Assembly (NCBI RefSeq): GCF_000423125.1
Contig: NZ_AUHJ01000020.1
Span: forward strand, 1 to 52,962
DNA: 52,962 nucleotides
Source of the DNA: Haliea salexigens DSM 19537
GTDB taxonomy: Bacteria; Pseudomonadota; Gammaproteobacteria; Pseudomonadales; Halieaceae
Reading direction: 5' to 3'
The translations under genes were made by a program, and so were the position numbers. Positions 1-52,962 of this stretch are shown here, piece after piece; the stretch's first letter is position 1; the number at the start of each line of letters is the position of its first letter. The notes below the pieces were generated by a model. That model worked only from the letters and a program-made list of their open reading frames with translations. It ran no database searches and was not told the DNA's origin.

Positions 1-66
1 ATCTCGCCACACAAAATAAGGTAGAACTGCGCGAGCTACCCCTGCCACAAGTCCTGGCCACTGCAT
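1..66 (-). CDS. Start of an unidentified gene downstream of the double-glycine peptide (cut by window edge)
   Basis: Reading leftward from an ATG ten bases after the stop of the 43-aa peptide gene, the frame stays open for 22 codons to the window edge. The residues seen begin MQWPGLVAGVARAVLPYFVW, a largely hydrophobic and aromatic stretch that could be a membrane-entry or N-terminal helix. An AGGA lies almost directly against the ATG, which is a poor spacing. A GTG six codons later has AGGA three bases upstream and is an alternative start. The very short gap suggests co-transcription with the peptide gene, so it could encode a maturation, export or immunity partner, but no family can be named from 22 residues. 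It may also be a chance open frame. Confidence 0.3.
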   Translation of the reverse strand, partial: MQWPGLVAGVARAVLPYFVWRD

Positions 67-76
67 ATCCTGTGGT

Positions 77-208
77 TCAATTGGCGCTTACGTAGTAGTA
101 GCTGTAGGCAGGCTGGTAGAGCCAGTACCAACCACCGTTCAAGGTGGCGAGTTCTTCGCTGCTCAGGGCGCTGTTGGTGTTCAGGTCGTTTACAGTGATT
201 GTGCTCAT
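77..208 (-). CDS. Small double-glycine-leader peptide, putative microcin/RiPP precursor
   Basis: A 43-residue frame starts at ATG 206-208 behind GGGGAG eight bases upstream, a good ribosome binding site. The N-terminal 26 residues look like a double-glycine leader: hydrophilic, then an amphipathic segment reading LSSEELATLNGG, matching the pattern (L..EEL..(L/I).GG) cleaved by C39-peptidase ABC transporters in microcin V and class II bacteriocins. The predicted core after GG is WYWLYQPAYSYYYVSAN, with two Trp and six Tyr in 17 residues and no Cys, Ser/Thr cluster or Lys. That composition excludes a lanthipeptide and suggests either an unmodified hydrophobic peptide or a substrate for aromatic cross-linking. 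No transporter or modification enzyme lies to the right; the other side is cut off by the window edge. The gene is real by RBS and leader logic; the product class is inference. Confidence 0.68.
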   Translation of the reverse strand: MSTITVNDLNTNSALSSEELATLNGGWYWLYQPAYSYYYVSAN

Positions 209-271
209 GGTCTATCTCCCCGGGTGTCTGTTTGGTTGGGAGTCGCTGTTTGCTGCTCCTTGCCATGGGTA

Positions 272-289
272 TTGCAGAAACAATGCCAA
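272..289 (-). promoter_or_regulatory. Candidate sigma-54 promoter for the double-glycine peptide gene
   Basis: On the minus strand this reads TTGGCATTGTTTCTGCAA. It has the invariant GG and GC dinucleotides 12 bases apart, TGGCA in the -24 box and CTGCA in the -12 box against a consensus TTGCA. It would start transcription near position 262, leaving a leader of roughly 50 bases before the ATG at 208. The two bases after TGGCA deviate from CG. Matches of this quality arise by chance, so the call is tentative. Confidence 0.3.
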
Positions 290-501
290 CTTTTCAGATA
301 CCGCCAAGAAAACTTATAACCCATTGATATTATTGAAAAAATAAAATATGGCGGCGCCCGGAATCAATTTTTCAGGAGACCTGAGCCCCCATACATCTGT
401 TACGAAAATCACAACAGTTTTTAATTATGTTGCTAAAATCACCACTTTCTGACACCCAGCCCACGCTGAATCACTGAACACGCTGCTTGCGCAGATACCC
501 T
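290..501. other. Intergenic region, locally AT-rich, no gene seen
   Basis: This stretch between the peptide gene and the HNH nuclease gene has clearly lower GC than the rest of the window, with runs of A and T around 315-350 and 400-440. It probably holds further control sequence for the leftward peptide gene. A TATAAG hexamer on the minus strand near 311-317 could be a -10 element but has no convincing -35 partner. A 34-codon plus-strand frame starting near 348 has no ribosome binding site and is not called. Confidence 0.4.
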
Positions 502-864
502 TCAATCCTTGCTGCCTTCCATGTTTGCCTTCAAATCCGCAAACGGCTGGTGGGTGGCCGCTTTGCTCTTGCTTGCCTTACTGCCGCCGTAGCGTACATA
601 AGCCTCAAACTTGCTGTGCTCTTCGTCATGACAATAGAGACAAAGTAGCTCCCAGTTACTGCCGTCGCTCGGGTTGTTGTCGTGATTGTGGTCGACATGG
701 TGCACGGTGAGTTCCGACAGGTTTCTGCGGTCGAACTCCCTGGCGCAACGGCCACAGATCCAGGGGTAGAGTTTCAACGCGCGTTCGCGGTAGCCCGACT
801 CACGTTTTGCGTTGTACTCCAGCTGTTCGGCACGCACTTGCTCAAAGCTTTTTGCAGAGGACAT
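502..864 (-). CDS. yajD: YajD-type HNH nuclease family protein
   Basis: The 120-residue product is a small HNH-fold protein of the YajD family. A CxxC pair (WICGRCAREF) near residue 35 and a second pair (LCLYCHDEEH) near residue 80 would bind the structural zinc. Between them lies the HNH core LTVHHVDHNHDNNPSDGSNW. The start is ATG at 864 with GGGAG seven bases upstream; a longer frame reaching back to 948 would run into the neighbouring peptidase gene and has no better RBS. It lies 23 bases after the M28 peptidase stop, so the two are probably co-transcribed. The family is widespread in Proteobacteria; its cellular role is not established. Nuclease activity is inferred from the fold. Confidence 0.88.
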   Translation of the reverse strand: MSSAKSFEQVRAEQLEYNAKRESGYRERALKLYPWICGRCAREFDRRNLSELTVHHVDHNHDNNPSDGSNWELLCLYCHDEEHSKFEAYVRYGGSKASKSKAATHQPFADLKANMEGSKD

Positions 865-887
865 GACGACGCTCCCGTAAACTCTGC

Positions 888-2567
888 TTAAGGTCGCGCT
901 GCCGCGCTGCTCTCGCGCACCGCCCTGAACTCCGATTCGGCACGCCAATCCGGCCAGCGCGTGGAATTCCCCAGGTCCTCCAGCAACACGCGGAACAACT
1001 CGATGTCCTGCACGGCGCCTGTGAGGTCCCAGTCAGGTGACCAGGCATCACAGGGTTTGTGATAGCAGTTGCCTACGTAGTCCGCTATCCACTGGTTGCC
1101 GGCGGCGCGGCCCCCCTCCACCAGGTCGGCGCCCCCGGCAATGCCCATCAGCAACAATACCGGCACACCGGCTCGCGCCAGGGAGAAGTGGTCTGCACGG
1201 TAGAACAGGCCATTCTCGGGGAGGTTTTCCGGCGTTACATAGCGGCCCTGCTGCGCGGCAACACGCGCCAGGTCGTCTTCCAGGCTGCTCTGGCCTTCGC
1301 CCACCAGAATCACATCCCGCGCCGCACCCGCCGTCTGCAGGATATCCAGGGTAAAGTTGGCCACCGTCGTCTCCAGCGGGTACACCGGGTCCACCGCATA
1401 GGCCCTGGACCCCACCAGGCCCGATTCCTCGGCCGTCCATAAGGCGAATACCACGCTGCGCTCCAACGGCGGGCCGGCTTTCAGTACACGGGCAATTTCC
1501 AGCACGCCGGCGGTGCCGAGTGCATCGTCATTGGCACCCGCACGCACCGTTCTGCCCTGCGCATCGGCGGGGCCTTCACCGTAGGCATCCCAGTGGGCCG
1601 AGACCATCAGCACTTCATCTGGCCGCGCGTGGCCCGGCAGCAAACCCAGTACATTGCGGCTGTCAAAGCGGGTGATTTTGACGCGTGATTGCGCGCTGAA
1701 GCGCACGCCATCCAACTCAAAAGCGCGGAAGCCTGGTTGGCGCGCCTCGCTGCGGAGTGTGGCCAGGTCGTGACCGGCCATGGCGAGCAGCTGGGTAGCG
1801 GCGCCCTCGTGGAGCCAGCCTTGCAGAGCGACCGGCACCGGGCCGCTGGTATTGCCCGCCAGCGCTACGCGTTCGCCGGCGCCAGCAGCCGCCACACTCC
1901 AATCGTAACCGGCGGCCTCGGTCTCATGAATGACCAGGGCACCCAGCGCACCGCGCCGCGCCGCCTCTTCGTACTTGTAGGCCCAGCGCCCGTAATAGGT
2001 CATGCGACGGTTGCCGAAACGCCCGGCAACGGGCTCATCGGGCGCAGCCGCGAAGTCCGGGTCGTTCACCAGGAACACAGCAATCTTGCCGGTCAGGTCG
2101 ATGTCGCCATAGTCGTCCCAGTCGCGCTCAGGCGCCGTCACCCCGAAGCCGACAAACACCAGTGGGATATCCCGGGCATCAATACGTTGCGTAGCGCGTA
2201 CCGTGCTTACCTCAATGTCTTCACCTTGCATCAGCTTTTCCTGACCCTGGGGGTAAGTGAACGCCAACTGCGGTGATTCCAGGAAGGTGCGCATCATCGG
2301 CACGGCCTGAGTCCATTGCCCATCCGCGCCGCCGGGCTCCACACCCATGGCCTCGAACTGCTCGATGAGGTAGGACACGGTTTTGTCCTCGCCGGCAGTG
2401 CCGGGGGCACGGCCGCCAAACTCGTCCGACGCCAGTACCTTGACGATTCCATGGAGACGATCTGCTTCAATTGCCTCCCTGGCGGAGGTAGCAGAACCCG
2501 TAGTTGTGGAACAGGCCACAAGCAAGCCAAGGGCAAGTAACGCGAACAGTGCGGTGCGAGCTAACAT
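888..2567 (-). CDS. M28 family metallopeptidase with PA domain, lipoprotein
   Basis: The 559-residue product begins with a lipoprotein signal peptide ending in LLVACS, so the mature protein should be lipid-anchored in the envelope, facing the periplasm or outside. A protease-associated insert occupies the region before the catalytic domain. The M28 zinc-peptidase core follows: His in SAHWDAYG (residue 325), Asp in GANDDALG, the Glu pair in WTAEESGLVG, then Asp in LDILQ and His in YRADHFS. This ordering is that of aminopeptidases releasing N-terminal residues from peptides. The chosen ATG at 2567 has GAGG six bases upstream and places the signal peptide at the N-terminus; the longer frame from 2624 would bury it. 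It is followed by the yajD gene. Substrate specificity cannot be read from the sequence. Confidence 0.9.
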   Translation of the reverse strand: MLARTALFALLALGLLVACSTTTGSATSAREAIEADRLHGIVKVLASDEFGGRAPGTAGEDKTVSYLIEQFEAMGVEPGGADGQWTQAVPMMRTFLESPQLAFTYPQGQEKLMQGEDIEVSTVRATQRIDARDIPLVFVGFGVTAPERDWDDYGDIDLTGKIAVFLVNDPDFAAAPDEPVAGRFGNRRMTYYGRWAYKYEEAARRGALGALVIHETEAAGYDWSVAAAGAGERVALAGNTSGPVPVALQGWLHEGAATQLLAMAGHDLATLRSEARQPGFRAFELDGVRFSAQSRVKITRFDSRNVLGLLPGHARPDEVLMVSAHWDAYGEGPADAQGRTVRAGANDDALGTAGVLEIARVLKAGPPLERSVVFALWTAEESGLVGSRAYAVDPVYPLETTVANFTLDILQTAGAARDVILVGEGQSSLEDDLARVAAQQGRYVTPENLPENGLFYRADHFSLARAGVPVLLLMGIAGGADLVEGGRAAGNQWIADYVGNCYHKPCDAWSPDWDLTGAVQDIELFRVLLEDLGNSTRWPDWRAESEFRAVRESSAAARP

Positions 2568-2862
2568 GAAAAACCTCAACGCCTTTGTGGAACATACGCG
2601 GTCAGCATGAAGCACACCTGCCATAAGCGCAATCTGGCTCCTCGGCTGACGCGCGATGCGCGGAAATGATCTTCACCCTAAAATCCGCTATCTTGGCCTG
2701 CAAACTACGCTTGGCAATACAGATGATTCAGCCCTGCCGGCAACGCCAGAATAGTTGGGCCACTGGAAGCCGGCACAGGCTCACAACCTGGCTCGCGCTT
2801 CACCCCGCCTGCCACCCGGGGGAACAGTTATTCCATCGACAGAGCACCCGGAGCAGCGACAC
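2568..2862. other. Divergent promoter region between peptidase and SnoaL-like genes
   Basis: The 295 bases separate the leftward M28 peptidase gene from the rightward SnoaL-like gene and must hold promoters for both. No strong -35/-10 pair stands out on either strand, and no RNA gene or repeat was seen. Confidence 0.4.
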
Positions 2863-3285
2863 ATGAGCACCAGCAAAAACCGCGCACTGATAGCACAATA
2901 CTTCGATGTCATTCTCGGCCACGACACATCGCGAGAACTCGCCGATTTCTTTACCGCGGATGTCACCTGGCAAGTACCGGGCAGCAACCCGCACATTACG
3001 CCCAACCCCCGCGTGGGCCATGCGGCGGTGATGGACCTGCTGCACAGTGGGGTGGGGGTCTACGAAGCGGGCAGCATGACCCTGGACCTCCAGCCCCTGA
3101 TCGTCGCCGACGCGCATGTGGTGGCCCAGTTCACCCTGCATGCGCGTCTGGCCAACGGCGACCCATACACCAACACCTATTGCTTTGTGTTCGCCCTGCG
3201 CGCGGGCCGGATCTGCGCGGTGACGGAGTATCTGGACACCCTTGCACAGGCACAACAGGGCACCTGGGATGCGCTGACAACCTAG
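2863..3285 (+). CDS. SnoaL-like / NTF2-fold protein
   Basis: A 140-residue protein with the compact alpha+beta cone (NTF2-like) pattern: an N-terminal helix (NRALIAQYFDVILGHD), a DFFTADVTWQVPGSNPH strand segment typical of SnoaL-like proteins, then alternating strands ending YCFVFALRAGRICAVTEYLDT. This fold appears in ketosteroid isomerases, polyketide cyclases, dehydratases and many proteins of unknown substrate. The ATG at 2863 has GGAG nine bases upstream. It stands alone between a divergent peptidase gene and a large membrane-protein gene, so context gives no substrate. Fold assignment is fairly secure; enzymatic function is unknown. Confidence 0.8.
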   Translation: MSTSKNRALIAQYFDVILGHDTSRELADFFTADVTWQVPGSNPHITPNPRVGHAAVMDLLHSGVGVYEAGSMTLDLQPLIVADAHVVAQFTLHARLANGDPYTNTYCFVFALRAGRICAVTEYLDTLAQAQQGTWDALTT

Positions 3286-3316
3286 GCAGCGACAAGCTCA
3301 CTCCTCCATCGTATCA

Positions 3317-3348
3317 GCCTGTGGGAGGCTACGACTTCCCAAACAGGC
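3317..3348. terminator. Hairpin after the SnoaL-like gene, possible terminator
   Basis: GCCTGTGGGA at 3317-3326 pairs with TCCC at 3337-3340 and ACAGGC at 3343-3348, leaving a two-base bulge and a ten-base loop. It starts 31 bases after the stop codon of the SnoaL-like gene. No T-run follows, so it is not a textbook intrinsic terminator. Confidence 0.35.
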
Positions 3349-3470
3349 CCGCTGCCGCCTTGCCTATAGACGAATGGGCTGGCTGAACATCAGTGTGCTG
3401 TCTCGCGAATGGCTGCGGGGATGCTATGTTTACCTTTACGCGCAAGCCCGCGCCCATTCCGGAGATGCCC

Positions 3471-6400
3471 ATGCCTCGCCTTGCCATCAGATACCTGGCC
3501 TGCCTCCTCACCTTGCTGGCCAGCCTGCATGCCGCCGCTGATCCGGCGGCATTGCGCTCCTGGGAAGACTGGGTACTCGAAAAGCACCCGGACCACACCT
3601 GCCCCTGGGTGGTCGCGAAGAATTCTGAACGCGTGTGCATCTGGCCCGGCCAGCTGGCGCTGGACCTGCGTGCAGACGGAATGTCCTTCAATTACCAGGT
3701 GGAGGTATTCCGCGACGACGCTTTGGTGCCGCTGCCAGGGGGCGCAGGCAACTGGCCGCTGAGGGTGATCGTGAACGGGAGCCGGGCAGCCGTTCTGGAC
3801 CGCGCCGGCACCCCTCATGCTCTGCTCCCCCGGGGCAAACACGAGATTGGCGGCCAGTTCCGTTGGCAGCGCCGGCCCGCGAGCCTGCCGCTGCCGGAGA
3901 GCATCGCCCTGCTCAAAGTCACCGAGGCCGGGCAGCCGGCAAACACGGAACGCCGGGGGGCGCAGCTTATTCTGGGGCGCGACAGCGCCGTCGCTCCGGT
4001 GAAACAGAGTAATTCGCTGCAGGTAGAGGTATTCCGCAAACTGGCAGACGGTGTGCCGATGACGCTGGAGACGCGCGTGGTCATGACCGTGAGCGGCGAA
4101 CCGCGAGAAGTTCAGTTGGGGCAGCTCGCCTGGCCGAACACGGCGCTGATGGGTATCGACTCCCCTTTGCCCGCCCGCATTGAAGACAACGGTGACCTGC
4201 GCATTCAGTTGAGCGCCGGGCGCCACACGCTGATCGCACAAGCGCGTTTTTTACAGGTCGTGGAGCAGCTGACCACTAACCGGCATGACGATGACTGGCC
4301 CGCTGTGGAATACCTGAGTTTCGCCGCCGACAGCAACCTGCGACAGGTCACACTTTCCGGGGCTCCAGGAATCGACACCTCGCAGGCACCCGTACCAGAG
4401 GAATGGAAAGCGCTTCCCACCTGGCGCCTGGGCGCGGACACTACGATGCAGATCAACACCGAGTATCGCGGCGACCAGTCGCCCGGGAACAATACCCTGT
4501 CGGTGACCCGAAACCTGTGGCTGGATTTTGACGGCGATGCGCTTACCGGTGTGGAATCCATCACAGGCGCGATGCGCAGCGAGTGGCGCCTGAACGCACA
4601 AGCCGACACCCGACTCGGCAGCGCGCAAGTGTCCGGCCATCCGGTGTTGGTGACACAGCACGCCGGCGGTGAAGGCGTGGAAATTCGCAGCCCTGAAATT
4701 GCACTGGAGGCTGTTACCCGTATCGCATCCCCCACGCAGTTCTCGGCAACGGGCTGGGAAAGCCGCGCTGACACCTTCAGCGCCACTCTGCACATCCCCC
4801 CCGGCTGGCGCGTACTGCACGCGGCCGGCGTTGAGGACATACGCGGCACATGGCTGAGCGCCTGGGACCTCTGGGACATCTTCCTGCTGCTGGTGCTGGT
4901 GGCCGCTACGCGCAAGCTCCTCGGCTTGAAGGCGGCAGCTCTGGCGATTGCCGCCCTGCTCACCGCCTACCACGAGCCGGGCATGCCCACCGCACTGCTG
5001 GCGACTCTGCTGCTGTTGCTGCCGCTCGCCGCCATCGCGCGCGGGCGAATCCGGCGCGGCGTTGCCGTCGCAACCACCCTCACCTGCATCGCCGCAGTCC
5101 TCGCCCTGGTGGCCTTTTCCATCAGCAATTTCCGCCTGGCCATCTACCCTTCTCTCGAGCGTAGTTCCGTGGGCGTCTATGATTACGCCTCTCAGTTTGA
5201 CCACAACGCGCGCTCCGTGGCCAGCGACGCTATATTGGAGAGCACTGCAGCCATGGCCCCGCGTGCGGCCGTGGAAGGGAAGATGCTCGCGGCCGAAGCC
5301 CCCCCGCGCACCCAGCAGAACGCCTACCTGCTGGGCGAGACAGACCGCGTACAAACCGGGCCGGGGGCACCGAACTGGCTCTGGAACAGTGTGACGCTAC
5401 AATCTGCCAGCCCGGTGCCGCAGGCCGCATCACTCTCCGTCATGTACAGCCCGCCATGGCTGACACGGCTTTGGCGCGTGCTCGGCGTGTTGCTCTCCCT
5501 CGCGTATGCCGGGGTGCTGATGAGCGCGCTGGTGCGCACCCTGCGCAATCCACCGGCGGCCACGGCACCGACAGCAAGCGGCGCAATGGCGGTGCCCGCA
5601 GCCAGTGCGGTGACCCTTGCGTTGACAGCCGGCCTGGTGCTTTCGGGCCTGCCACAGCCGGCCGCGGCACAAGCGTTCCCCTCGCCGCAATTACTCAACG
5701 AGCTGGAGCAGCGGCTGCTGCAGCCGCCGGCCTGTGCCCCGCACTGTGTAGCGCTCGACGAAGGGTTGATTTCAACCACGCGCCAAACCCTGAGCATAGG
5801 CTTCAGCGCCTATGCCGCAGCCGATGTGCTCCTGCAGCTTCCCACACCGCGGGAGGGGTGGCAGGTGTCCAGCCTGCAGGTAGACGGCGCTGAGGCCACC
5901 GCACGCCTGCACGAGGGCTACCTGTCCGTGCGCCTGACCCGGGGCCCCCACGTGGTCAGCCTCAGTGGAGCGCTGGAGGGCGACATGGCCAGCGTCAGCC
6001 TGCCGCTGGCGATTCACAACCTCAACACCAGCACAACCGACTGGCAACTGAGCGGCCTGGTGGATGGGCGGGTGCCGTCCGGCACGCTGTCATTGCGCGC
6101 TCTCTCGGCGGCACGCCAGGAAGCCGGCAACCGCATCAAGCCCGACCCCATAGCCCCCTTCTTCGTTGTACACCGTGAGTTTGATATCGGGCTGCAATGG
6201 CGCGTGGTCACACGAGTCACGCGGCTCGCACCCACAGCCGGGCCCGTGGCCGTGGAAGTACCGCTGTTGGCGTTTGAGCGCCCCCTGTCGGATGCCGTGA
6301 ACTTCTCCAATGGACGCGCGCGGCTGCAGTTCAGCGACCGTCAGCGAGAAATACGCTGGGAGTCCAGCATCAGCCCGCTGGGCCAGTTGCAACTGCAAGC

Positions 6401-7511
6401 GGCAGCGGGAGAGCACTATGTCGAAACCTGGCGTGTGCGGCCTTCGGCTCTGTGGCGCGTGAGTCACGAGGGGCTGCCACACACGCGCCCGTTCGGCGGC
6501 GCCGACAGCCTGCAACCGCTCTGGAAACCCTGGCCGGGTGAATCGCTCACTCTGAACTTCAGCCGACCCGAGGGTAGCGCCGGGCCCACATTCACAACAG
6601 AAGCGGTTAATCTGTCCTTCCAGCACGGTGCCGCACTGCGCCAGAGTCAGCTCAGCCTGAACGTCAAGGCCAGCATGGGGCAGGACTACCGCTTCACCTT
6701 GCCCACCGGGAGCCGCGTGACCGCCCTGAGTCACAACGGCAACGAATTGAGCCTGCCCGAAGGGAATACCATCAGCGTGTCGCTGCAACCCGGAGACCAG
6801 CTGATTGGCGTCACCTTCGAGGAGGACGGCGGCAGCGGCTGGCTGAGTGAGTCGCCCCGGGTGGAGCTGCCCGATGGCGCCAGTAATATCTCGCTCACCT
6901 ACACCCTGCCGCAGGACCGCTGGCCGCTCTACCTGAATGGTCCACCCATCGGGCCAGCCATGTTGTACTGGGGGGTCTTCTGCGTCATCGTGCTCGGCGC
7001 CCTGCTGCTGAACTGGCTGAACAAACGCCTCACGACCGGCATTCCCATCGGCCTGCCCGGTTGGCTGCTGCTGGGTATTGGGCTCTCCACGGTGAACAGC
7101 TATGGCGTACTCGTGGTTGCCGGCTTCCTGTTCCTGCTGGCGTTCAGGCAGCGTATCGACAGCGCTGCCATGAGCCGGCTGACATTCAACCTGATGCAGG
7201 TGGCCCTGGGTATTGGCGCCTTTATCGCGCTGGCTACCCTGGTCTCGGCGATTCCGCTGGGCCTGCTGTCCAGCCCCGACATGCTGGTGACCGGCAACAA
7301 CAGTTGGTCACACCTGTATAACTTCTTCCAGGACCGGGCGGCAGAGGAGCAGTTCCCCACGGCCACCGTGGTCAGCGTGAGCCTGATGGTGTACCGCGCA
7401 GTGATGCTTGCCTGGGCACTGTGGCTGGCCAACAAACTGTTGCGCTGGGTCGCGTGGGGATGGCAGGCCTACAGCAAGAACGGTGTGTGGGCGGCGAAGG
7501 CAAAGACCTGA
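3471..7511 (+). CDS. Very large membrane-anchored envelope protein of unknown function
   Basis: The 1346-residue product is not recognised as a named family. It starts with a signal peptide (LACLLTLLASLHAAA), followed by about 450 residues rich in beta-type sequence. A cluster of membrane segments lies between about residues 465 and 560, with a further helix near 665-685. Near residue 705-740 a hydrophobic stretch ends in PAAAQA, resembling a second, internal signal peptide. Another long beta-rich part follows (about 740-1150), and four C-terminal membrane segments close the protein. The start at 3471 has GGAG six bases upstream; upstream ATGs give no signal peptide at the N-terminus. The gene is isolated, followed by a decayed transporter gene. 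The layout suggests an inner-membrane protein with two large periplasmic domains; the role is unknown. Confidence 0.85.
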   Translation: MPRLAIRYLACLLTLLASLHAAADPAALRSWEDWVLEKHPDHTCPWVVAKNSERVCIWPGQLALDLRADGMSFNYQVEVFRDDALVPLPGGAGNWPLRVIVNGSRAAVLDRAGTPHALLPRGKHEIGGQFRWQRRPASLPLPESIALLKVTEAGQPANTERRGAQLILGRDSAVAPVKQSNSLQVEVFRKLADGVPMTLETRVVMTVSGEPREVQLGQLAWPNTALMGIDSPLPARIEDNGDLRIQLSAGRHTLIAQARFLQVVEQLTTNRHDDDWPAVEYLSFAADSNLRQVTLSGAPGIDTSQAPVPEEWKALPTWRLGADTTMQINTEYRGDQSPGNNTLSVTRNLWLDFDGDALTGVESITGAMRSEWRLNAQADTRLGSAQVSGHPVLVTQHAGGEGVEIRSPEIALEAVTRIASPTQFSATGWESRADTFSATLHIPPGWRVLHAAGVEDIRGTWLSAWDLWDIFLLLVLVAATRKLLGLKAAALAIAALLTAYHEPGMPTALLATLLLLLPLAAIARGRIRRGVAVATTLTCIAAVLALVAFSISNFRLAIYPSLERSSVGVYDYASQFDHNARSVASDAILESTAAMAPRAAVEGKMLAAEAPPRTQQNAYLLGETDRVQTGPGAPNWLWNSVTLQSASPVPQAASLSVMYSPPWLTRLWRVLGVLLSLAYAGVLMSALVRTLRNPPAATAPTASGAMAVPAASAVTLALTAGLVLSGLPQPAAAQAFPSPQLLNELEQRLLQPPACAPHCVALDEGLISTTRQTLSIGFSAYAAADVLLQLPTPREGWQVSSLQVDGAEATARLHEGYLSVRLTRGPHVVSLSGALEGDMASVSLPLAIHNLNTSTTDWQLSGLVDGRVPSGTLSLRALSAARQEAGNRIKPDPIAPFFVVHREFDIGLQWRVVTRVTRLAPTAGPVAVEVPLLAFERPLSDAVNFSNGRARLQFSDRQREIRWESSISPLGQLQLQAAAGEHYVETWRVRPSALWRVSHEGLPHTRPFGGADSLQPLWKPWPGESLTLNFSRPEGSAGPTFTTEAVNLSFQHGAALRQSQLSLNVKASMGQDYRFTLPTGSRVTALSHNGNELSLPEGNTISVSLQPGDQLIGVTFEEDGGSGWLSESPRVELPDGASNISLTYTLPQDRWPLYLNGPPIGPAMLYWGVFCVIVLGALLLNWLNKRLTTGIPIGLPGWLLLGIGLSTVNSYGVLVVAGFLFLLAFRQRIDSAAMSRLTFNLMQVALGIGAFIALATLVSAIPLGLLSSPDMLVTGNNSWSHLYNFFQDRAAEEQFPTATVVSVSLMVYRAVMLAWALWLANKLLRWVAWGWQAYSKNGVWAAKAKT

Positions 7512-7828
7512 GCTGCCGCTGCAAACCAACGACGACCAGAATATCGGCCCGCTGGACGACGGTGACACCTGGGGCGCCGGCCCCGTGGCACTGAAGCTGG
7601 TGGGTCCCTGGACTTCGGTGCGCTGGTCAACCACGTCACCGATATCACCGGCGACAATGACCACCTGAACACCAGTTTCATACAGCCGTTTCTCGTCTAC
7701 ACCACCGCCAGCGCCACCAGCTTTGCCCTGAATATGGAAACCATTTACGACGGGGACGCGAAAGAAACGGCGATGCCTATCAACAGGCAGGTCAACCCTT
7801 CAATTTCGTGCTGCTGTTTCCGAAATAG
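7512..7828 (+). pseudogene. Remnant of an outer-membrane transporter (phenol MetA/neuromedin-U-like type) gene
   Basis: No intact frame is present, but pieces in different frames join into a recognisable C-terminal half. From about 7520 one frame reads DDGDTWGAGPVALKLVGPWT. After a frame change at about 7611-7613 the text continues as FGALVNHVTDITGDNDHLNT, SFIQPFLVYTTASATSFALN and ETIYD, up to about 7790. A further frame change then gives QPFNFVLLFPK and a TAG at 7826-7828. These are the conserved beta-strand motifs and C-terminal Phe-Pro-Lys ending of a family usually annotated simply as transporter. The segment between INRQV and QPFNF, normally several dozen residues with a GVRYW-like motif, is deleted, and the N-terminal half is absent. 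Family assignment is from memory of its motifs. Confidence 0.7.
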
Positions 7829-7866
7829 CGGCGTGCGGCAAGCTGTCGTATAGCGCGCTCCGCCGC

Positions 7867-9636
7867 CTACTCCAATTGCAACAGGGTGGCCAGCCCGGAA
7901 TCTCGGTGTACACGCTGCGTTACGGCAGCAGACCATACGGACTCGCTCGCGACGACCTCCAGCGCATTGCGTGCACGGGTGATCGCTGTATACAGCAATT
8001 CACGTGTCAGGCCTGCACTCGCCTGCTCAGGCAACACGAGAGCCACACGATCAAATTCAGACCCCTGCGTTTTGTGAATGGTCATCGCGTACACCAACTC
8101 GTGCTCGGGCAGCCGCCCCGGCGCCATGGGCCGAAACCCCCCGGCCACGGGAAACCAGGCCAGCAGCTGTCCGTCATCGTCTGGCCAGAGCAGACCAACA
8201 TCGCCGTTGTACAAACCAAGGTCGTGGTGGTTGCGAGTGATCATGATGGGCTTGCCGCGGTAGTGCGCCAACCCCCCCGGGTTCATGCGCGCCAGTGCCA
8301 GGCGGTTGATCGCCTCCACGCCCCAGGGGCCGCCGCGCGCCGGGCACAGAATACGGAACCGCTGCAGGGCCTGGAAGGCCTCATCAAGGCAGCGTGCTTC
8401 CGCAATCGGCCTGTAGTGGGTATCGAGCCAGCGCGTGACAGCTGCCGCGCTGCGCGTCCTGTCCTGCAAGGCCAGCACGTCGCCGGCTGTGGCGAGCGTC
8501 TGTAAACTCCCGGCGCCGTCACCGGCGAGTACCTGCCGCGCCAGCTCGCCGATGCCGCCGCTGGCGTCGAACCGACGGCTCTGGCGCAGCGTGGTCAGGT
8601 AGTCCGCTTCCACGGCACCCGGCTCCGCGGCATCCAGCGTGACGCCAAGCCCGGCGAGCGCCGCCAGGCGTTGCGCGCTGTAATCACAAGGAGCAAGCGC
8701 GGCCAGGTCGGCCAGCACGGAGCCGGCCGCCACGGAAGGCAGCTGGTCGGGGTCGCCCAACAGTATGACGCGACAGCGCGCAGGCAGCGCCTGAAACAGA
8801 CGGGTCATCAGTGGCAGGTCGACCATGGAAGCCTCGTCCACCACCAGAATATCCAGTTGCAGCGGGTTGCTGGCATTGTGCCGAAAGCCCGGGCTGTTGC
8901 GCATAACGCCCAACAGACGGTGCAGGGTGATGCCGCTATCTGGGATGGCACTTAACACGGCCGCAGGCACCAGGCCCGCGAGTTCGATACGCGCCGCCGC
9001 GATGGACTCGGCGAGCCGCTGTGCAGCCTTGCCGGTCGGCGCCGCCATGCGAATGACCAGAGGCAGGTCGTGCTCTGTGGACAGGCAGGTGATCAGACAG
9101 GCAAGCAGCCGGGTCACGGTGTAGGTTTTGCCGGTACCCGGCCCACCCGCAACCACCGTGAACGCCTGCAACAGGGCATTTGCCGCCGCCACCTTCTGCC
9201 AGTCCGGTGGCTCGCCGGCTGTGCGCCGAGGAAACAGCGTGTCCAGCACCGCGCGAGCCCGTTCCAGATCCGCCACCGGCGACGGCTGCAGGCGCGGACG
9301 CAGGGCCTCCGCCAGGTTCTGCTCGAACTGCCAGTAGCGGCGCAGGTACAAGCGCTGCCCGTCCAGCACCAGCGGCGTGTTGCGGCCCGGCTCCAGCGGC
9401 AGCGCCGCCAGCTGCTGTAACCAGTCATCCAGTGACGGCAAGGTCCCGCCCGCGGCTGAACCAGCCACGCCGCGCCCCGCCCAATCCGGCAGGAACAGGC
9501 AGCTGTGCCCTTCCTGCAAAGCCTGGCTAATGGCCATGACGGTGAGCGTGAACCAGTCGGCCTCGCAGCCATAAAATCGGCACAGCGCCTGCGCCAGGGC
9601 GCGGTCGAGGCCAGCGCCTTCACCAGAGACATTCAT
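7867..9636 (-). CDS. recD: Exodeoxyribonuclease V subunit alpha, RecD helicase
   Basis: The 589-residue product carries all superfamily 1B helicase motifs: Walker A GGPGTGKTYTV near residue 163, motif II VVDEASMVD, motif III LLGDPDQLPSVAAGS, motif V MTIHKTQGSEFDRV and motif VI LLYTAITRAR. RecD is the fast 5'-to-3' motor of the RecBCD complex, which processes double-strand breaks and loads RecA at Chi sites. The ATG overlaps the recB TGA by four bases (ATGA), indicating translational coupling. Length is close to the usual 600 or so residues. It is the last gene of the operon; a decayed transporter gene lies beyond its 3' end. Confidence 0.97.
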   Translation of the reverse strand: MNVSGEGAGLDRALAQALCRFYGCEADWFTLTVMAISQALQEGHSCLFLPDWAGRGVAGSAAGGTLPSLDDWLQQLAALPLEPGRNTPLVLDGQRLYLRRYWQFEQNLAEALRPRLQPSPVADLERARAVLDTLFPRRTAGEPPDWQKVAAANALLQAFTVVAGGPGTGKTYTVTRLLACLITCLSTEHDLPLVIRMAAPTGKAAQRLAESIAAARIELAGLVPAAVLSAIPDSGITLHRLLGVMRNSPGFRHNASNPLQLDILVVDEASMVDLPLMTRLFQALPARCRVILLGDPDQLPSVAAGSVLADLAALAPCDYSAQRLAALAGLGVTLDAAEPGAVEADYLTTLRQSRRFDASGGIGELARQVLAGDGAGSLQTLATAGDVLALQDRTRSAAAVTRWLDTHYRPIAEARCLDEAFQALQRFRILCPARGGPWGVEAINRLALARMNPGGLAHYRGKPIMITRNHHDLGLYNGDVGLLWPDDDGQLLAWFPVAGGFRPMAPGRLPEHELVYAMTIHKTQGSEFDRVALVLPEQASAGLTRELLYTAITRARNALEVVASESVWSAAVTQRVHRDSGLATLLQLE

Positions 9637-12600
9637 GCGCTGGTCTCCCGCGCCTGGAAAAACGCATCGAGGGCCGCCAGCGCCTCCAGGTCCACAGCGC
9701 TGTGGTAAACCCCGGTATCGCCCTGCGGGTGCAAACCGCGCAGATAGAGATAGTGCACCCCGCCCAAATGCTGTGCCGGGTCGTAGTCCGGCAGGCGGGT
9801 ACGCAGATAACGGTGCAGCGCCAGCGTGTACAGGAGGTACTGCAGGTCGTAGACGTTTTGCTGCACATCCGCCGCGAGCGCAGCCGCGCCGTAGTCACCG
9901 AGGCGGTTACCCAGGAACGTCGACTTGTAGTCGACCACGTAATAGCGATTCTCCCAGGCATACACGAGGTCGATGTAGCCGTGCATCATGCCCTTGAGCC
10001 GAACCGGGGCCGGCAGCGGCGCCTCGCTACCCTTGCGGTGGCGCGTGAGGATGCGCCCCAGCGCATCGGGGTCGTCAGAACCCTGCATGGGAAAGTAGAA
10101 TTCCACTTCACGCAGGGTGGTGTGGTGCGCAAGGTCCGCAAGGCGCGCGCCACTGGGCAGCGGTGCCGTGAGCTGCTGCGTCAACCACTGCGTTAGCGCC
10201 GTGCGCCAATCGGCCTGCCCGAGCAACAAATTGGGGTAGCGGCGCTCCGCCTGGTCCAGTGCCTGCTCGAAGTCCGGATGCTGAAAATCCAGGTGCTCCA
10301 GCACGTCATGCAACAGGTTGCCCGCCTCCGCACCGCGGCGCAGCGCAAAGCGCAGCTCGCCAGCAGCTGGCACTGAAGGGTCTGCTAGCGGGGCCGCGGC
10401 ACCGTCACGATCCGGTGTCGATAACCCGCCGTGGCGCACATTGCGAGTCAGCGCCGAGAATGACGACAGCCACCAGTCGCGCTCAATGCGCCCGGTAAAG
10501 CGCGCCGGCGTCAGGACCGCTGCCGGTGCGGCTGTTGCGGCAACCGCGGGCGCTGACCCGGGCGCGTCCAGCAGCAGGCTCGTGCAGTCACCGGCGGCAG
10601 CCATGTCCTCCACCTGGTTTTGCAACGCTTCCCAACTCACGGCGCTGAGGCAACGCGCCAGCGGCGAAGTGCGCAGGCTGGTAAATGCCGCCGCCATCAG
10701 GTAAACCCGGCGCACGCCGCGCGTCGCCCCGACATACAGCAAGCGTATATCCTCTGCGGCCTGTTCTTCCCGGTAATACGCCAGTTCCTGCTCCGTGGGT
10801 TCGAGCGCGTGCCGGGCACTGAAGTCATCCCGCTGGTGGTAGCGTACAATACCCGGTCGCTGGCGCCCTTCGTCCCGCCCATAACTGACAAAGGGCAGGA
10901 ACACGACCGGGTACTCCAACCCCTTGGCGCCGTGCAGCGTAACCAGGCGAATCAGCTTGCCATCACTCTCCAGGCGCAGCTGCTGGATTTCCGTTCCGCT
11001 ACTGCCGTCGGCCTCCAGCCGCGCAGTTGCAAACCAGTGCAGCAGTGCTTCCGGTTGGCGGTGATGCTGACTGGCCGCCTGCAGCAACTCCAGCAGGTGC
11101 AGACTGTTGGTGAGCGTGCGTTCATGCCGGGCAGGCAACGGCTGCAGGTGGCGCTGGTACAACCCGAGGGCCATTTTCATGAAACCCTGGCCAAACCACT
11201 GTTGGCGCAGAGCCGCCAACTCGGCACAGGCCGCAGCCCAGAGGTGCTCGTCCTGGCGCAGCGCATACAGTGCCGCGGTGTCGTAACCCAGCCAGGGCGT
11301 AGCGAGCGCAGCGACCAGCAGCTGATCGTCTTCCAGGTGCAGAATGCCCTGCAGCGCCTGTTGCAGGCTAGCCGCCTCCTCGCTGTTGAACACATTGTCC
11401 GAGGCGCTGAGGTACACGGCGTCCAGCCCCACCTCGCGCAGCGCGTTCTGCATCGCCGTTGCTTCAAAGCGGTCGCGCACCAGAATGGCAATATCCGCCG
11501 GCGACAGTGCCACGCCGTCCACACACGCCTCACCCAGCAGGCGCGCAATTTCCCGCGCGGACCAGCGCGCCAGATGTTGCTGCCCTGCCCGGGTATAGCC
11601 TGTACCTCGCTTGTCGGTACCGGCCAGGGCCGGGTCCGGGGGCAACAGGCACCATTGGAAACTGCCCCGCGGGGCCGGGTCCTGCAGGCCCGCAAGCTCG
11701 GCACGCCCCGCCTGTACCGGGTGGTAGTCGATACCGAAGCCGAACACGTCAGCTCCCGTTGCTGCGGACAGCTCGCGACCGTAGAAGAGGCGGTTATAGC
11801 CGCGGATGACGCCTGCCGTGGAGCGGTAGTTGGTGTCCATCACCCACTGCGTATCGGCATCCTCGCGCGCCTGCAGATAGGCAAACACGTCGCCGCCCCG
11901 AAAGCCGTAAATGGCCTGCTTCGGGTCACCGATCATGCACAGCAAGGGTGCCGGCTGCAGGTCGCTGCGATAGATCGCATTGAGGATGTCGTATTGCTCG
12001 GGGTCCGTGTCCTGAAACTCATCCACCAGCGCCACGGGGTACTGCTGCAGCAGAGCCGCCGCCAGTGCCGGGCCTTGCTGCACATCCTGCAGCCGCAGCC
12101 GCAGCCGCGACACCAGGTCGCTGAAATCCAGCTGGTCCAGTCGATCCTTGGCCTCGGCCAGGTGTTTGCGGGCGTAGTCGATCCCGGCCTGCGCCAGGGC
12201 GGCCCGATGCGCGCGCAGCGCTGCGGGCAGCTGCTGCATCAGCGCGTAGAGCGCCGGCATACGCGTCTGCTTGGCGTCGGTATTCACGTAGGTTTTTGGC
12301 GCCAGTATCGACGCCAGCTGCGCCACTGGCGCTGCCTGCCAATCGGCTTCCAGTGCCATGCTGAGCGCATCCAGCACGGACTCGGCCTCCGCCCGCATAT
12401 GTGCCGAACGCCGTTTGGCAACATCAAGGTCGTGAAAGGCCTTTGACTCTTCGGGCCAGGCCGCACGCAGGTCACGCCAGACGGTGCCCAGGTCCGGCAT
12501 CGCCGGCGCCTGCACCGGCTCCGTGCCGGCAATGACGCGCCCCCAGCTGGCAAAGAACGCCTCCGGACCACTCCACAACGCGTAAAGGTCCACAAACCCG

Positions 12601-13085
12601 GCCTCCTGACTTTGCTGCCGGTACCAGTCCTGCAGTGCCTCCAGAATCAGGCTGCGTGTCTGGGCCTCCATATCCGCGTGAAAGCTGATACCGCTGCGAA
12701 ACGCCTGCTGTGTCAATGCGCGTTTGCAGAAGCCGTGGATGGTGAATATCGCTGCTTCGTCCATATCCAGCAGGGCACGGCGCAGCAGCGCTCGCGCTCT
12801 GGCAGCGGGCTGTTGCGCATGCAGGTGAGTAAAGAAAGGCTCTGTGCTGCCGGCATCCCAGCCCTCGAGCGCGCTGTTGATCGCCTGAGCGAGACGCCCC
12901 TTCAACTCCGCCGTGGCCGCGCGGGTAAAGGTCATGACCAGAATCTGCTGCACGGGCAGTTCCCGCTCCACCAGCAAGCGCAGGAAAAGACGGGCGATAT
13001 TGAACGTCTTGCCGGTACCGGCGCTGGCTTCGATCAGCTGGCGCCCGTGCAGCGGCAGCGTATGGGCGCACAAGGGCTCAGTCAC
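9633..13085 (-). CDS. recB: Exodeoxyribonuclease V subunit beta, RecB helicase-nuclease
   Basis: With the GTG start at 13085 the product is 1150 residues and begins MTEPLCAHTLPLHGRQLIEA. Walker A (ASAGTGKTF) follows at about residue 20, then the 1A motif QILVMTFTRAATAELKGR. Motif II reads VALVDEFQDTDPEQYDIL, motif III IGDPKQAIYGFRGGDVFAY and motif V LVTLHGAKGLEYPVVFLP. The C-terminal nuclease domain has GYIDLVYAWENRYYVVDYKS near residue 1050, with the metal-binding Asp and catalytic Lys. The GTG lies inside the end of recC (eight-base overlap). The longer frame reaching 13217 lies wholly within recC and lacks RecB-like sequence, so it is rejected. Confidence 0.96.
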   Translation of the reverse strand: MTEPLCAHTLPLHGRQLIEASAGTGKTFNIARLFLRLLVERELPVQQILVMTFTRAATAELKGRLAQAINSALEGWDAGSTEPFFTHLHAQQPAARARALLRRALLDMDEAAIFTIHGFCKRALTQQAFRSGISFHADMEAQTRSLILEALQDWYRQQSQEAGFVDLYALWSGPEAFFASWGRVIAGTEPVQAPAMPDLGTVWRDLRAAWPEESKAFHDLDVAKRRSAHMRAEAESVLDALSMALEADWQAAPVAQLASILAPKTYVNTDAKQTRMPALYALMQQLPAALRAHRAALAQAGIDYARKHLAEAKDRLDQLDFSDLVSRLRLRLQDVQQGPALAAALLQQYPVALVDEFQDTDPEQYDILNAIYRSDLQPAPLLCMIGDPKQAIYGFRGGDVFAYLQAREDADTQWVMDTNYRSTAGVIRGYNRLFYGRELSAATGADVFGFGIDYHPVQAGRAELAGLQDPAPRGSFQWCLLPPDPALAGTDKRGTGYTRAGQQHLARWSAREIARLLGEACVDGVALSPADIAILVRDRFEATAMQNALREVGLDAVYLSASDNVFNSEEAASLQQALQGILHLEDDQLLVAALATPWLGYDTAALYALRQDEHLWAAACAELAALRQQWFGQGFMKMALGLYQRHLQPLPARHERTLTNSLHLLELLQAASQHHRQPEALLHWFATARLEADGSSGTEIQQLRLESDGKLIRLVTLHGAKGLEYPVVFLPFVSYGRDEGRQRPGIVRYHQRDDFSARHALEPTEQELAYYREEQAAEDIRLLYVGATRGVRRVYLMAAAFTSLRTSPLARCLSAVSWEALQNQVEDMAAAGDCTSLLLDAPGSAPAVAATAAPAAVLTPARFTGRIERDWWLSSFSALTRNVRHGGLSTPDRDGAAAPLADPSVPAAGELRFALRRGAEAGNLLHDVLEHLDFQHPDFEQALDQAERRYPNLLLGQADWRTALTQWLTQQLTAPLPSGARLADLAHHTTLREVEFYFPMQGSDDPDALGRILTRHRKGSEAPLPAPVRLKGMMHGYIDLVYAWENRYYVVDYKSTFLGNRLGDYGAAALAADVQQNVYDLQYLLYTLALHRYLRTRLPDYDPAQHLGGVHYLYLRGLHPQGDTGVYHSAVDLEALAALDAFFQARETSA

Positions 13086-16000
13086 CGGCGGCCTCCAGCG
13101 CAATCTCGTTGTGCTCGATGTGTTCGAGCATGGGCCCATACAAGGGCAGCAGTTGCGCCTGTAGCGTTTGTGCGTCCGGCGGCTCGGGCCAGAACCAGGC
13201 GTGCCAGGGATCTTCACTCAAGCCGGCGCGATGGTAGTCGCCCAGCCACAGCGCGGGGAAGCGAGCCTGAACGAAATCGTCCTCCGCTGCCGCCATACCC
13301 AGGCTGCCATGCAGCGGCAGGGGTGTGGTCAAACTCTGCTGCCACAACGCGCACCAGTCAGCCAGCAGCGCCTGGGCCTGCTCCCGGGGCAGCGACGCCG
13401 CATGCAGTTCCAGCACGCCACCGTCCTTGCCGCGAAAGCAGCCCAGAGTGTCGGCGGGGGCCAGGCTGTTGGCCAGCAGATGATGCAACCAGAGGGTGAG
13501 GTAGTCCCTGGCCTTCGGGTTCGCCAGGCGGGCAAACAGAAGGTCTCCCTGCACCCCGCGGGGCAAGGAGGCCGTGAGCTGCAGGCCGTGCATGTCCAAT
13601 GCCACGGCTTCGCCCGCGGGCGGTGCCGAGTGCGCTTGCAAATACTGCACGAAACCACCTGCCTGTTCGCGCCATGTGTCGATCTGTGCCGCGGTCATTG
13701 TGTGTGCCGGCAGGCGACCGGACAACCGTTCCCGCCGCAACGCTTCATCCAGCCCCGCATGATCGCCGGCCCACAGGCGTTCAACAATAAGCTGTTGCAC
13801 GCGGTAACGGTCCAGGTGGCTGCTGACAAAGGGTTCACTGTCGCTGAGTTCGGCTGTGGCCGCGCGGCCCGGTGCAAGGCCCAGGCGCTGTTCGGCAAAA
13901 TAGCGTGCGGGGTGTTCCAGCGCTTTTACCAGCGCGAGGAGTGGCAGCACCTCGGGACGTGTCTCCGGCGGCGGCAAGGTCACTGTGCGCACGGGCGCCG
14001 CCAGCGGTGCGGCGAGGCGCTGCCAGTGGGGATCGAAGGTGCGCAACGCCCCTGCATAATTCTGTGCGCTGAAAGGCTGCAGCGGCAGCGTCCACAGGTC
14101 TTCACGCTCCCAGGCAGACGATGCCTCCAGGTAGCGGCACAGTTCTTCGAGCACCAGCGACGGCTGGCGTTCGCTGTTGTTGCGCACATCCCGGCCCTGG
14201 TAGCTGAGGTAGAGGGCATCGCGGGCGGAAACCAGCGCTTCCAGAAACAGGTAGCGATCGTCGCCGCGGCGCGAACGGTCTCCGGCACGCGGGCGGTCCT
14301 GCGCCATCAGGTCGAAGCCCAGAGGCGGACGCTGGCGGGGGAAATCGCCATCGTTCAGGCCCAGCACCGCCACCAGGCGAAAAGGAATAGAGCGCATGGG
14401 CACCATGGAGCATACGGTCACCTGCCCGGTGAGAAACTGACGCCCGGTGCGCGTGGGGCTCTGCAGGTTGCGCTGTAGCACATGGCGCACCACCACCAGC
14501 GGCAGCTCATCGGCGAAGCCCGCCGCCCGGGCCTGCTCACCCAATTCTTTGATGACGGCAATCAAATCCTCGTGCGCCGCGTCCAGCGCGCCGCCCTGGG
14601 CGAACAGGGCAAGCCGCAGGCGCTCGTGCAGAAATGCCTGCCAGTCGGCGATACCGCGCGCCTGAGCGAGGTCATCGCGCAGCGCTTGCAAGGCACCGAT
14701 AAACGCACAAAGGCGCCCCAGCAGCAGGGCATCCGCGCCCTCCACCTGCGGCAGCAGCAAGCGCTCGGCGAGCACCACTTCCTCGTCGCCCCAGGCGAAG
14801 CCCAGTAACAGGCGCTCCAGGCCCTGGGCCCAGGTGAAATCATCACCCGCCACACCGGGCGCCCACGCCTGCCGATGCGCCCCATCCAGGCCCCAGTGCA
14901 CGGCGGCGGTCTGCAGCCAGTGGCCGATACGCACCAGCTCCGCTGGCGTGACACCCACACACTGCTGGATTGCCGGCACCTGCAACCAGCCCAGCACCTG
15001 GCTTACCTGCAGGCGCGCGTCGGGCAGCTCCAGCAGGGCCAGGAAGGCGGCAATCGTGGGGTCGGCGTCCCCCGGATTACGGTCGGCAATCGAGCAGGGA
15101 AGCGGCGGTACATCGTCGCCCAGCCCTTCATAGCGGCCCGCGAATACAGCCTCCACAAAGGGCGCGTAGTCCTCCACGTTCGGGCACAGCACCACCACAT
15201 CGCGGGGCTTGAGGCTGGGGTCAGCGTTGAACCGGTGCAACAGCCAGTCGTGTAGCCCCTGCACTTCGCGCAGTGCGCTGTGCGAGGTGGCGATGGTAAT
15301 CGAGTCATCGGAGGGCGCCGCCGGGTCCGCAGAGTCCTCGCTGACATGGCGGCCATCGCGTCCATCGACAAACTGCAGCATGTCGCGCTGCAGCTCCGCG
15401 AGCACCGTGCTGCCTTCAGGTTCCGCAAACAGCGCGGTCTCACTGTCGGCCCAGTCCGCCAGCAGGCGCACGAACTGCTGGCCCTGCTGCCCCAGGCTGG
15501 TGACCAGCGGGTTGCCCTCCTCCTCGAGAAAACCGGCATCGCTGTCGTGTGCATCCAGCCACTGGGCGCGACGACGGGCGACCTGGCGCTCACTCGCCGC
15601 CTCTTGCCAGAACTCGTTGCTGGGGTTCAGGTACAGGAGAAAAATATCGACACCCTGCTGGGCGGAAAGCGCCTGCAAAAACTCCAGCCACAGCGGTGCC
15701 AGGGAATTGACGCCGAACACGAAGAACCGTGCGGGCAGCCCCGGCACCGGCCGGGCGAGACGCCGCATGGCCTCGCGCAATAACGCCACCGGGTGGCCCG
15801 GCACCTCACGGGCCAGCATCCGCCACAGCAGGCCCTGCCAGTGCAGCGGCTCATTCGCGGCAGGCTCGCGCGTGCCGCGGGCACCGCGGTCCCACGCCTC
15901 AATCCAGTCCGGGCGGTACATCAGGTACTGCTCGTACAGGTCCGCGAGCTCTTCCGCCAATTGATAGCGGCGCAAGGGCTGTTGCCGCTCTGACTGCTGT

Positions 16001-16362
16001 TGCCAGTAGCGCGTGGGCTCAGCGAATGCCGGCTCCGCTGTCACTGCCGCGCGACCCAAGAGCTCGTGGATCCGCCAAACCAGCACCTCGCGCTGGTAGG
16101 GCGAGGTTTCGGGCACGACGTGCTCTCCCAGCACCGTGCGGATGAGCGTCCACATGAAGCGCACCGGCAGCGGAAACTGCAGGTTCATGGCGATGCCGCG
16201 CTGCGGATGCTGCGCCAGCTGCATGCTCAGCCAGTGTTGCATGCCCCGGTGCTGTACCAGAATGTGTTCGGGCGCCAGTGGCGCGGCAGCGGGCACGTTC
16301 AGCAGGGTGGCCAGCGCGCCGGCCAGGTGCTCAAGACGGTTGGAGGGGAAAACGTGGATCAT
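13078..16362 (-). CDS. recC: Exodeoxyribonuclease V subunit gamma, RecC
   Basis: The 1094-residue product starts MIHVFPSNRLEHLAGALATL, the usual RecC opening, and continues with the conserved ILVQHRGMQHWLSMQLAQ block. It also holds the inactive-helicase segment with FRLVAVLGLNDGDFPRQ and the PLGFDLMAQDRPRAGDRSRR region that precedes the Chi-recognition channel. RecC has no ATPase activity; it splits the duplex, reads Chi and scaffolds RecB and RecD. Length matches the family. The start ATG at 16360-16362 lies 14 bases after the stop of the PhyH-like gene, and its own stop overlaps the recB start, so all four genes probably form one transcript. Confidence 0.96.
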   Translation of the reverse strand: MIHVFPSNRLEHLAGALATLLNVPAAAPLAPEHILVQHRGMQHWLSMQLAQHPQRGIAMNLQFPLPVRFMWTLIRTVLGEHVVPETSPYQREVLVWRIHELLGRAAVTAEPAFAEPTRYWQQQSERQQPLRRYQLAEELADLYEQYLMYRPDWIEAWDRGARGTREPAANEPLHWQGLLWRMLAREVPGHPVALLREAMRRLARPVPGLPARFFVFGVNSLAPLWLEFLQALSAQQGVDIFLLYLNPSNEFWQEAASERQVARRRAQWLDAHDSDAGFLEEEGNPLVTSLGQQGQQFVRLLADWADSETALFAEPEGSTVLAELQRDMLQFVDGRDGRHVSEDSADPAAPSDDSITIATSHSALREVQGLHDWLLHRFNADPSLKPRDVVVLCPNVEDYAPFVEAVFAGRYEGLGDDVPPLPCSIADRNPGDADPTIAAFLALLELPDARLQVSQVLGWLQVPAIQQCVGVTPAELVRIGHWLQTAAVHWGLDGAHRQAWAPGVAGDDFTWAQGLERLLLGFAWGDEEVVLAERLLLPQVEGADALLLGRLCAFIGALQALRDDLAQARGIADWQAFLHERLRLALFAQGGALDAAHEDLIAVIKELGEQARAAGFADELPLVVVRHVLQRNLQSPTRTGRQFLTGQVTVCSMVPMRSIPFRLVAVLGLNDGDFPRQRPPLGFDLMAQDRPRAGDRSRRGDDRYLFLEALVSARDALYLSYQGRDVRNNSERQPSLVLEELCRYLEASSAWEREDLWTLPLQPFSAQNYAGALRTFDPHWQRLAAPLAAPVRTVTLPPPETRPEVLPLLALVKALEHPARYFAEQRLGLAPGRAATAELSDSEPFVSSHLDRYRVQQLIVERLWAGDHAGLDEALRRERLSGRLPAHTMTAAQIDTWREQAGGFVQYLQAHSAPPAGEAVALDMHGLQLTASLPRGVQGDLLFARLANPKARDYLTLWLHHLLANSLAPADTLGCFRGKDGGVLELHAASLPREQAQALLADWCALWQQSLTTPLPLHGSLGMAAAEDDFVQARFPALWLGDYHRAGLSEDPWHAWFWPEPPDAQTLQAQLLPLYGPMLEHIEHNEIALEAAGD

Positions 16363-16376
16363 GCCCGCCCGAACCC

Positions 16377-17219
16377 TCAGCTTTCACGCGCCACGGGCGC
16401 CACAAACCCCGGCTCTAGCGCCCGTCGCGGGTGGTACGCGGTCACCTGCCCCATGAACGGGGGGTGGATGGAATACCCCAGCAGCGACTGCAGCTGCGGC
16501 GACATGTCGCGTACCTGGACAGGCGGAACGCCGAGAAAGAAATTCTCCTGGGGCCGCGCCCAGGGCTGGCAATACTGGTTGGAAAAGGCCCGGCGCGTTC
16601 CCGGGCTCACGTTGGCACCACCGCGATGCAACAGCGTACCGGCAAACACCAGGCAGCTGCCAGCGCGCAGGGTTACGCTGCGCGCCTGGGCCGCAACGCG
16701 CTGCTCCAGCGCCTGCCCCGTCTGCTCATCACCCTGCAGATAAGCCCCCGCCAATTCTTCGTCCGACCAGCGGTGGCTGCCGGGAATCACCTGGGTGCCA
16801 CCATTTTCGACAGTGAAGTCCTCCACCGCAACGATCGTGGACAGGCTGATCATGGGCCTGGGGCGCGGCACCGTGTAGAAGGCATCATCCGTGTGCCAGG
16901 GCTGTGCGGTTTCTCCCGGGCCGATGACAATCGCCTGACTGGCGGTCAGCAGGTAGTTCGGCAGCAGATGTGCCGCGCACAGCGCGAGAACACGCGGGTC
17001 TTCGACGATGTCCTGGAACACCTTGTCCCGCGCAACGAGTGTGTAGATGCGCTCGGTGGACTGCCCCTCAAACGTATTGCGCCCCCGATGGCCACCCAGC
17101 CACTGGTCAAAGAGGCCATTGACGCGCTGCAACTGGGCCGCGGACAGGAAGTCCGGCAGGAGGGTGTACCCTTGCTGTGCCAGCTCGGCACAATGCAGTT
17201 TGAGGGCGGCGGAATCCAT
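16377..17219 (-). CDS. Phytanoyl-CoA dioxygenase (PhyH) family protein
   Basis: The 280-residue product has the double-stranded beta-helix signature of Fe(II)/2-oxoglutarate dioxygenases in the PhyH family. The iron-binding HxD is in AQPWHTDDAFYTV (about residue 108-112). The distal His is in GTLLHRGGANVSPGTRRAFS, which also supplies the Arg expected to hold 2-oxoglutarate. Sequence between them (VENGGTQVIPGSHRW) is typical of the family. Such enzymes hydroxylate diverse small molecules, so the substrate is open. It is the first gene of the recCBD transcript, only 14 bases before recC. This is an odd pairing that may simply reflect shared transcription. Confidence 0.88.
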   Translation of the reverse strand: MDSAALKLHCAELAQQGYTLLPDFLSAAQLQRVNGLFDQWLGGHRGRNTFEGQSTERIYTLVARDKVFQDIVEDPRVLALCAAHLLPNYLLTASQAIVIGPGETAQPWHTDDAFYTVPRPRPMISLSTIVAVEDFTVENGGTQVIPGSHRWSDEELAGAYLQGDEQTGQALEQRVAAQARSVTLRAGSCLVFAGTLLHRGGANVSPGTRRAFSNQYCQPWARPQENFFLGVPPVQVRDMSPQLQSLLGYSIHPPFMGQVTAYHPRRALEPGFVAPVARES

Positions 17220-17362
17220 GGTCGGGGGGCTCGCTTGACAGGGAGTTGACCCGCCAGCGTAGCCGCGTTAGCGGCATTTGCAAAGGCATGTGATGCGCGA
17301 CTACCCATTCCCGCCCCGCTTGCTTACCATGTACGGTCCGGCTGACGAGCAACACCGCCTTC

Positions 17363-18274
17363 ATGGACAATTTCCTGCTGATCCTCGCCTACCTCGGCAT
17401 CGGCCTGTGCCTGCGCCGGGTGCGGGGCATGCCCGAGAACACCGCTGTGGCATTGAACGCCTACGCGCTGAACGTGGCCTTGCCGGCGGTCATCCTGAGC
17501 AATGTGCCCCTGCTGACCTTCTCCAGCGCGCTGCTGATCCCAACCATCACTCCCTGGCTGCTGATGCTGCTGGTGGTGCCGCTAGTGATTGTGCTGGGCC
17601 GCCTGCTGCACTGGCCGCGCGAGGTGGTGGGCGCGCTGTTGATCGTGCTGCCCCTGGGCAACACCTCCTACCTCGGCTTTCCGCTGGTGCAGTCCTTCTT
17701 TGGCGCTGCGGGCATGCCCTACGCCATGGTCTACGACCAGCTGGGCTCGTTTCTTGCGCTGTCCAGCTATGCCGTGGTGATTGCCGCCCTCTACAGCCCC
17801 CAGGTCGACACGCCCTCAGCCGGCGCCATCGCCAGGCGCATCCTCAGCTTTCCCCCCTTCCTGGCCCTGCTCGCCGGTCTCGCACTGCGCGGCGTTTCCC
17901 TGCCGCCTCTTGCCGGACAGCTCATCACCAGTATCGCCGCGACGCTGGTGCCCCTGGTCATGGTGGCGGTGGGTTTCCAGATCAGCATACGCCTGGCGCG
18001 CAGCGAGCGGCTGACCCTGGCCATTGCCCTGGGCATCAAGTTGCTGTTGATGCCTTTGTGCACCTATCTGCTGTGGCACGCCTGGGGCCAGCGTGGGCTG
18101 GCCACGCAGGTCGCCGTCTTCCAGGCCGCTATGCCACCGATGATTTCCGCCGGCACCATCGCCATCATGGCGGGCCTCGCACCACGCCTGGTCACGGGCC
18201 TGATTGGGATCGGCATCCTGATCTCGCTGGCTAGCCTGCCAACCCTGTACTGGTTGCTCAGCCACAGCACCTGA
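17363..18274 (+). CDS. AEC family (auxin efflux carrier-like) membrane transporter
   Basis: The 303-residue product is hydrophobic throughout, with about ten predicted membrane helices in two halves, as in AEC/BASS-type carriers. Family-typical segments are the N-terminal FLLILAYLGIGLCLRR, the conserved NAYALNVALPAVILSN region and the PLGNTSYLGFPLVQSFFG motif in the fourth helix. The C-terminal half carries FQAAMPPMISAGTIAIMAG. These carriers usually export organic acids or amino-acid-like anions. The gene diverges from the PhyH-like gene and is followed, 95 bases on, by an amidohydrolase gene on the same strand. Substrate is unknown. Confidence 0.9.
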   Translation: MDNFLLILAYLGIGLCLRRVRGMPENTAVALNAYALNVALPAVILSNVPLLTFSSALLIPTITPWLLMLLVVPLVIVLGRLLHWPREVVGALLIVLPLGNTSYLGFPLVQSFFGAAGMPYAMVYDQLGSFLALSSYAVVIAALYSPQVDTPSAGAIARRILSFPPFLALLAGLALRGVSLPPLAGQLITSIAATLVPLVMVAVGFQISIRLARSERLTLAIALGIKLLLMPLCTYLLWHAWGQRGLATQVAVFQAAMPPMISAGTIAIMAGLAPRLVTGLIGIGILISLASLPTLYWLLSHST

Positions 18275-18369
18275 CACCACTCTCGCCCCATGGAGGCAAG
18301 CATGCCTGCCGCGGGGTGGGGAAATGCTCTACCCTAAGTTGAGTTCCACAGCCGACACGGAGTACTCCC

Positions 18370-19848
18370 ATGGCCCAGCGCACCCCACAGGACCCCGACG
18401 GCATTCGCCTGCCGATAAAACTCGACACCACATCCAACGGCGAGTTCATGCCCATCCCGCTGGAGGCGATCCACCACCATGCCAACCGGCTGGCACGCAA
18501 CGCCGCAGATGCCGCCGCGCGACACAGCGGACTCAGGCGGCGCGCCTTTCTCACCAGCGCCTGCGGTGCCGCCACCACGCTGCTGGCCTTCAATCGGGCC
18601 TATGCCAGCGGCGGCGAGCGCGGTGGCTATTTCGAGCTGGAGCCCGACGCGCAGTGGGATCAGCAACTGGCCGCCGCACAGGTGGGCGGCAACGAGTTCA
18701 TTTTTGATGTGCAGGGCCACTTCGTGAATCCCACCGGCGCCTGGACGGAAAAACTGCCGGACGCTGCCCGCCCGCTGAGTGGGCTACCCAACGCCAGTTG
18801 TGCTGCGGGAGAAGGGCCGGGACGCGCCTACCTCGACTGCTTCAACGCCGAGCGGTTCGTGCAGGATGTTTTCCTCGACTCGGATACCGACCTGATGGTG
18901 CTCTCCTTCGTGCCTTCACGCTCCGATGCCGAGCCCCTGACCATCGAGGAAGCCGCCGCCACGGCGGAGATCGTCGAGCAGATGCAGGGCACACACCGCC
19001 TGCTTCTGCACGGCCGGGTAAACCCCAACCAGGACGGCGACCTGGACGCCATGGACGAGCTGGCCGAACACTGGGGCGTTGCCGCGTGGAAAACCTACAC
19101 CCAGTGGGGCCCGGATGGGAAAGGCTTCTGGCTCGACGATGAAGACACCGGCATCCCCTTTCTGGAAAAAGCGCGCAAGCTGGGGGTAAAGATCGTTGCC
19201 ATTCACAAGGGCCTGCCCTTCGGCAAAGAATCCTATGAGCACTCCACCTGCGCCGACATCGGCCGCGTGGCCCGGCGCTACCCGGACATCAGCTTTCTGG
19301 TTTATCACTCCGGCTACGTTGCGGGCAGTGCCGAGGGGCCTTATGACCCCAACCGTGAAGACGGGGTGGACGCCCTGGTCACGTCCCTGCGCGACAACAA
19401 CATCCCACCCAACAGCAATGTGTATGCGGAGATGGGCAGCACCTGGCGCTACCTGATGCGCGACCCGGACAGCGCCGCACACACCCTGGGCAAGCTGCTC
19501 ACCTACGTCGGCGAAGACAACGTGCTCTGGGGCACCGACTCCATCTGGTACGGATCGCCGCAGGACCAGATACAGGCGTTTCGCACCTTCCAGATTGCCG
19601 ACAAGCTGCAAGCCATGTACGGCTACCCGCAGATGACTGCCGCCCTGCGTGCCAAGGTTTTCGGGCTCAATGCACTGCAGCCCTACGGCCAGCACGTAAG
19701 GGACCTGATGCCGCGCTTCAACCTCGATTCCGTGGCGCTGCAGCGCGCCGCCTACCGCAGCGCGCCCGACCCGCACTTTCAGACCTACGGGCCGAAAACC
19801 CGGCGGGAGTTCCTCAACCTGATGCGGTGGCAGGGCGACCCGTCGTGA
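18370..19848 (+). CDS. Tat-exported amidohydrolase family protein
   Basis: The 492-residue product belongs to the amidohydrolase-2 (metal-dependent TIM-barrel) group. Barrel motifs seen include LLLHGRVNPNQDG, WGVAAWKTYTQWGPDG, KIVAIHKGLPFG, DISFLVYHSGYV, NVYAEMGSTWRYL and the late catalytic Asp in VLWGTDSIWYG. A twin-arginine type segment, LRRRAFLTSACGAATTLLAF, sits unusually far in at about residue 55. This suggests Tat export after folding, with a long n-region or a downstream start. The ATG at 18370 has GGAG seven bases upstream and is preferred; an in-frame ATG at 18448 would shorten the n-region but has a weaker RBS. Substrate is not evident. The gene follows the AEC transporter and may share its transcript. 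Confidence 0.83.
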   Translation: MAQRTPQDPDGIRLPIKLDTTSNGEFMPIPLEAIHHHANRLARNAADAAARHSGLRRRAFLTSACGAATTLLAFNRAYASGGERGGYFELEPDAQWDQQLAAAQVGGNEFIFDVQGHFVNPTGAWTEKLPDAARPLSGLPNASCAAGEGPGRAYLDCFNAERFVQDVFLDSDTDLMVLSFVPSRSDAEPLTIEEAAATAEIVEQMQGTHRLLLHGRVNPNQDGDLDAMDELAEHWGVAAWKTYTQWGPDGKGFWLDDEDTGIPFLEKARKLGVKIVAIHKGLPFGKESYEHSTCADIGRVARRYPDISFLVYHSGYVAGSAEGPYDPNREDGVDALVTSLRDNNIPPNSNVYAEMGSTWRYLMRDPDSAAHTLGKLLTYVGEDNVLWGTDSIWYGSPQDQIQAFRTFQIADKLQAMYGYPQMTAALRAKVFGLNALQPYGQHVRDLMPRFNLDSVALQRAAYRSAPDPHFQTYGPKTRREFLNLMRWQGDPS

Positions 19849-19973
19849 CCCTGTGCCGGTAAACGTGAGTCGCATCACATCCTGGCAACGTGCATTGCGG
19901 AAATCATCGTCAAACCCGGCGCTATCGTGTATCTAGGATTCTGAGAACAAGACACCCAGCGGGGTACACTCAG

Positions 19974-20456
19974 ATGACTCGCCAATCACGCACTGCTACG
20001 CCCCACCGTTTCAAGCTGCTCGACCGATTGCTTGCCGTCGTTTTTCTGGCGATGCTGGCGATACCGGTCACTCTGGCCCTACCCGCCTACCAGGATCGCT
20101 CTGCCGGCGAAAACCGCTCGAACGCCAAGGCCGCACTGCTGGCCCTGGCGGGCGCGATGGAGCAACACCTTGCGCTTGGCGGCACCTACGCCGGCGCCAC
20201 AGAGCACGGTGCGCCCACGCCAGCGGCACCCTCCGCCGAACTCTTTCGCCGCGAAGCGCTGTTCAACAGGGCAGCCCACTATGAGCTGACCATCGAGTCG
20301 GCCGATGCCAAGGGCTATGTGCTGCAGGCGAGGCCCATTACAGGAAGCCGCCAGGAAGACGACGGCGTACTACGGCTCAACCATCTGGGCCAGAAGTCCT
20401 GGGACCGCAATAACGATGGGGCTATTGTCTGGGCTGAACAGACCTGGGACGCCTGA
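19974..20456 (+). CDS. Type IV pilin-like protein with degenerate processing site
   Basis: The 160-residue product has the general plan of a PilE-type minor pilin. A short basic leader is followed by one long hydrophobic helix (FKLLDRLLAVVFLAMLAIPV), then LPAYQDRSAGENRSNAKAAL, close to the usual PAYQDY...R.DAKAALL block. The globular part ends with the LNHLGQKSWDRNNDG sequence seen in pilins. The usual GFTLIE cleavage motif is replaced by RFKLLD. There is no Gly before the Phe, the fifth residue is Asp instead of Glu, and the helix runs about three residues longer. Prepilin peptidase would probably not cut it. It may be an uncleaved anchored relative or a decaying gene. No pilus genes are nearby. 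Confidence 0.6.
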   Translation: MTRQSRTATPHRFKLLDRLLAVVFLAMLAIPVTLALPAYQDRSAGENRSNAKAALLALAGAMEQHLALGGTYAGATEHGAPTPAAPSAELFRREALFNRAAHYELTIESADAKGYVLQARPITGSRQEDDGVLRLNHLGQKSWDRNNDGAIVWAEQTWDA

Positions 20457-20512
20457 GTAGGCGCAAGCCGCGACGCGCAACGCTGAGCGAAGGCGCCCCG
20501 CGGTCCCTGGCC

Positions 20513-21403
20513 TCAGTTTTTCTGCTCGAGCAGGGTGAGCACACTGGAGAAATCCTGCTGTCCCATGCCTGCTCCCTGCAGACGGGTATACAGGTCCCGC
20601 GCCAGCTGCCCCATCTGGTTGTCCACACCACTCTGGCTGGCAATATCCATCGCCAGGCCGAGATCCTTGGCCATCAGGTCAACCATGAAGCCCGGCTTGT
20701 AGCCATTGCTGGCCGGCGCTTTCTCCATCACGCCCGGATAGGGGTTGTAGACTTCCAGCGACCAGTTGCGACCTGAACTCGCCAGCATGATCTCCGACAG
20801 CACCGCCGGGTCCAGACCATTGCGCACCCCCATTTCCAGCGCCTCACAGGTGCCTATCATGTGAATCGCCAGCAGCATGTTGTTACAGCCCTTGGCCACC
20901 TGGCCGGCTCCGGCAGGGCCGGCGTGGAAAATATTCTTGCCCATGCCAGCCAGAATCACCCGCGCTTTCTCGAACGTCGCCGCTTCGCCGCCACACATGA
21001 AGGCCAGCGTGCCCGCAGCTGCGGCCGCAACGCCACCGGAGACCGGCGCATCCATGAAACCGATGCCCAGGGCCGCCGCTGCCTTGCCGACTTCACGTGA
21101 GGTTTCAGCGTCTATCGTGCTGCAATCGAGTACGGTGGTCTCTGTGCCCAGGCGCGCCAGCAGACCGTCCTCTCCGAGGTACACACTGGCCACATGCTTG
21201 CCCGCCGGCAGCATGGAAATCACGTAATCGGCACCCGCCACCGCATCGGCGGCCGACGCGGCCACCAGCGCCCCCGCCTCCGACAGCTGCTGGCAGGCCG
21301 CCTCCGACAGGTCGAATACGGTAACGCTGTGCCCCGCGTGGATCAGATTGGTGGCCATCGGCCCACCCATATTGCCGAGGCCGATAAATGCAACTTGCGC
21401 CAT
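20513..21403 (-). CDS. mmsB: 3-hydroxyisobutyrate dehydrogenase
   Basis: The 296-residue product oxidises 3-hydroxyisobutyrate to methylmalonate semialdehyde in valine catabolism. The N-terminal Rossmann motif VAFIGLGNMGGPMATNL binds NAD. The substrate-binding DAPVSGGVAAAAAGTLAFM segment and the catalytic Lys in GQVAKGCNNML follow in the right order. The start at 21403 has AGGAGA eight bases upstream. The longer frame to 21721 runs back into the hydrolase gene and is discarded. It is the last gene of the five-gene operon, 20 bases after the 3-hydroxyisobutyryl-CoA hydrolase gene. Confidence 0.94.
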   Translation of the reverse strand: MAQVAFIGLGNMGGPMATNLIHAGHSVTVFDLSEAACQQLSEAGALVAASAADAVAGADYVISMLPAGKHVASVYLGEDGLLARLGTETTVLDCSTIDAETSREVGKAAAALGIGFMDAPVSGGVAAAAAGTLAFMCGGEAATFEKARVILAGMGKNIFHAGPAGAGQVAKGCNNMLLAIHMIGTCEALEMGVRNGLDPAVLSEIMLASSGRNWSLEVYNPYPGVMEKAPASNGYKPGFMVDLMAKDLGLAMDIASQSGVDNQMGQLARDLYTRLQGAGMGQQDFSSVLTLLEQKN

Positions 21404-21423
21404 GGTGAATCTCTCCTGTGCGA

Positions 21424-22536
21424 TTAGAGGTCGGCCAGCGGGTTGTTTGCCCAGGGGGCCGTGAAGAAGCCGTCGATCAGCGCCTGGGGCACCTCGCGCG
21501 TGCTCTTGAAGGCCCAGGCCGGGTTGCGGTCCTTGTCCAGCAGCAGGGCGCGCACGCCCTCGGCGAATTCCGGGTAGCGCACCACATTGGTGGCGAGCTG
21601 CAGCTCCGCCTGAAACACCTCCCGCAGTGAGCTGTGCCGGGTTTCCTGCAGCTGACGGCTTATCCACAGTGCCGCCAACGGCGACCCGTGTGCCAGGCCG
21701 TCGCGCGCCCGAGACAGCCACTGGTCGGTGGTTTGTTGATTGACGATATTGTCCACTACCTGGTGTACATCGTCGCCGTCACAGAGGGAATTGATCCGGC
21801 TCAGGTGCGGCTCCACCTGCCCGCCCGGCATACTGGCGATACTCTGTTCGGTAAGCGGTCGCAGAATATGCCGCACGCGCGCATGGTTGGCCGCACAATC
21901 ATCCGCCCAGTTGCTGCGTCGCAACTGCTCCAGCACCGCGCCTTTATGCTCGCTGGCAATGAAGCGATCCGCCAGGCCGGTGAACACCGCGTCCGCCGCG
22001 TTGATGGACGCGCCAGTAAGGGCGAGGAACTGCCCCGACTTGCCGGGCATATGGTTGAGGAACCAGCTGCCGCCCACATCCGGGAACAGCGCGATGGTGA
22101 CTTCCGGCATGGCGATGCGCGTGGCCTCGGTGACCACGCGGTGCGAACAGCCGGCCATTACCCCGAGGCCACCGCCCATGACAATACCGTGTCCCCAGCA
22201 GATGATCGGTTTGGGGTAGGTGTGCAGGGTGTAGTTCATGCGGTATTCCCGCGCGAAAAAGGCCTCTGCCTCCTCGCAGGGGCCACCCGGGGTCGCGGTA
22301 GCGGAACGGTGCAGGGCCTGCACATCGCCGCCAGCACAGAAAGCCTTCTCGCCGCTGCCGTCAATCAGGATGGCACCAATCTCCGGGTCGTCGCGCCACA
22401 CGTCCAGTTGTTCCTGTAGCGTGTCGACCATCGGCAGGGTCAGTGAATTGAGGGTTTTCGGCACGTTGAGGGTGAGGTGGCCAAGCTTGCGCCCGGCACA
22501 TTCCACTACCTCAACGATGACAGGGGCATCTGACAT
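21424..22536 (-). CDS. 3-hydroxyisobutyryl-CoA hydrolase
   Basis: The 370-residue product is a crotonase-superfamily protein of the HIBCH type, longer than plain hydratases. Conserved pieces are DGSGEKAFCAGGDVQAL (oxyanion-hole region) and ICWGHGIVMGGGLGVMAGC. The segment RIAMPEVTIALFPDVGGSWF carries the catalytic Glu and Asp typical of the hydrolases. HIBCH frees 3-hydroxyisobutyrate from CoA, the CoA-release step peculiar to valine breakdown. It lies ten bases after the enoyl-CoA hydratase gene and 20 bases before mmsB, consistent with one transcript. About 100 C-terminal residues beyond the crotonase core match the family's extended C-terminus. Confidence 0.92.
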   Translation of the reverse strand: MSDAPVIVEVVECAGRKLGHLTLNVPKTLNSLTLPMVDTLQEQLDVWRDDPEIGAILIDGSGEKAFCAGGDVQALHRSATATPGGPCEEAEAFFAREYRMNYTLHTYPKPIICWGHGIVMGGGLGVMAGCSHRVVTEATRIAMPEVTIALFPDVGGSWFLNHMPGKSGQFLALTGASINAADAVFTGLADRFIASEHKGAVLEQLRRSNWADDCAANHARVRHILRPLTEQSIASMPGGQVEPHLSRINSLCDGDDVHQVVDNIVNQQTTDQWLSRARDGLAHGSPLAALWISRQLQETRHSSLREVFQAELQLATNVVRYPEFAEGVRALLLDKDRNPAWAFKSTREVPQALIDGFFTAPWANNPLADL

Positions 22537-22546
22537 GCTTGAATCC

Positions 22547-23335
22547 TTAGCGGTTTTTCCATTCGGGTTTACGCTTCTCGAGAAACGCGTTCACGCCCTC
22601 GCGCTGGTCTTCGGTGGAGAACAGCTCGACGAACAGTTCGCGCTCCGCCGCCAGGCCATCGCCGATCGCCTTGTCGCGAGCCGAGTGAATCAGCTGCTTG
22701 CAGCGCCCGATGGAGCTGGGGCTCTGTTCGCAGACCTGCTCCGCCAGGGCCAGGGCGCGCTCCAGTGCTTCACCGGTACCGACCACTTCTTCCGCCAGGC
22801 CGATGCGCTCCGCCGTGGCTGCATTGATGCGCTCGCCACAGAGAATCATGCGCTTGGCCCAGCCTTCGCCGGCCAACCAGGCCAGGCGCTGGGTGCCGCC
22901 GGCACAGGGCAGCAGGCCGACCCGGGCCTCGGGCAGCGCCAGTTGCGCCTGTTCTTCGACAATGCGCAGGTCGCAGGCCAGCGCCACTTCCAGCCCGCCG
23001 CCCATGGCAAAGCCGTTCACTGCCGCAATGGAAACGCCACGGAAGTCCGCCAGCGCTTCAAAGGCCTCGCCAAAAAAGCAGGCCATGCGGTCGGCTGTTT
23101 TCGGGTCGCCATCGGCAAACAGCTTGAGGTCCGCCCCGGCGGAGAAGAACTTGCTGCCGGCGCCGGTCAGCACCAGCGCGTAGATATCCAGGTTGCTGTT
23201 CAGGGACGCGACCAGATCGCGCAGGGCGGGCAGGCTCTCGGTATCCCAGGTGTTGGCCGCCGGGTTATCGATGGTAACCAGCGCGGTGTGACCGCGAATC
23301 TCGACTTTCAGTTTCTCCGATGTACTCAGGCTCAT
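22547..23335 (-). CDS. Enoyl-CoA hydratase (probable methacrylyl-CoA hydratase)
   Basis: The 262-residue product is a standard crotonase. LTGAGSKFFSAGADLKLF and NGFAMGGGLEVALACDLRI form the oxyanion hole and active-site loop, and LPEARVGLLPCAGGTQRLAW supplies a catalytic Glu. Its place between an acyl-CoA dehydrogenase and 3-hydroxyisobutyryl-CoA hydrolase suggests that it hydrates methacrylyl-CoA to 3-hydroxyisobutyryl-CoA. The start overlaps the dehydrogenase stop by four bases (ATGA), a sign of translational coupling. Crotonases are hard to assign by sequence alone, so the substrate rests on operon position. Confidence 0.92.
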   Translation of the reverse strand: MSLSTSEKLKVEIRGHTALVTIDNPAANTWDTESLPALRDLVASLNSNLDIYALVLTGAGSKFFSAGADLKLFADGDPKTADRMACFFGEAFEALADFRGVSIAAVNGFAMGGGLEVALACDLRIVEEQAQLALPEARVGLLPCAGGTQRLAWLAGEGWAKRMILCGERINAATAERIGLAEEVVGTGEALERALALAEQVCEQSPSSIGRCKQLIHSARDKAIGDGLAAERELFVELFSTEDQREGVNAFLEKRKPEWKNR

Positions 23336-24492
23336 TTGATGACCTCCAGTGCGCCTTCCATTAACAGTTTGCGCCCTACAATGACGCGCATGATTTCATT
23401 GGTACCCTCGAGTATCTGGTGCACTCGCGTGTCGCGCACGTGGCGCTCCATGGGGTATTCGCGGATATAACCGTAGCCGCCGAACAACTGCAGCGCATCG
23501 TTGCAGACCTGGAAACCCACATCGGTCGCGAAGCGCTTGGCCATTGCACAGTAGGTGGTCGCCTGCGGGTCCTTGTTGTCCAGCTTGCTGGCGGCGAGAC
23601 GTATCATCTGCCGCGCCGCAACCAGTTCGGTGAGCATATCCGCGAGTTTGAACTGGGTGTGCTGGAAGTCGGCGATGGCCGTGTCGAACTGGCGCCGCTC
23701 CTGCACATAGGCCGTGGCCTCTTCCAGCGCCTGCTGCGCCGTACCCACACTGCAGGTGGCAATATTGATGCGCCCCCCATCCAACCCCATCATGGCGATG
23801 GAGAAACCCTGGCCCTCGGCACCCAGGCGGTTTGCCACCGGCACCCGCACGTCGTCAAAGGTGACCATGCGGGTAGGCTGGGCGTTCCAGCCCATCTTGG
23901 CTTCCTTCTTGCCGTAGCTGATGCCCTCGGCGTCCGCCGGCACCAGAACCGCGGTAATGCCGCGCGCGCCATCGTCGCTGGTACGCAGCATCACCACCAG
24001 CACGTCGGTCTCACCGGCACCGGAAATGAACACCTTGCTGCCGTTGATCACGTAGTCATCGCCGTCGCGCCGGGCGGAGGTGCGCAGGGAGGCGGCGTCG
24101 GAACCGGCGCCGGGCTCTGTGAGGCAATAGGAGGCCAGCTTCTCGCCGCTAACCAACTCGGGGCACCAGGCTTCGATCACAGCATCGCTGCAGTAATGCC
24201 CGATCATGCTGGTCGCCATGTTGTGAATGGTGAGGAAGGCGGCGGTGGTGGTGCAACCGCGCGCCAGCTCCTCGACAATCAGGCTCGCATCCAGGCGCCC
24301 CATGCCAAGGCCACCCGCGCTTTCGGGCGTGTACATGCCCATGAAGCCCAGCTCTCCGGCCTGGCGCAGCACGTCCTTGGGGAAGAAGGATTCTTCGTCC
24401 CACTGCGCCGCCTGCGGCGCCAGCACACCATCGGAGAACGCACGGGCGCTGTCGACAAAAGCCTGCTGCTCTTCAGAGATGGAAAAATCCAT
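23332..24492 (-). CDS. Acyl-CoA dehydrogenase (probable isobutyryl-CoA dehydrogenase)
   Basis: The 386-residue flavoprotein has the normal acyl-CoA dehydrogenase layout. The N-terminal helical domain contains LGFMGMYTPESAGGLGMGRL. The beta domain has ASYCLTEPGAGSDAASLRT for FAD and substrate binding, and the C-terminal helices include FGGYGYIREYPMERHVRD and ILEGTNEIMR with the likely catalytic Glu. Operon order implies that it converts isobutyryl-CoA to methacrylyl-CoA, passing electrons to ETF. ATG 24492 is chosen over an in-frame TTG at 24498 because GGAGGG lies six bases before the ATG. It sits 12 bases after the aldehyde dehydrogenase stop. Confidence 0.93.
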   Translation of the reverse strand: MDFSISEEQQAFVDSARAFSDGVLAPQAAQWDEESFFPKDVLRQAGELGFMGMYTPESAGGLGMGRLDASLIVEELARGCTTTAAFLTIHNMATSMIGHYCSDAVIEAWCPELVSGEKLASYCLTEPGAGSDAASLRTSARRDGDDYVINGSKVFISGAGETDVLVVMLRTSDDGARGITAVLVPADAEGISYGKKEAKMGWNAQPTRMVTFDDVRVPVANRLGAEGQGFSIAMMGLDGGRINIATCSVGTAQQALEEATAYVQERRQFDTAIADFQHTQFKLADMLTELVAARQMIRLAASKLDNKDPQATTYCAMAKRFATDVGFQVCNDALQLFGGYGYIREYPMERHVRDTRVHQILEGTNEIMRVIVGRKLLMEGALEVIK

Positions 24493-24504
24493 GGTCAACC
24501 CTCC

Positions 24505-25923
24505 TCAGAAGCGGTCCATCACTTTGCCGAACAGCTCTGCGTCAGGCGGTATCACCTTGGTTTGCGCCAGCGGTTTGGACACCCAGGTTTCATTGATGAG
24601 GTCGCGCCAGGTAATGTTGTGGTTGATGCTGTTGCCGCCCCAGGAGCCGCAGCCCAGCGAGAAGGTCTGGCGCATGCCGTTCCACAGGTTGCCGCTGTTG
24701 GACGCAGACTGTGGCTGGTTCACCATCACCCGCGAGGTGCGCGTGGCGAGGGCCAGCTTCAGAATGTTGTCGTCGTTGTTGGAGTAGATACCGCAGCTGT
24801 GACCCTGGCCCTGATAGGCCTGGATGCGGTTGGTCAGCTCGATGGCCTCGTCGATGTCGCGCACCTTGTACAGGGCCATCGTCACCGTGAGCTTTTCACC
24901 GGAGAAGGGGTAATCCGGGCCCGCCCCCACTTCGGGCACGATAAAGAACTGCTTGCCCTCAGGCAGGTCAATGCCGGCACGCCCGGCGATGGTGGTGGCG
25001 TGCTGCGCCACGATGGCTGCATTCAGGTGCCCGTCCTGCCAGATCACGCTCTGCAGCTTCGATTTGTCGTCACCGTCGACAATAAAACCGCCCTCGTGCT
25101 TGAGCTTCTCCAGAAACTCGTCGTAGATGGATTCAAACACCAGCACGGAGTTGTCCGACGAGCAGGAGGCCGCCAGGTCCAGTGTTTTGGAGATGCGAAT
25201 TTTCTCTGCGGCTTCCTCGAGATTGGCCGTGTCATCGACCGTGATCACCGCGTTGCCCACGCCCACGCCAAGCGCCGGTGTGCCGGACGAGTACGCCGCC
25301 GACACCATGGCTTCACCGCCGGTAGCAAGAATGCGGTCGCACTGGCGCATCAGTTCGTTGGTCTTGTCCAGCGAAGGCACATCGATACTTTGCACCAGAT
25401 CCGCCGGCGCGCCCATGGCAACGATGGCCTCGCGCATGTAATCGCAGATCATCTTGTTGGTCAGTTTGGCGCGCGGATGCGGAGCAATGATGATGGCGTT
25501 GCGGCCTTTCACCGCCGAAATCGCCTTGATCACCGGGGTGGCCTCCGGGTTGGTGGAAGGCGACAGTGCACCGATCACGCCCACCGGCTTGGCAATCTTT
25601 ATGATATTGCGCACCGGGTCTTCCTCGATCACGCCCACGGATTTGTCGTGGAGGATATCCATAAGCGTTGCTCGGGTTTTGCGGTGGATTTTGAGGAATT
25701 TGCCGTCGTAGTTACCGAGCTGGGTTTCCTCCACCGTGAAGCGGGCAATCTTCTCTGATACACCTTCACGCGCCACGGACCAGACCATGGCGGTAATCAG
25801 CTCGTCCACCTGCTCCTGGGTGTAATGCTCGATCGCTGCCTGGGCCGCGCGAGCGCGTTCCATCATCGCCGCAATTTCCTGCTGCACGGCATTGGGTTCC
25901 TGGGATTGCTGGGTTGTCGCCAT
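24505..25923 (-). CDS. CoA-acylating aldehyde dehydrogenase (AdhE N-domain/SauS type)
   Basis: The 472-residue product is an aldehyde dehydrogenase of the acylating subgroup that includes the AdhE N-terminal domain, EutE/PduP and sulfoacetaldehyde dehydrogenase SauS. Signs are KPVGVIGALSPSTNPEATPV near residue 110, IIIAPHPRAKLTNKM, DRILATGGEAMVSAAYSSG and the nucleophilic Cys in TLDLAASCSSDNSVLVFE. The C-terminal MVNQPQSASNSGNLWNGMR and LGCGSWGGNSINHNITW blocks are also typical. It lacks the layout of classical MmsA, which is about 500 residues with a different Cys context. As first gene of the valine operon it should make propionyl-CoA from methylmalonate semialdehyde or isobutyryl-CoA from isobutyraldehyde. 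Start ATG 25923 has AGGAG eight bases upstream. Confidence 0.87.
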   Translation of the reverse strand: MATTQQSQEPNAVQQEIAAMMERARAAQAAIEHYTQEQVDELITAMVWSVAREGVSEKIARFTVEETQLGNYDGKFLKIHRKTRATLMDILHDKSVGVIEEDPVRNIIKIAKPVGVIGALSPSTNPEATPVIKAISAVKGRNAIIIAPHPRAKLTNKMICDYMREAIVAMGAPADLVQSIDVPSLDKTNELMRQCDRILATGGEAMVSAAYSSGTPALGVGVGNAVITVDDTANLEEAAEKIRISKTLDLAASCSSDNSVLVFESIYDEFLEKLKHEGGFIVDGDDKSKLQSVIWQDGHLNAAIVAQHATTIAGRAGIDLPEGKQFFIVPEVGAGPDYPFSGEKLTVTMALYKVRDIDEAIELTNRIQAYQGQGHSCGIYSNNDDNILKLALATRTSRVMVNQPQSASNSGNLWNGMRQTFSLGCGSWGGNSINHNITWRDLINETWVSKPLAQTKVIPPDAELFGKVMDRF

Positions 25924-25999
25924 GGGGCGTACTCCTGTCGAACACGTGATTGCGGGGTTCCGGCTGCTGTGCGCGGCCGGAACTCTTATAGTAGCCGAG

Positions 26000-26028
26000 C
26001 AGCGTACGCTCGCCGTGCCACCCGTCAA
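26000..26028 (-). promoter_or_regulatory. Possible promoter/operator of the valine operon
   Basis: On the minus strand a TTGACG hexamer (26023-26028) is followed after 16 bases by TACGCT (26001-26006), a weak -10. The latter lies inside a perfect ten-base palindrome AGCGTACGCT at 26001-26010, about 80 bases upstream of the aldehyde dehydrogenase ATG. An operator overlapping the -10 would suit repressor control, but the element is short and the -10 is poor. The rest of the 299-base gap between the divergent genes (25924-26222) includes an AT-rich patch at 26040-26100 and nothing else recognisable. Confidence 0.3.
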
Positions 26029-26222
26029 AGGGAGAAAATTGCGATATATATGGATTATATTGCTGCCTTATTGCGCCATTATGAGCTATTTAAGTAACCA
26101 GAGGCACTACACACCCCGCTGCCCGCGCACCGACGGCATGCCCGGTCGCGTGCGCATCATGCAAATTGGCCCCACCAGCGCTAGACTGCGCTCGTCACTC
26201 CAGCAACCGGACGAGCCCGGCC

Positions 26223-26678
26223 ATGCCACGCAGAACCATCACCCTGCCCGAACACTTTCTCTTCGCAACGCACTATGACGTGCTCTACAGCGACGTGAAC
26301 GCTGCCAACCACCTGGGCGCCGACCGCCTGCTGTCCATCGCCATGGAGGCGCAGTTGCGCTTTATCCGCCAGCTCGGCCACAGCAAGGCGATCGCCTTCG
26401 AGGAGGCAGGGCTGATCATGGCGCACGCGGAAACCGCCTACCTGGCGGAAGCGGACTATGGCGACCGGCTGCGGGTGGAGCTGGGGGCGCGTGAGGTTGA
26501 GCAGAAAAGCTTCCAGTTCGTCTACCGCATCAGCAAGGACGACAGCGGCGAGGAGGTGGCGCGGGTTGCAACCACCCTGCTGTTCTTCGACTACCAGACC
26601 CGCCGGGTGGTGGCCGTGCCCGATGATTTCCGCGCCCAGGTCACAGCGCCCGCCGTGAGCCCACCATGGCCTGGATGA
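26223..26678 (+). CDS. Hotdog-fold thioesterase family protein
   Basis: The 151-residue product resembles 4-hydroxybenzoyl-CoA thioesterase-like (4HBT/FcbC-type) hotdog proteins. These have a conserved opening strand and helix, here HYDVLYSDVNAANHLGADRLLSIAMEAQLRFI, with Asp and Asn-His in place of the usual D-x-x-x-H-x-N. The central strands AHAETAYLAEADYGDRLRVEL and the late FFDYQTRRVVAVPDDF block complete the fold. It probably hydrolyses an acyl-CoA. Start ATG 26223 is used because the longer frame begins with TTG and adds no family sequence; its RBS is weak. Its 3' end overlaps the Na/Pi transporter gene by 13 bases. It diverges from the valine operon. Confidence 0.82.
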   Translation: MPRRTITLPEHFLFATHYDVLYSDVNAANHLGADRLLSIAMEAQLRFIRQLGHSKAIAFEEAGLIMAHAETAYLAEADYGDRLRVELGAREVEQKSFQFVYRISKDDSGEEVARVATTLLFFDYQTRRVVAVPDDFRAQVTAPAVSPPWPG

Positions 26679-28279
26679 CACTGACCCTGTCCCTCGGGGG
26701 GCTGGGGCTGCTGCTGCTGGGCATGTCCATGATGACCGACGGTCTCAAAGCCGCCGCCGGCAACGCACTGCAGGGATTTCTGGAGCGCTCCACCCGTACA
26801 CGCTTGCGCGCGGCGCTCGCCGGCTTCGGCATTACCGCCGTCGTACAGTCTTCCAGCGCCGTCATCGTCGCCACCCTGGGGTTTACCAACGCCGGTATGC
26901 TGCGACTGAAACAGGCTGCCTGGGTGGTCTTCGGCAGCAACGTGGGCACCACCATGACGGCCTGGATCGTCGCCCTCATCGGCCTGCGCATCAAGGTTGA
27001 GGTGGTGGCATTACCGCTGATTGGCCTCGGCATGTTGCTCAAATTGTTTGGCAACAACCGTCGCGCAGCACATATCGGCATCGCCCTCGCGGGCTTTGGC
27101 CTGCTGTTCCTCGGCCTGGGCATGCTGCGTGATGCCTTCATTGACGTTGCCGACTGGATACCCATTGAACGCCTGGGAACCTCCGGGGCCAGCGGCATTG
27201 TGCTCGGTGTGCTGTTCGGCGCCCTGCTCACCGCCCTGATTCAGTCGTCCTCCGCAGCGCTGGCCATTGTGCTCACCGCATCGGTTACGGGGGTGCTAAC
27301 GCCGTTGCTGGGCGCCTCACTCGTCATCGGCGCCAACATCGGCACCACCGCCACCAGCCTGCTGGCCAGCATGGGTGCCACGGCAAACGCGCGCCGCCTG
27401 GCGCTGGTGCATGTCGCGGAAAAAATGTTCACGGGCCTGATTGCGCTGATCCTGCTGGGCCCGCTGTGGTGGGTGTCCGAGCAGCTCTCCGGCGGGGGCG
27501 CCGGGCGCACCAACATCAGCACCGGGCTGGCGCTTTTCCACACACTGTTCAACCTGCTCGGCCTGCTGCTGATGTGGCTGCTTGCGGACCGGTTGCTGCG
27601 CCTGGTGGAGCGCTGGGTGAAGCAACCCGAACTGACGTCGGAACGGCTGCGTTACCTCGACGATACGGTGCTGGCCCTGCCGGCGATGGGCGTCAATGCC
27701 ATGCACTCCGAAATCAAGCGCGTGTTCAAGCAGTTGCTCTCGCGCGGGGGGATAATCATCGATCCGGACCGGGAACCGGCGGCAGAAGAAACACTGCACA
27801 CCGGTGTGCTGCTGGCGGCAATCGCCGAATACGGCAACCGCATTGGTGCCCAGCACCTCGACAACGGCCTGTCCGAGCAGTTTCTCAACCTGAACTGGGT
27901 GCGCGAGGAATGCATGCAACTGCGCGACCTGTTCCTGGAACTGGCGGAAATTCCGCAAGCGGACATCACCGCAGCGCTGACACCGGCTCTGCAGGAGGCA
28001 CTGCTGGGCCTCATGCGCAGCGGCGAACTCAAGCAATTGACCCTGGAGGCGCGCCTGGAGCGCAAACAGCTACTGAAACGACTGCGCCGACAGCGGCGGG
28101 CCGAGTTGCTGGAGCAGATCGGCTCTGGCCTGCTGAGCGCACCAGAGGCCACACGCAGGCTGCATGTGGTGGCCCTGCTTGAAGACAGCGCCAAGCGTAT
28201 TCTCCACATCGCCGAGGTGATCCATCCGCAGGCGGCCTCGGGGGAAAACAATGAACCCGCGCCCGCGGAGGCGCGGTGA
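26666..28279 (+). CDS. Na/Pi cotransporter family protein with PhoU-like C-terminal domain
   Basis: The 537-residue product has two inverted transport repeats. Each carries the SLC34/NptA signature QSSSA (AVVQSSSAVIVATLGF near residue 55 and ALIQSSSAALAIVLTAS near residue 195) followed by GSNVGTTMTAW or GANIGTTATSLL. About eight membrane helices occupy residues 1-310. The final 200 residues are soluble, helical and charged, like the PhoU-type domain of YjbB-class proteins. It likely moves phosphate coupled to sodium; in bacteria several members export phosphate. The ATG at 26666 lies within the thioesterase gene, and a second in-frame ATG at 26675 is possible. Confidence 0.92.
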   Translation: MAWMTLTLSLGGLGLLLLGMSMMTDGLKAAAGNALQGFLERSTRTRLRAALAGFGITAVVQSSSAVIVATLGFTNAGMLRLKQAAWVVFGSNVGTTMTAWIVALIGLRIKVEVVALPLIGLGMLLKLFGNNRRAAHIGIALAGFGLLFLGLGMLRDAFIDVADWIPIERLGTSGASGIVLGVLFGALLTALIQSSSAALAIVLTASVTGVLTPLLGASLVIGANIGTTATSLLASMGATANARRLALVHVAEKMFTGLIALILLGPLWWVSEQLSGGGAGRTNISTGLALFHTLFNLLGLLLMWLLADRLLRLVERWVKQPELTSERLRYLDDTVLALPAMGVNAMHSEIKRVFKQLLSRGGIIIDPDREPAAEETLHTGVLLAAIAEYGNRIGAQHLDNGLSEQFLNLNWVREECMQLRDLFLELAEIPQADITAALTPALQEALLGLMRSGELKQLTLEARLERKQLLKRLRRQRRAELLEQIGSGLLSAPEATRRLHVVALLEDSAKRILHIAEVIHPQAASGENNEPAPAEAR

Positions 28280-28367
28280 CCCCGCACCCGGGAAAGTTCA
28301 AGTATTTACGCCACGCCCGGGGCGCTGCCGGGAAGCATGGCCACAACCGGGTTTTTCCGGCCCAATA

Positions 28368-28381
28368 GGTCAGAATTGACC
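28368..28381. repeat. Short inverted repeat upstream of the alcohol dehydrogenase gene
   Basis: GGTCA at 28368-28372 and TGACC at 28377-28381 form an inverted repeat around GAAT, 31 bases before the ATG at 28413. It could be a half-site pair for a regulator, but with five-base arms it may be chance. Confidence 0.22.
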
Positions 28382-28412
28382 CCGACGATAATCCGCAAGA
28401 GTGCCTGATCGC

Positions 28413-30572
28413 ATGCGTTTCCTCGCTATACCCTTTATTTCCGCCTGCCTGATTGCCAGCCTGGCAAGCGCTGAACCTGTTACCGAAGCGCGCCTGCTCG
28501 CCGCCGGCAACGACGTGGACAACTGGTTGAGCTACGGCCGCGACTACAGCGAACAACGCTTCACACCCTTGGAGCAGATCGATGCCGGCAACGTGTCGGA
28601 ACTGGGCATGGCCTGGTACTTTGAAACCGACACGCACCTTGGCCTGCAGTCCACGCCACTGGCAATCGACGGTATCCTGTACTTCAGCGGCGCCTGGAAT
28701 ACCGTGTATGCGGTGGACGGCGCCAGCGGCAACATGCTTTGGTCCTTCGATCCCGAGGTGCCGCGCAGTAAAAGCATTACCGCCTGTTGCGGTGTGCTCA
28801 ACCGCGGCCTCGCCGCCTGGGATGACCTGCTGTATATCGGCACGCTGGACGGCCGACTCATCGCCATCGACCGCGCCACCGGCACCCTGCGCTGGTCGGC
28901 ACAGACCACCGACCCGAACCAGGCCTACTCCATCACCGGCGCGCCGCGTGTGGCCCGGGGCAAGGTATTCATTGGCAATGGCGGCTCCGAGTTTGGCACT
29001 CGCGGTTTCGTCAGCGCCTACGATGCCGCCAGCGGGGAACTGGCCTGGCGCTTTTACACCGTGCCCGGTAACCCTGCCGACGGTTTCGAGAATGCCGCCA
29101 TGGAGCGCGCGGCTGAAACCTGGAATGGCGAGTGGTGGAAGTATGGCGGCGGCGGCACGGTGTGGGACAGCATCGTCTACGACCCCGAGTTCAACCAGCT
29201 CTACCTCGGCGTAGGCAACGGTGCGCCGCACAACCGACGCATCCGCAGCCCGGGCGGCGGAGACAACCTGTATCTCACCTCCATCGTAGCCCTGAACCCC
29301 GATACCGGCGAATACCTCTGGCACTACCAACAAGTGCCAGGCGACAACTGGGATTACACTGCCAGCCAGCAGATGACACTCGCGGAAATCCCCTGGGAAG
29401 GGCAGCAGCGCAAAGTGATACTGCATGCGCCCAAGGCCGGCTTTGTATACATCGTGGACCGCGAAACGGGCAAACTGCTCTCCGCAGAGCCCTACACCAC
29501 CGTAACCTGGGCCAGTGGCTACGACCTTGATACCGGCCGTCCCCAGGAAAACCCGGGGCAGGACTACGATGGTGAGCCCGCCATGGTGTTCCCTTCTGCC
29601 ATGGGCGGGCACAACTGGCACCCCATGGCCTACAGCCCGGATACCGGTTTACTGTACATCCCGGAGCTGGACATGGGCATGGAGTTCAACGAGATCGATG
29701 CCGTTGACTACAAGCACCTGCGGCGCCACTACAACACCGGCTACGAGCTTTCCGGTGAGGCCTACTCCCAGGCCTTCACCCAGGCCATGCTCACGCACCT
29801 GCCCAAAGCCAGCCTGCTGGCCTGGGACCCGGTACGCCAGCAAGCGGCCTGGAAGCTGCCCCACCCCTACACGCACAATGGCGGGGTACTGGCCACCGGC
29901 GGCAACCTGGTGTTCCAGGGCACCTCGGACGGGCGCTTTATCGCCGTACGCGCCGATAATGGCGAGCTGCTCTGGACCTTCCCGATGGAGACCAGTGTCA
30001 TGGCCGGGCCGATCAGCTATCGGGTCAACGGCGAGCAATACATCGCGGTCACGGCAGGGCGCGGCGGGGCGCTGATGATGAACATGGGCAAGACTTACCC
30101 CACCGGCAACCCCAACAACCGGCTGGTCGCCTTCAAACTCGGCGCATCCGGCGCACTGCCCGTGACACCCACCGTCGAACGCCCCTCGCCACCGTCCATG
30201 CCCGAAGCGAGCGAGGACCAGATCGCCGAAGGGCGCAACCTGTTCAACCGCTTCTGTGCCCGCTGCCACGGCGCCGACGTGGTGGGTGACGGCTCAATAC
30301 CCGACCTGCGCTATCTGGCACCGGTTTGGCACGAGAACTTTGCCGCTGTGGTCCGGGAAGGACTGATGGAACAGGCCGGCATGCCGCGCTTTGATGATGT
30401 GCTCGATGCCGCGCAGGTAGACAACGTCCACGCCTACGTGATTTCACGCGCTCACGAGGACTACGCGTTGCGCACGGAGCAGGGCTGGCTGGCCCGCGCG
30501 CGCAACTACCTCACAGACAAGGCAGCACAACTCGCCGCATGGCTGGTACGCAGGGACGCGACCACGGACTGA
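28413..30572 (+). CDS. PQQ-dependent quinohemoprotein alcohol dehydrogenase
   Basis: The 719-residue product has a signal peptide (FLAIPFISACLIASLASA) and is periplasmic. The eight-bladed propeller shows tryptophan-docking repeats such as VYAVDGASGNMLWSFDP. Adjacent cysteines (ITACCGVLNRG, Cys125-126) form the unusual disulfide over PQQ, and the catalytic Asp314 lies in PGDNWDYTAS. Two residues after that Asp is Thr, not Asp, which predicts Ca2+ rather than lanthanide at the active site. A cytochrome c domain follows with heme motif CARCH (Cys615). It is therefore a type II soluble enzyme oxidising alcohols and passing electrons to a cytochrome. ATG 28413 is preferred to GTG 28401 for the clean signal peptide. 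No PQQ synthesis genes are in the window. Confidence 0.92.
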   Translation: MRFLAIPFISACLIASLASAEPVTEARLLAAGNDVDNWLSYGRDYSEQRFTPLEQIDAGNVSELGMAWYFETDTHLGLQSTPLAIDGILYFSGAWNTVYAVDGASGNMLWSFDPEVPRSKSITACCGVLNRGLAAWDDLLYIGTLDGRLIAIDRATGTLRWSAQTTDPNQAYSITGAPRVARGKVFIGNGGSEFGTRGFVSAYDAASGELAWRFYTVPGNPADGFENAAMERAAETWNGEWWKYGGGGTVWDSIVYDPEFNQLYLGVGNGAPHNRRIRSPGGGDNLYLTSIVALNPDTGEYLWHYQQVPGDNWDYTASQQMTLAEIPWEGQQRKVILHAPKAGFVYIVDRETGKLLSAEPYTTVTWASGYDLDTGRPQENPGQDYDGEPAMVFPSAMGGHNWHPMAYSPDTGLLYIPELDMGMEFNEIDAVDYKHLRRHYNTGYELSGEAYSQAFTQAMLTHLPKASLLAWDPVRQQAAWKLPHPYTHNGGVLATGGNLVFQGTSDGRFIAVRADNGELLWTFPMETSVMAGPISYRVNGEQYIAVTAGRGGALMMNMGKTYPTGNPNNRLVAFKLGASGALPVTPTVERPSPPSMPEASEDQIAEGRNLFNRFCARCHGADVVGDGSIPDLRYLAPVWHENFAAVVREGLMEQAGMPRFDDVLDAAQVDNVHAYVISRAHEDYALRTEQGWLARARNYLTDKAAQLAAWLVRRDATTD

Positions 30573-30592
30573 CCCTGTCAGGACGCGAACCG

Positions 30593-30624
30593 GGTCACAC
30601 CAGCTTGTGTAACAAGTTGTGACC
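30593..30624. repeat. Nested inverted repeat after the alcohol dehydrogenase gene
   Basis: GGTCACA at 30593-30599 pairs with TGTGACC at 30618-30624, and inside them CTTG and CAAG pair around TGTAA. The resulting interrupted hairpin starts 20 bases after the alcohol dehydrogenase stop. It has no T-run. It could be a factor-dependent terminator, an mRNA-stabilising structure or an operator for the downstream cyclase gene. Confidence 0.35.
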
Positions 30625-30704
30625 TGTGCGCCGCTGACGTATCCTGCCTCGCTTGGCAAGATGGTGGCTCCATCCTGAACGCTTCACGCACAACAACCCG
30701 GTTA

Positions 30705-33647
30705 TTGCGCAACTGGCTAACCCCCTCGTGGTTGCTGCTGGCGAGCCTGCTATCGCCTTCCGGCTTTGCGCTGAACCCGGACCGCCTGCCCAGCCAGTAC
30801 CTCTTTGACCGCTTCGGCCGCGAGGAGGGCCTGCCCTCCGATACCGTCTGGATAGCCCGGTCTGACCTGAATGGATTCCTCTGGCTGGGGACCAAGAACG
30901 GCCTGGCGCGCTTCGACGGCGTCAGCTTCACGCTCTTCAACAAGCAGAATCAACCGGCTTTTCGCTCCAACGATATCCGCGACATCGAAATCCTCGATGA
31001 CGGCAGCATGTGGCTCGCCACCTACGGCGGAGGCGTCCTGCATTATGTCGACGGGGAGTTCACTGCGTATACAACAGCGGAGGGGCTCAGCGACGACATC
31101 GTGCACGATGTGCTGCCAGCCGCCGACGGCACACTGTGGTTCGCGACCAGTCAGGGCCTGTCGCGACTGCGCGGCAAGGAGATGCGCAGCTGGACGCAGG
31201 ATGATGGCCTGGTGGACAACCGTACTTTCCGCCTGCTGGAAGAACCAGGCGGCGCCATTTGGGTAAGTACCCTGACCAATGGACTCAGTCGCTTCGATGG
31301 CGCCCACTTCACCAACTTCACCGAAGGCAGTGGCCTGGATTCGACCCAGGTACACCTGCTCCACAATGACCCCGAACTCGGGCCGATGGCGGCGACGGCG
31401 GCAGGCACCACCTACCGCCTGACCGAGTCCGGGCCGATAGTCCATGAGAGTGCGGCGCTGCAGACGGGGATGACTCTGCATTCGGCGCTGCGCGACCGTC
31501 ACGGCAATCTGTGGTTGGGTACGTATGGCGATGGCCTCTGGCGGGTGAGCAAGAATGGCAGTCTGCAGGCCTTCCCGCTCGCCACCAAGCAGCCAGGTTA
31601 TGTTTTCGAGCTGGCCGAGGATGCCGAGGGCAACGTCTGGGCGGCGACCATGCACGGTGTTCACCGCCTGCGCGACAGCGACTTCCTGCAATTCGGCCCG
31701 GCGGAGGGCCTTGGTGCCGCCACCTTCGTAGTAACGCAAGCCCCGGACGACAGCATCTGGACGGGCACCGAGGGCAGCGGACTGTTCCGCCTGAGCACCG
31801 ATCATGAGGTTACCCAATTCACCCGCGAACAGGGGCTGTCCAGCAACGACATCTCATCATTGCTCGCGGAGCCCGATGGCTCACTCTGGGTTGGCACCTT
31901 TGGCGGCGGGCTGAACCACCTGCACACTGACGGCTCAGTCACGCAGTACGGCAAGGAAAAGGGCCTGATCAATAGCCACGTCATGGGGCTGCAACGCGAT
32001 GCCAGCGGTCGCCTCTGGGTCGTCACCGATGGCGGGCTCGTATGGTTTGATGCGCGCAGGAAGCGCTTTGTTGAGGAAACAAGCCTGCCGGCCACCTTGC
32101 TCCGGGAGATCCGCAGCGATGCGCTGGGGCGCCTCTGGCTCACCAGCAACGGTGGCCTGATGCAACTCACAGGAGACGGCTACACGCTCTGGACCGAAGA
32201 AGAAGGCCTGGGCAGTAACCTGGTTAGCACAACGTATACCGATGCTGAAGGTGTGGTCTGGATAGGTAGCAGGGAATCGGGTCTGTCGCGGCTGGAGGGA
32301 GACCAGCTGTTTCAGTTCACGCTGGGGCACGGCCTGCCGCAGCTCTCCGTGCTGGCTATTCTCGAGGATGACACCGGGCGATTGTGGATGAGCGGTGCGG
32401 ACGGGCTGGTCTCGGTGGAGCGCGCGGCGCTGAACGCGGTGGCGCGCGGCGAGTCGAAACGCTTCCGGGCCAGGCTGTACGATGAAACCGACGGCCTGCG
32501 CTCCGCACAGTTCCTCGGTGGCTTTCAGCCCGCGGGCTGGAAGGCACGGGATGGGCGGCTCTGGTTCCCGACCAACCAGGGGCTGGTGGCTGTCGTGCCG
32601 GGAGATTTCAGCACCCTGCCGCCACCGCCGCCGCCGCTGATTGAGGCGGTGCGTGTGAACGGCGAGCGTATCCCACTCGCGGACCCGTTGCTGCTGCCCG
32701 CCGATGCCTCCACCCTGGAAGTGGACTACACGGTGCCGCGACTGGGTGCGCCACACACACTGCGCTTCGAATACCTGCTGGAAGGCTTTGACCGCGACTG
32801 GCACCGGGTGGGCAGCCGGCGCACCGCATACTTCACCGGCCTGCCCCCTGGGTCGCTCTCCCTGCGGGTTGCCGCATCCAACCACGACGCCGCCCAGGAC
32901 GCATCACCGCGCGGCGCGGAGGTGAACCTGGACATATACCGGGCGCCTTTCTGGTACCAGACGTGGTGGTTCCGGATCATCGCCGGCTTGCTTGCAGTGC
33001 TGCTCGCCCATCGCCTCTACCTCCTGGCCATTCGTCGCGCCATGCTGCGCGAGAGACAGCTTGAGCTTCTGGTCAACCGGCGTACGCGCGAACTACAGAT
33101 TGCCCTATCAAAGGTGCAGGAAATCTCCCGCATCGACAGCCTCACCGGGCTTGCCAACCGACGCTTTCTGGATGAGAACCTGGATAGTACCTGGGCGCAG
33201 TGCGGCGAGCAGCACGCACCGGTCAGCATCATCATGCTGGATATCGACTGCTTCAAACAGTACAACGACGCGGTCGGCCACATCGCCGGAGATGAATGCC
33301 TGCGCAAGGTAGCCGAGGCGCTGCAGTCCGGCGTGTTGCGCGACGAAGACCTCGTGGCGCGCTACGGCGGCGAGGAGTTTCTGGCGCTGCTGCCCGGTGC
33401 GGATGTCGGCGCTGTGACGCAGGTGGCTCAGCGTATCCGCTCACTGGTGAAGGACTTGAGAATCCCCCATCCCAACAGTCCGGTTTCAGACTACCTGACC
33501 GTCAGTGTCGGTGGCGCTACTGCCTGGCCTGCGGAGAAAGGCACACCGGACGAACTGATCCAGCGCGCTGACCAGGCGCTCTATGCCGCCAAGGCCGCCG
33601 GCCGCGACCGGGTGCGTATCGAGGAAAACAACGGTCAAATGCGGTAG
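30705..33647 (+). CDS. Diguanylate cyclase with periplasmic two-component-regulator propeller
   Basis: The 980-residue product has a signal peptide (WLLLASLLSPSGFALNP) and then repeated propeller motifs (LPSDTVWIARSDLNGFLWLG and many similar ones, about residues 40-640). A Y_Y_Y domain at about 660-745 and one membrane helix near 755-775 follow. A short coiled segment leads to a GGDEF domain with YGGEEF near residue 888. The inhibitory I-site RxxD is present as RDED exactly five residues before GGEEF. It should make cyclic-di-GMP in response to an external signal, in the manner of hybrid sensors built on SusR-like propellers. No ATG fits: the frame opens at TTG 30705 without a clear RBS, and an upstream in-frame CTG at 30675 has no signal peptide directly after it. 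Confidence 0.9.
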   Translation: MRNWLTPSWLLLASLLSPSGFALNPDRLPSQYLFDRFGREEGLPSDTVWIARSDLNGFLWLGTKNGLARFDGVSFTLFNKQNQPAFRSNDIRDIEILDDGSMWLATYGGGVLHYVDGEFTAYTTAEGLSDDIVHDVLPAADGTLWFATSQGLSRLRGKEMRSWTQDDGLVDNRTFRLLEEPGGAIWVSTLTNGLSRFDGAHFTNFTEGSGLDSTQVHLLHNDPELGPMAATAAGTTYRLTESGPIVHESAALQTGMTLHSALRDRHGNLWLGTYGDGLWRVSKNGSLQAFPLATKQPGYVFELAEDAEGNVWAATMHGVHRLRDSDFLQFGPAEGLGAATFVVTQAPDDSIWTGTEGSGLFRLSTDHEVTQFTREQGLSSNDISSLLAEPDGSLWVGTFGGGLNHLHTDGSVTQYGKEKGLINSHVMGLQRDASGRLWVVTDGGLVWFDARRKRFVEETSLPATLLREIRSDALGRLWLTSNGGLMQLTGDGYTLWTEEEGLGSNLVSTTYTDAEGVVWIGSRESGLSRLEGDQLFQFTLGHGLPQLSVLAILEDDTGRLWMSGADGLVSVERAALNAVARGESKRFRARLYDETDGLRSAQFLGGFQPAGWKARDGRLWFPTNQGLVAVVPGDFSTLPPPPPPLIEAVRVNGERIPLADPLLLPADASTLEVDYTVPRLGAPHTLRFEYLLEGFDRDWHRVGSRRTAYFTGLPPGSLSLRVAASNHDAAQDASPRGAEVNLDIYRAPFWYQTWWFRIIAGLLAVLLAHRLYLLAIRRAMLRERQLELLVNRRTRELQIALSKVQEISRIDSLTGLANRRFLDENLDSTWAQCGEQHAPVSIIMLDIDCFKQYNDAVGHIAGDECLRKVAEALQSGVLRDEDLVARYGGEEFLALLPGADVGAVTQVAQRIRSLVKDLRIPHPNSPVSDYLTVSVGGATAWPAEKGTPDELIQRADQALYAAKAAGRDRVRIEENNGQMR

Positions 33648-34987
33648 CAGGGCTGATAGTCGAACTCACCCTCACCCAGCTTCATGCGCTTCTCCTTGAC
33701 CAGCAGGCGCAGCAGGCGGTCCATGTGCTGCAGTAACGCGACGTCGCCGTGCAATTGATAAGGCCCGTGACGCGCCACCTGCTCAATGCCGAAGGTCTTT
33801 ACATTCCCCGCCACCAGGCCTGAAAACGCACAGCGCAACTGACTGGCAAGCTCGTGACCGGGCAGCGCCGAGCGCAGGTCCAGCGCCGCCATGTTCTTGT
33901 GGGTGGGCAGGAAAGGCCGCTGCAGCGCCGGGGCAATCGCCAGTTCCCAGTTGAAATAGTAGGCCTGCTGCAATTTGCGTCGCCGCACGTGCTGGGTCTG
34001 CACCGCCTTGCGCACGGCGGCGCCCACTTCATCGGGGGCACCCAGTATGATCCGGTAGTGATCGCGTACGCCCTCTCCCAGGCAGCCGACAAGGAACCGC
34101 TCCAACTCGCTGAAGTACTCGGCACAGCGCCTTGGCCCGGCGAATACCAGCGGCAGACTCTGCGCGTTGTCGGGGTGCATCAGAATCGACAGCAGGTAGA
34201 GGATTTCCTCCACCGTGCCGACACCCCCGGGAAACACCACAATCGCGTGCGCCAGCCGCACGAAGGCTTCCAGCCGCTTTTCGATATCGGGCATGATCAC
34301 CAGTTCGTTAACGATCGCGTTGGGGGACTCTGAGGCGATAATGCCGGGTTCACTGATACCGATATAGCGGCCGCTCTTGATCTGCTGTTTGGCATGGCCG
34401 ACGGCGGCGCCCTTCATCGGGCCCTTCATGGCACCAATGCCGCAGCCGGTGACGATATCCAGGCCGCGCAAGCCCAGCGCGTAACCTACGGCCTTGGCGT
34501 AGTCGTACTCGTCGCGCGGAATGGCATGACCGCCCCAGCACACTACAAGGCGGGGCTCCTGGTTGGGGCGCACAACATCGGCGTTGCGCAGAATACGAAA
34601 CACCTGGTCTGTGGGGTCTGCCGCGCCGGCTACCGGCTGAGCCGAGTGGCGAATCTCCGTGTAGACGATGTCACGCAGCGCGGCGAACAGGTGTTCCCGC
34701 AGGCCACGAATCATGCGCCCATCGACAAAGGCCTGCGCCGGGGCATTGAACACCTCCAGCCGCAAGCCGCGTGGCTGCGGCACAAACTGCAGATCGAAGT
34801 CCGAGAAGTCGGCGTAGATCTTCGCCGCGTCGTCCTTGTTGCTGTCAGTGTTGAGAATAGCCAGTGCACAGCGCCGGTAGAGGTCGAACAGCTCGCCGCG
34901 GGTGGTGGTAAAGGCCTCAATTTCCGCCTGGGACAGCAAGTTCAGTGAATGAATGGGGTTGACGATGGCATGTGCGCGCTTGTCCAT
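33635..34987 (-). CDS. ppnN: Pyrimidine/purine nucleotide 5'-monophosphate nucleosidase PpnN
   Basis: The 450-residue product is a PpnN (YgdH) protein, which splits nucleoside monophosphates into base and ribose 5-phosphate and is known in E. coli to be stimulated by ppGpp. The LOG/lysine-decarboxylase-like core shows LVVCWGGHAIPRDEYDYAKAV, GAMKGPMKGAAVGHAKQQ and the diagnostic VVFPGGVGTVEEILYLLSIL. N- and C-terminal extensions specific to PpnN are present (HSLNLLSQAEIEAF at the start and GEGEFDYQPCYRI at the end). Start ATG 34987 has GGAAGG nine bases upstream. It begins two bases after the DUF6482 gene and overlaps the cyclase gene tail-to-tail by 13 bases. Confidence 0.95.
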   Translation of the reverse strand: MDKRAHAIVNPIHSLNLLSQAEIEAFTTTRGELFDLYRRCALAILNTDSNKDDAAKIYADFSDFDLQFVPQPRGLRLEVFNAPAQAFVDGRMIRGLREHLFAALRDIVYTEIRHSAQPVAGAADPTDQVFRILRNADVVRPNQEPRLVVCWGGHAIPRDEYDYAKAVGYALGLRGLDIVTGCGIGAMKGPMKGAAVGHAKQQIKSGRYIGISEPGIIASESPNAIVNELVIMPDIEKRLEAFVRLAHAIVVFPGGVGTVEEILYLLSILMHPDNAQSLPLVFAGPRRCAEYFSELERFLVGCLGEGVRDHYRIILGAPDEVGAAVRKAVQTQHVRRRKLQQAYYFNWELAIAPALQRPFLPTHKNMAALDLRSALPGHELASQLRCAFSGLVAGNVKTFGIEQVARHGPYQLHGDVALLQHMDRLLRLLVKEKRMKLGEGEFDYQPCYRI

Positions 34988-34989
34988 TG

Positions 34990-35310
34990 TCACTGGCCTT
35001 CCGGGAAATCGCCCCAATCGCGCGCGAGCGGCACCTCCAGGCTGTTGTCGCCGACGCGCACCGGCTGCCCCACCATTTCATCGTAGGCGCTCTGGTGGCG
35101 CAGAAACAGGGCCGGGACTGGCACCGCTGCCAGGCGCTGCTTCATCGCGGTAATGTTGTGCGTGCGCAACGGCTTGCCATCGGCCTCGGTGACCAACAAC
35201 GGGTCACCCCCGAAATCGGCGTAGGCCAGGTAAATGCTGAAATCCAGCGAGTGAATGACAACGCGAGTTAAACCCACACTGTGCTGCAGTTGTTGAAGCG
35301 TGATTTTCAC
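34990..35310 (-). CDS. DUF6482 family protein
   Basis: A 106-residue soluble protein starting at GTG 35310 with AGGAA seven bases upstream. Its pattern (short N-terminal strands, SIYLAYADFGGDPLLVTEAD, LRTHNITAMKQRLAAVPVPA, LFLRHQSAYDEMVGQPVRVG, then LEVPLA) matches the small DUF6482 proteins common in Pseudomonas and relatives. No function is known. A longer frame up to 35370 adds residues unlike the family. The gene ends two bases before ppnN, so the two are surely co-transcribed. Confidence 0.78.
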   Translation of the reverse strand: MKITLQQLQHSVGLTRVVIHSLDFSIYLAYADFGGDPLLVTEADGKPLRTHNITAMKQRLAAVPVPALFLRHQSAYDEMVGQPVRVGDNSLEVPLARDWGDFPEGQ

Positions 35311-35436
35311 CGGCTTTTCCTTTGCGACCAAAAAAAGTTGCCAAGTTGCTACGGTAACCTGATTGTGCATAAACTTGAACCAACCCGCGCAGGGCCAGCA
35401 TAACTTGACACCAATAATGATAAATCAGGAGCTGGA

Positions 35437-38112
35437 ATGAAAAACGCTGTTTGCACCACATTGCGCCGCTTGTGGCCGGCGCTGATTGCCGTCGGCGCCA
35501 GCGCGCTGCCGACTGTTGCACAGGCACAGCTGGAAGAGGTCATCGTCACGGCACAGAAACGGGCCGAATCGGTACAGGATGTGCCCATTGCCATCACCGC
35601 GTTCGACGAAGAGGCCCTGCGCAACAAGCAGATCAACGGCTTTGCAGACATGCGTTTCACCGCGCCCAACGTGTCATACACCAAGGGCAACTTCACCGGT
35701 AATAACTTCCAGATTCGCGGCGTAGGCACCAACCTCGTTGCGGCGTCCGCTGACAGCGGTGTGGGCGTTCACGTCAATGAAATCCCGTTGATTTCGCCGC
35801 GCCTGTTCGAAACAGAATATTACGATATCGAGCAGGTGGCCGTGCTGCGCGGCCCGCAGGGTACGCTCTATGGCCGCAACTCAACCGGCGGCGCCGCCAA
35901 CATGATCACCCGTCCGGCGAACCTCGATGGCCGGAACGGGAACCTTGAGGGACAGTACGGTAACTTCGATCACAAGAAACTCAGTGGCGCCATCAACCTG
36001 CCGCTGACCGACAGCCTGGCACTGCGCTTCGCGGGACTGTGGCTGGACCGCGAGGGCTACACGGAGAACGTGTACAACGGCAGCGATGTCGATGGCCGCG
36101 ACCAGGTATCGCTGCGGGCATCCCTGCGCTGGTTACCGACCGACACCACCCAGGTCGACCTGATGCTGTCCTGGTTCGATGAAGACAGCACCCGCACGCG
36201 CAGCCAGAAAACCCTGTGCCACAATGACCCCAGTGGTGTCATGGGCTGCTTGCCGGACCGTCTCGATTTCGATGTTCCCAACCCCTCCTCGCAGCTGTCC
36301 AACATCCTGGCGTCCAACGCCCTGCTCGGTCCGCTCGGCGCTTTCACACTCGGCTCCAACGTGCGCGGCGAGGTGCCTCGGGACCTGCGCAAGGTAGCCA
36401 GCGAACGAGCGCCCCTCTACCGCGCCGACGAGACGCTGGTTACCCTGAACATCGCCCAGGAGATCGGCGATTACACGCTGGCCTTTGTCGGCGGCTACCA
36501 GGACACCACCGTGCTCTCGCAAATGGACTACCAGTGGACCGTGGCGGACCCGTTTCCCATTCCGGCACTGCTGCCGGTGGTCGCCCCCACCGCCGCTGGC
36601 ACGCTGTATGCCGACGGACTGTGGCCCATCTCCGCGCCTTCAGCCAATTCCACCGGCAGTGTTGGCGGCCATATCGACTCCTTCAGTCCGGGCCTTGAAG
36701 CTTACGATCAATCCAACCAGTCCTCGGAGCAGGTATCCGCGGAGCTGCGCCTGCAGTCCGATTTTGCCGGGCCGCTGAACTTTCTCGTCGGCGGTTTCTG
36801 GATGGATGTTGAACTGGACAACCAGTACTGGGTGTTCTCATCCGGCTTTGACTACTTCGCCAGTGTGTTTCCCGCAGCAGCCCTGGGCCTCGACGGGATG
36901 GGCTGGGTAGGCCCCCAGTTCAACAATGAAACCGGTGACTACGGCATTCGCTCACAGGCGCTGTTCGGTGAAATCTACTACGAGCTGACCGACACACTGA
37001 AACTCACCGTCGGCGCGCGCTACACACAGGACCGCAAAACCATCGAAGACCGGCAGATCCTGTTCAACAACGACCCGGTGACTGGCGCCCCCGTACTACA
37101 GCCCCTGGGCGCAGACCTGCCCATTCCCACCGCCACGCGGCGCGCCAGCAAAGATTGGCGGGAAACCACCGGGCGCATCGTTATCGACTGGTCCGTAACG
37201 GCTGACACACTGGCCTACGCCTCACTGTCCCGAGGGTACAAGGGCGGCGGCTTCAACCCGCCCTTCGACCCCGTGCAGTTCCCCAGCCAGAAGCCCGACT
37301 TCGCGCCGGAGTTCGTCGACGCGCTGGAGATCGGCACCAAGAACACGCTGCTCGACAACACCCTGCAGGCAAACTTCAGCGCCTTCCTGTACGACTACAC
37401 CGACATGCAGGTATCCAAGATCGTCAACCGCACTTCGTTCAACGAAAACACCGATGCGCAGATCTGGGGCGGCGAGGCGGAGCTGGTGTTTGCCCCGAAT
37501 GCAAGCTGGGTTGTAAACGCCAACCTCGCCTACCTGAACACCGAAGTGAAGGACTTTGAGAGCTTTGATACCCGCGATCCCACCGCGGGTCGCAGCGACG
37601 TCACCCTGCTCAAGGACCTGTCCAACGCCTCCAATTGTGTAGCCCTGCTGGCGCCGGACGTCTACGCCGCGCAGTTTGGCTCACCGTTCACCAGCTGCAG
37701 TGCGCTGGCGGCGGCCGGTGTGCCGATTACCGATGGTATTGCGCAGAACCTGGATGGCAACCAACTGCAGAACGCCCCGGAGTGGTCACTGAGTCTGGGC
37801 GCGCAGTACAACCTGTCGTTTGCCGATAGCAGCGCACTGTCACTGCGTGTGGACTACTACTGGCAGGACGCCATGTATGCGCGAATGTTCAACCGCCCCA
37901 TCGACCGCATTGATGCCTGGGACATCTGGAATGCACAGGCTACCTACACCTCGGCAGACGGGCAGTGGTACGCCCGTGCCTACATCAAGAACATTGCTGA
38001 TGACGACCATCTGGTGGCCATGTATGTCACCGATCCGTCTTCCGGCCTGTTCACCAATGTCTTCTCGATCGAGCCGAGAACCTACGGCCTGGCGCTGGGC
38101 TACAACTTCTAG
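35437..38112 (+). CDS. TonB-dependent outer-membrane receptor
   Basis: The 891-residue product has a signal peptide ending ALPTVAQA and then LEEVIVTAQKRAESVQDVPI, the usual TonB-box/plug opening of marine receptors. Plug motifs follow: FQIRGVGTN and VAVLRGPQGTLYGRNSTGGA. The beta-barrel then runs to a C-terminal aromatic residue (YGLALGYNF), the signal for outer-membrane insertion. AGGAG lies six bases before the ATG. It imports a ligand with energy from TonB-ExbBD; siderophore, sugar and other organic substrates are all possible. Upstream, TTGAAC followed 18 bases later by CATAAC is a weak promoter candidate for this strand. The gene is monocistronic; the neighbouring genes give no substrate. 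Confidence 0.95.
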   Translation: MKNAVCTTLRRLWPALIAVGASALPTVAQAQLEEVIVTAQKRAESVQDVPIAITAFDEEALRNKQINGFADMRFTAPNVSYTKGNFTGNNFQIRGVGTNLVAASADSGVGVHVNEIPLISPRLFETEYYDIEQVAVLRGPQGTLYGRNSTGGAANMITRPANLDGRNGNLEGQYGNFDHKKLSGAINLPLTDSLALRFAGLWLDREGYTENVYNGSDVDGRDQVSLRASLRWLPTDTTQVDLMLSWFDEDSTRTRSQKTLCHNDPSGVMGCLPDRLDFDVPNPSSQLSNILASNALLGPLGAFTLGSNVRGEVPRDLRKVASERAPLYRADETLVTLNIAQEIGDYTLAFVGGYQDTTVLSQMDYQWTVADPFPIPALLPVVAPTAAGTLYADGLWPISAPSANSTGSVGGHIDSFSPGLEAYDQSNQSSEQVSAELRLQSDFAGPLNFLVGGFWMDVELDNQYWVFSSGFDYFASVFPAAALGLDGMGWVGPQFNNETGDYGIRSQALFGEIYYELTDTLKLTVGARYTQDRKTIEDRQILFNNDPVTGAPVLQPLGADLPIPTATRRASKDWRETTGRIVIDWSVTADTLAYASLSRGYKGGGFNPPFDPVQFPSQKPDFAPEFVDALEIGTKNTLLDNTLQANFSAFLYDYTDMQVSKIVNRTSFNENTDAQIWGGEAELVFAPNASWVVNANLAYLNTEVKDFESFDTRDPTAGRSDVTLLKDLSNASNCVALLAPDVYAAQFGSPFTSCSALAAAGVPITDGIAQNLDGNQLQNAPEWSLSLGAQYNLSFADSSALSLRVDYYWQDAMYARMFNRPIDRIDAWDIWNAQATYTSADGQWYARAYIKNIADDDHLVAMYVTDPSSGLFTNVFSIEPRTYGLALGYNF

Positions 38113-38150
38113 CGCGGGGCGCGACGCGCGGATTCACGGCGATTTCTGCT

Positions 38151-38180
38151 ACCATCGTGAGACAGGTTTTTCACGATGGT
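38151..38180. promoter_or_regulatory. Perfect 10-bp inverted repeat spanning the asmA start codon
   Basis: ACCATCGTGA at 38151-38160 and TCACGATGGT at 38171-38180 are exact complements around the ten-base loop GACAGGTTTT. The right arm contains the AsmA-family gene's ATG (38176-38178) and the loop holds its AGG. In RNA the start codon would be paired and the Shine-Dalgarno bases exposed only in the loop. The element lies 38 bases after the TonB receptor stop. It could act as a translational switch, a protein-binding palindrome or a T-poor terminator. Confidence 0.65.
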
Positions 38181-40044
38181 TGCTCTCATGCCCAGACTAC
38201 TGATTTACATCGTTGCCATTCCGCTGGTGCTGGTGCTGGCGGTCGCAGCGCTCCTGCCGCTGCTTCTGGACGAAGCGCGGCTGATACAGATCGCGACGGA
38301 AACGCTGGAAGAGCGCAGTGGCGCCAAACTGCGGGTAAACGGCGATGCCGGGCTGTCGCTGCTGCCCCGCCTGTCGCTGCGCCTGGAGGATACCGAGCTG
38401 CAACTCCCGGGCGAGCAACAGCCGGACGTCAGCGTGCAGCGACTGTCGGTGGAAGTTTTCCTGCTGCCATTGCTGTCGAAGGAAGTGGCCATCAAGGGCA
38501 TTGAGCTGGCCGGCCTTGAGGTGACCGTGCCCGCGGCCGAAGCCGCACCCGCTAGCACCACCGCCGGCCTCAGCGATGCCGAATTGAAGGCCTTCTATGA
38601 GCAGCGCCGGCAAGCCCTGCGCGCTGGCGCCGCGGCCGGCGCGGGCGCGGCACTGGGCCTGCCGCTGGCCCTGAATATCGCCAATGTCACCGTGAGTGAA
38701 GCCCGCGTGCGCCTGCTACAGCCCAACGGCGCAGCACCGCAGGTCATCGAAATTCCCTCACTCCAGGCGAATGACATCAACCTTGAGGGCCGGCCTGCCG
38801 AACTCAGTGCGAGCGTGGAGATCGCCGGCGAGCAAGCGCTCGCTATCACGCTGCAAACCCGCTTTACGGTCAGTGCCGACCAGAGCAAGGCCACAGTTGA
38901 AGCACTCAATGTCACCATCACCGGGGCCACCCCGGAACCGGTGGAACTCCTGGCCAGCGGCACGATCGGTATCAACACCCAGCGGGCCGAACTGGCCCTG
39001 GAGCTGGCAAGCGGTGAAATCACCGGCCAGGGCACACTGGCCTACAGCAGTTTCGAAAGCCCGCAAATTGATGCGGAGCTGCGCCTGAACCTGCTGGACC
39101 CCGCGCTGCTGCTACTGGCCGGGCCAGATGCTGCCGCTACCGCAAGCACGGACACTGACGGCGAAGACACCGCACTGCCGCTGGACGCCATCCGCCTCGC
39201 CGACACCCGTGCCGACCTGCGGGTTGAGCGCGCCGTGTTCGGGCCGCACACGATCAATAACCTGCGCCTGCGCCTGCGGGCGCTGGAAGGCGTACTGAAA
39301 ATCGACACCATCACCGGCACTTTGCATGGCGGGGCGTTGAACGCCAGCGCCAGCATGGATGCACACCGCGCCACCGCCGTATTGTCATCCCGCGGTGAAC
39401 TCATCGGGTTGGATAGCGCAGCACTGCTCGCGGCGCTGGAGTCGGAGCCGCTGCTTACCGGCCTCGCGGACGCCCGCTGGGAACTGCAGAGCCGTGGCAA
39501 CACCAGCGACACACTGGTGCACAACCTGCAGGGCCCGCTGAACCTGACAACCCGTGACATGGTGCTGCAGCAGTTCGGGGTTGAGCGCATGCTCTGTGAG
39601 GTGGTTGCACAGGTCAATCAGGCATCGTTGAGCGCGCAACTGCCACAGCAGAGCACCTTCGAAGACTTGAGTGCGAGTGTGACCCTGGGCGAAGGCAAGG
39701 CGCGGCTCGACCCGCTGCAGGCCAATCTGGCGCACATGGGCTTGCGCGGGACCGGCAGCCTGGATATCGACAGCAATGCTTTCAACGCGAAATTCAGTGC
39801 GCGGCTTGCGCCCACCCTCGGCGAACTCGACCCGGCCTGTCGAGTGAATGAACGCCTCACCGCTATCAGCTGGCCCGTGCTATGCAGTGGCACCCTCGAT
39901 GGCAGCCCGGCAAGCTGGTGCCGCGTCGACAGCAAGGACATCATCGCTTCCCTGACCCGCAATGAACTCGAGCGCAAGGCGAAGGAGGAAGGCGGCCGCT
40001 TCCTGCAGCGCTTGTTTAAAGGCAAAGACTCCGACGGCAATTAG
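38176..40044 (+). CDS. AsmA family envelope protein
   Basis: The 622-residue product is an AsmA-type protein. One N-terminal membrane helix (LLIYIVAIPLVLVLAVAALL) is followed by the conserved LIQIATETLEERSGAKLRVNGDAGLSLLPRLSLRLED opening (quoted here only as the family's start block around residues 40-75). Long beta-repeat sequence follows, and a C-terminal AsmA_2 region has LDIDSNAFNAKFSARL and CRVNERLTAISWPVLCSG. These bridge-like proteins are thought to act in phospholipid movement or outer-membrane assembly. The C-terminus is charged and ends with a Lys-rich tail. The first ATG (38176) has AGG nine bases upstream; ATG 38188 is an alternative that would sit outside the inverted repeat. The gene ends ten bases from the converging amidohydrolase gene. 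Confidence 0.9.
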   Translation: MVALMPRLLIYIVAIPLVLVLAVAALLPLLLDEARLIQIATETLEERSGAKLRVNGDAGLSLLPRLSLRLEDTELQLPGEQQPDVSVQRLSVEVFLLPLLSKEVAIKGIELAGLEVTVPAAEAAPASTTAGLSDAELKAFYEQRRQALRAGAAAGAGAALGLPLALNIANVTVSEARVRLLQPNGAAPQVIEIPSLQANDINLEGRPAELSASVEIAGEQALAITLQTRFTVSADQSKATVEALNVTITGATPEPVELLASGTIGINTQRAELALELASGEITGQGTLAYSSFESPQIDAELRLNLLDPALLLLAGPDAAATASTDTDGEDTALPLDAIRLADTRADLRVERAVFGPHTINNLRLRLRALEGVLKIDTITGTLHGGALNASASMDAHRATAVLSSRGELIGLDSAALLAALESEPLLTGLADARWELQSRGNTSDTLVHNLQGPLNLTTRDMVLQQFGVERMLCEVVAQVNQASLSAQLPQQSTFEDLSASVTLGEGKARLDPLQANLAHMGLRGTGSLDIDSNAFNAKFSARLAPTLGELDPACRVNERLTAISWPVLCSGTLDGSPASWCRVDSKDIIASLTRNELERKAKEEGGRFLQRLFKGKDSDGN

Positions 40045-40054
40045 GCTGCAGCGG

Positions 40055-41923
40055 TCAGGCAGCCCGCAACGCCCGCCCCAGGCGGCGGCTACCCAGCACC
40101 TCGGTGAAGTCGCCCTCCTGCCACACCGGCTCGCCCTTGATGAGCACTCGCGTCACCACGCCGTCGGAACGATTCACCATCTGCTTGTGGTCGAAGAGCT
40201 CCCGATGAATGAGGGTACGATGGTCGTTGCTGTCCCATGTCTGCAGCGCCTCCGGGTCGACCATGGTGATGTCTGCCTGCGCACCGATTTCGAGGCTGCC
40301 TACATCCAGGCCAAAGAAGGCAGCAGGCTCACGGGTCAGGCGCCGAACCATGGTGGCAACCGTCGCCATGCCCTCAGCCTGCGCCAGCTTCAGTGACATC
40401 AGGTTGCCATCAAAAAATGCCATGTTGGTGAGGTGTGCCCCGGAGTCGTTGAAACCCGGCAAGGCGCTGGGGTGCAGCAAGTAGCCAAGAGTCGCGCGGT
40501 TGTCCTTGTTGCCCACATCCACCCACCAGCGAAACGACTTGTCGTACTCGCGCAGCAGGTGCAGCATGAAATCGACGTCGTCGGTAGTGGGTGCGGGGAA
40601 TTTGGCAAAGGCTGCGGCCTCGGCTTCCGAACGCGCCTCGCCAGATTGCCCGCGCTGCACACGCTGCAGCCGGTCAAACACCTGTTGCATGCTCTCGCCG
40701 TCCCAGTCCTGCACCGGGGCACCGTCAAAGATCATGCGGTCGAGATCCCGAATAACCAGCTTGTCCGGCAAGCCCAGCTTCGCCTTCAGGTGCGCCAGGT
40801 TGCGCCCCTTGCGGCCATGCTCCCAGTCGCGGCGGAACTCGGCGACGAAATCCGGATCGTCGAGCAGCGCGCGCCGGCCGGCAACGTCATCGTATTCTTT
40901 CGCGATGAGCTTGCAGGTGGAGGGCAACTCTTCAAATACCGGGCTGACAATGCCGTCCGACCAGAGACGGAAATTGGTACCCAGAGCCTGGAAGTGAATA
41001 CGCCCCTTCAGTAACGCACTGTTGATCAACTTCGATAGGCCAAGAAACGCATTGGACGCCTTGGGAGCAAGCACGAACTCCATCACCGACAAGGCCGACG
41101 TTTTCAGTGGTTTGCCGAACAGCCGGCCGCTACTGAAGAGAAAATAGAGCATGCCCTTGGCACGGTTTTCGATCAGCGGCGTCGTTTGCCATACCCGATC
41201 GCGCCGGCGCACCACTCCAAGCAAACGCTTGAGCTCCGTGTAACCGGCAAACTGGGTGGGAATACGCTGGTCTGTATGCGGCTCGTTGGCGAGATAGTGG
41301 AAGGGCAAGCCATCGGTACTCAAACCCAGGTAACCCTGCTCCATCGCCTGGTCCAGCAGGGTTTCCATGCGGGTCAGCTCGGCATCGGTGGGTTTGCGAC
41401 TGATGCTGTCGCGCAGGCCCATCACCTCAACGCGCAGCATGGAGTGCGGCACGAAAGCGCCGATATTCGGCCCCAGGGCGAGGCCGTCAAAGTGGTCCAT
41501 GTAGTCGCCAGTATTGTCCCAGGTAATCGCCTCGACACATTTGCTCAGCACCTTTTTCGGGATGTTCTCCACGCGGGTAAAGCAGTCAACGATCGGATTC
41601 TGCTCACCTTCCACCTGCTGGCCGAAGCAGGTGCCCAGGCTGCAGTTGCCCACCAGAACGGTTGTGGTGCCGTGACGCACCACTTCCGGCAGGCGGGGGT
41701 CCAGGTCCACCTCCAGGTCGAGGTGTGTGTGAATATCCAACAGGCCAGGCATCAGCCATTGGCCACTGCCGTCGATCACACGGGCCGCCGCGCTGCGGGG
41801 GAGCCCCGCGCCGCGAGCCGCCACCTTGCCGTCCCGGATGGCGATATCGACCGTGGCGGGTGCCTCGCCGCTGCCATCAAAGACCAGTGCGTCGGTGATC
41901 AGGGTGTCCCAGGTTGTGCTCAT
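40055..41923 (-). CDS. N-acyl-D-amino-acid deacylase-like amidohydrolase
   Basis: The 622-residue product is an amidohydrolase-3/D-aminoacylase type protein. The N-terminal beta-sandwich (LITDALVFDGSGEAPATVDI, AIRDGKVAARG) leads to the metal-binding WLMPGLLDIHTHLDLEVDLD near residue 60. Then come the HGTTTVLVGNCSLG motif with the zinc-ligand Cys of D-aminoacylases and FNDSGAHLTNMAFFDGN near the end. A late block, LEIGAQADITMVDPEAL, is typical. It probably removes acyl groups from D-amino acids or a related amide. Length exceeds the roughly 480 of characterised D-aminoacylases but matches a longer subgroup common in environmental bacteria. Start ATG 41923 has GGAG ten bases upstream. It diverges from the MarR gene. 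Confidence 0.87.
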   Translation of the reverse strand: MSTTWDTLITDALVFDGSGEAPATVDIAIRDGKVAARGAGLPRSAAARVIDGSGQWLMPGLLDIHTHLDLEVDLDPRLPEVVRHGTTTVLVGNCSLGTCFGQQVEGEQNPIVDCFTRVENIPKKVLSKCVEAITWDNTGDYMDHFDGLALGPNIGAFVPHSMLRVEVMGLRDSISRKPTDAELTRMETLLDQAMEQGYLGLSTDGLPFHYLANEPHTDQRIPTQFAGYTELKRLLGVVRRRDRVWQTTPLIENRAKGMLYFLFSSGRLFGKPLKTSALSVMEFVLAPKASNAFLGLSKLINSALLKGRIHFQALGTNFRLWSDGIVSPVFEELPSTCKLIAKEYDDVAGRRALLDDPDFVAEFRRDWEHGRKGRNLAHLKAKLGLPDKLVIRDLDRMIFDGAPVQDWDGESMQQVFDRLQRVQRGQSGEARSEAEAAAFAKFPAPTTDDVDFMLHLLREYDKSFRWWVDVGNKDNRATLGYLLHPSALPGFNDSGAHLTNMAFFDGNLMSLKLAQAEGMATVATMVRRLTREPAAFFGLDVGSLEIGAQADITMVDPEALQTWDSNDHRTLIHRELFDHKQMVNRSDGVVTRVLIKGEPVWQEGDFTEVLGSRRLGRALRAA

Positions 41924-42080
41924 GTTGTGTTGGCTCCGTGCCCGATCGCGGGGGCTGTTGTTATCAGTAGCGACAATCTGCCATTGGCGAGGGGTGTAGT
42001 AAAGCGCTCCGCCGGCGGGAAGTTACGCCAGCCCTATACCAGAACCAATGTACACAGCGTTGGTCATCAGGCCCTCCCGC

Positions 42081-42108
42081 TTGCCATTTTAATAAGCATG
42101 CTTATAAT
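42081..42108 (+). promoter_or_regulatory. MarR-gene promoter with embedded palindromic operator
   Basis: TTGCCA (42081-42086) and a perfect TATAAT (42103-42108) are 16 bases apart. A 14-base perfect palindrome ATAAGCATGCTTAT (42092-42105) fills the spacer and the first half of the -10. It lies 31 bases before the GTG of the MarR gene. A MarR dimer bound here would block RNA polymerase, giving autoregulation of the regulator and the efflux genes behind it. The remainder of the 215-base divergent gap shows no other clear element. Confidence 0.72.
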
Positions 42109-42138
42109 AAGTCACTCTACGACCATGAGGGCAGGCAC

Positions 42139-42582
42139 GTGAGCCGCGCGCGCAACGACGCCACCGACCAGCTCAGCTTCGAACTGCACACCACGGCACG
42201 TCTGCTGCGGCGCAACTACGACCGTCGCGCCCGGGCCCACGGCCTGACCCGCTCAAAGTGGCAGGTACTGTGGTCCCTGGCCAGGGAAGAAGGCGTGAAG
42301 CAGGCGGAGCTTGCCGAGCGACTGGATGTGGCGCCCATCAGCCTGACCCGGCAGCTGGACATACTGGAGCAGGAGGGCCTGCTGGTGCGCCGCCGCGACG
42401 AACAGGACCGACGCTGTTTCCGCATCTACCTGACGGCAGCGGCGCAGCCGGCGCTCACCACGCTGCGCGAGCTGGCGGAGCTCACCCGAGGCGAAGCCCT
42501 GGCGGGCCTGTCCTTCGAGGAAATCGTGCAGTTGAAATCACTGCTGGAACGCATTCGCCTGAACTTGGGCAAAGAGGAGTAA
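42139..42582 (+). CDS. MarR family transcriptional regulator
   Basis: A 147-residue winged-helix protein. The N-terminal dimerisation helix (FELHTTARLLRRNYDRRARA) is followed by the HTH LTRSKWQVLWSLAREEGVKQ and AELAERLDVAPISLTRQLDI, and by the wing GLLVRRRDEQDRRCFRIYLT. The DxRxxR-type wing motif is conserved as DEQDRRCFRIYLT. It starts at GTG 42139 with GAGGG six bases upstream. The downstream genes encode an EmrA/EmrB-type pump seven bases later, so it is most likely the local repressor of that pump, responding to a toxic ligand in the manner of EmrR. Confidence 0.93.
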   Translation: MSRARNDATDQLSFELHTTARLLRRNYDRRARAHGLTRSKWQVLWSLAREEGVKQAELAERLDVAPISLTRQLDILEQEGLLVRRRDEQDRRCFRIYLTAAAQPALTTLRELAELTRGEALAGLSFEEIVQLKSLLERIRLNLGKEE

Positions 42583-42589
42583 TACGACC

Positions 42590-43657
42590 ATGTCACAGCT
42601 GCTGCAAAGGCGCCTGCTGATGGGCGCAGGCCTGGTTGCCGGTGCCCTGGCCGTTGCCTGGTTCGCGCTGGGCGGGCAAGGCAGCATCAGCACCGAGAAC
42701 GCCTACGTGAAAGCCAACAAGCTGGCGCTGTCCAGCGAGGTGAATGCCATAGTCAAGGCGGTGCTGGTGCAGCCCAATCAGCCGGTTACCGCAGGACAGC
42801 TACTGGTGCAGCTGGAGGACGAGCCGTTCCAGCTCGCCGTGGCGGAGGCCGAAGCGCACCTGGCGCAGGTACAGAACCAGATCATGGTGCGCCGGGCCGA
42901 CTACGCCGAAGTGGAAGCCGAGATTCGCCAGGCCGAGGAAGACGCCGCGTTTTATCAGCGCCAGCTGACACGGAATCAGCGTATGGGGCCTTCAGCGATA
43001 TCCGAGGCGGATCTTGATGATTCGCGGCAGCAGCTGGCGCGTTCACAGGCACAAATCGCCATCAACCGGCAGAAGCTCGCCGGCCTGCGTGCCGCTTTGG
43101 GCGGCAGCCCCGACGTGCCGCTGGAAGCCCAGGCCGACATCCAGGTGGCACAGGCGCAGCTGGACCGGGCCCGCTACCAGCTGTCGCGCACCCGCATCAC
43201 GGCACCGGCGGCCGGCACTGTGGCCAATGAAGTACCCCAGCTCGGCGAGATGACTGTGGCCGGTTTTGCCGTCGTCACCCTCATGGCGACGGACGATATC
43301 TGGATTGAGGCCAACCTCAAGGAAACGCAGCTGACAGATGTGCGCCCGGGGCAAATGGCCGAGGTGACCATAGACGCCTATCCAGGTCAGGTTCTGAGCG
43401 CGCGCGTGGATACACTGAGCCCCGCCAGCGGCTCCGAGTTCGCCATGATTCCGGCACAGAACGCCAGCGGTAACTGGGTCAAGGTCGTGCAGCGCATTCC
43501 CGTGCGCCTGCGACTGGAGAGCAAACCTGAAGACGCAGTACTGCGCGCCGGCATGAGTGCTCAAGTGCGCATTGCCACGGAGCCGCCCCAATCGCTGGCG
43601 AGTGCGCAAGCGCAGCCCGCACCCGGCGGTAATCAGGTGGCTGCCAGCCCGCTGTGA
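42590..43657 (+). CDS. EmrA-type periplasmic adaptor (HlyD family)
   Basis: The 355-residue membrane-fusion protein has one N-terminal helix (LLMGAGLVAGALAVAWFAL) followed by STENAYVKANKLALSSEVN, which is EmrA-like. The first lipoyl half-motif is followed by a long coiled-coil hairpin (about 90-195), then the second half-motif ARYQLSRTRITAPAAGTVAN and a beta-barrel with WIEANLKETQLTDVRPGQ. It would link the EmrB-type transporter to an outer-membrane TolC. No TolC gene is adjacent. GAGGAG precedes the ATG by about ten bases. It lies seven bases after the MarR gene and overlaps the transporter gene by four bases. Confidence 0.92.
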   Translation: MSQLLQRRLLMGAGLVAGALAVAWFALGGQGSISTENAYVKANKLALSSEVNAIVKAVLVQPNQPVTAGQLLVQLEDEPFQLAVAEAEAHLAQVQNQIMVRRADYAEVEAEIRQAEEDAAFYQRQLTRNQRMGPSAISEADLDDSRQQLARSQAQIAINRQKLAGLRAALGGSPDVPLEAQADIQVAQAQLDRARYQLSRTRITAPAAGTVANEVPQLGEMTVAGFAVVTLMATDDIWIEANLKETQLTDVRPGQMAEVTIDAYPGQVLSARVDTLSPASGSEFAMIPAQNASGNWVKVVQRIPVRLRLESKPEDAVLRAGMSAQVRIATEPPQSLASAQAQPAPGGNQVAASPL

Positions 43658-45162
43658 GCCCGCGCACCGTAGCGCCGTGGCTGGTGGCCGCCAGCGTCAT
43701 GCCGGCCACCATTATCCAGGTCGTCGACACCACCATCGCCAACGTCGCCCTGCCGCATATGCAGGGCAGCCTCGGTGCGAGCAGCGATCAGGTTATCTGG
43801 ATTCTCACCTCCTACATCGTCACCGCCGCCATCATGACCCTGCCTGTCGGCTACATGGCGCAGCGTTTCGGCCGCCGTTCGGTTCTACTGTGGTCGGTGG
43901 CCGGGTTCACCCTTACGTCCATGCTTTGCGGTCAGGCCGACAGCCTGAATGAAATGGTGATGTGGCGTATTGCACAGGGTGCTTTCGGGGCATCACTCGC
44001 GCCGCTGTCACAATCCATTCTGCTGGACACCTTCCCCAAGGAAAAACACGCCTCTGCCATGAGTATCTGGGGCATGGGCATCATGATCGGGCCCATTCTC
44101 GGCCCCACGCTGGGCGGCTGGCTGACCGATGCCTATTCCTGGCGTTATGTCTTCTACATCAACGTACCACTCGGGGTGGCCTCGCTCGTCGGCATCTACT
44201 GGTTCGTACCGAAAACCGCGACCGTGGAAAAGCGTTTCGACCTGCTCGGTTTCGGCTTGCTGGCGGTGGCCGTGGGCGCACTGCAATTGCTGCTCGATCG
44301 CGGCGAGCATGTGCTCTGGTTCGAGTCGCTCGAAATACAGCTGTATGCAGTCCTGATCTGTCTCGGGCTGTATCTCTTTACCGTGCACACCCTCACCAGC
44401 GACCAGCGCTTCGTGTCGCCGGAGCTGTTTCGCGACCGCAATTACGTCACCGGCGTCCTGTTCATCTTTCTCGTCGGCATCGTGCTACTGGCAACCATGG
44501 CCCTGCTGCCGCCCTTCCTGCAAGTATCGAAGGGCTACCCGGCGGTCACCACCGGCCTGGTGTTGATGCCCCGTGGCGTTGGGACCATGCTCGGCATGAT
44601 GGTGGTCGCACGATTGATGCAGCGTATCGACCCGCGCCTGCTGATCATCACAGGTATGTGCACGGCCAGCCTCACGCTGGCGGAAATGGCCCGCTTTACC
44701 ATGGAGGTGGGGCAGACAACGCTGGCGATTACTGGATTTGTACAGGGCCTGGGCCTCGGGCTGGTGTTCATTCCAACAACAACCCTGGCCTACGCTACAC
44801 TCGCGCCGCATTTGCGCGATGAGGGCGCAGCACTGTTCAGCCTGTCGCGCAACCTGGGCAGCAGTATCGGTGTCTCCATGATCATGGCATTATTGACCCG
44901 CAATATGTGGATCAACCAGCAGGAGCTGGCCGCGCGGCTGACACCGGAGTCCGGACTGCCGCGCGGCATGCACGACCCCGGGATACTGACTGCGCTGCCC
45001 GGGGAGGTGGTGGCCGTAGTGAGCCGCCAGGCGGCGGAGATCGCCTACGTGAACGACTTCCACCTGCTGATGTGGGTAAACCTGGCGGCCATTCCCATGG
45101 TTCTGCTGCTGCGCGTTCCAAAACACATGCGTCAGGCCAGCGCTGCAGACGTAGAGGCCTGA
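43654..45162 (+). CDS. EmrB-type DHA2 family MFS drug exporter
   Basis: The 502-residue product is a 14-helix major-facilitator antiporter of the DHA2 class. Helix 1 carries IIQVVDTTIANVALPHMQGS (the DHA2 D-T-T-I-A-N-V-A-L-P motif). The loop GYMAQRFGRRSVLLWS is motif A, and IGPILGPTLGGWLTDAYSWR is the antiporter motif C region. It should export amphipathic or aromatic toxic compounds by proton exchange together with the adaptor. The GTG start overlaps the adaptor's TGA (GTGA). selO follows after 18 bases. Confidence 0.94.
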   Translation: MSPRTVAPWLVAASVMPATIIQVVDTTIANVALPHMQGSLGASSDQVIWILTSYIVTAAIMTLPVGYMAQRFGRRSVLLWSVAGFTLTSMLCGQADSLNEMVMWRIAQGAFGASLAPLSQSILLDTFPKEKHASAMSIWGMGIMIGPILGPTLGGWLTDAYSWRYVFYINVPLGVASLVGIYWFVPKTATVEKRFDLLGFGLLAVAVGALQLLLDRGEHVLWFESLEIQLYAVLICLGLYLFTVHTLTSDQRFVSPELFRDRNYVTGVLFIFLVGIVLLATMALLPPFLQVSKGYPAVTTGLVLMPRGVGTMLGMMVVARLMQRIDPRLLIITGMCTASLTLAEMARFTMEVGQTTLAITGFVQGLGLGLVFIPTTTLAYATLAPHLRDEGAALFSLSRNLGSSIGVSMIMALLTRNMWINQQELAARLTPESGLPRGMHDPGILTALPGEVVAVVSRQAAEIAYVNDFHLLMWVNLAAIPMVLLLRVPKHMRQASAADVEA

Positions 45163-45180
45163 TCCGGAGAGAGTTCCCTC

Positions 45181-46671
45181 ATGCCCACCCCTGGCACACC
45201 ACCCACCCTGGAACACACGTTCGCCGAGCTACCCGAGCGTTTCTATCAGCGCCTCGAGCCCACTCCGGTTGCAGCGCCTGCGCCGATACACGTCAACCGT
45301 GCGTTGGCGCAGCGACTCGGTCTGGATGCCGACTGGCTATCCTCGTCCGCGGGCACCGAATGGCTCGCCGGCAACACGATAACGCCGGGCTCCCGTCCGC
45401 TGGCAGCGGCCTATGCGGGGCACCAGTTCGGCGGCTTCAACCCGCAACTCGGTGATGGCCGCGCCATTCTGCTGGGCGAACTGCGCGATGGCGAGGGGCG
45501 GCTGTTCGACCTGCAATTGAAAGGCGCCGGCCCCACCCGCTGGTCGCGCGGCGGGGACGGGCGCTCACCGCTGGGCCCGGTGCTGCGGGAGTACATCGTC
45601 AGTGAGGCCATGGCCGCACTGGGTGTCCCCACCACCCGGGCTCTGGCTGCTGTGGCCAGTGGGGAGCCGGTGATGCGAGATCGCATGCTGCCCGGCGCCA
45701 TTCTGGCGCGCGTTGCCAGCAGCCATCTGCGTATCGGCAGCGTCGAGTATTTCTCCTCACGCAAGGACACCGAGGGGCTTCATCTGCTGGTGGACTATGT
45801 CCTGCAGCGCCATTTCCCGGCGGAAGCCAACGCCGAAAACCCTGCCCTGGCACTGCTGAACGCCGTGATACAGGCGCAGGCGCGGCTGGTTTCCCAATGG
45901 CAGTTGCTGGGCTTTATCCACGGCGTCATGAACACCGATAACATGCTGCTCTGCGGAGAAACCATTGACTACGGCCCCTGTGCCTTCATGGACGCCTTCA
46001 ACCCGGACACCGTATTCAGCTCCATCGACCACTCGGGGCGCTATGCCTACCGCAACCAGCCCGGCATCGCCCACTGGAACCTGGCGTCCCTGGCGCAGGC
46101 TCTGGTACCGGTACTGCACAACGATGCCGAGCAGGCTGTGGCCCTGGCGCAGGCTGCCGTCGATACCTTCAGCGACCACTTCCTCCAGGCACACACCGAG
46201 GGCCTGAACGCCAAGCTGGGGCTGGGCGAACCACAGGCCGATGACGCGGCGCTGATTGAGCAGCTCTATACCCTGATGGCGGAGCACGCCACTGACTTCA
46301 CCCTGACCTTCCGCCGCCTGGCTGACCTGGCGCACCCCATTCCCGGCAACCCGCAGGATATCGGCGAGGTGTATACACTGCCCAATGCCTTCGACCCCTG
46401 GCTGGCACAGTGGCGGGAACGGTTGGCGCGAGAAGCGTGCGAGCCGGAACAACGCCAGGCCGCGATGTACCGCGCGAACCCGGTGTTCATAGCCCGCAAC
46501 CACCTGGTCGAGGCGGCGTTGGCAGCGGCCACCGACAACGCCGACTTCGCGCCCTTCCACGCCCTTGTCGAGCGCCTGGCGGCACCCACGGAGTGGCAGC
46601 CAGGGAGCCGTGCGCTGGCCCTGCCCCCCGAGGAGGGGCAGCGTGTCTACCAGACGTTCTGCGGTACCTGA
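45181..46671 (+). CDS. selO: Protein adenylyltransferase SelO
   Basis: The 496-residue product is a SelO (YdiU) pseudokinase-type AMPylase. Conserved blocks are AYAGHQFGGFNPQLGDGRAILLGE (about 75-100, quoted as a site) and LKGAGPTRWSRGGDGRSPLG. The active-site stretch GFIHGVMNTDNMLLCGETIDYGPC carries the Asn and Asp metal ligands. In E. coli it transfers AMP to Ser/Thr/Tyr of redox-related proteins. The C-terminus YQTFCGT keeps the conserved Cys that is selenocysteine in many eukaryotic homologues. GGAGAGAG lies just before the ATG. It follows the efflux transporter gene closely and may share its transcript. Confidence 0.95.
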   Translation: MPTPGTPPTLEHTFAELPERFYQRLEPTPVAAPAPIHVNRALAQRLGLDADWLSSSAGTEWLAGNTITPGSRPLAAAYAGHQFGGFNPQLGDGRAILLGELRDGEGRLFDLQLKGAGPTRWSRGGDGRSPLGPVLREYIVSEAMAALGVPTTRALAAVASGEPVMRDRMLPGAILARVASSHLRIGSVEYFSSRKDTEGLHLLVDYVLQRHFPAEANAENPALALLNAVIQAQARLVSQWQLLGFIHGVMNTDNMLLCGETIDYGPCAFMDAFNPDTVFSSIDHSGRYAYRNQPGIAHWNLASLAQALVPVLHNDAEQAVALAQAAVDTFSDHFLQAHTEGLNAKLGLGEPQADDAALIEQLYTLMAEHATDFTLTFRRLADLAHPIPGNPQDIGEVYTLPNAFDPWLAQWRERLAREACEPEQRQAAMYRANPVFIARNHLVEAALAAATDNADFAPFHALVERLAAPTEWQPGSRALALPPEEGQRVYQTFCGT

Positions 46672-46724
46672 GCGGCCGGTGCGCGCAACTGACGCCCCGC
46701 TCGGGGCCCGCAGCGCACCGTGTT

Positions 46725-46753
46725 TCGACTCGACTGGGGCAAGGCAGTATAAT
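46725..46753 (+). promoter_or_regulatory. Sigma-70 promoter for the PyrD-PyrK-like operon
   Basis: TCGACT (46725-46730) is followed after 17 bases by a perfect TATAAT (46748-46753), placing the transcript start near 46760, about 30 bases before the TTG start codon at 46789. A short GCCCC/GGGGC hairpin near 46694-46708 between selO and this promoter has no T-run and is not called as a terminator. Confidence 0.62.
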
Positions 46754-46788
46754 GCCGACTTCGCCCAGCCCATGCTTCGAGTGACACC

Positions 46789-48399
46789 TTGACTACGCAA
46801 TTTTTCGGCAAGACCCTTTCCGGGCCCTTCACGATTCCGTCCGGTATCGTGACCACGGCGACATCGATCATCCAGTATGTTTTCGACCACATGCCCGAAG
46901 TGGGCGTCGTCACCACCAAGAGCATCGGCTTGAAGCCGCGCCTGGGCAATCGTGAACCCGTGCTCAGCCAGTACGCGCCGGGCTGTTTTGTGAACGCCGT
47001 GGGGCTGACCAACCCCGGCGCCGAGGAGTCCGTGGCACTGTTGGGCCAGCTGCGCGTGCCGCATGACCGCTTCCTGCTGACCTCTATTTTCGGCGGTAGC
47101 CTCGAGGAATTCGTCGAGGTGGCAAAGCTGCTCGCACCGGTGTCCGACGGCCTGGAGTTGAACCTGTCCTGCCCGCACGCCACGGGTTACGGCATGGCCA
47201 TGGGCCAGGACCCGGAAATGGTGCGCGCCATCACCGCCGCGGTGAAAGCCGTGGTAGACATCCCGGTCATACCCAAGCTCACCCCCAACACGCCGAATAT
47301 TGCTGAAATTGCGCGGGCTGCCGCCGAGGGCGGCGCCGACGCACTCTGTGCCATCAACACCCTGGGGCCCGGTTACACGTCTGCACACGGTCACCCCGTG
47401 CTCAGCAATGGTGCCGGCGGCATGTCCGGCAAGGGCGTGCTGCCCATCGCCCTGAAATGCGTCAGGGAAGTTATCGCCGCCACGGGGCTGCCCGTGATCG
47501 GCTGTGGCGGTGCCAGCAGCGCGGCCGATGTGCGCGCCTTCTTTGACGCCGGTGCCAGCGTGGTGGGTGTCGGCTCAGCACTGGTGGGCATGACCACCGC
47601 CGACATGCAGGCCTACTTCCACACGCTGCAGCTGGACCTGGACCACACACAGGACCGCGCCGAAAGCCTGGTACGCTACGACATCGACATGCAGTTCCGC
47701 CCAGTGTCGCTGGTCAGTAACCAGCGGGTCTGCGACGATATCGCCATCCTCACCTTCGACCGCAAAATCAATGTGCAGGCCGGGGAGTTTATCTTCCTGT
47801 GGATTCCTGGCCTGGGCGAAAAGCCCTTCTCGGCGCTGACCGACGACCCCTTCTCACTGGTTGTCATCGACCTGGGTGAGTTCACCCACACGCTCATGGA
47901 CCTGCCCGTGGGTACCGAAGCCTATGTGCGCGGGCCACACGGCGTGCCAGTCGAGCCGCCGGATGACGCCCGCATCATGGCGGTTGCAGGGGGCACGGGG
48001 CTCGCGGCGGTATACCAGATTGCGCGGGATTTCGGCAATGCAGACATCTTTGTTGGCGCACGCAGTGAAAACCGGCTTTACTTTCTCGACGAGTGCGCGC
48101 AAATCGCCGACCTGCACGTGGCAACAGACGATGGCAGTAGCGGCTTCCACGGCCGCGTGACCGAGCTGCTGCGGGAACGGCTGAGCAACATGAGCGAAAC
48201 TGAACGGAGCGCGCTGGTGTTCTACAACTGTGGGCCGGAGCCCATGGTACACGCCGCGGAAGCCGTACAGCGCGAGTTCTGCAAGCCGGAGCAGATCTTC
48301 AGCGCCATCGACTACCTCACCAAATGCGGCGTGGGCATTTGCGGCGCCTGTGCCGCGCCCGATGGACGCCGCGGCTGCGTTGATGGACCATTTCTCTAG
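46789..48399 (+). CDS. Fused dihydroorotate dehydrogenase-like and PyrK-like electron-transfer protein
   Basis: The 536-residue product joins two parts. Residues 1-285 form a class 1 DHOD-type FMN barrel: IPSGIVTTA, VTTKSIGLKPRLGNREPVL, LELNLSCPHATGYGMAMGQD with the Cys of class 1B enzymes, INTL and LSNGAGGMSGKGVLPIALK. Residues 300-536 resemble PyrK: an FAD/NAD reductase fold (AVAGGTGLAAVYQIA, VFYNCGPEPMVHAA) and a C-terminal 2Fe-2S motif with Cys513, 518, 521 and 530 ending GCVDGPFL. In most bacteria PyrD and PyrK are separate subunits. It may oxidise dihydroorotate with NAD, or another dihydropyrimidine-like substrate. It starts at TTG 46789; no in-frame ATG exists nearby. A crotonase gene follows after nine bases. 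Confidence 0.87.
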   Translation: MTTQFFGKTLSGPFTIPSGIVTTATSIIQYVFDHMPEVGVVTTKSIGLKPRLGNREPVLSQYAPGCFVNAVGLTNPGAEESVALLGQLRVPHDRFLLTSIFGGSLEEFVEVAKLLAPVSDGLELNLSCPHATGYGMAMGQDPEMVRAITAAVKAVVDIPVIPKLTPNTPNIAEIARAAAEGGADALCAINTLGPGYTSAHGHPVLSNGAGGMSGKGVLPIALKCVREVIAATGLPVIGCGGASSAADVRAFFDAGASVVGVGSALVGMTTADMQAYFHTLQLDLDHTQDRAESLVRYDIDMQFRPVSLVSNQRVCDDIAILTFDRKINVQAGEFIFLWIPGLGEKPFSALTDDPFSLVVIDLGEFTHTLMDLPVGTEAYVRGPHGVPVEPPDDARIMAVAGGTGLAAVYQIARDFGNADIFVGARSENRLYFLDECAQIADLHVATDDGSSGFHGRVTELLRERLSNMSETERSALVFYNCGPEPMVHAAEAVQREFCKPEQIFSAIDYLTKCGVGICGACAAPDGRRGCVDGPFL

Positions 48400-48408
48400 G
48401 AGATCACC

Positions 48409-49284
48409 GTGTATCAGTACCAGACACTCACTACCCACATTGAAGACCGGGTCTGCACCCTCACCCTGAGTCGCCCGGACCAGTTGAATGCCTTCACCGT
48501 GGAAATGGCCCACGAACTCATCGACTTCTTCGGCCGGGCCAGCAACGACGATTCCATCGGCGCCATTGTGGTCACCGGCGCCGGACGCGCTTTCTGCGCC
48601 GGCATGGACCTGTCTGAGAACGGCAGCCCGTTCGGCCTCGACGAGTCGCTCGCGCCCACCATCGACGATGTGCGCGAGCGCGGTGAGGACCCCGAAATCC
48701 TCGATGGCGTACGCGACACGGGCGGCCGCGTGACACTGGCTATCTTTGACTGTACGAAGCCCGTCATCGCTGCCATCAACGGGCCCGCAGTGGGCATTGG
48801 CGCCACCATGACGCTGGCAATGGATATTCGCCTGGCCTCCGACCGCGCCCGCATCGGCTTCGTGTTCGGCAAGCTCGGCATTGTGCCCGAGGCCTGCTCC
48901 AGCTGGTTCCTGCCACGTATCGTCGGCATTCAGCAGGCACTGGAGTGGGTGTACACGGCCGACATCTTCGATGCACAGGAAGCCCTTACCGGTCGCCTGG
49001 TGAAAGCCGTATACACACCCGATGAATTGCTACCGGCAGCCCGAGCGCTCGCACTGCGCATTATCAGCAACCGTTCGCCGGTGGCGACGGCGCTGGCCCG
49101 GCAGATGCTCTACCGCAACGCGGCCGCCGAGCACCCCCGCACGGCGCACGAGGTAGACTCTATTGCCATGTTCTACACCAGCCTGGGTGATGGCAAGGAA
49201 GGCGTCGCCAGCTTCCGCGAAAAGCGCGAGCCGGCCTTCACCGGCAAGGCATCCGCCATGCCTGACTTCTACCCCTGGTGGTAA
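48409..49284 (+). CDS. Crotonase / enoyl-CoA hydratase family protein
   Basis: The 291-residue product starts at GTG 48409 with AGGAG six bases upstream. Crotonase hallmarks are LTLSRPDQLNAFTVEMAHEL, VTGAGRAFCAGMDLSENGSP (oxyanion hole and active-site loop) and INGPAVGIGATMTLAMDIRL. IGFVFGKLGIVPEACSSWFLP follows, where the usual catalytic Glu position reads within FGKLGIVPEA. The insert around DDVRERGEDPEILDGVRDTGG is longer than in the valine-pathway hydratase. Substrate is unknown. Its place behind the PyrD-PyrK fusion and overlapping the sigma-54 regulator by seven bases makes a three-gene unit with no obvious shared pathway. Confidence 0.9.
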   Translation: MYQYQTLTTHIEDRVCTLTLSRPDQLNAFTVEMAHELIDFFGRASNDDSIGAIVVTGAGRAFCAGMDLSENGSPFGLDESLAPTIDDVRERGEDPEILDGVRDTGGRVTLAIFDCTKPVIAAINGPAVGIGATMTLAMDIRLASDRARIGFVFGKLGIVPEACSSWFLPRIVGIQQALEWVYTADIFDAQEALTGRLVKAVYTPDELLPAARALALRIISNRSPVATALARQMLYRNAAAEHPRTAHEVDSIAMFYTSLGDGKEGVASFREKREPAFTGKASAMPDFYPWW

Positions 49285-50636
49285 CGCCAAGCGCCCCGGC
49301 GCCACTGGGCCTGATCATCGACCCCGACGGGGACACGGTCCAGTCACTTTCTACCTTGCTCACGGACAAGGGCTTTGAGGTGCTGCACTGCAGTTCCATC
49401 GCCGAGAGCCGGGCGGCCCTCAAGGACAAGGCCAGCACTACCGCAGTAGCCTTCGTTGCGCTGGACCTGCCGGATGGTGACGGGCTTGAACTGCTGGGCG
49501 AAGAAAGCCTGCTGCAGGATCACACCGATGTCGCCCTGATGCATCACGACGACGACCCGGCGCGGGCGCAGCGCGGCATACGCGAGCAGGCGAGCTACTT
49601 TTTCCGCAAACCACTGGACACCGAGTTCGTCTCGGAACTGCTGGAGGACATCAGTCAGGAATATGAACAGCAGCGCACGAAGGCCGGTGTCGACGACAGT
49701 GTCGCCATCGACCAGTTCGGCATGATGCGCGGCAACTCCCCGGCCATGCGCAAGCTCTATCGCGTGGTACGCAAAGTGGCACCCTCCAACGCCACCGTGC
49801 TGGTCGTTGGCGAGAGCGGCACCGGGAAAGAGCTGGCCGCGCAAACGCTGCACCAGATGTCCGGCTCCAGCGGCCCCTTCGTGGCCATGAACTGTGGCGC
49901 CATTGCCAGCGAGCTCGCCGAAAGTGAACTCTTTGGCCACGAAAAGGGCAGCTTCAGCGGCGCCGAACGACGCCACGCGGGCTACTTCGAAAGGGCCGAA
50001 GGAGGCACGCTGCTGCTGGATGAAGTGGGTGAAATGCCGCTGGACCTGCAGGTCAAGTTGCTGCGCGTTCTGGAAACCGGCAAGTTCCGCCGTGTGGGTG
50101 GCACACAGGACCTGACCATGAATGTGCGCTTCCTCGCCGCCACTAACCGCGACCCGGAAACGGCCATTCGCGACGGCCTGCTGCGCGAGGACCTCTACTT
50201 CCGTATCGCCCAGTTCTGTCTGCGCATGCCGCCTTTGCGCGAACGTGAGCGCGACGTTGCCGGCCTCGCACATGCGTTTTTACATGAGCTTAACGCCGAA
50301 CACGACAGCGCGAAGCGTTTCTCGCATGATGCCATCGAAGCGATTGTCGCCTACCCGTGGCCGGGCAATGTGCGCGAACTGAAAAGTGCTGTGGAACGGG
50401 CCTACATCCTAGCGGAACAGACGCTGGAGCCGGAGCATCTGCCTGAGGGGCAGATTGAGCAGGCCGGCGAGTATCTGCGCATCTCGGTGGGTGAATCTCT
50501 GCATCAAACCGAAAAGCAGCAAATCCTGGCCACCATCGACGCCTGCGACGGCAACAAGAAGGAGGCGGCCGAGGCACTCGGCATTGCTCTGAAAACGCTG
50601 TACAACAAACTCAAGGAATACGACGAAGACGACTGA
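49278..50636 (+). CDS. Sigma-54-dependent response regulator (NtrC family)
   Basis: The 452-residue product has a receiver domain (about 10-125): acidic pocket LIIDPDGD, phospho-acceptor Asp63 in [11 protein letters not shown] and the conserved Lys in YFFRKPLD. An AAA+ activator domain follows, with Walker [10 protein letters not shown] near residue 178, Walker [18 protein letters not shown] and [18 protein letters not shown] Fis-type HTH closes the protein ([20 protein letters not shown]). The sigma-54 contact loop reads GSFSGA at residues 224-229 instead of GAFTGA. No histidine kinase is in the window. GTG 49278 overlaps the crotonase stop by seven bases. The likely nearby target is the sigma-54 promoter before the double-BON gene. 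Confidence 0.93.
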
Positions 50637-50673
50637 CCGGGAGGCCCCGGACACCGCTCGTGAGGATTGCTGG

Positions 50674-50922
50674 CTAACCCTTGTTTTGCTGCAACAACTC
50701 CTCGCCCCGGTGGGTCAACACGAAGCCGCGCTTGTGCTTCACCCTGAACATTGCCGCCCAGGGCATAAGCACGGCGTCCCGCTCGGGTCGCGTTATGCAC
50801 GCAAACCTGACGATCCCTGCCGCGGGATCAATCTGCAATTCCGAGATAACTCCAATCTCCACGCCGTCAGCGGTGTAAACCTGGGCTCCCAGCAGATTGG
50901 AGGATGGCATTCCCTGGTCCAC
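50674..50922 (-). CDS. PRC-barrel domain protein
   Basis: An 82-residue protein made of a single PRC-barrel: NLLGAQVYTADGVEIGVISE, LQIDPAAGIVRFACI and a closing strand block PWAAMFRVKHKRGFVLTHRG. PRC-barrels act in RNA processing (RimM), photosynthetic reaction centres and many small stress proteins. GTG 50922 has GAGGG eight bases upstream and is preferred to the ATG four codons later. It converges with the sigma-54 regulator gene and diverges from the stress operon, with which it shares the kind of neighbours (BON, DUF1328) common in osmotic-stress clusters. Confidence 0.82.
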   Translation of the reverse strand: MDQGMPSSNLLGAQVYTADGVEIGVISELQIDPAAGIVRFACITRPERDAVLMPWAAMFRVKHKRGFVLTHRGEELLQQNKG

Positions 50923-51191
50923 ATCGACACCCTCTTGAAACTTCTATCTCCCTTCGCCATGCAGGTTTCGCACCAACCCACCCCGGCCGCCCTCAGGCGG
51001 GCGGTTGCGCCGGACGCACGCGATGCCGGCCAGTGAACGCAGCACATTTTGTAAAAAGATCTCCTGCGAGCAGTCATTTTTTCAAACCCGCTTGCCCTCT
51101 CTTCAACCGGGCCGCAGCGGGTTCTCCCACAAACCCATCCGCTTTGTCACACCTGCCAACAGGCGCCTCATGTGGCCCGTACACCCCGCCA
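50923..51191. other. First part of the long intergenic region before the BON operon
   Basis: The full gap from 50923 to the BON start at 51387 is 464 bases. This first part would hold the promoter of the leftward PRC-barrel gene. A ten-base palindrome CTGCGAGCAG occurs at 51064-51073, and an AT-rich patch lies at 51035-51090. No credible small gene was found: a plus-strand frame open since 50904 is only an in-frame extension of the BON gene and lacks coding character. Confidence 0.4.
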
Positions 51192-51215
51192 GAAAGCCCG
51201 TTGTGCGCGGCTTTC
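51192..51215. promoter_or_regulatory. Candidate upstream activator site for the BON operon
   Basis: GAAAGCC at 51192-51198 and GGCTTTC at 51209-51215 are perfect inverted arms with ten bases between them. The centre lies about 90 bases upstream of the sigma-54 -24 box, a usual distance for an enhancer bound by an NtrC-type dimer. No T-run follows, so a terminator is unlikely. Confidence 0.4.
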
Positions 51216-51291
51216 CGGCCGCATCGGGCATGTGAGCGAAGGGTTCCGCGAGGTGTGTGGCGGCTGCCGACCCGGGTTGTGATATGCATCG

Positions 51292-51309
51292 CTGGCACGG
51301 TTCTCGCAT
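51292..51309 (+). promoter_or_regulatory. Sigma-54 promoter of the BON operon
   Basis: CTGGCACGGTTCTCGCAT matches the sigma-54 consensus with a perfect CTGGCACG -24 box. The GG (51294-51295) and GC (51306-51307) are 12 bases apart, with TCGCA for TTGCA in the -12 box. Transcription would start near 51318 and the ATG of the BON gene is at 51387, giving a leader of about 70 bases. An NtrC-type activator gene lies just upstream. Confidence 0.62.
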
Positions 51310-51386
51310 CACCCTCCGCAACTGCCGCACGTATCGCCAAAGACAACGCCAGCGATACATCAGGCGCAACACAGGAGAAACACACG

Positions 51387-52022
51387 ATGGATACACGCAA
51401 AACTACCCGATTGCTCTGTGCCAGCGTTGCCATGGGCTCGCTGCTATCGATGCCTTTGCATGCCAGCCAGCATGGAGACGACCACGCGTCGAAAGCCGCT
51501 ACGCCGACCGACAAGCAGGACACAGCGGTAATGAGCGGCGCAGACATTGAACAGCAGGCGAAGGACGCCTGGCTCGAAGGCAAGCTCGAAACCGTCTACC
51601 TGTTCAACCGGCACCTGAACAACTTCACCATTGACCCTGAAGTTGCCCATGGCGCGGTCGTCCTTACCGGGACGGTGGATTCTACGGTCAGCAAGGAATT
51701 GGCCGGTGAACTCGCCCAAGGCGTGGAAGGAATCACGGACGTGACCAACCGCCTGACAGTGGCCGACGACACCCGTGGGAACGACAACGGACGCGATTTC
51801 TCCGAACGCGTTGAAGACGCGACCCTCACGGCGGAGGTGAAAACCCTGCTGCTTGCCAACAGCGAAACCAGCGGCCTGCAGATCAACGTCGATACGACCG
51901 GCAGTGAAGTTACCCTCAGCGGTCGTATCGATAGCTCTGCAGAGAAAGACCTCGCCGGCGAGATTGCCAGTCAAGTTGACGGCGTGAAGGGCGTGAACAA
52001 CGAACTGCAAGTAAACAGCTGA
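51387..52022 (+). CDS. Periplasmic protein with two BON domains (OsmY-like)
   Basis: The 211-residue product has a signal peptide (LLCASVAMGSLLSMPLHAS) and two BON domains. The first (about 57-120) reads AWLEGKLETVYLFNRHLNNF, VVLTGTVDSTVSKELAGELA and GVEGITDVTNRLTV. The second (about 145-210) reads LTAEVKTLLLANSETSGLQI, VTLSGRIDSSAEKDLAGEIA and GVKGVNNELQV. This is the plan of OsmY, an osmotic-stress periplasmic protein, and BON domains are thought to bind phospholipid membranes. AGGAGA lies nine bases before the ATG. It heads a small operon with a DUF1328 gene and a coiled-coil gene. Confidence 0.9.
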   Translation: MDTRKTTRLLCASVAMGSLLSMPLHASQHGDDHASKAATPTDKQDTAVMSGADIEQQAKDAWLEGKLETVYLFNRHLNNFTIDPEVAHGAVVLTGTVDSTVSKELAGELAQGVEGITDVTNRLTVADDTRGNDNGRDFSERVEDATLTAEVKTLLLANSETSGLQINVDTTGSEVTLSGRIDSSAEKDLAGEIASQVDGVKGVNNELQVNS

Positions 52023-52098
52023 TAAACAGCGCAGCACCGGTGGCGCTACTGGCGCTGCCGCTTATCACCAAAAGAACCACTAAAAAAGGAGAACTACC

Positions 52099-52266
52099 AT
52101 GCTGTATTGGGCACTTATATTCCTGGTTATCGGCCTCGTTGCCGGCCTGCTCGGCGCATCCGGCATCGCCTCAATCGCCGGGCAGATATCCTGGGTACTG
52201 TTTGTGATCGGTATCATTCTGCTGGTCATCCACCTGGTGTCCGGCCGCAAACCGCCGGCGCCGTAA
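52099..52266 (+). CDS. DUF1328 family small membrane protein
   Basis: A 55-residue protein with two membrane helices (MLYWALIFLVIGLVAGLLGA and SWVLFVIGIILLVIHLVSG) joined by a short Ser-Gly-Ile-Ala-rich turn, and a short basic tail. This is the YtjA/DUF1328 pattern, usually found with stress genes; function is unknown. AAAGGAG lies eight bases before the ATG. It follows the BON gene by 76 bases and is probably on the same transcript. Confidence 0.9.
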   Translation: MLYWALIFLVIGLVAGLLGASGIASIAGQISWVLFVIGIILLVIHLVSGRKPPAP

Positions 52267-52273
52267 ACATGCT

Positions 52274-52297
52274 GCCGGGGTCTGGAACGACCCCGGC
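52274..52297 (+). terminator. Strong hairpin between the DUF1328 and coiled-coil genes
   Basis: GCCGGGGTC (52274-52282) and GACCCCGGC (52289-52297) form a perfect nine-base stem with a six-base loop, followed by TTCACTTT. It begins eight bases after the DUF1328 stop and ends 31 bases before the next ATG. It is either a partial terminator that lowers expression of the coiled-coil gene, or an mRNA-stabilising structure. Confidence 0.6.
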
Positions 52298-52328
52298 TTC
52301 ACTTTGCCAACTTCACGGAGAGATACGT

Positions 52329-52610
52329 ATGTCACTACTGGATTCTGCTACCGAAATGATTGAAAAGCGCATTGAGCAACTGAATCACAAGATCGATGCG
52401 GAGCAAGCCGAGGCGGAACGCAAGATGGCCGAGGCGGAGAGCGAGAAGGCGCGTGCCGACCTGCAGACGGAGATGAAGAGCCGCACGCAGGCGCTGCAGG
52501 ATAAGGTCGATGGGGCCGGTAAACAGCTGGCAGACGCAAAAAACGCCAGTGAATCGCGTTTGCAGGCGATTGTCGACAGCTTCAAGAATACTGTAGTACC
52601 TGAGACATAA
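52329..52610 (+). CDS. Small coiled-coil protein of unknown function
   Basis: The 93-residue product is almost entirely charged helix. IEKRIEQLNHKIDAEQAEAE followed by alternating Ala, Glu, Lys and Arg residues gives strong coiled-coil character from about 10 to 85. It has no signal peptide, Cys or catalytic motif. GGAGAG lies seven bases before the ATG. It is not recognised as a named family. Its position after the BON and DUF1328 genes suggests a stress-related structural or protective role, but that is inference. An insertion sequence begins about 37 bases after its stop. Confidence 0.75.
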   Translation: MSLLDSATEMIEKRIEQLNHKIDAEQAEAERKMAEAESEKARADLQTEMKSRTQALQDKVDGAGKQLADAKNASESRLQAIVDSFKNTVVPET

Positions 52611-52647
52611 CTTACAGCATATACCGGAGCGCCGGCCGCCGGAGACA

Positions 52648-52962
52648 TGGTTTACACCTTTAGGTATTTGGGAGACGCCCAAATGCCCTGGAAAGAGTGT
52701 AAGCCAATGGATGAACGCCTTAAGTTTGTAGCGAGGCTCCTGGATGGCGAGAAGATGTCATCTCTTTGCCGCGAGTTCGGTATCTCCAGACCCACTGGTT
52801 ACAAGATCTTCAGTCGATACAAGGATTGTGGCCTTGATGGATTGCAGGATCGTAGCCGTAGGCCTTACCGCCACGCCAATCAACTGCCTTTCCAGATCGA
52901 GCGCACAATCTTGCAGCTCAAGCGCGAATATCCCAGCTGGGGTGCCCCCAAGATCCGCGATA
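52648..52962 (+). mobile_element. Left part of an insertion sequence (IS481-like), truncated by window end
   Basis: Recognised by the transposase frame that starts at 52683. The outer end is probably near TGGTTTACACC at 52648, where the sequence changes from the GC-rich host region. The matching right end lies outside the window, so neither the terminal repeat nor the target duplication can be checked. The transposase codons look less GC-biased than the neighbouring host genes. Confidence 0.6.
52683..52962 (+). CDS. IS481-family-type transposase, N-terminal part
   Basis: The 93 residues seen start MPWKECKPMDERLKFVARLL, continue with an HTH segment (MSSLCREFGISRPTGYKIFS RYKDCG, written with a break) and then LDGLQDRSRRPYRHANQLPF and YPSWGAPKIRD. 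The helix-turn-helix with a following DRSRRP motif and the WGAPKIR block just before the DDE integrase core are typical of IS481/IS3-like transposases. The catalytic DDE residues are beyond the window, so whether the element is intact is unknown. The frame starts at ATG 52683 and has GGGAGA eight bases upstream. Confidence 0.83.
   Translation, partial: MPWKECKPMDERLKFVARLLDGEKMSSLCREFGISRPTGYKIFSRYKDCGLDGLQDRSRRPYRHANQLPFQIERTILQLKREYPSWGAPKIRD

What the first reader, a model, noticed from the sequence alone, without database searches (positions are those of the whole stretch)
77..208. Tiny double-glycine-leader gene with an eight-aromatic, 17-residue core
The sequence shows a good RBS, a 26-residue leader ending LATLNGG, and the core WYWLYQPAYSYYYVSAN with two Trp and six Tyr. 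Double-glycine leaders mark microcins, class II bacteriocins and several RiPP classes. The core lacks Cys and Lys, contains only two scattered Ser and no Thr, and does not match any peptide I know. Closely spaced aromatics (W-Y-W, Y-S-Y-Y-Y) are the kind of substrate on which radical SAM or P450 enzymes make aryl cross-links; that is inference. The gene is too short for routine gene callers, so it may be unannotated.
Basis: partly seen in the sequence, partly recalled or inferred. Interest (0 to 1): 0.8.

Follow-up and report, generated by a model that had tools for sequence, protein, structure and literature searches.

The report
IS-truncated secreted-peptide gene of an export island
The tiny gene is the front half of a normal 70-residue exported-peptide gene cut short by a jumping element, but its intact sister copies sit in a roughly 25-kb cluster that looks like a little-described, tightly regulated machine for processing and exporting small peptides.

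Summary
The ORF exists on the minus strand (77-208), but its "17-residue core" is an artefact. Window 1-91 is the end of an IS66-family element; it supplies the last four residues (VSAN) and the stop. The other 39 codons are the 5' part of a 70-residue double-glycine precursor. The same genome has two intact copies on contig C24, and two other assemblies carry the family. The true core is 44 residues (WYWLYQPAYSYYYNPFVSTMQSSWASRG[T/A]SFDTQHNNFISFLRS) and looks under purifying selection.

The window and C24 are very probably two sides of one site: in a relative (G007) both flanks lie about 9 bp apart. The island encodes TolC, FHA, HlyD, a PpiC-type isomerase, an exporter with two cNMP domains and an intact-looking C39 peptidase, and a sigma-54 activator, plus Ser/Thr kinase, PP2C, CHAT, OmpA/TPR and a two-partner exoprotein. 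Sigma-54-like boxes precede all eight copies whose upstream DNA I had. The six-gene export module recurs in order in five other genomes, two of them with different cargo behind a homologous leader.

No radical-SAM, P450 or YcaO match appeared among the proteins scanned. Best reading: a disrupted cargo gene of a sigma-54-controlled, perhaps phospho-regulated peptide-export system; the peptide's function is open.

The parts
1..91 (.). end of an IS66-family insertion element (contig ends inside it); terminal bases ...GGCGCTTAC
   Evidence: window 1-95 identical to G000:C11:1205-1299, where an IS66 transposase ORF precedes it (PF03050 E 2.3e-92); the flanks differ after base 91 apart from four shared bases taken as chance
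77..91 (-). IS-derived codons V-S-A-N-stop that close the ORF
   Evidence: GTAAGCGCCAATTGA
92..208 (-). truncated 5' part (39 codons) of a double-glycine precursor peptide gene, copy A
   Evidence: 86% identical to intact copy B over query residues 1-42
131..208 (-). 26-residue leader MSTITVNDLNTNSALSSEELATLNGG
   Evidence: aligned with other leaders
92..130 (-). first 13 residues of the native core, WYWLYQPAYSYYY
   Evidence: in the intact copies identical except one Tyr to Phe in G003
216..221 (-). GGGGAG ribosome-binding-site-like stretch
   Evidence: upstream bases printed
272..290 (-). sigma-54-type -24/-12 box GTTGGCATTGTTTCTGCAA, about 80 bases before the ATG
   Evidence: same kind of box before the two intact copies and their relatives
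1..472 (.). window-side end of the export island (rest on contig C24); homology with the empty site of G007 resumes at 473
   Evidence: local alignment, boundary approximate
502..948 (-). HNH-domain gene, flank of the island (present next to the empty site in G007)
   Evidence: PF01844 E 1.3e-12

Best explanation
The finding is copy A of a small family of exported-peptide genes, cut after codon 39 by an IS66-family element, so the odd short core is an insertion artefact and the copy is probably a pseudogene. Intact copies B and C (contig C24) make 70-residue precursors. Proposed mechanism: the sigma-54 activator encoded at the end of the export module switches on the peptide genes through -24/-12 boxes; the leader is recognised by the C39 domain of the cNMP-C39-ABC exporter, cut after Gly-Gly, and the 44-residue aromatic core is exported through HlyD and TolC, helped by a PpiC-type isomerase. 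Two cNMP-type domains and a kinase/phosphatase/FHA trio probably gate export. Shown by sequence: IS truncation, intact homologues, conserved module, C39 catalytic motifs, boxes. Inferred: cleavage, export, gating, and that the core is not enzymatically modified. My best guess for the end product is a surface or extracellular peptide acting with the two-partner exoprotein, CHAT protein and OmpA/TPR protein of the same island (about 0.35), ahead of bacteriocin (0.3) and signal (0.2).
For: IS. Intact paralogues C24:224-433 and 761-970. Relatives in G003 (contig length equal to Halieaceae UBA5044 contig DIBU01000008.1) and MAG Co_bin.268. Selection: in the 44-codon core, synonymous exceed nonsynonymous codon differences in 15 of 15 pairs of the six full-core copies (7-20 against 1-6; no formal dN/dS test); within G000, copies B and C differ by 14 nonsynonymous of 26 leader codons but 1 of 44 core codons. 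Module genes; the same six in the same order in G003, G008, G009, G335, G302. C39 Cys, His and Asp motifs kept in 8 of 8 exporters aligned (their catalytic meaning is recalled). Sigma-54-type boxes before 8 of 8 copies of this family in three organisms and 7 of 12 cargo genes of G008/G009, the other five each following a boxed gene on the same strand. Leaders of the two cargo types align over 26 columns up to GG, E 2.5e-5, probability 75%; cores do not align. Empty site in G007.
Against: The physical join window-IS66-C24 is not in the assembly; no third 3' half of the gene was found in G000. Copy A could still be translated and exported. Nothing here shows cleavage or export. In the stretches fetched around the module, STK, PP2C, CHAT, OmpA/TPR and the two-partner genes had no match in G008, G009, G335 or G302, so their tie to export is by neighbourhood in G000/G003 only. 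The structure model of an intact precursor (Co_bin.268 copy) is uninformative (mean pLDDT 45.5). No GG peptide was found on the module contigs of G335 and G302, both of which end close to the activator gene.
Confidence: 0.87

Rival explanations
1. The peptide family is a class II microcin/bacteriocin: the 44-residue aromatic core kills related bacteria after GG cleavage and export; copy A was lost by IS insertion as can happen to costly toxin genes.
For: GG leader plus C39 exporter with HlyD and TolC; weak matches to lactococcin-like (PF04369, 16.9-19.0 bits), TIGR01847 bacteriocin signal (14.4 of 15.7 bits) and CTB bacteriocin (14.4 of 32 bits).
Against: All those matches are below the curated cut-offs. 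I saw no immunity candidate; the next larger gene is an OmpA/TPR protein (but no systematic search for a short immunity ORF was made). The core changes little between copies and species.
Confidence: 0.3
2. The window ORF is a functional recent innovation: the IS66 end created a short aromatic peptide that is exported as a 17-mer.
For: RBS, leader, sigma-54 box and GG site are intact upstream of the insertion; the exporter is present.
Against: Stop and last four residues come from the IS; seen in one genome only; intact paralogues remain.
Confidence: 0.05
3. The peptide is a RiPP whose aromatic residues are cross-linked by a radical SAM or P450 enzyme encoded elsewhere.
For: Dense aromatics W-Y-W and Y-S-Y-Y-Y; the PpiC-type protein is distantly like TIGR04500, a putative peptide maturation system protein (94.4 of 180 bits); TIGR04500 is listed among genes near graspetide ATP-grasp loci (PMC8939145, passages read).
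Against: No such enzyme among the island and flank proteins scanned; TIGR04149 match of the window ORF below cut-off and mainly in the leader, and not listed for the two intact copies at E up to 1. The rest of the genome was not searched.
Confidence: 0.07
4. The peptide is a population signal, like pheromone cargo of other peptidase-containing exporters or the proposed HetC cargo.
For: cNMP-type sensor domains on the exporter, several near-identical gene copies, core conserved across species; HetC precedent (PMC10986499, abstract and passages read).
Against: No dedicated receptor recognised among the island proteins scanned.
Confidence: 0.2

Closest known systems
HetC of Nostoc PCC 7120 (peptidase-containing ABC exporter with an N-terminal cNMP-type domain; PMC10986499, abstract and passages read)
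   Same: cNMP-type domain, C39 peptidase and ABC exporter in one chain; export of a small peptide postulated
   Different: here two cNMP matches, a gene row with TolC, FHA, HlyD, PpiC protein and sigma-54 activator, candidate peptide genes nearby, gammaproteobacterial host; ligand unknown; sequences were not compared
Class II microcin / CvaB-type export (PMC10233263, PMC9746304 seen in search listings only)
   Same: GG leader, C39 ABC exporter, HlyD, TolC (general anatomy recalled)
   Different: core matches no Pfam or NCBIfam family above cut-off, no immunity gene noticed, sigma-54 boxes and kinase/phosphatase/FHA proteins alongside
Threonine phosphorylation pathway of type VI secretion (PpkA-PppA-Fha; PMC5995506, abstract read)
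   Same: the same trio of protein kinds near a secretion machine: Ser/Thr kinase, PP2C phosphatase, FHA protein
   Different: here beside a type I peptide exporter; regulation by analogy only; kinase and phosphatase are not in the conserved six-gene core
NHLP/NHLM peptide export systems
   Same: C39 ABC exporter near GG-type leader peptides
   Different: exporter scores 579.5 bits against a cut-off of 853.3 for TIGR03796; no NHLP leader family listed for the peptides

Membership tests
Peptidase-containing (C39) ABC exporter with GG-peptide cargo | C39 peptidase, ABC membrane and ATPase domains in one protein | tested here: met
   PF03412 1.7e-40, PF00664 1.6e-41, PF00005 8.3e-36
Peptidase-containing (C39) ABC exporter with GG-peptide cargo | catalytic Cys, His, Asp of C39 present | tested here: met
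   Cys, His, Asp motifs kept in 8 of 8 aligned exporters; motif meaning recalled
Peptidase-containing (C39) ABC exporter with GG-peptide cargo | cleavage of cargo after GG | not testable with these tools
   needs a cleavage assay
IS66-family insertion (cause of the truncation) | IS66 transposase linked to the same end sequence | tested here: met
   L007:3-917 PF03050 2.3e-92, PF13817 8.4e-17; shared end with window
IS66-family insertion (cause of the truncation) | target duplication (8 bp, recalled) and second end | tested here: inconclusive
   contig ends inside the element; no third 3' half of the gene found in the assembly
Class II microcin / bacteriocin | match to a curated bacteriocin family | tested here: not met
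   PF04369 16.9-19.0 of 23.1 bits; TIGR01847 14.4 of 15.7
Class II microcin / bacteriocin | killing activity with cognate immunity gene | not testable with these tools
   activity needs an assay; immunity gene not searched for systematically
Radical-SAM-modified GG RiPP (TIGR04149) | precursor above family cut-off and a radical SAM partner | tested here: not met
   15.4 of 25 bits; no radical SAM match in scanned island and flank proteins; genome elsewhere not searched
NHLP bacteriocin export (TIGR03796) | exporter above curated cut-off | tested here: not met
   579.5 of 853.3 bits
TIGR04500 peptide-maturation PpiC-related family | score above cut-off | tested here: not met
   94.4 of 180 bits; has PPIC-type rotamase domain PF00639
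HetC-like exporter | cNMP-type domain N-terminal to C39 and ABC | tested here: met
   PF00027 4.8e-31, two stretches, before the C39 match
HetC-like exporter | sequence relationship to HetC itself | not tested
   HetC sequence not fetched

The most novel reading that the evidence does not exclude
A distinct, undescribed Gram-negative peptide-export system: a fixed six-gene module (TolC, FHA, HlyD, PpiC-type, two-cNMP/C39/ABC exporter, sigma-54 activator) that exports interchangeable cargo families through one homologous leader, with transcription set by sigma-54 and export gated by nucleotide binding and Ser/Thr phosphorylation, carried here on a movable island together with a two-partner exoprotein, CHAT protein and kinase.
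Probability: 0.4. Interest if true: 0.62.

Novelty: new variant of a known kind. Interest (0 to 1): 0.45.

Why it matters
As handed over, the short aromatic peptide is not a likely natural product, which saves a wrong chase for cross-linking chemistry. What remains is a rare, conserved peptide family in two or three gene copies per genome, and an export module with three possible layers of control (sigma-54, cNMP-type sensor domains, kinase/phosphatase/FHA) that I did not recognise in the titles and abstract openings my paper searches listed. Different cargo behind one homologous leader would make the module a handle for finding unannotated exported peptides.

Tried and rejected
Rejected: chance ORF (conserved homologues); complete gene (IS66 end); known phage or plasmid gene (tblastn of the intact precursor gave only weak matches: 14 plasmid records, best E 1, and 5 phage records, best E 2, none covering 80%); a maturase near by. 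Little came of the structure model (mean pLDDT 45.5), of a search for the aromatic peptide across the order (1 of 293 genomes, the window's own), and of a search for the G008/G009 cargo type across the class (0 of 369; the control run matched 3 of 11 genomes: G008, G009 and, weakly, G335). In one search, 22 of 58 genomes matched at E up to 1, but only G000 and G003 below 1e-30; the next was G044 at 0.0016 with an in-frame stop, and I dropped it and the weaker ones. The pattern was made from the three sites it found, so it shows rarity (3 in the genome, 0 in the reversed control), not independent support. Box counts were first taken on 11 G008/G009 genes and redone on 12. Paper searches; I recognised no listed paper as describing this module, but nearly all hits were seen as listings only, three papers were opened, and the library lacks many journals.

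Full report
OBSERVATION. The window is the whole contig C19 of a 76-contig genome, so the ORF sits at a contig end. Window 1-95 is identical to C11:1205-1299; on C11 this end follows an ORF with the IS66 transposase domains. The two flanks share four bases (GTAG) that I take as chance; homology of the window to an intact gene begins at base 92, right after ...GGCGCTTAC (that IS66 elements end in TTAC is recalled). The ORF's last 15 bases are IS sequence and give VSAN-stop. So 39 codons are native; four plus the stop are not.

INTACT RELATIVES. The same genome has two intact copies on contig C24, at 224-433 and 761-970, 70 residues each, with cores that differ at one position. G003 of the same genus shows two copies (one cut by a contig end), and MAG Co_bin.268 has two complete copies and one cut by a contig end. 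G003's contig has the same length as Halieaceae UBA5044 contig DIBU01000008.1, so I take them as the same. The family looks rare: no other convincing match in 58 relatives, in 293 genomes of the order (only the window's own), or in genome contigs (3 loci in 2 assemblies; that scan used two short motifs only). The copies fall into two leader types shared by the three bacteria, while the cores stay nearly the same. In the 44-codon core, the 15 pairs of the six full-core copies show 7-20 synonymous and 1-6 nonsynonymous codon differences, synonymous being more in 15 of 15; G000 copies B and C differ by 14 nonsynonymous codons of 26 in the leader but by 1 of 44 in the core. I read this as purifying selection, probably with gene conversion inside genomes; no formal test was run.

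WHERE THE WINDOW BELONGS. G007, of the same genus, has the M28 and HNH genes of the window directly beside the genes that lie to the right of the C24 cluster. Homology to the window stops at L091:4439 (window 473) and homology to C24 starts at L091:4449 (C24 25325): 9 bases apart, from local alignments. In G003 the HNH side (contig C9) begins inside a peptide copy and overlaps the end of the cluster contig by 23 bases. Hence window and C24 are very probably the two sides of one island of about 25.7 kb plus the IS66 element. In Co_bin.268 the array has a different left neighbourhood (gene identities there judged by eye), so the island appears to sit elsewhere.

THE ISLAND. From the peptides onward: OmpA/TPR protein; Ser/Thr kinase with Sel1 repeats; CHAT protein; two-partner exoprotein with TPS domain; its ShlB/POTRA transporter; on the other strand PP2C and an unrecognised 558-residue protein with a lipoprotein-like start; then a TolC-type OEP; FHA protein; HlyD; a PPIC-type isomerase; a 1023-residue protein with two cNMP-binding matches, C39 peptidase, ABC membrane and ATPase domains; and a sigma-54 activator. 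HlyD of G000 was not scanned with Pfam; it is 47-48% identical to the G008/G009 proteins, of which the G009 one matches PF13437. The C39 domain keeps Cys, His and Asp motifs in 8 of 8 exporters aligned.

THE MODULE IS GENERAL. TolC, FHA, HlyD, PpiC, exporter and activator occur in the same order in G000, G003, G008, G009, G335 and G302; the exporter of G000 is 58-60% identical to that of the last four. Among 120 family genomes the near-full-length close matches were G000, G003, G008 and G009, with a 250-residue fragment at 91% in G100; among 369 genomes of the class 8 matched the cNMP-C39 part at E up to 1e-40: G000, two above 50% identity (G335, G302) and five at 29-34%. G008 and G009 carry arrays of GG peptides beside the module with a different core type (...VTNNQAIxGGNGxxYAPVxQxQxQ...). 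A profile comparison of the two cargo types aligns the leader alone, 26 columns ending at GG plus a few residues, with E 2.5e-5 and probability 75%; the profiles are shallow. Two peptides of the second type match no Pfam or NCBIfam family at E up to 1. G335 has two GG-leader genes beside a PP2C-like frame on another contig (PP2C judged by eye). In the stretches fetched around the module of G008, G009, G335 and G302 the kinase, PP2C, CHAT, OmpA/TPR and two-partner proteins found no match.

SIGMA-54 BOXES. The form TGGCAY-N6-TGC lies 80-97 bases before 8 of 8 copies of the aromatic family whose upstream DNA was at hand, and 64-107 bases before 7 of 12 cargo genes of G008/G009; each of the five without it follows a boxed gene on the same strand. 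In the window plus C24 the form occurs 6 times: three before the peptide genes, one before the unrecognised lipoprotein-like gene upstream of PP2C, two elsewhere. The -24/-12 consensus is recalled.

FUNCTION. Cleavage after GG and export by the adjacent machine follow from the domain anatomy; they are inferred, not shown. HetC, the closest published architecture I found, needs its cNMP-type domain in vivo and binds ppGpp in vitro (PMC10986499, abstract and passages read). The kinase, PP2C and FHA trio recalls the threonine phosphorylation pathway of type VI secretion (PMC5995506, abstract read); here that is analogy. I noticed no immunity gene and no maturase among the proteins scanned. With several near-identical copies and a conserved, non-diversifying core, I lean to a surface or extracellular working peptide rather than a toxin in an arms race, but hold this weakly.

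VERDICT. The handed-over feature is an insertion artefact in a real gene family. The interest moves to the intact family and its export module: a new variant of peptidase-containing exporter systems.

Noticed in passing
L095 (MAG Co_bin.268), contig end at 10117: The contig ends exactly after codon 39 of the peptide gene, the same base at which IS66 sits in the window. The last 118 bases equal the other copy, so an assembly overlap may explain it, but a second insertion at the same spot is not excluded.
   Followed up: partly
G000:C24 14126 (-) (in L006): A further sigma-54-like box (GCTGGCATCTTTTCTGCAAT) precedes the unrecognised 558-residue lipoprotein-like gene upstream of PP2C, suggesting one regulon with the peptides.
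   Followed up: no
L083 (G009) and L085 (G008): Arrays of GG peptides of about 100 residues with a conserved NNQAIxGGNGxxYAPVxQxQxQ core; another type with NNYETxNYIDxxIxQTVNQNQLN on the opposite strand.
   Followed up: partly
G335:C262 (L114): Two GG-leader genes (KDLAESxxLDxxAMxAVxGG) beside a PP2C-like frame, on a contig apart from the export module.
   Followed up: no
window 49677-50447 (+): A stretch 41% identical to the island's sigma-54 activator over 261 residues, so probably another such activator.
   Followed up: no
window 3393-7511 (+): 1372-residue ORF with no Pfam match at 1e-5.
   Followed up: no
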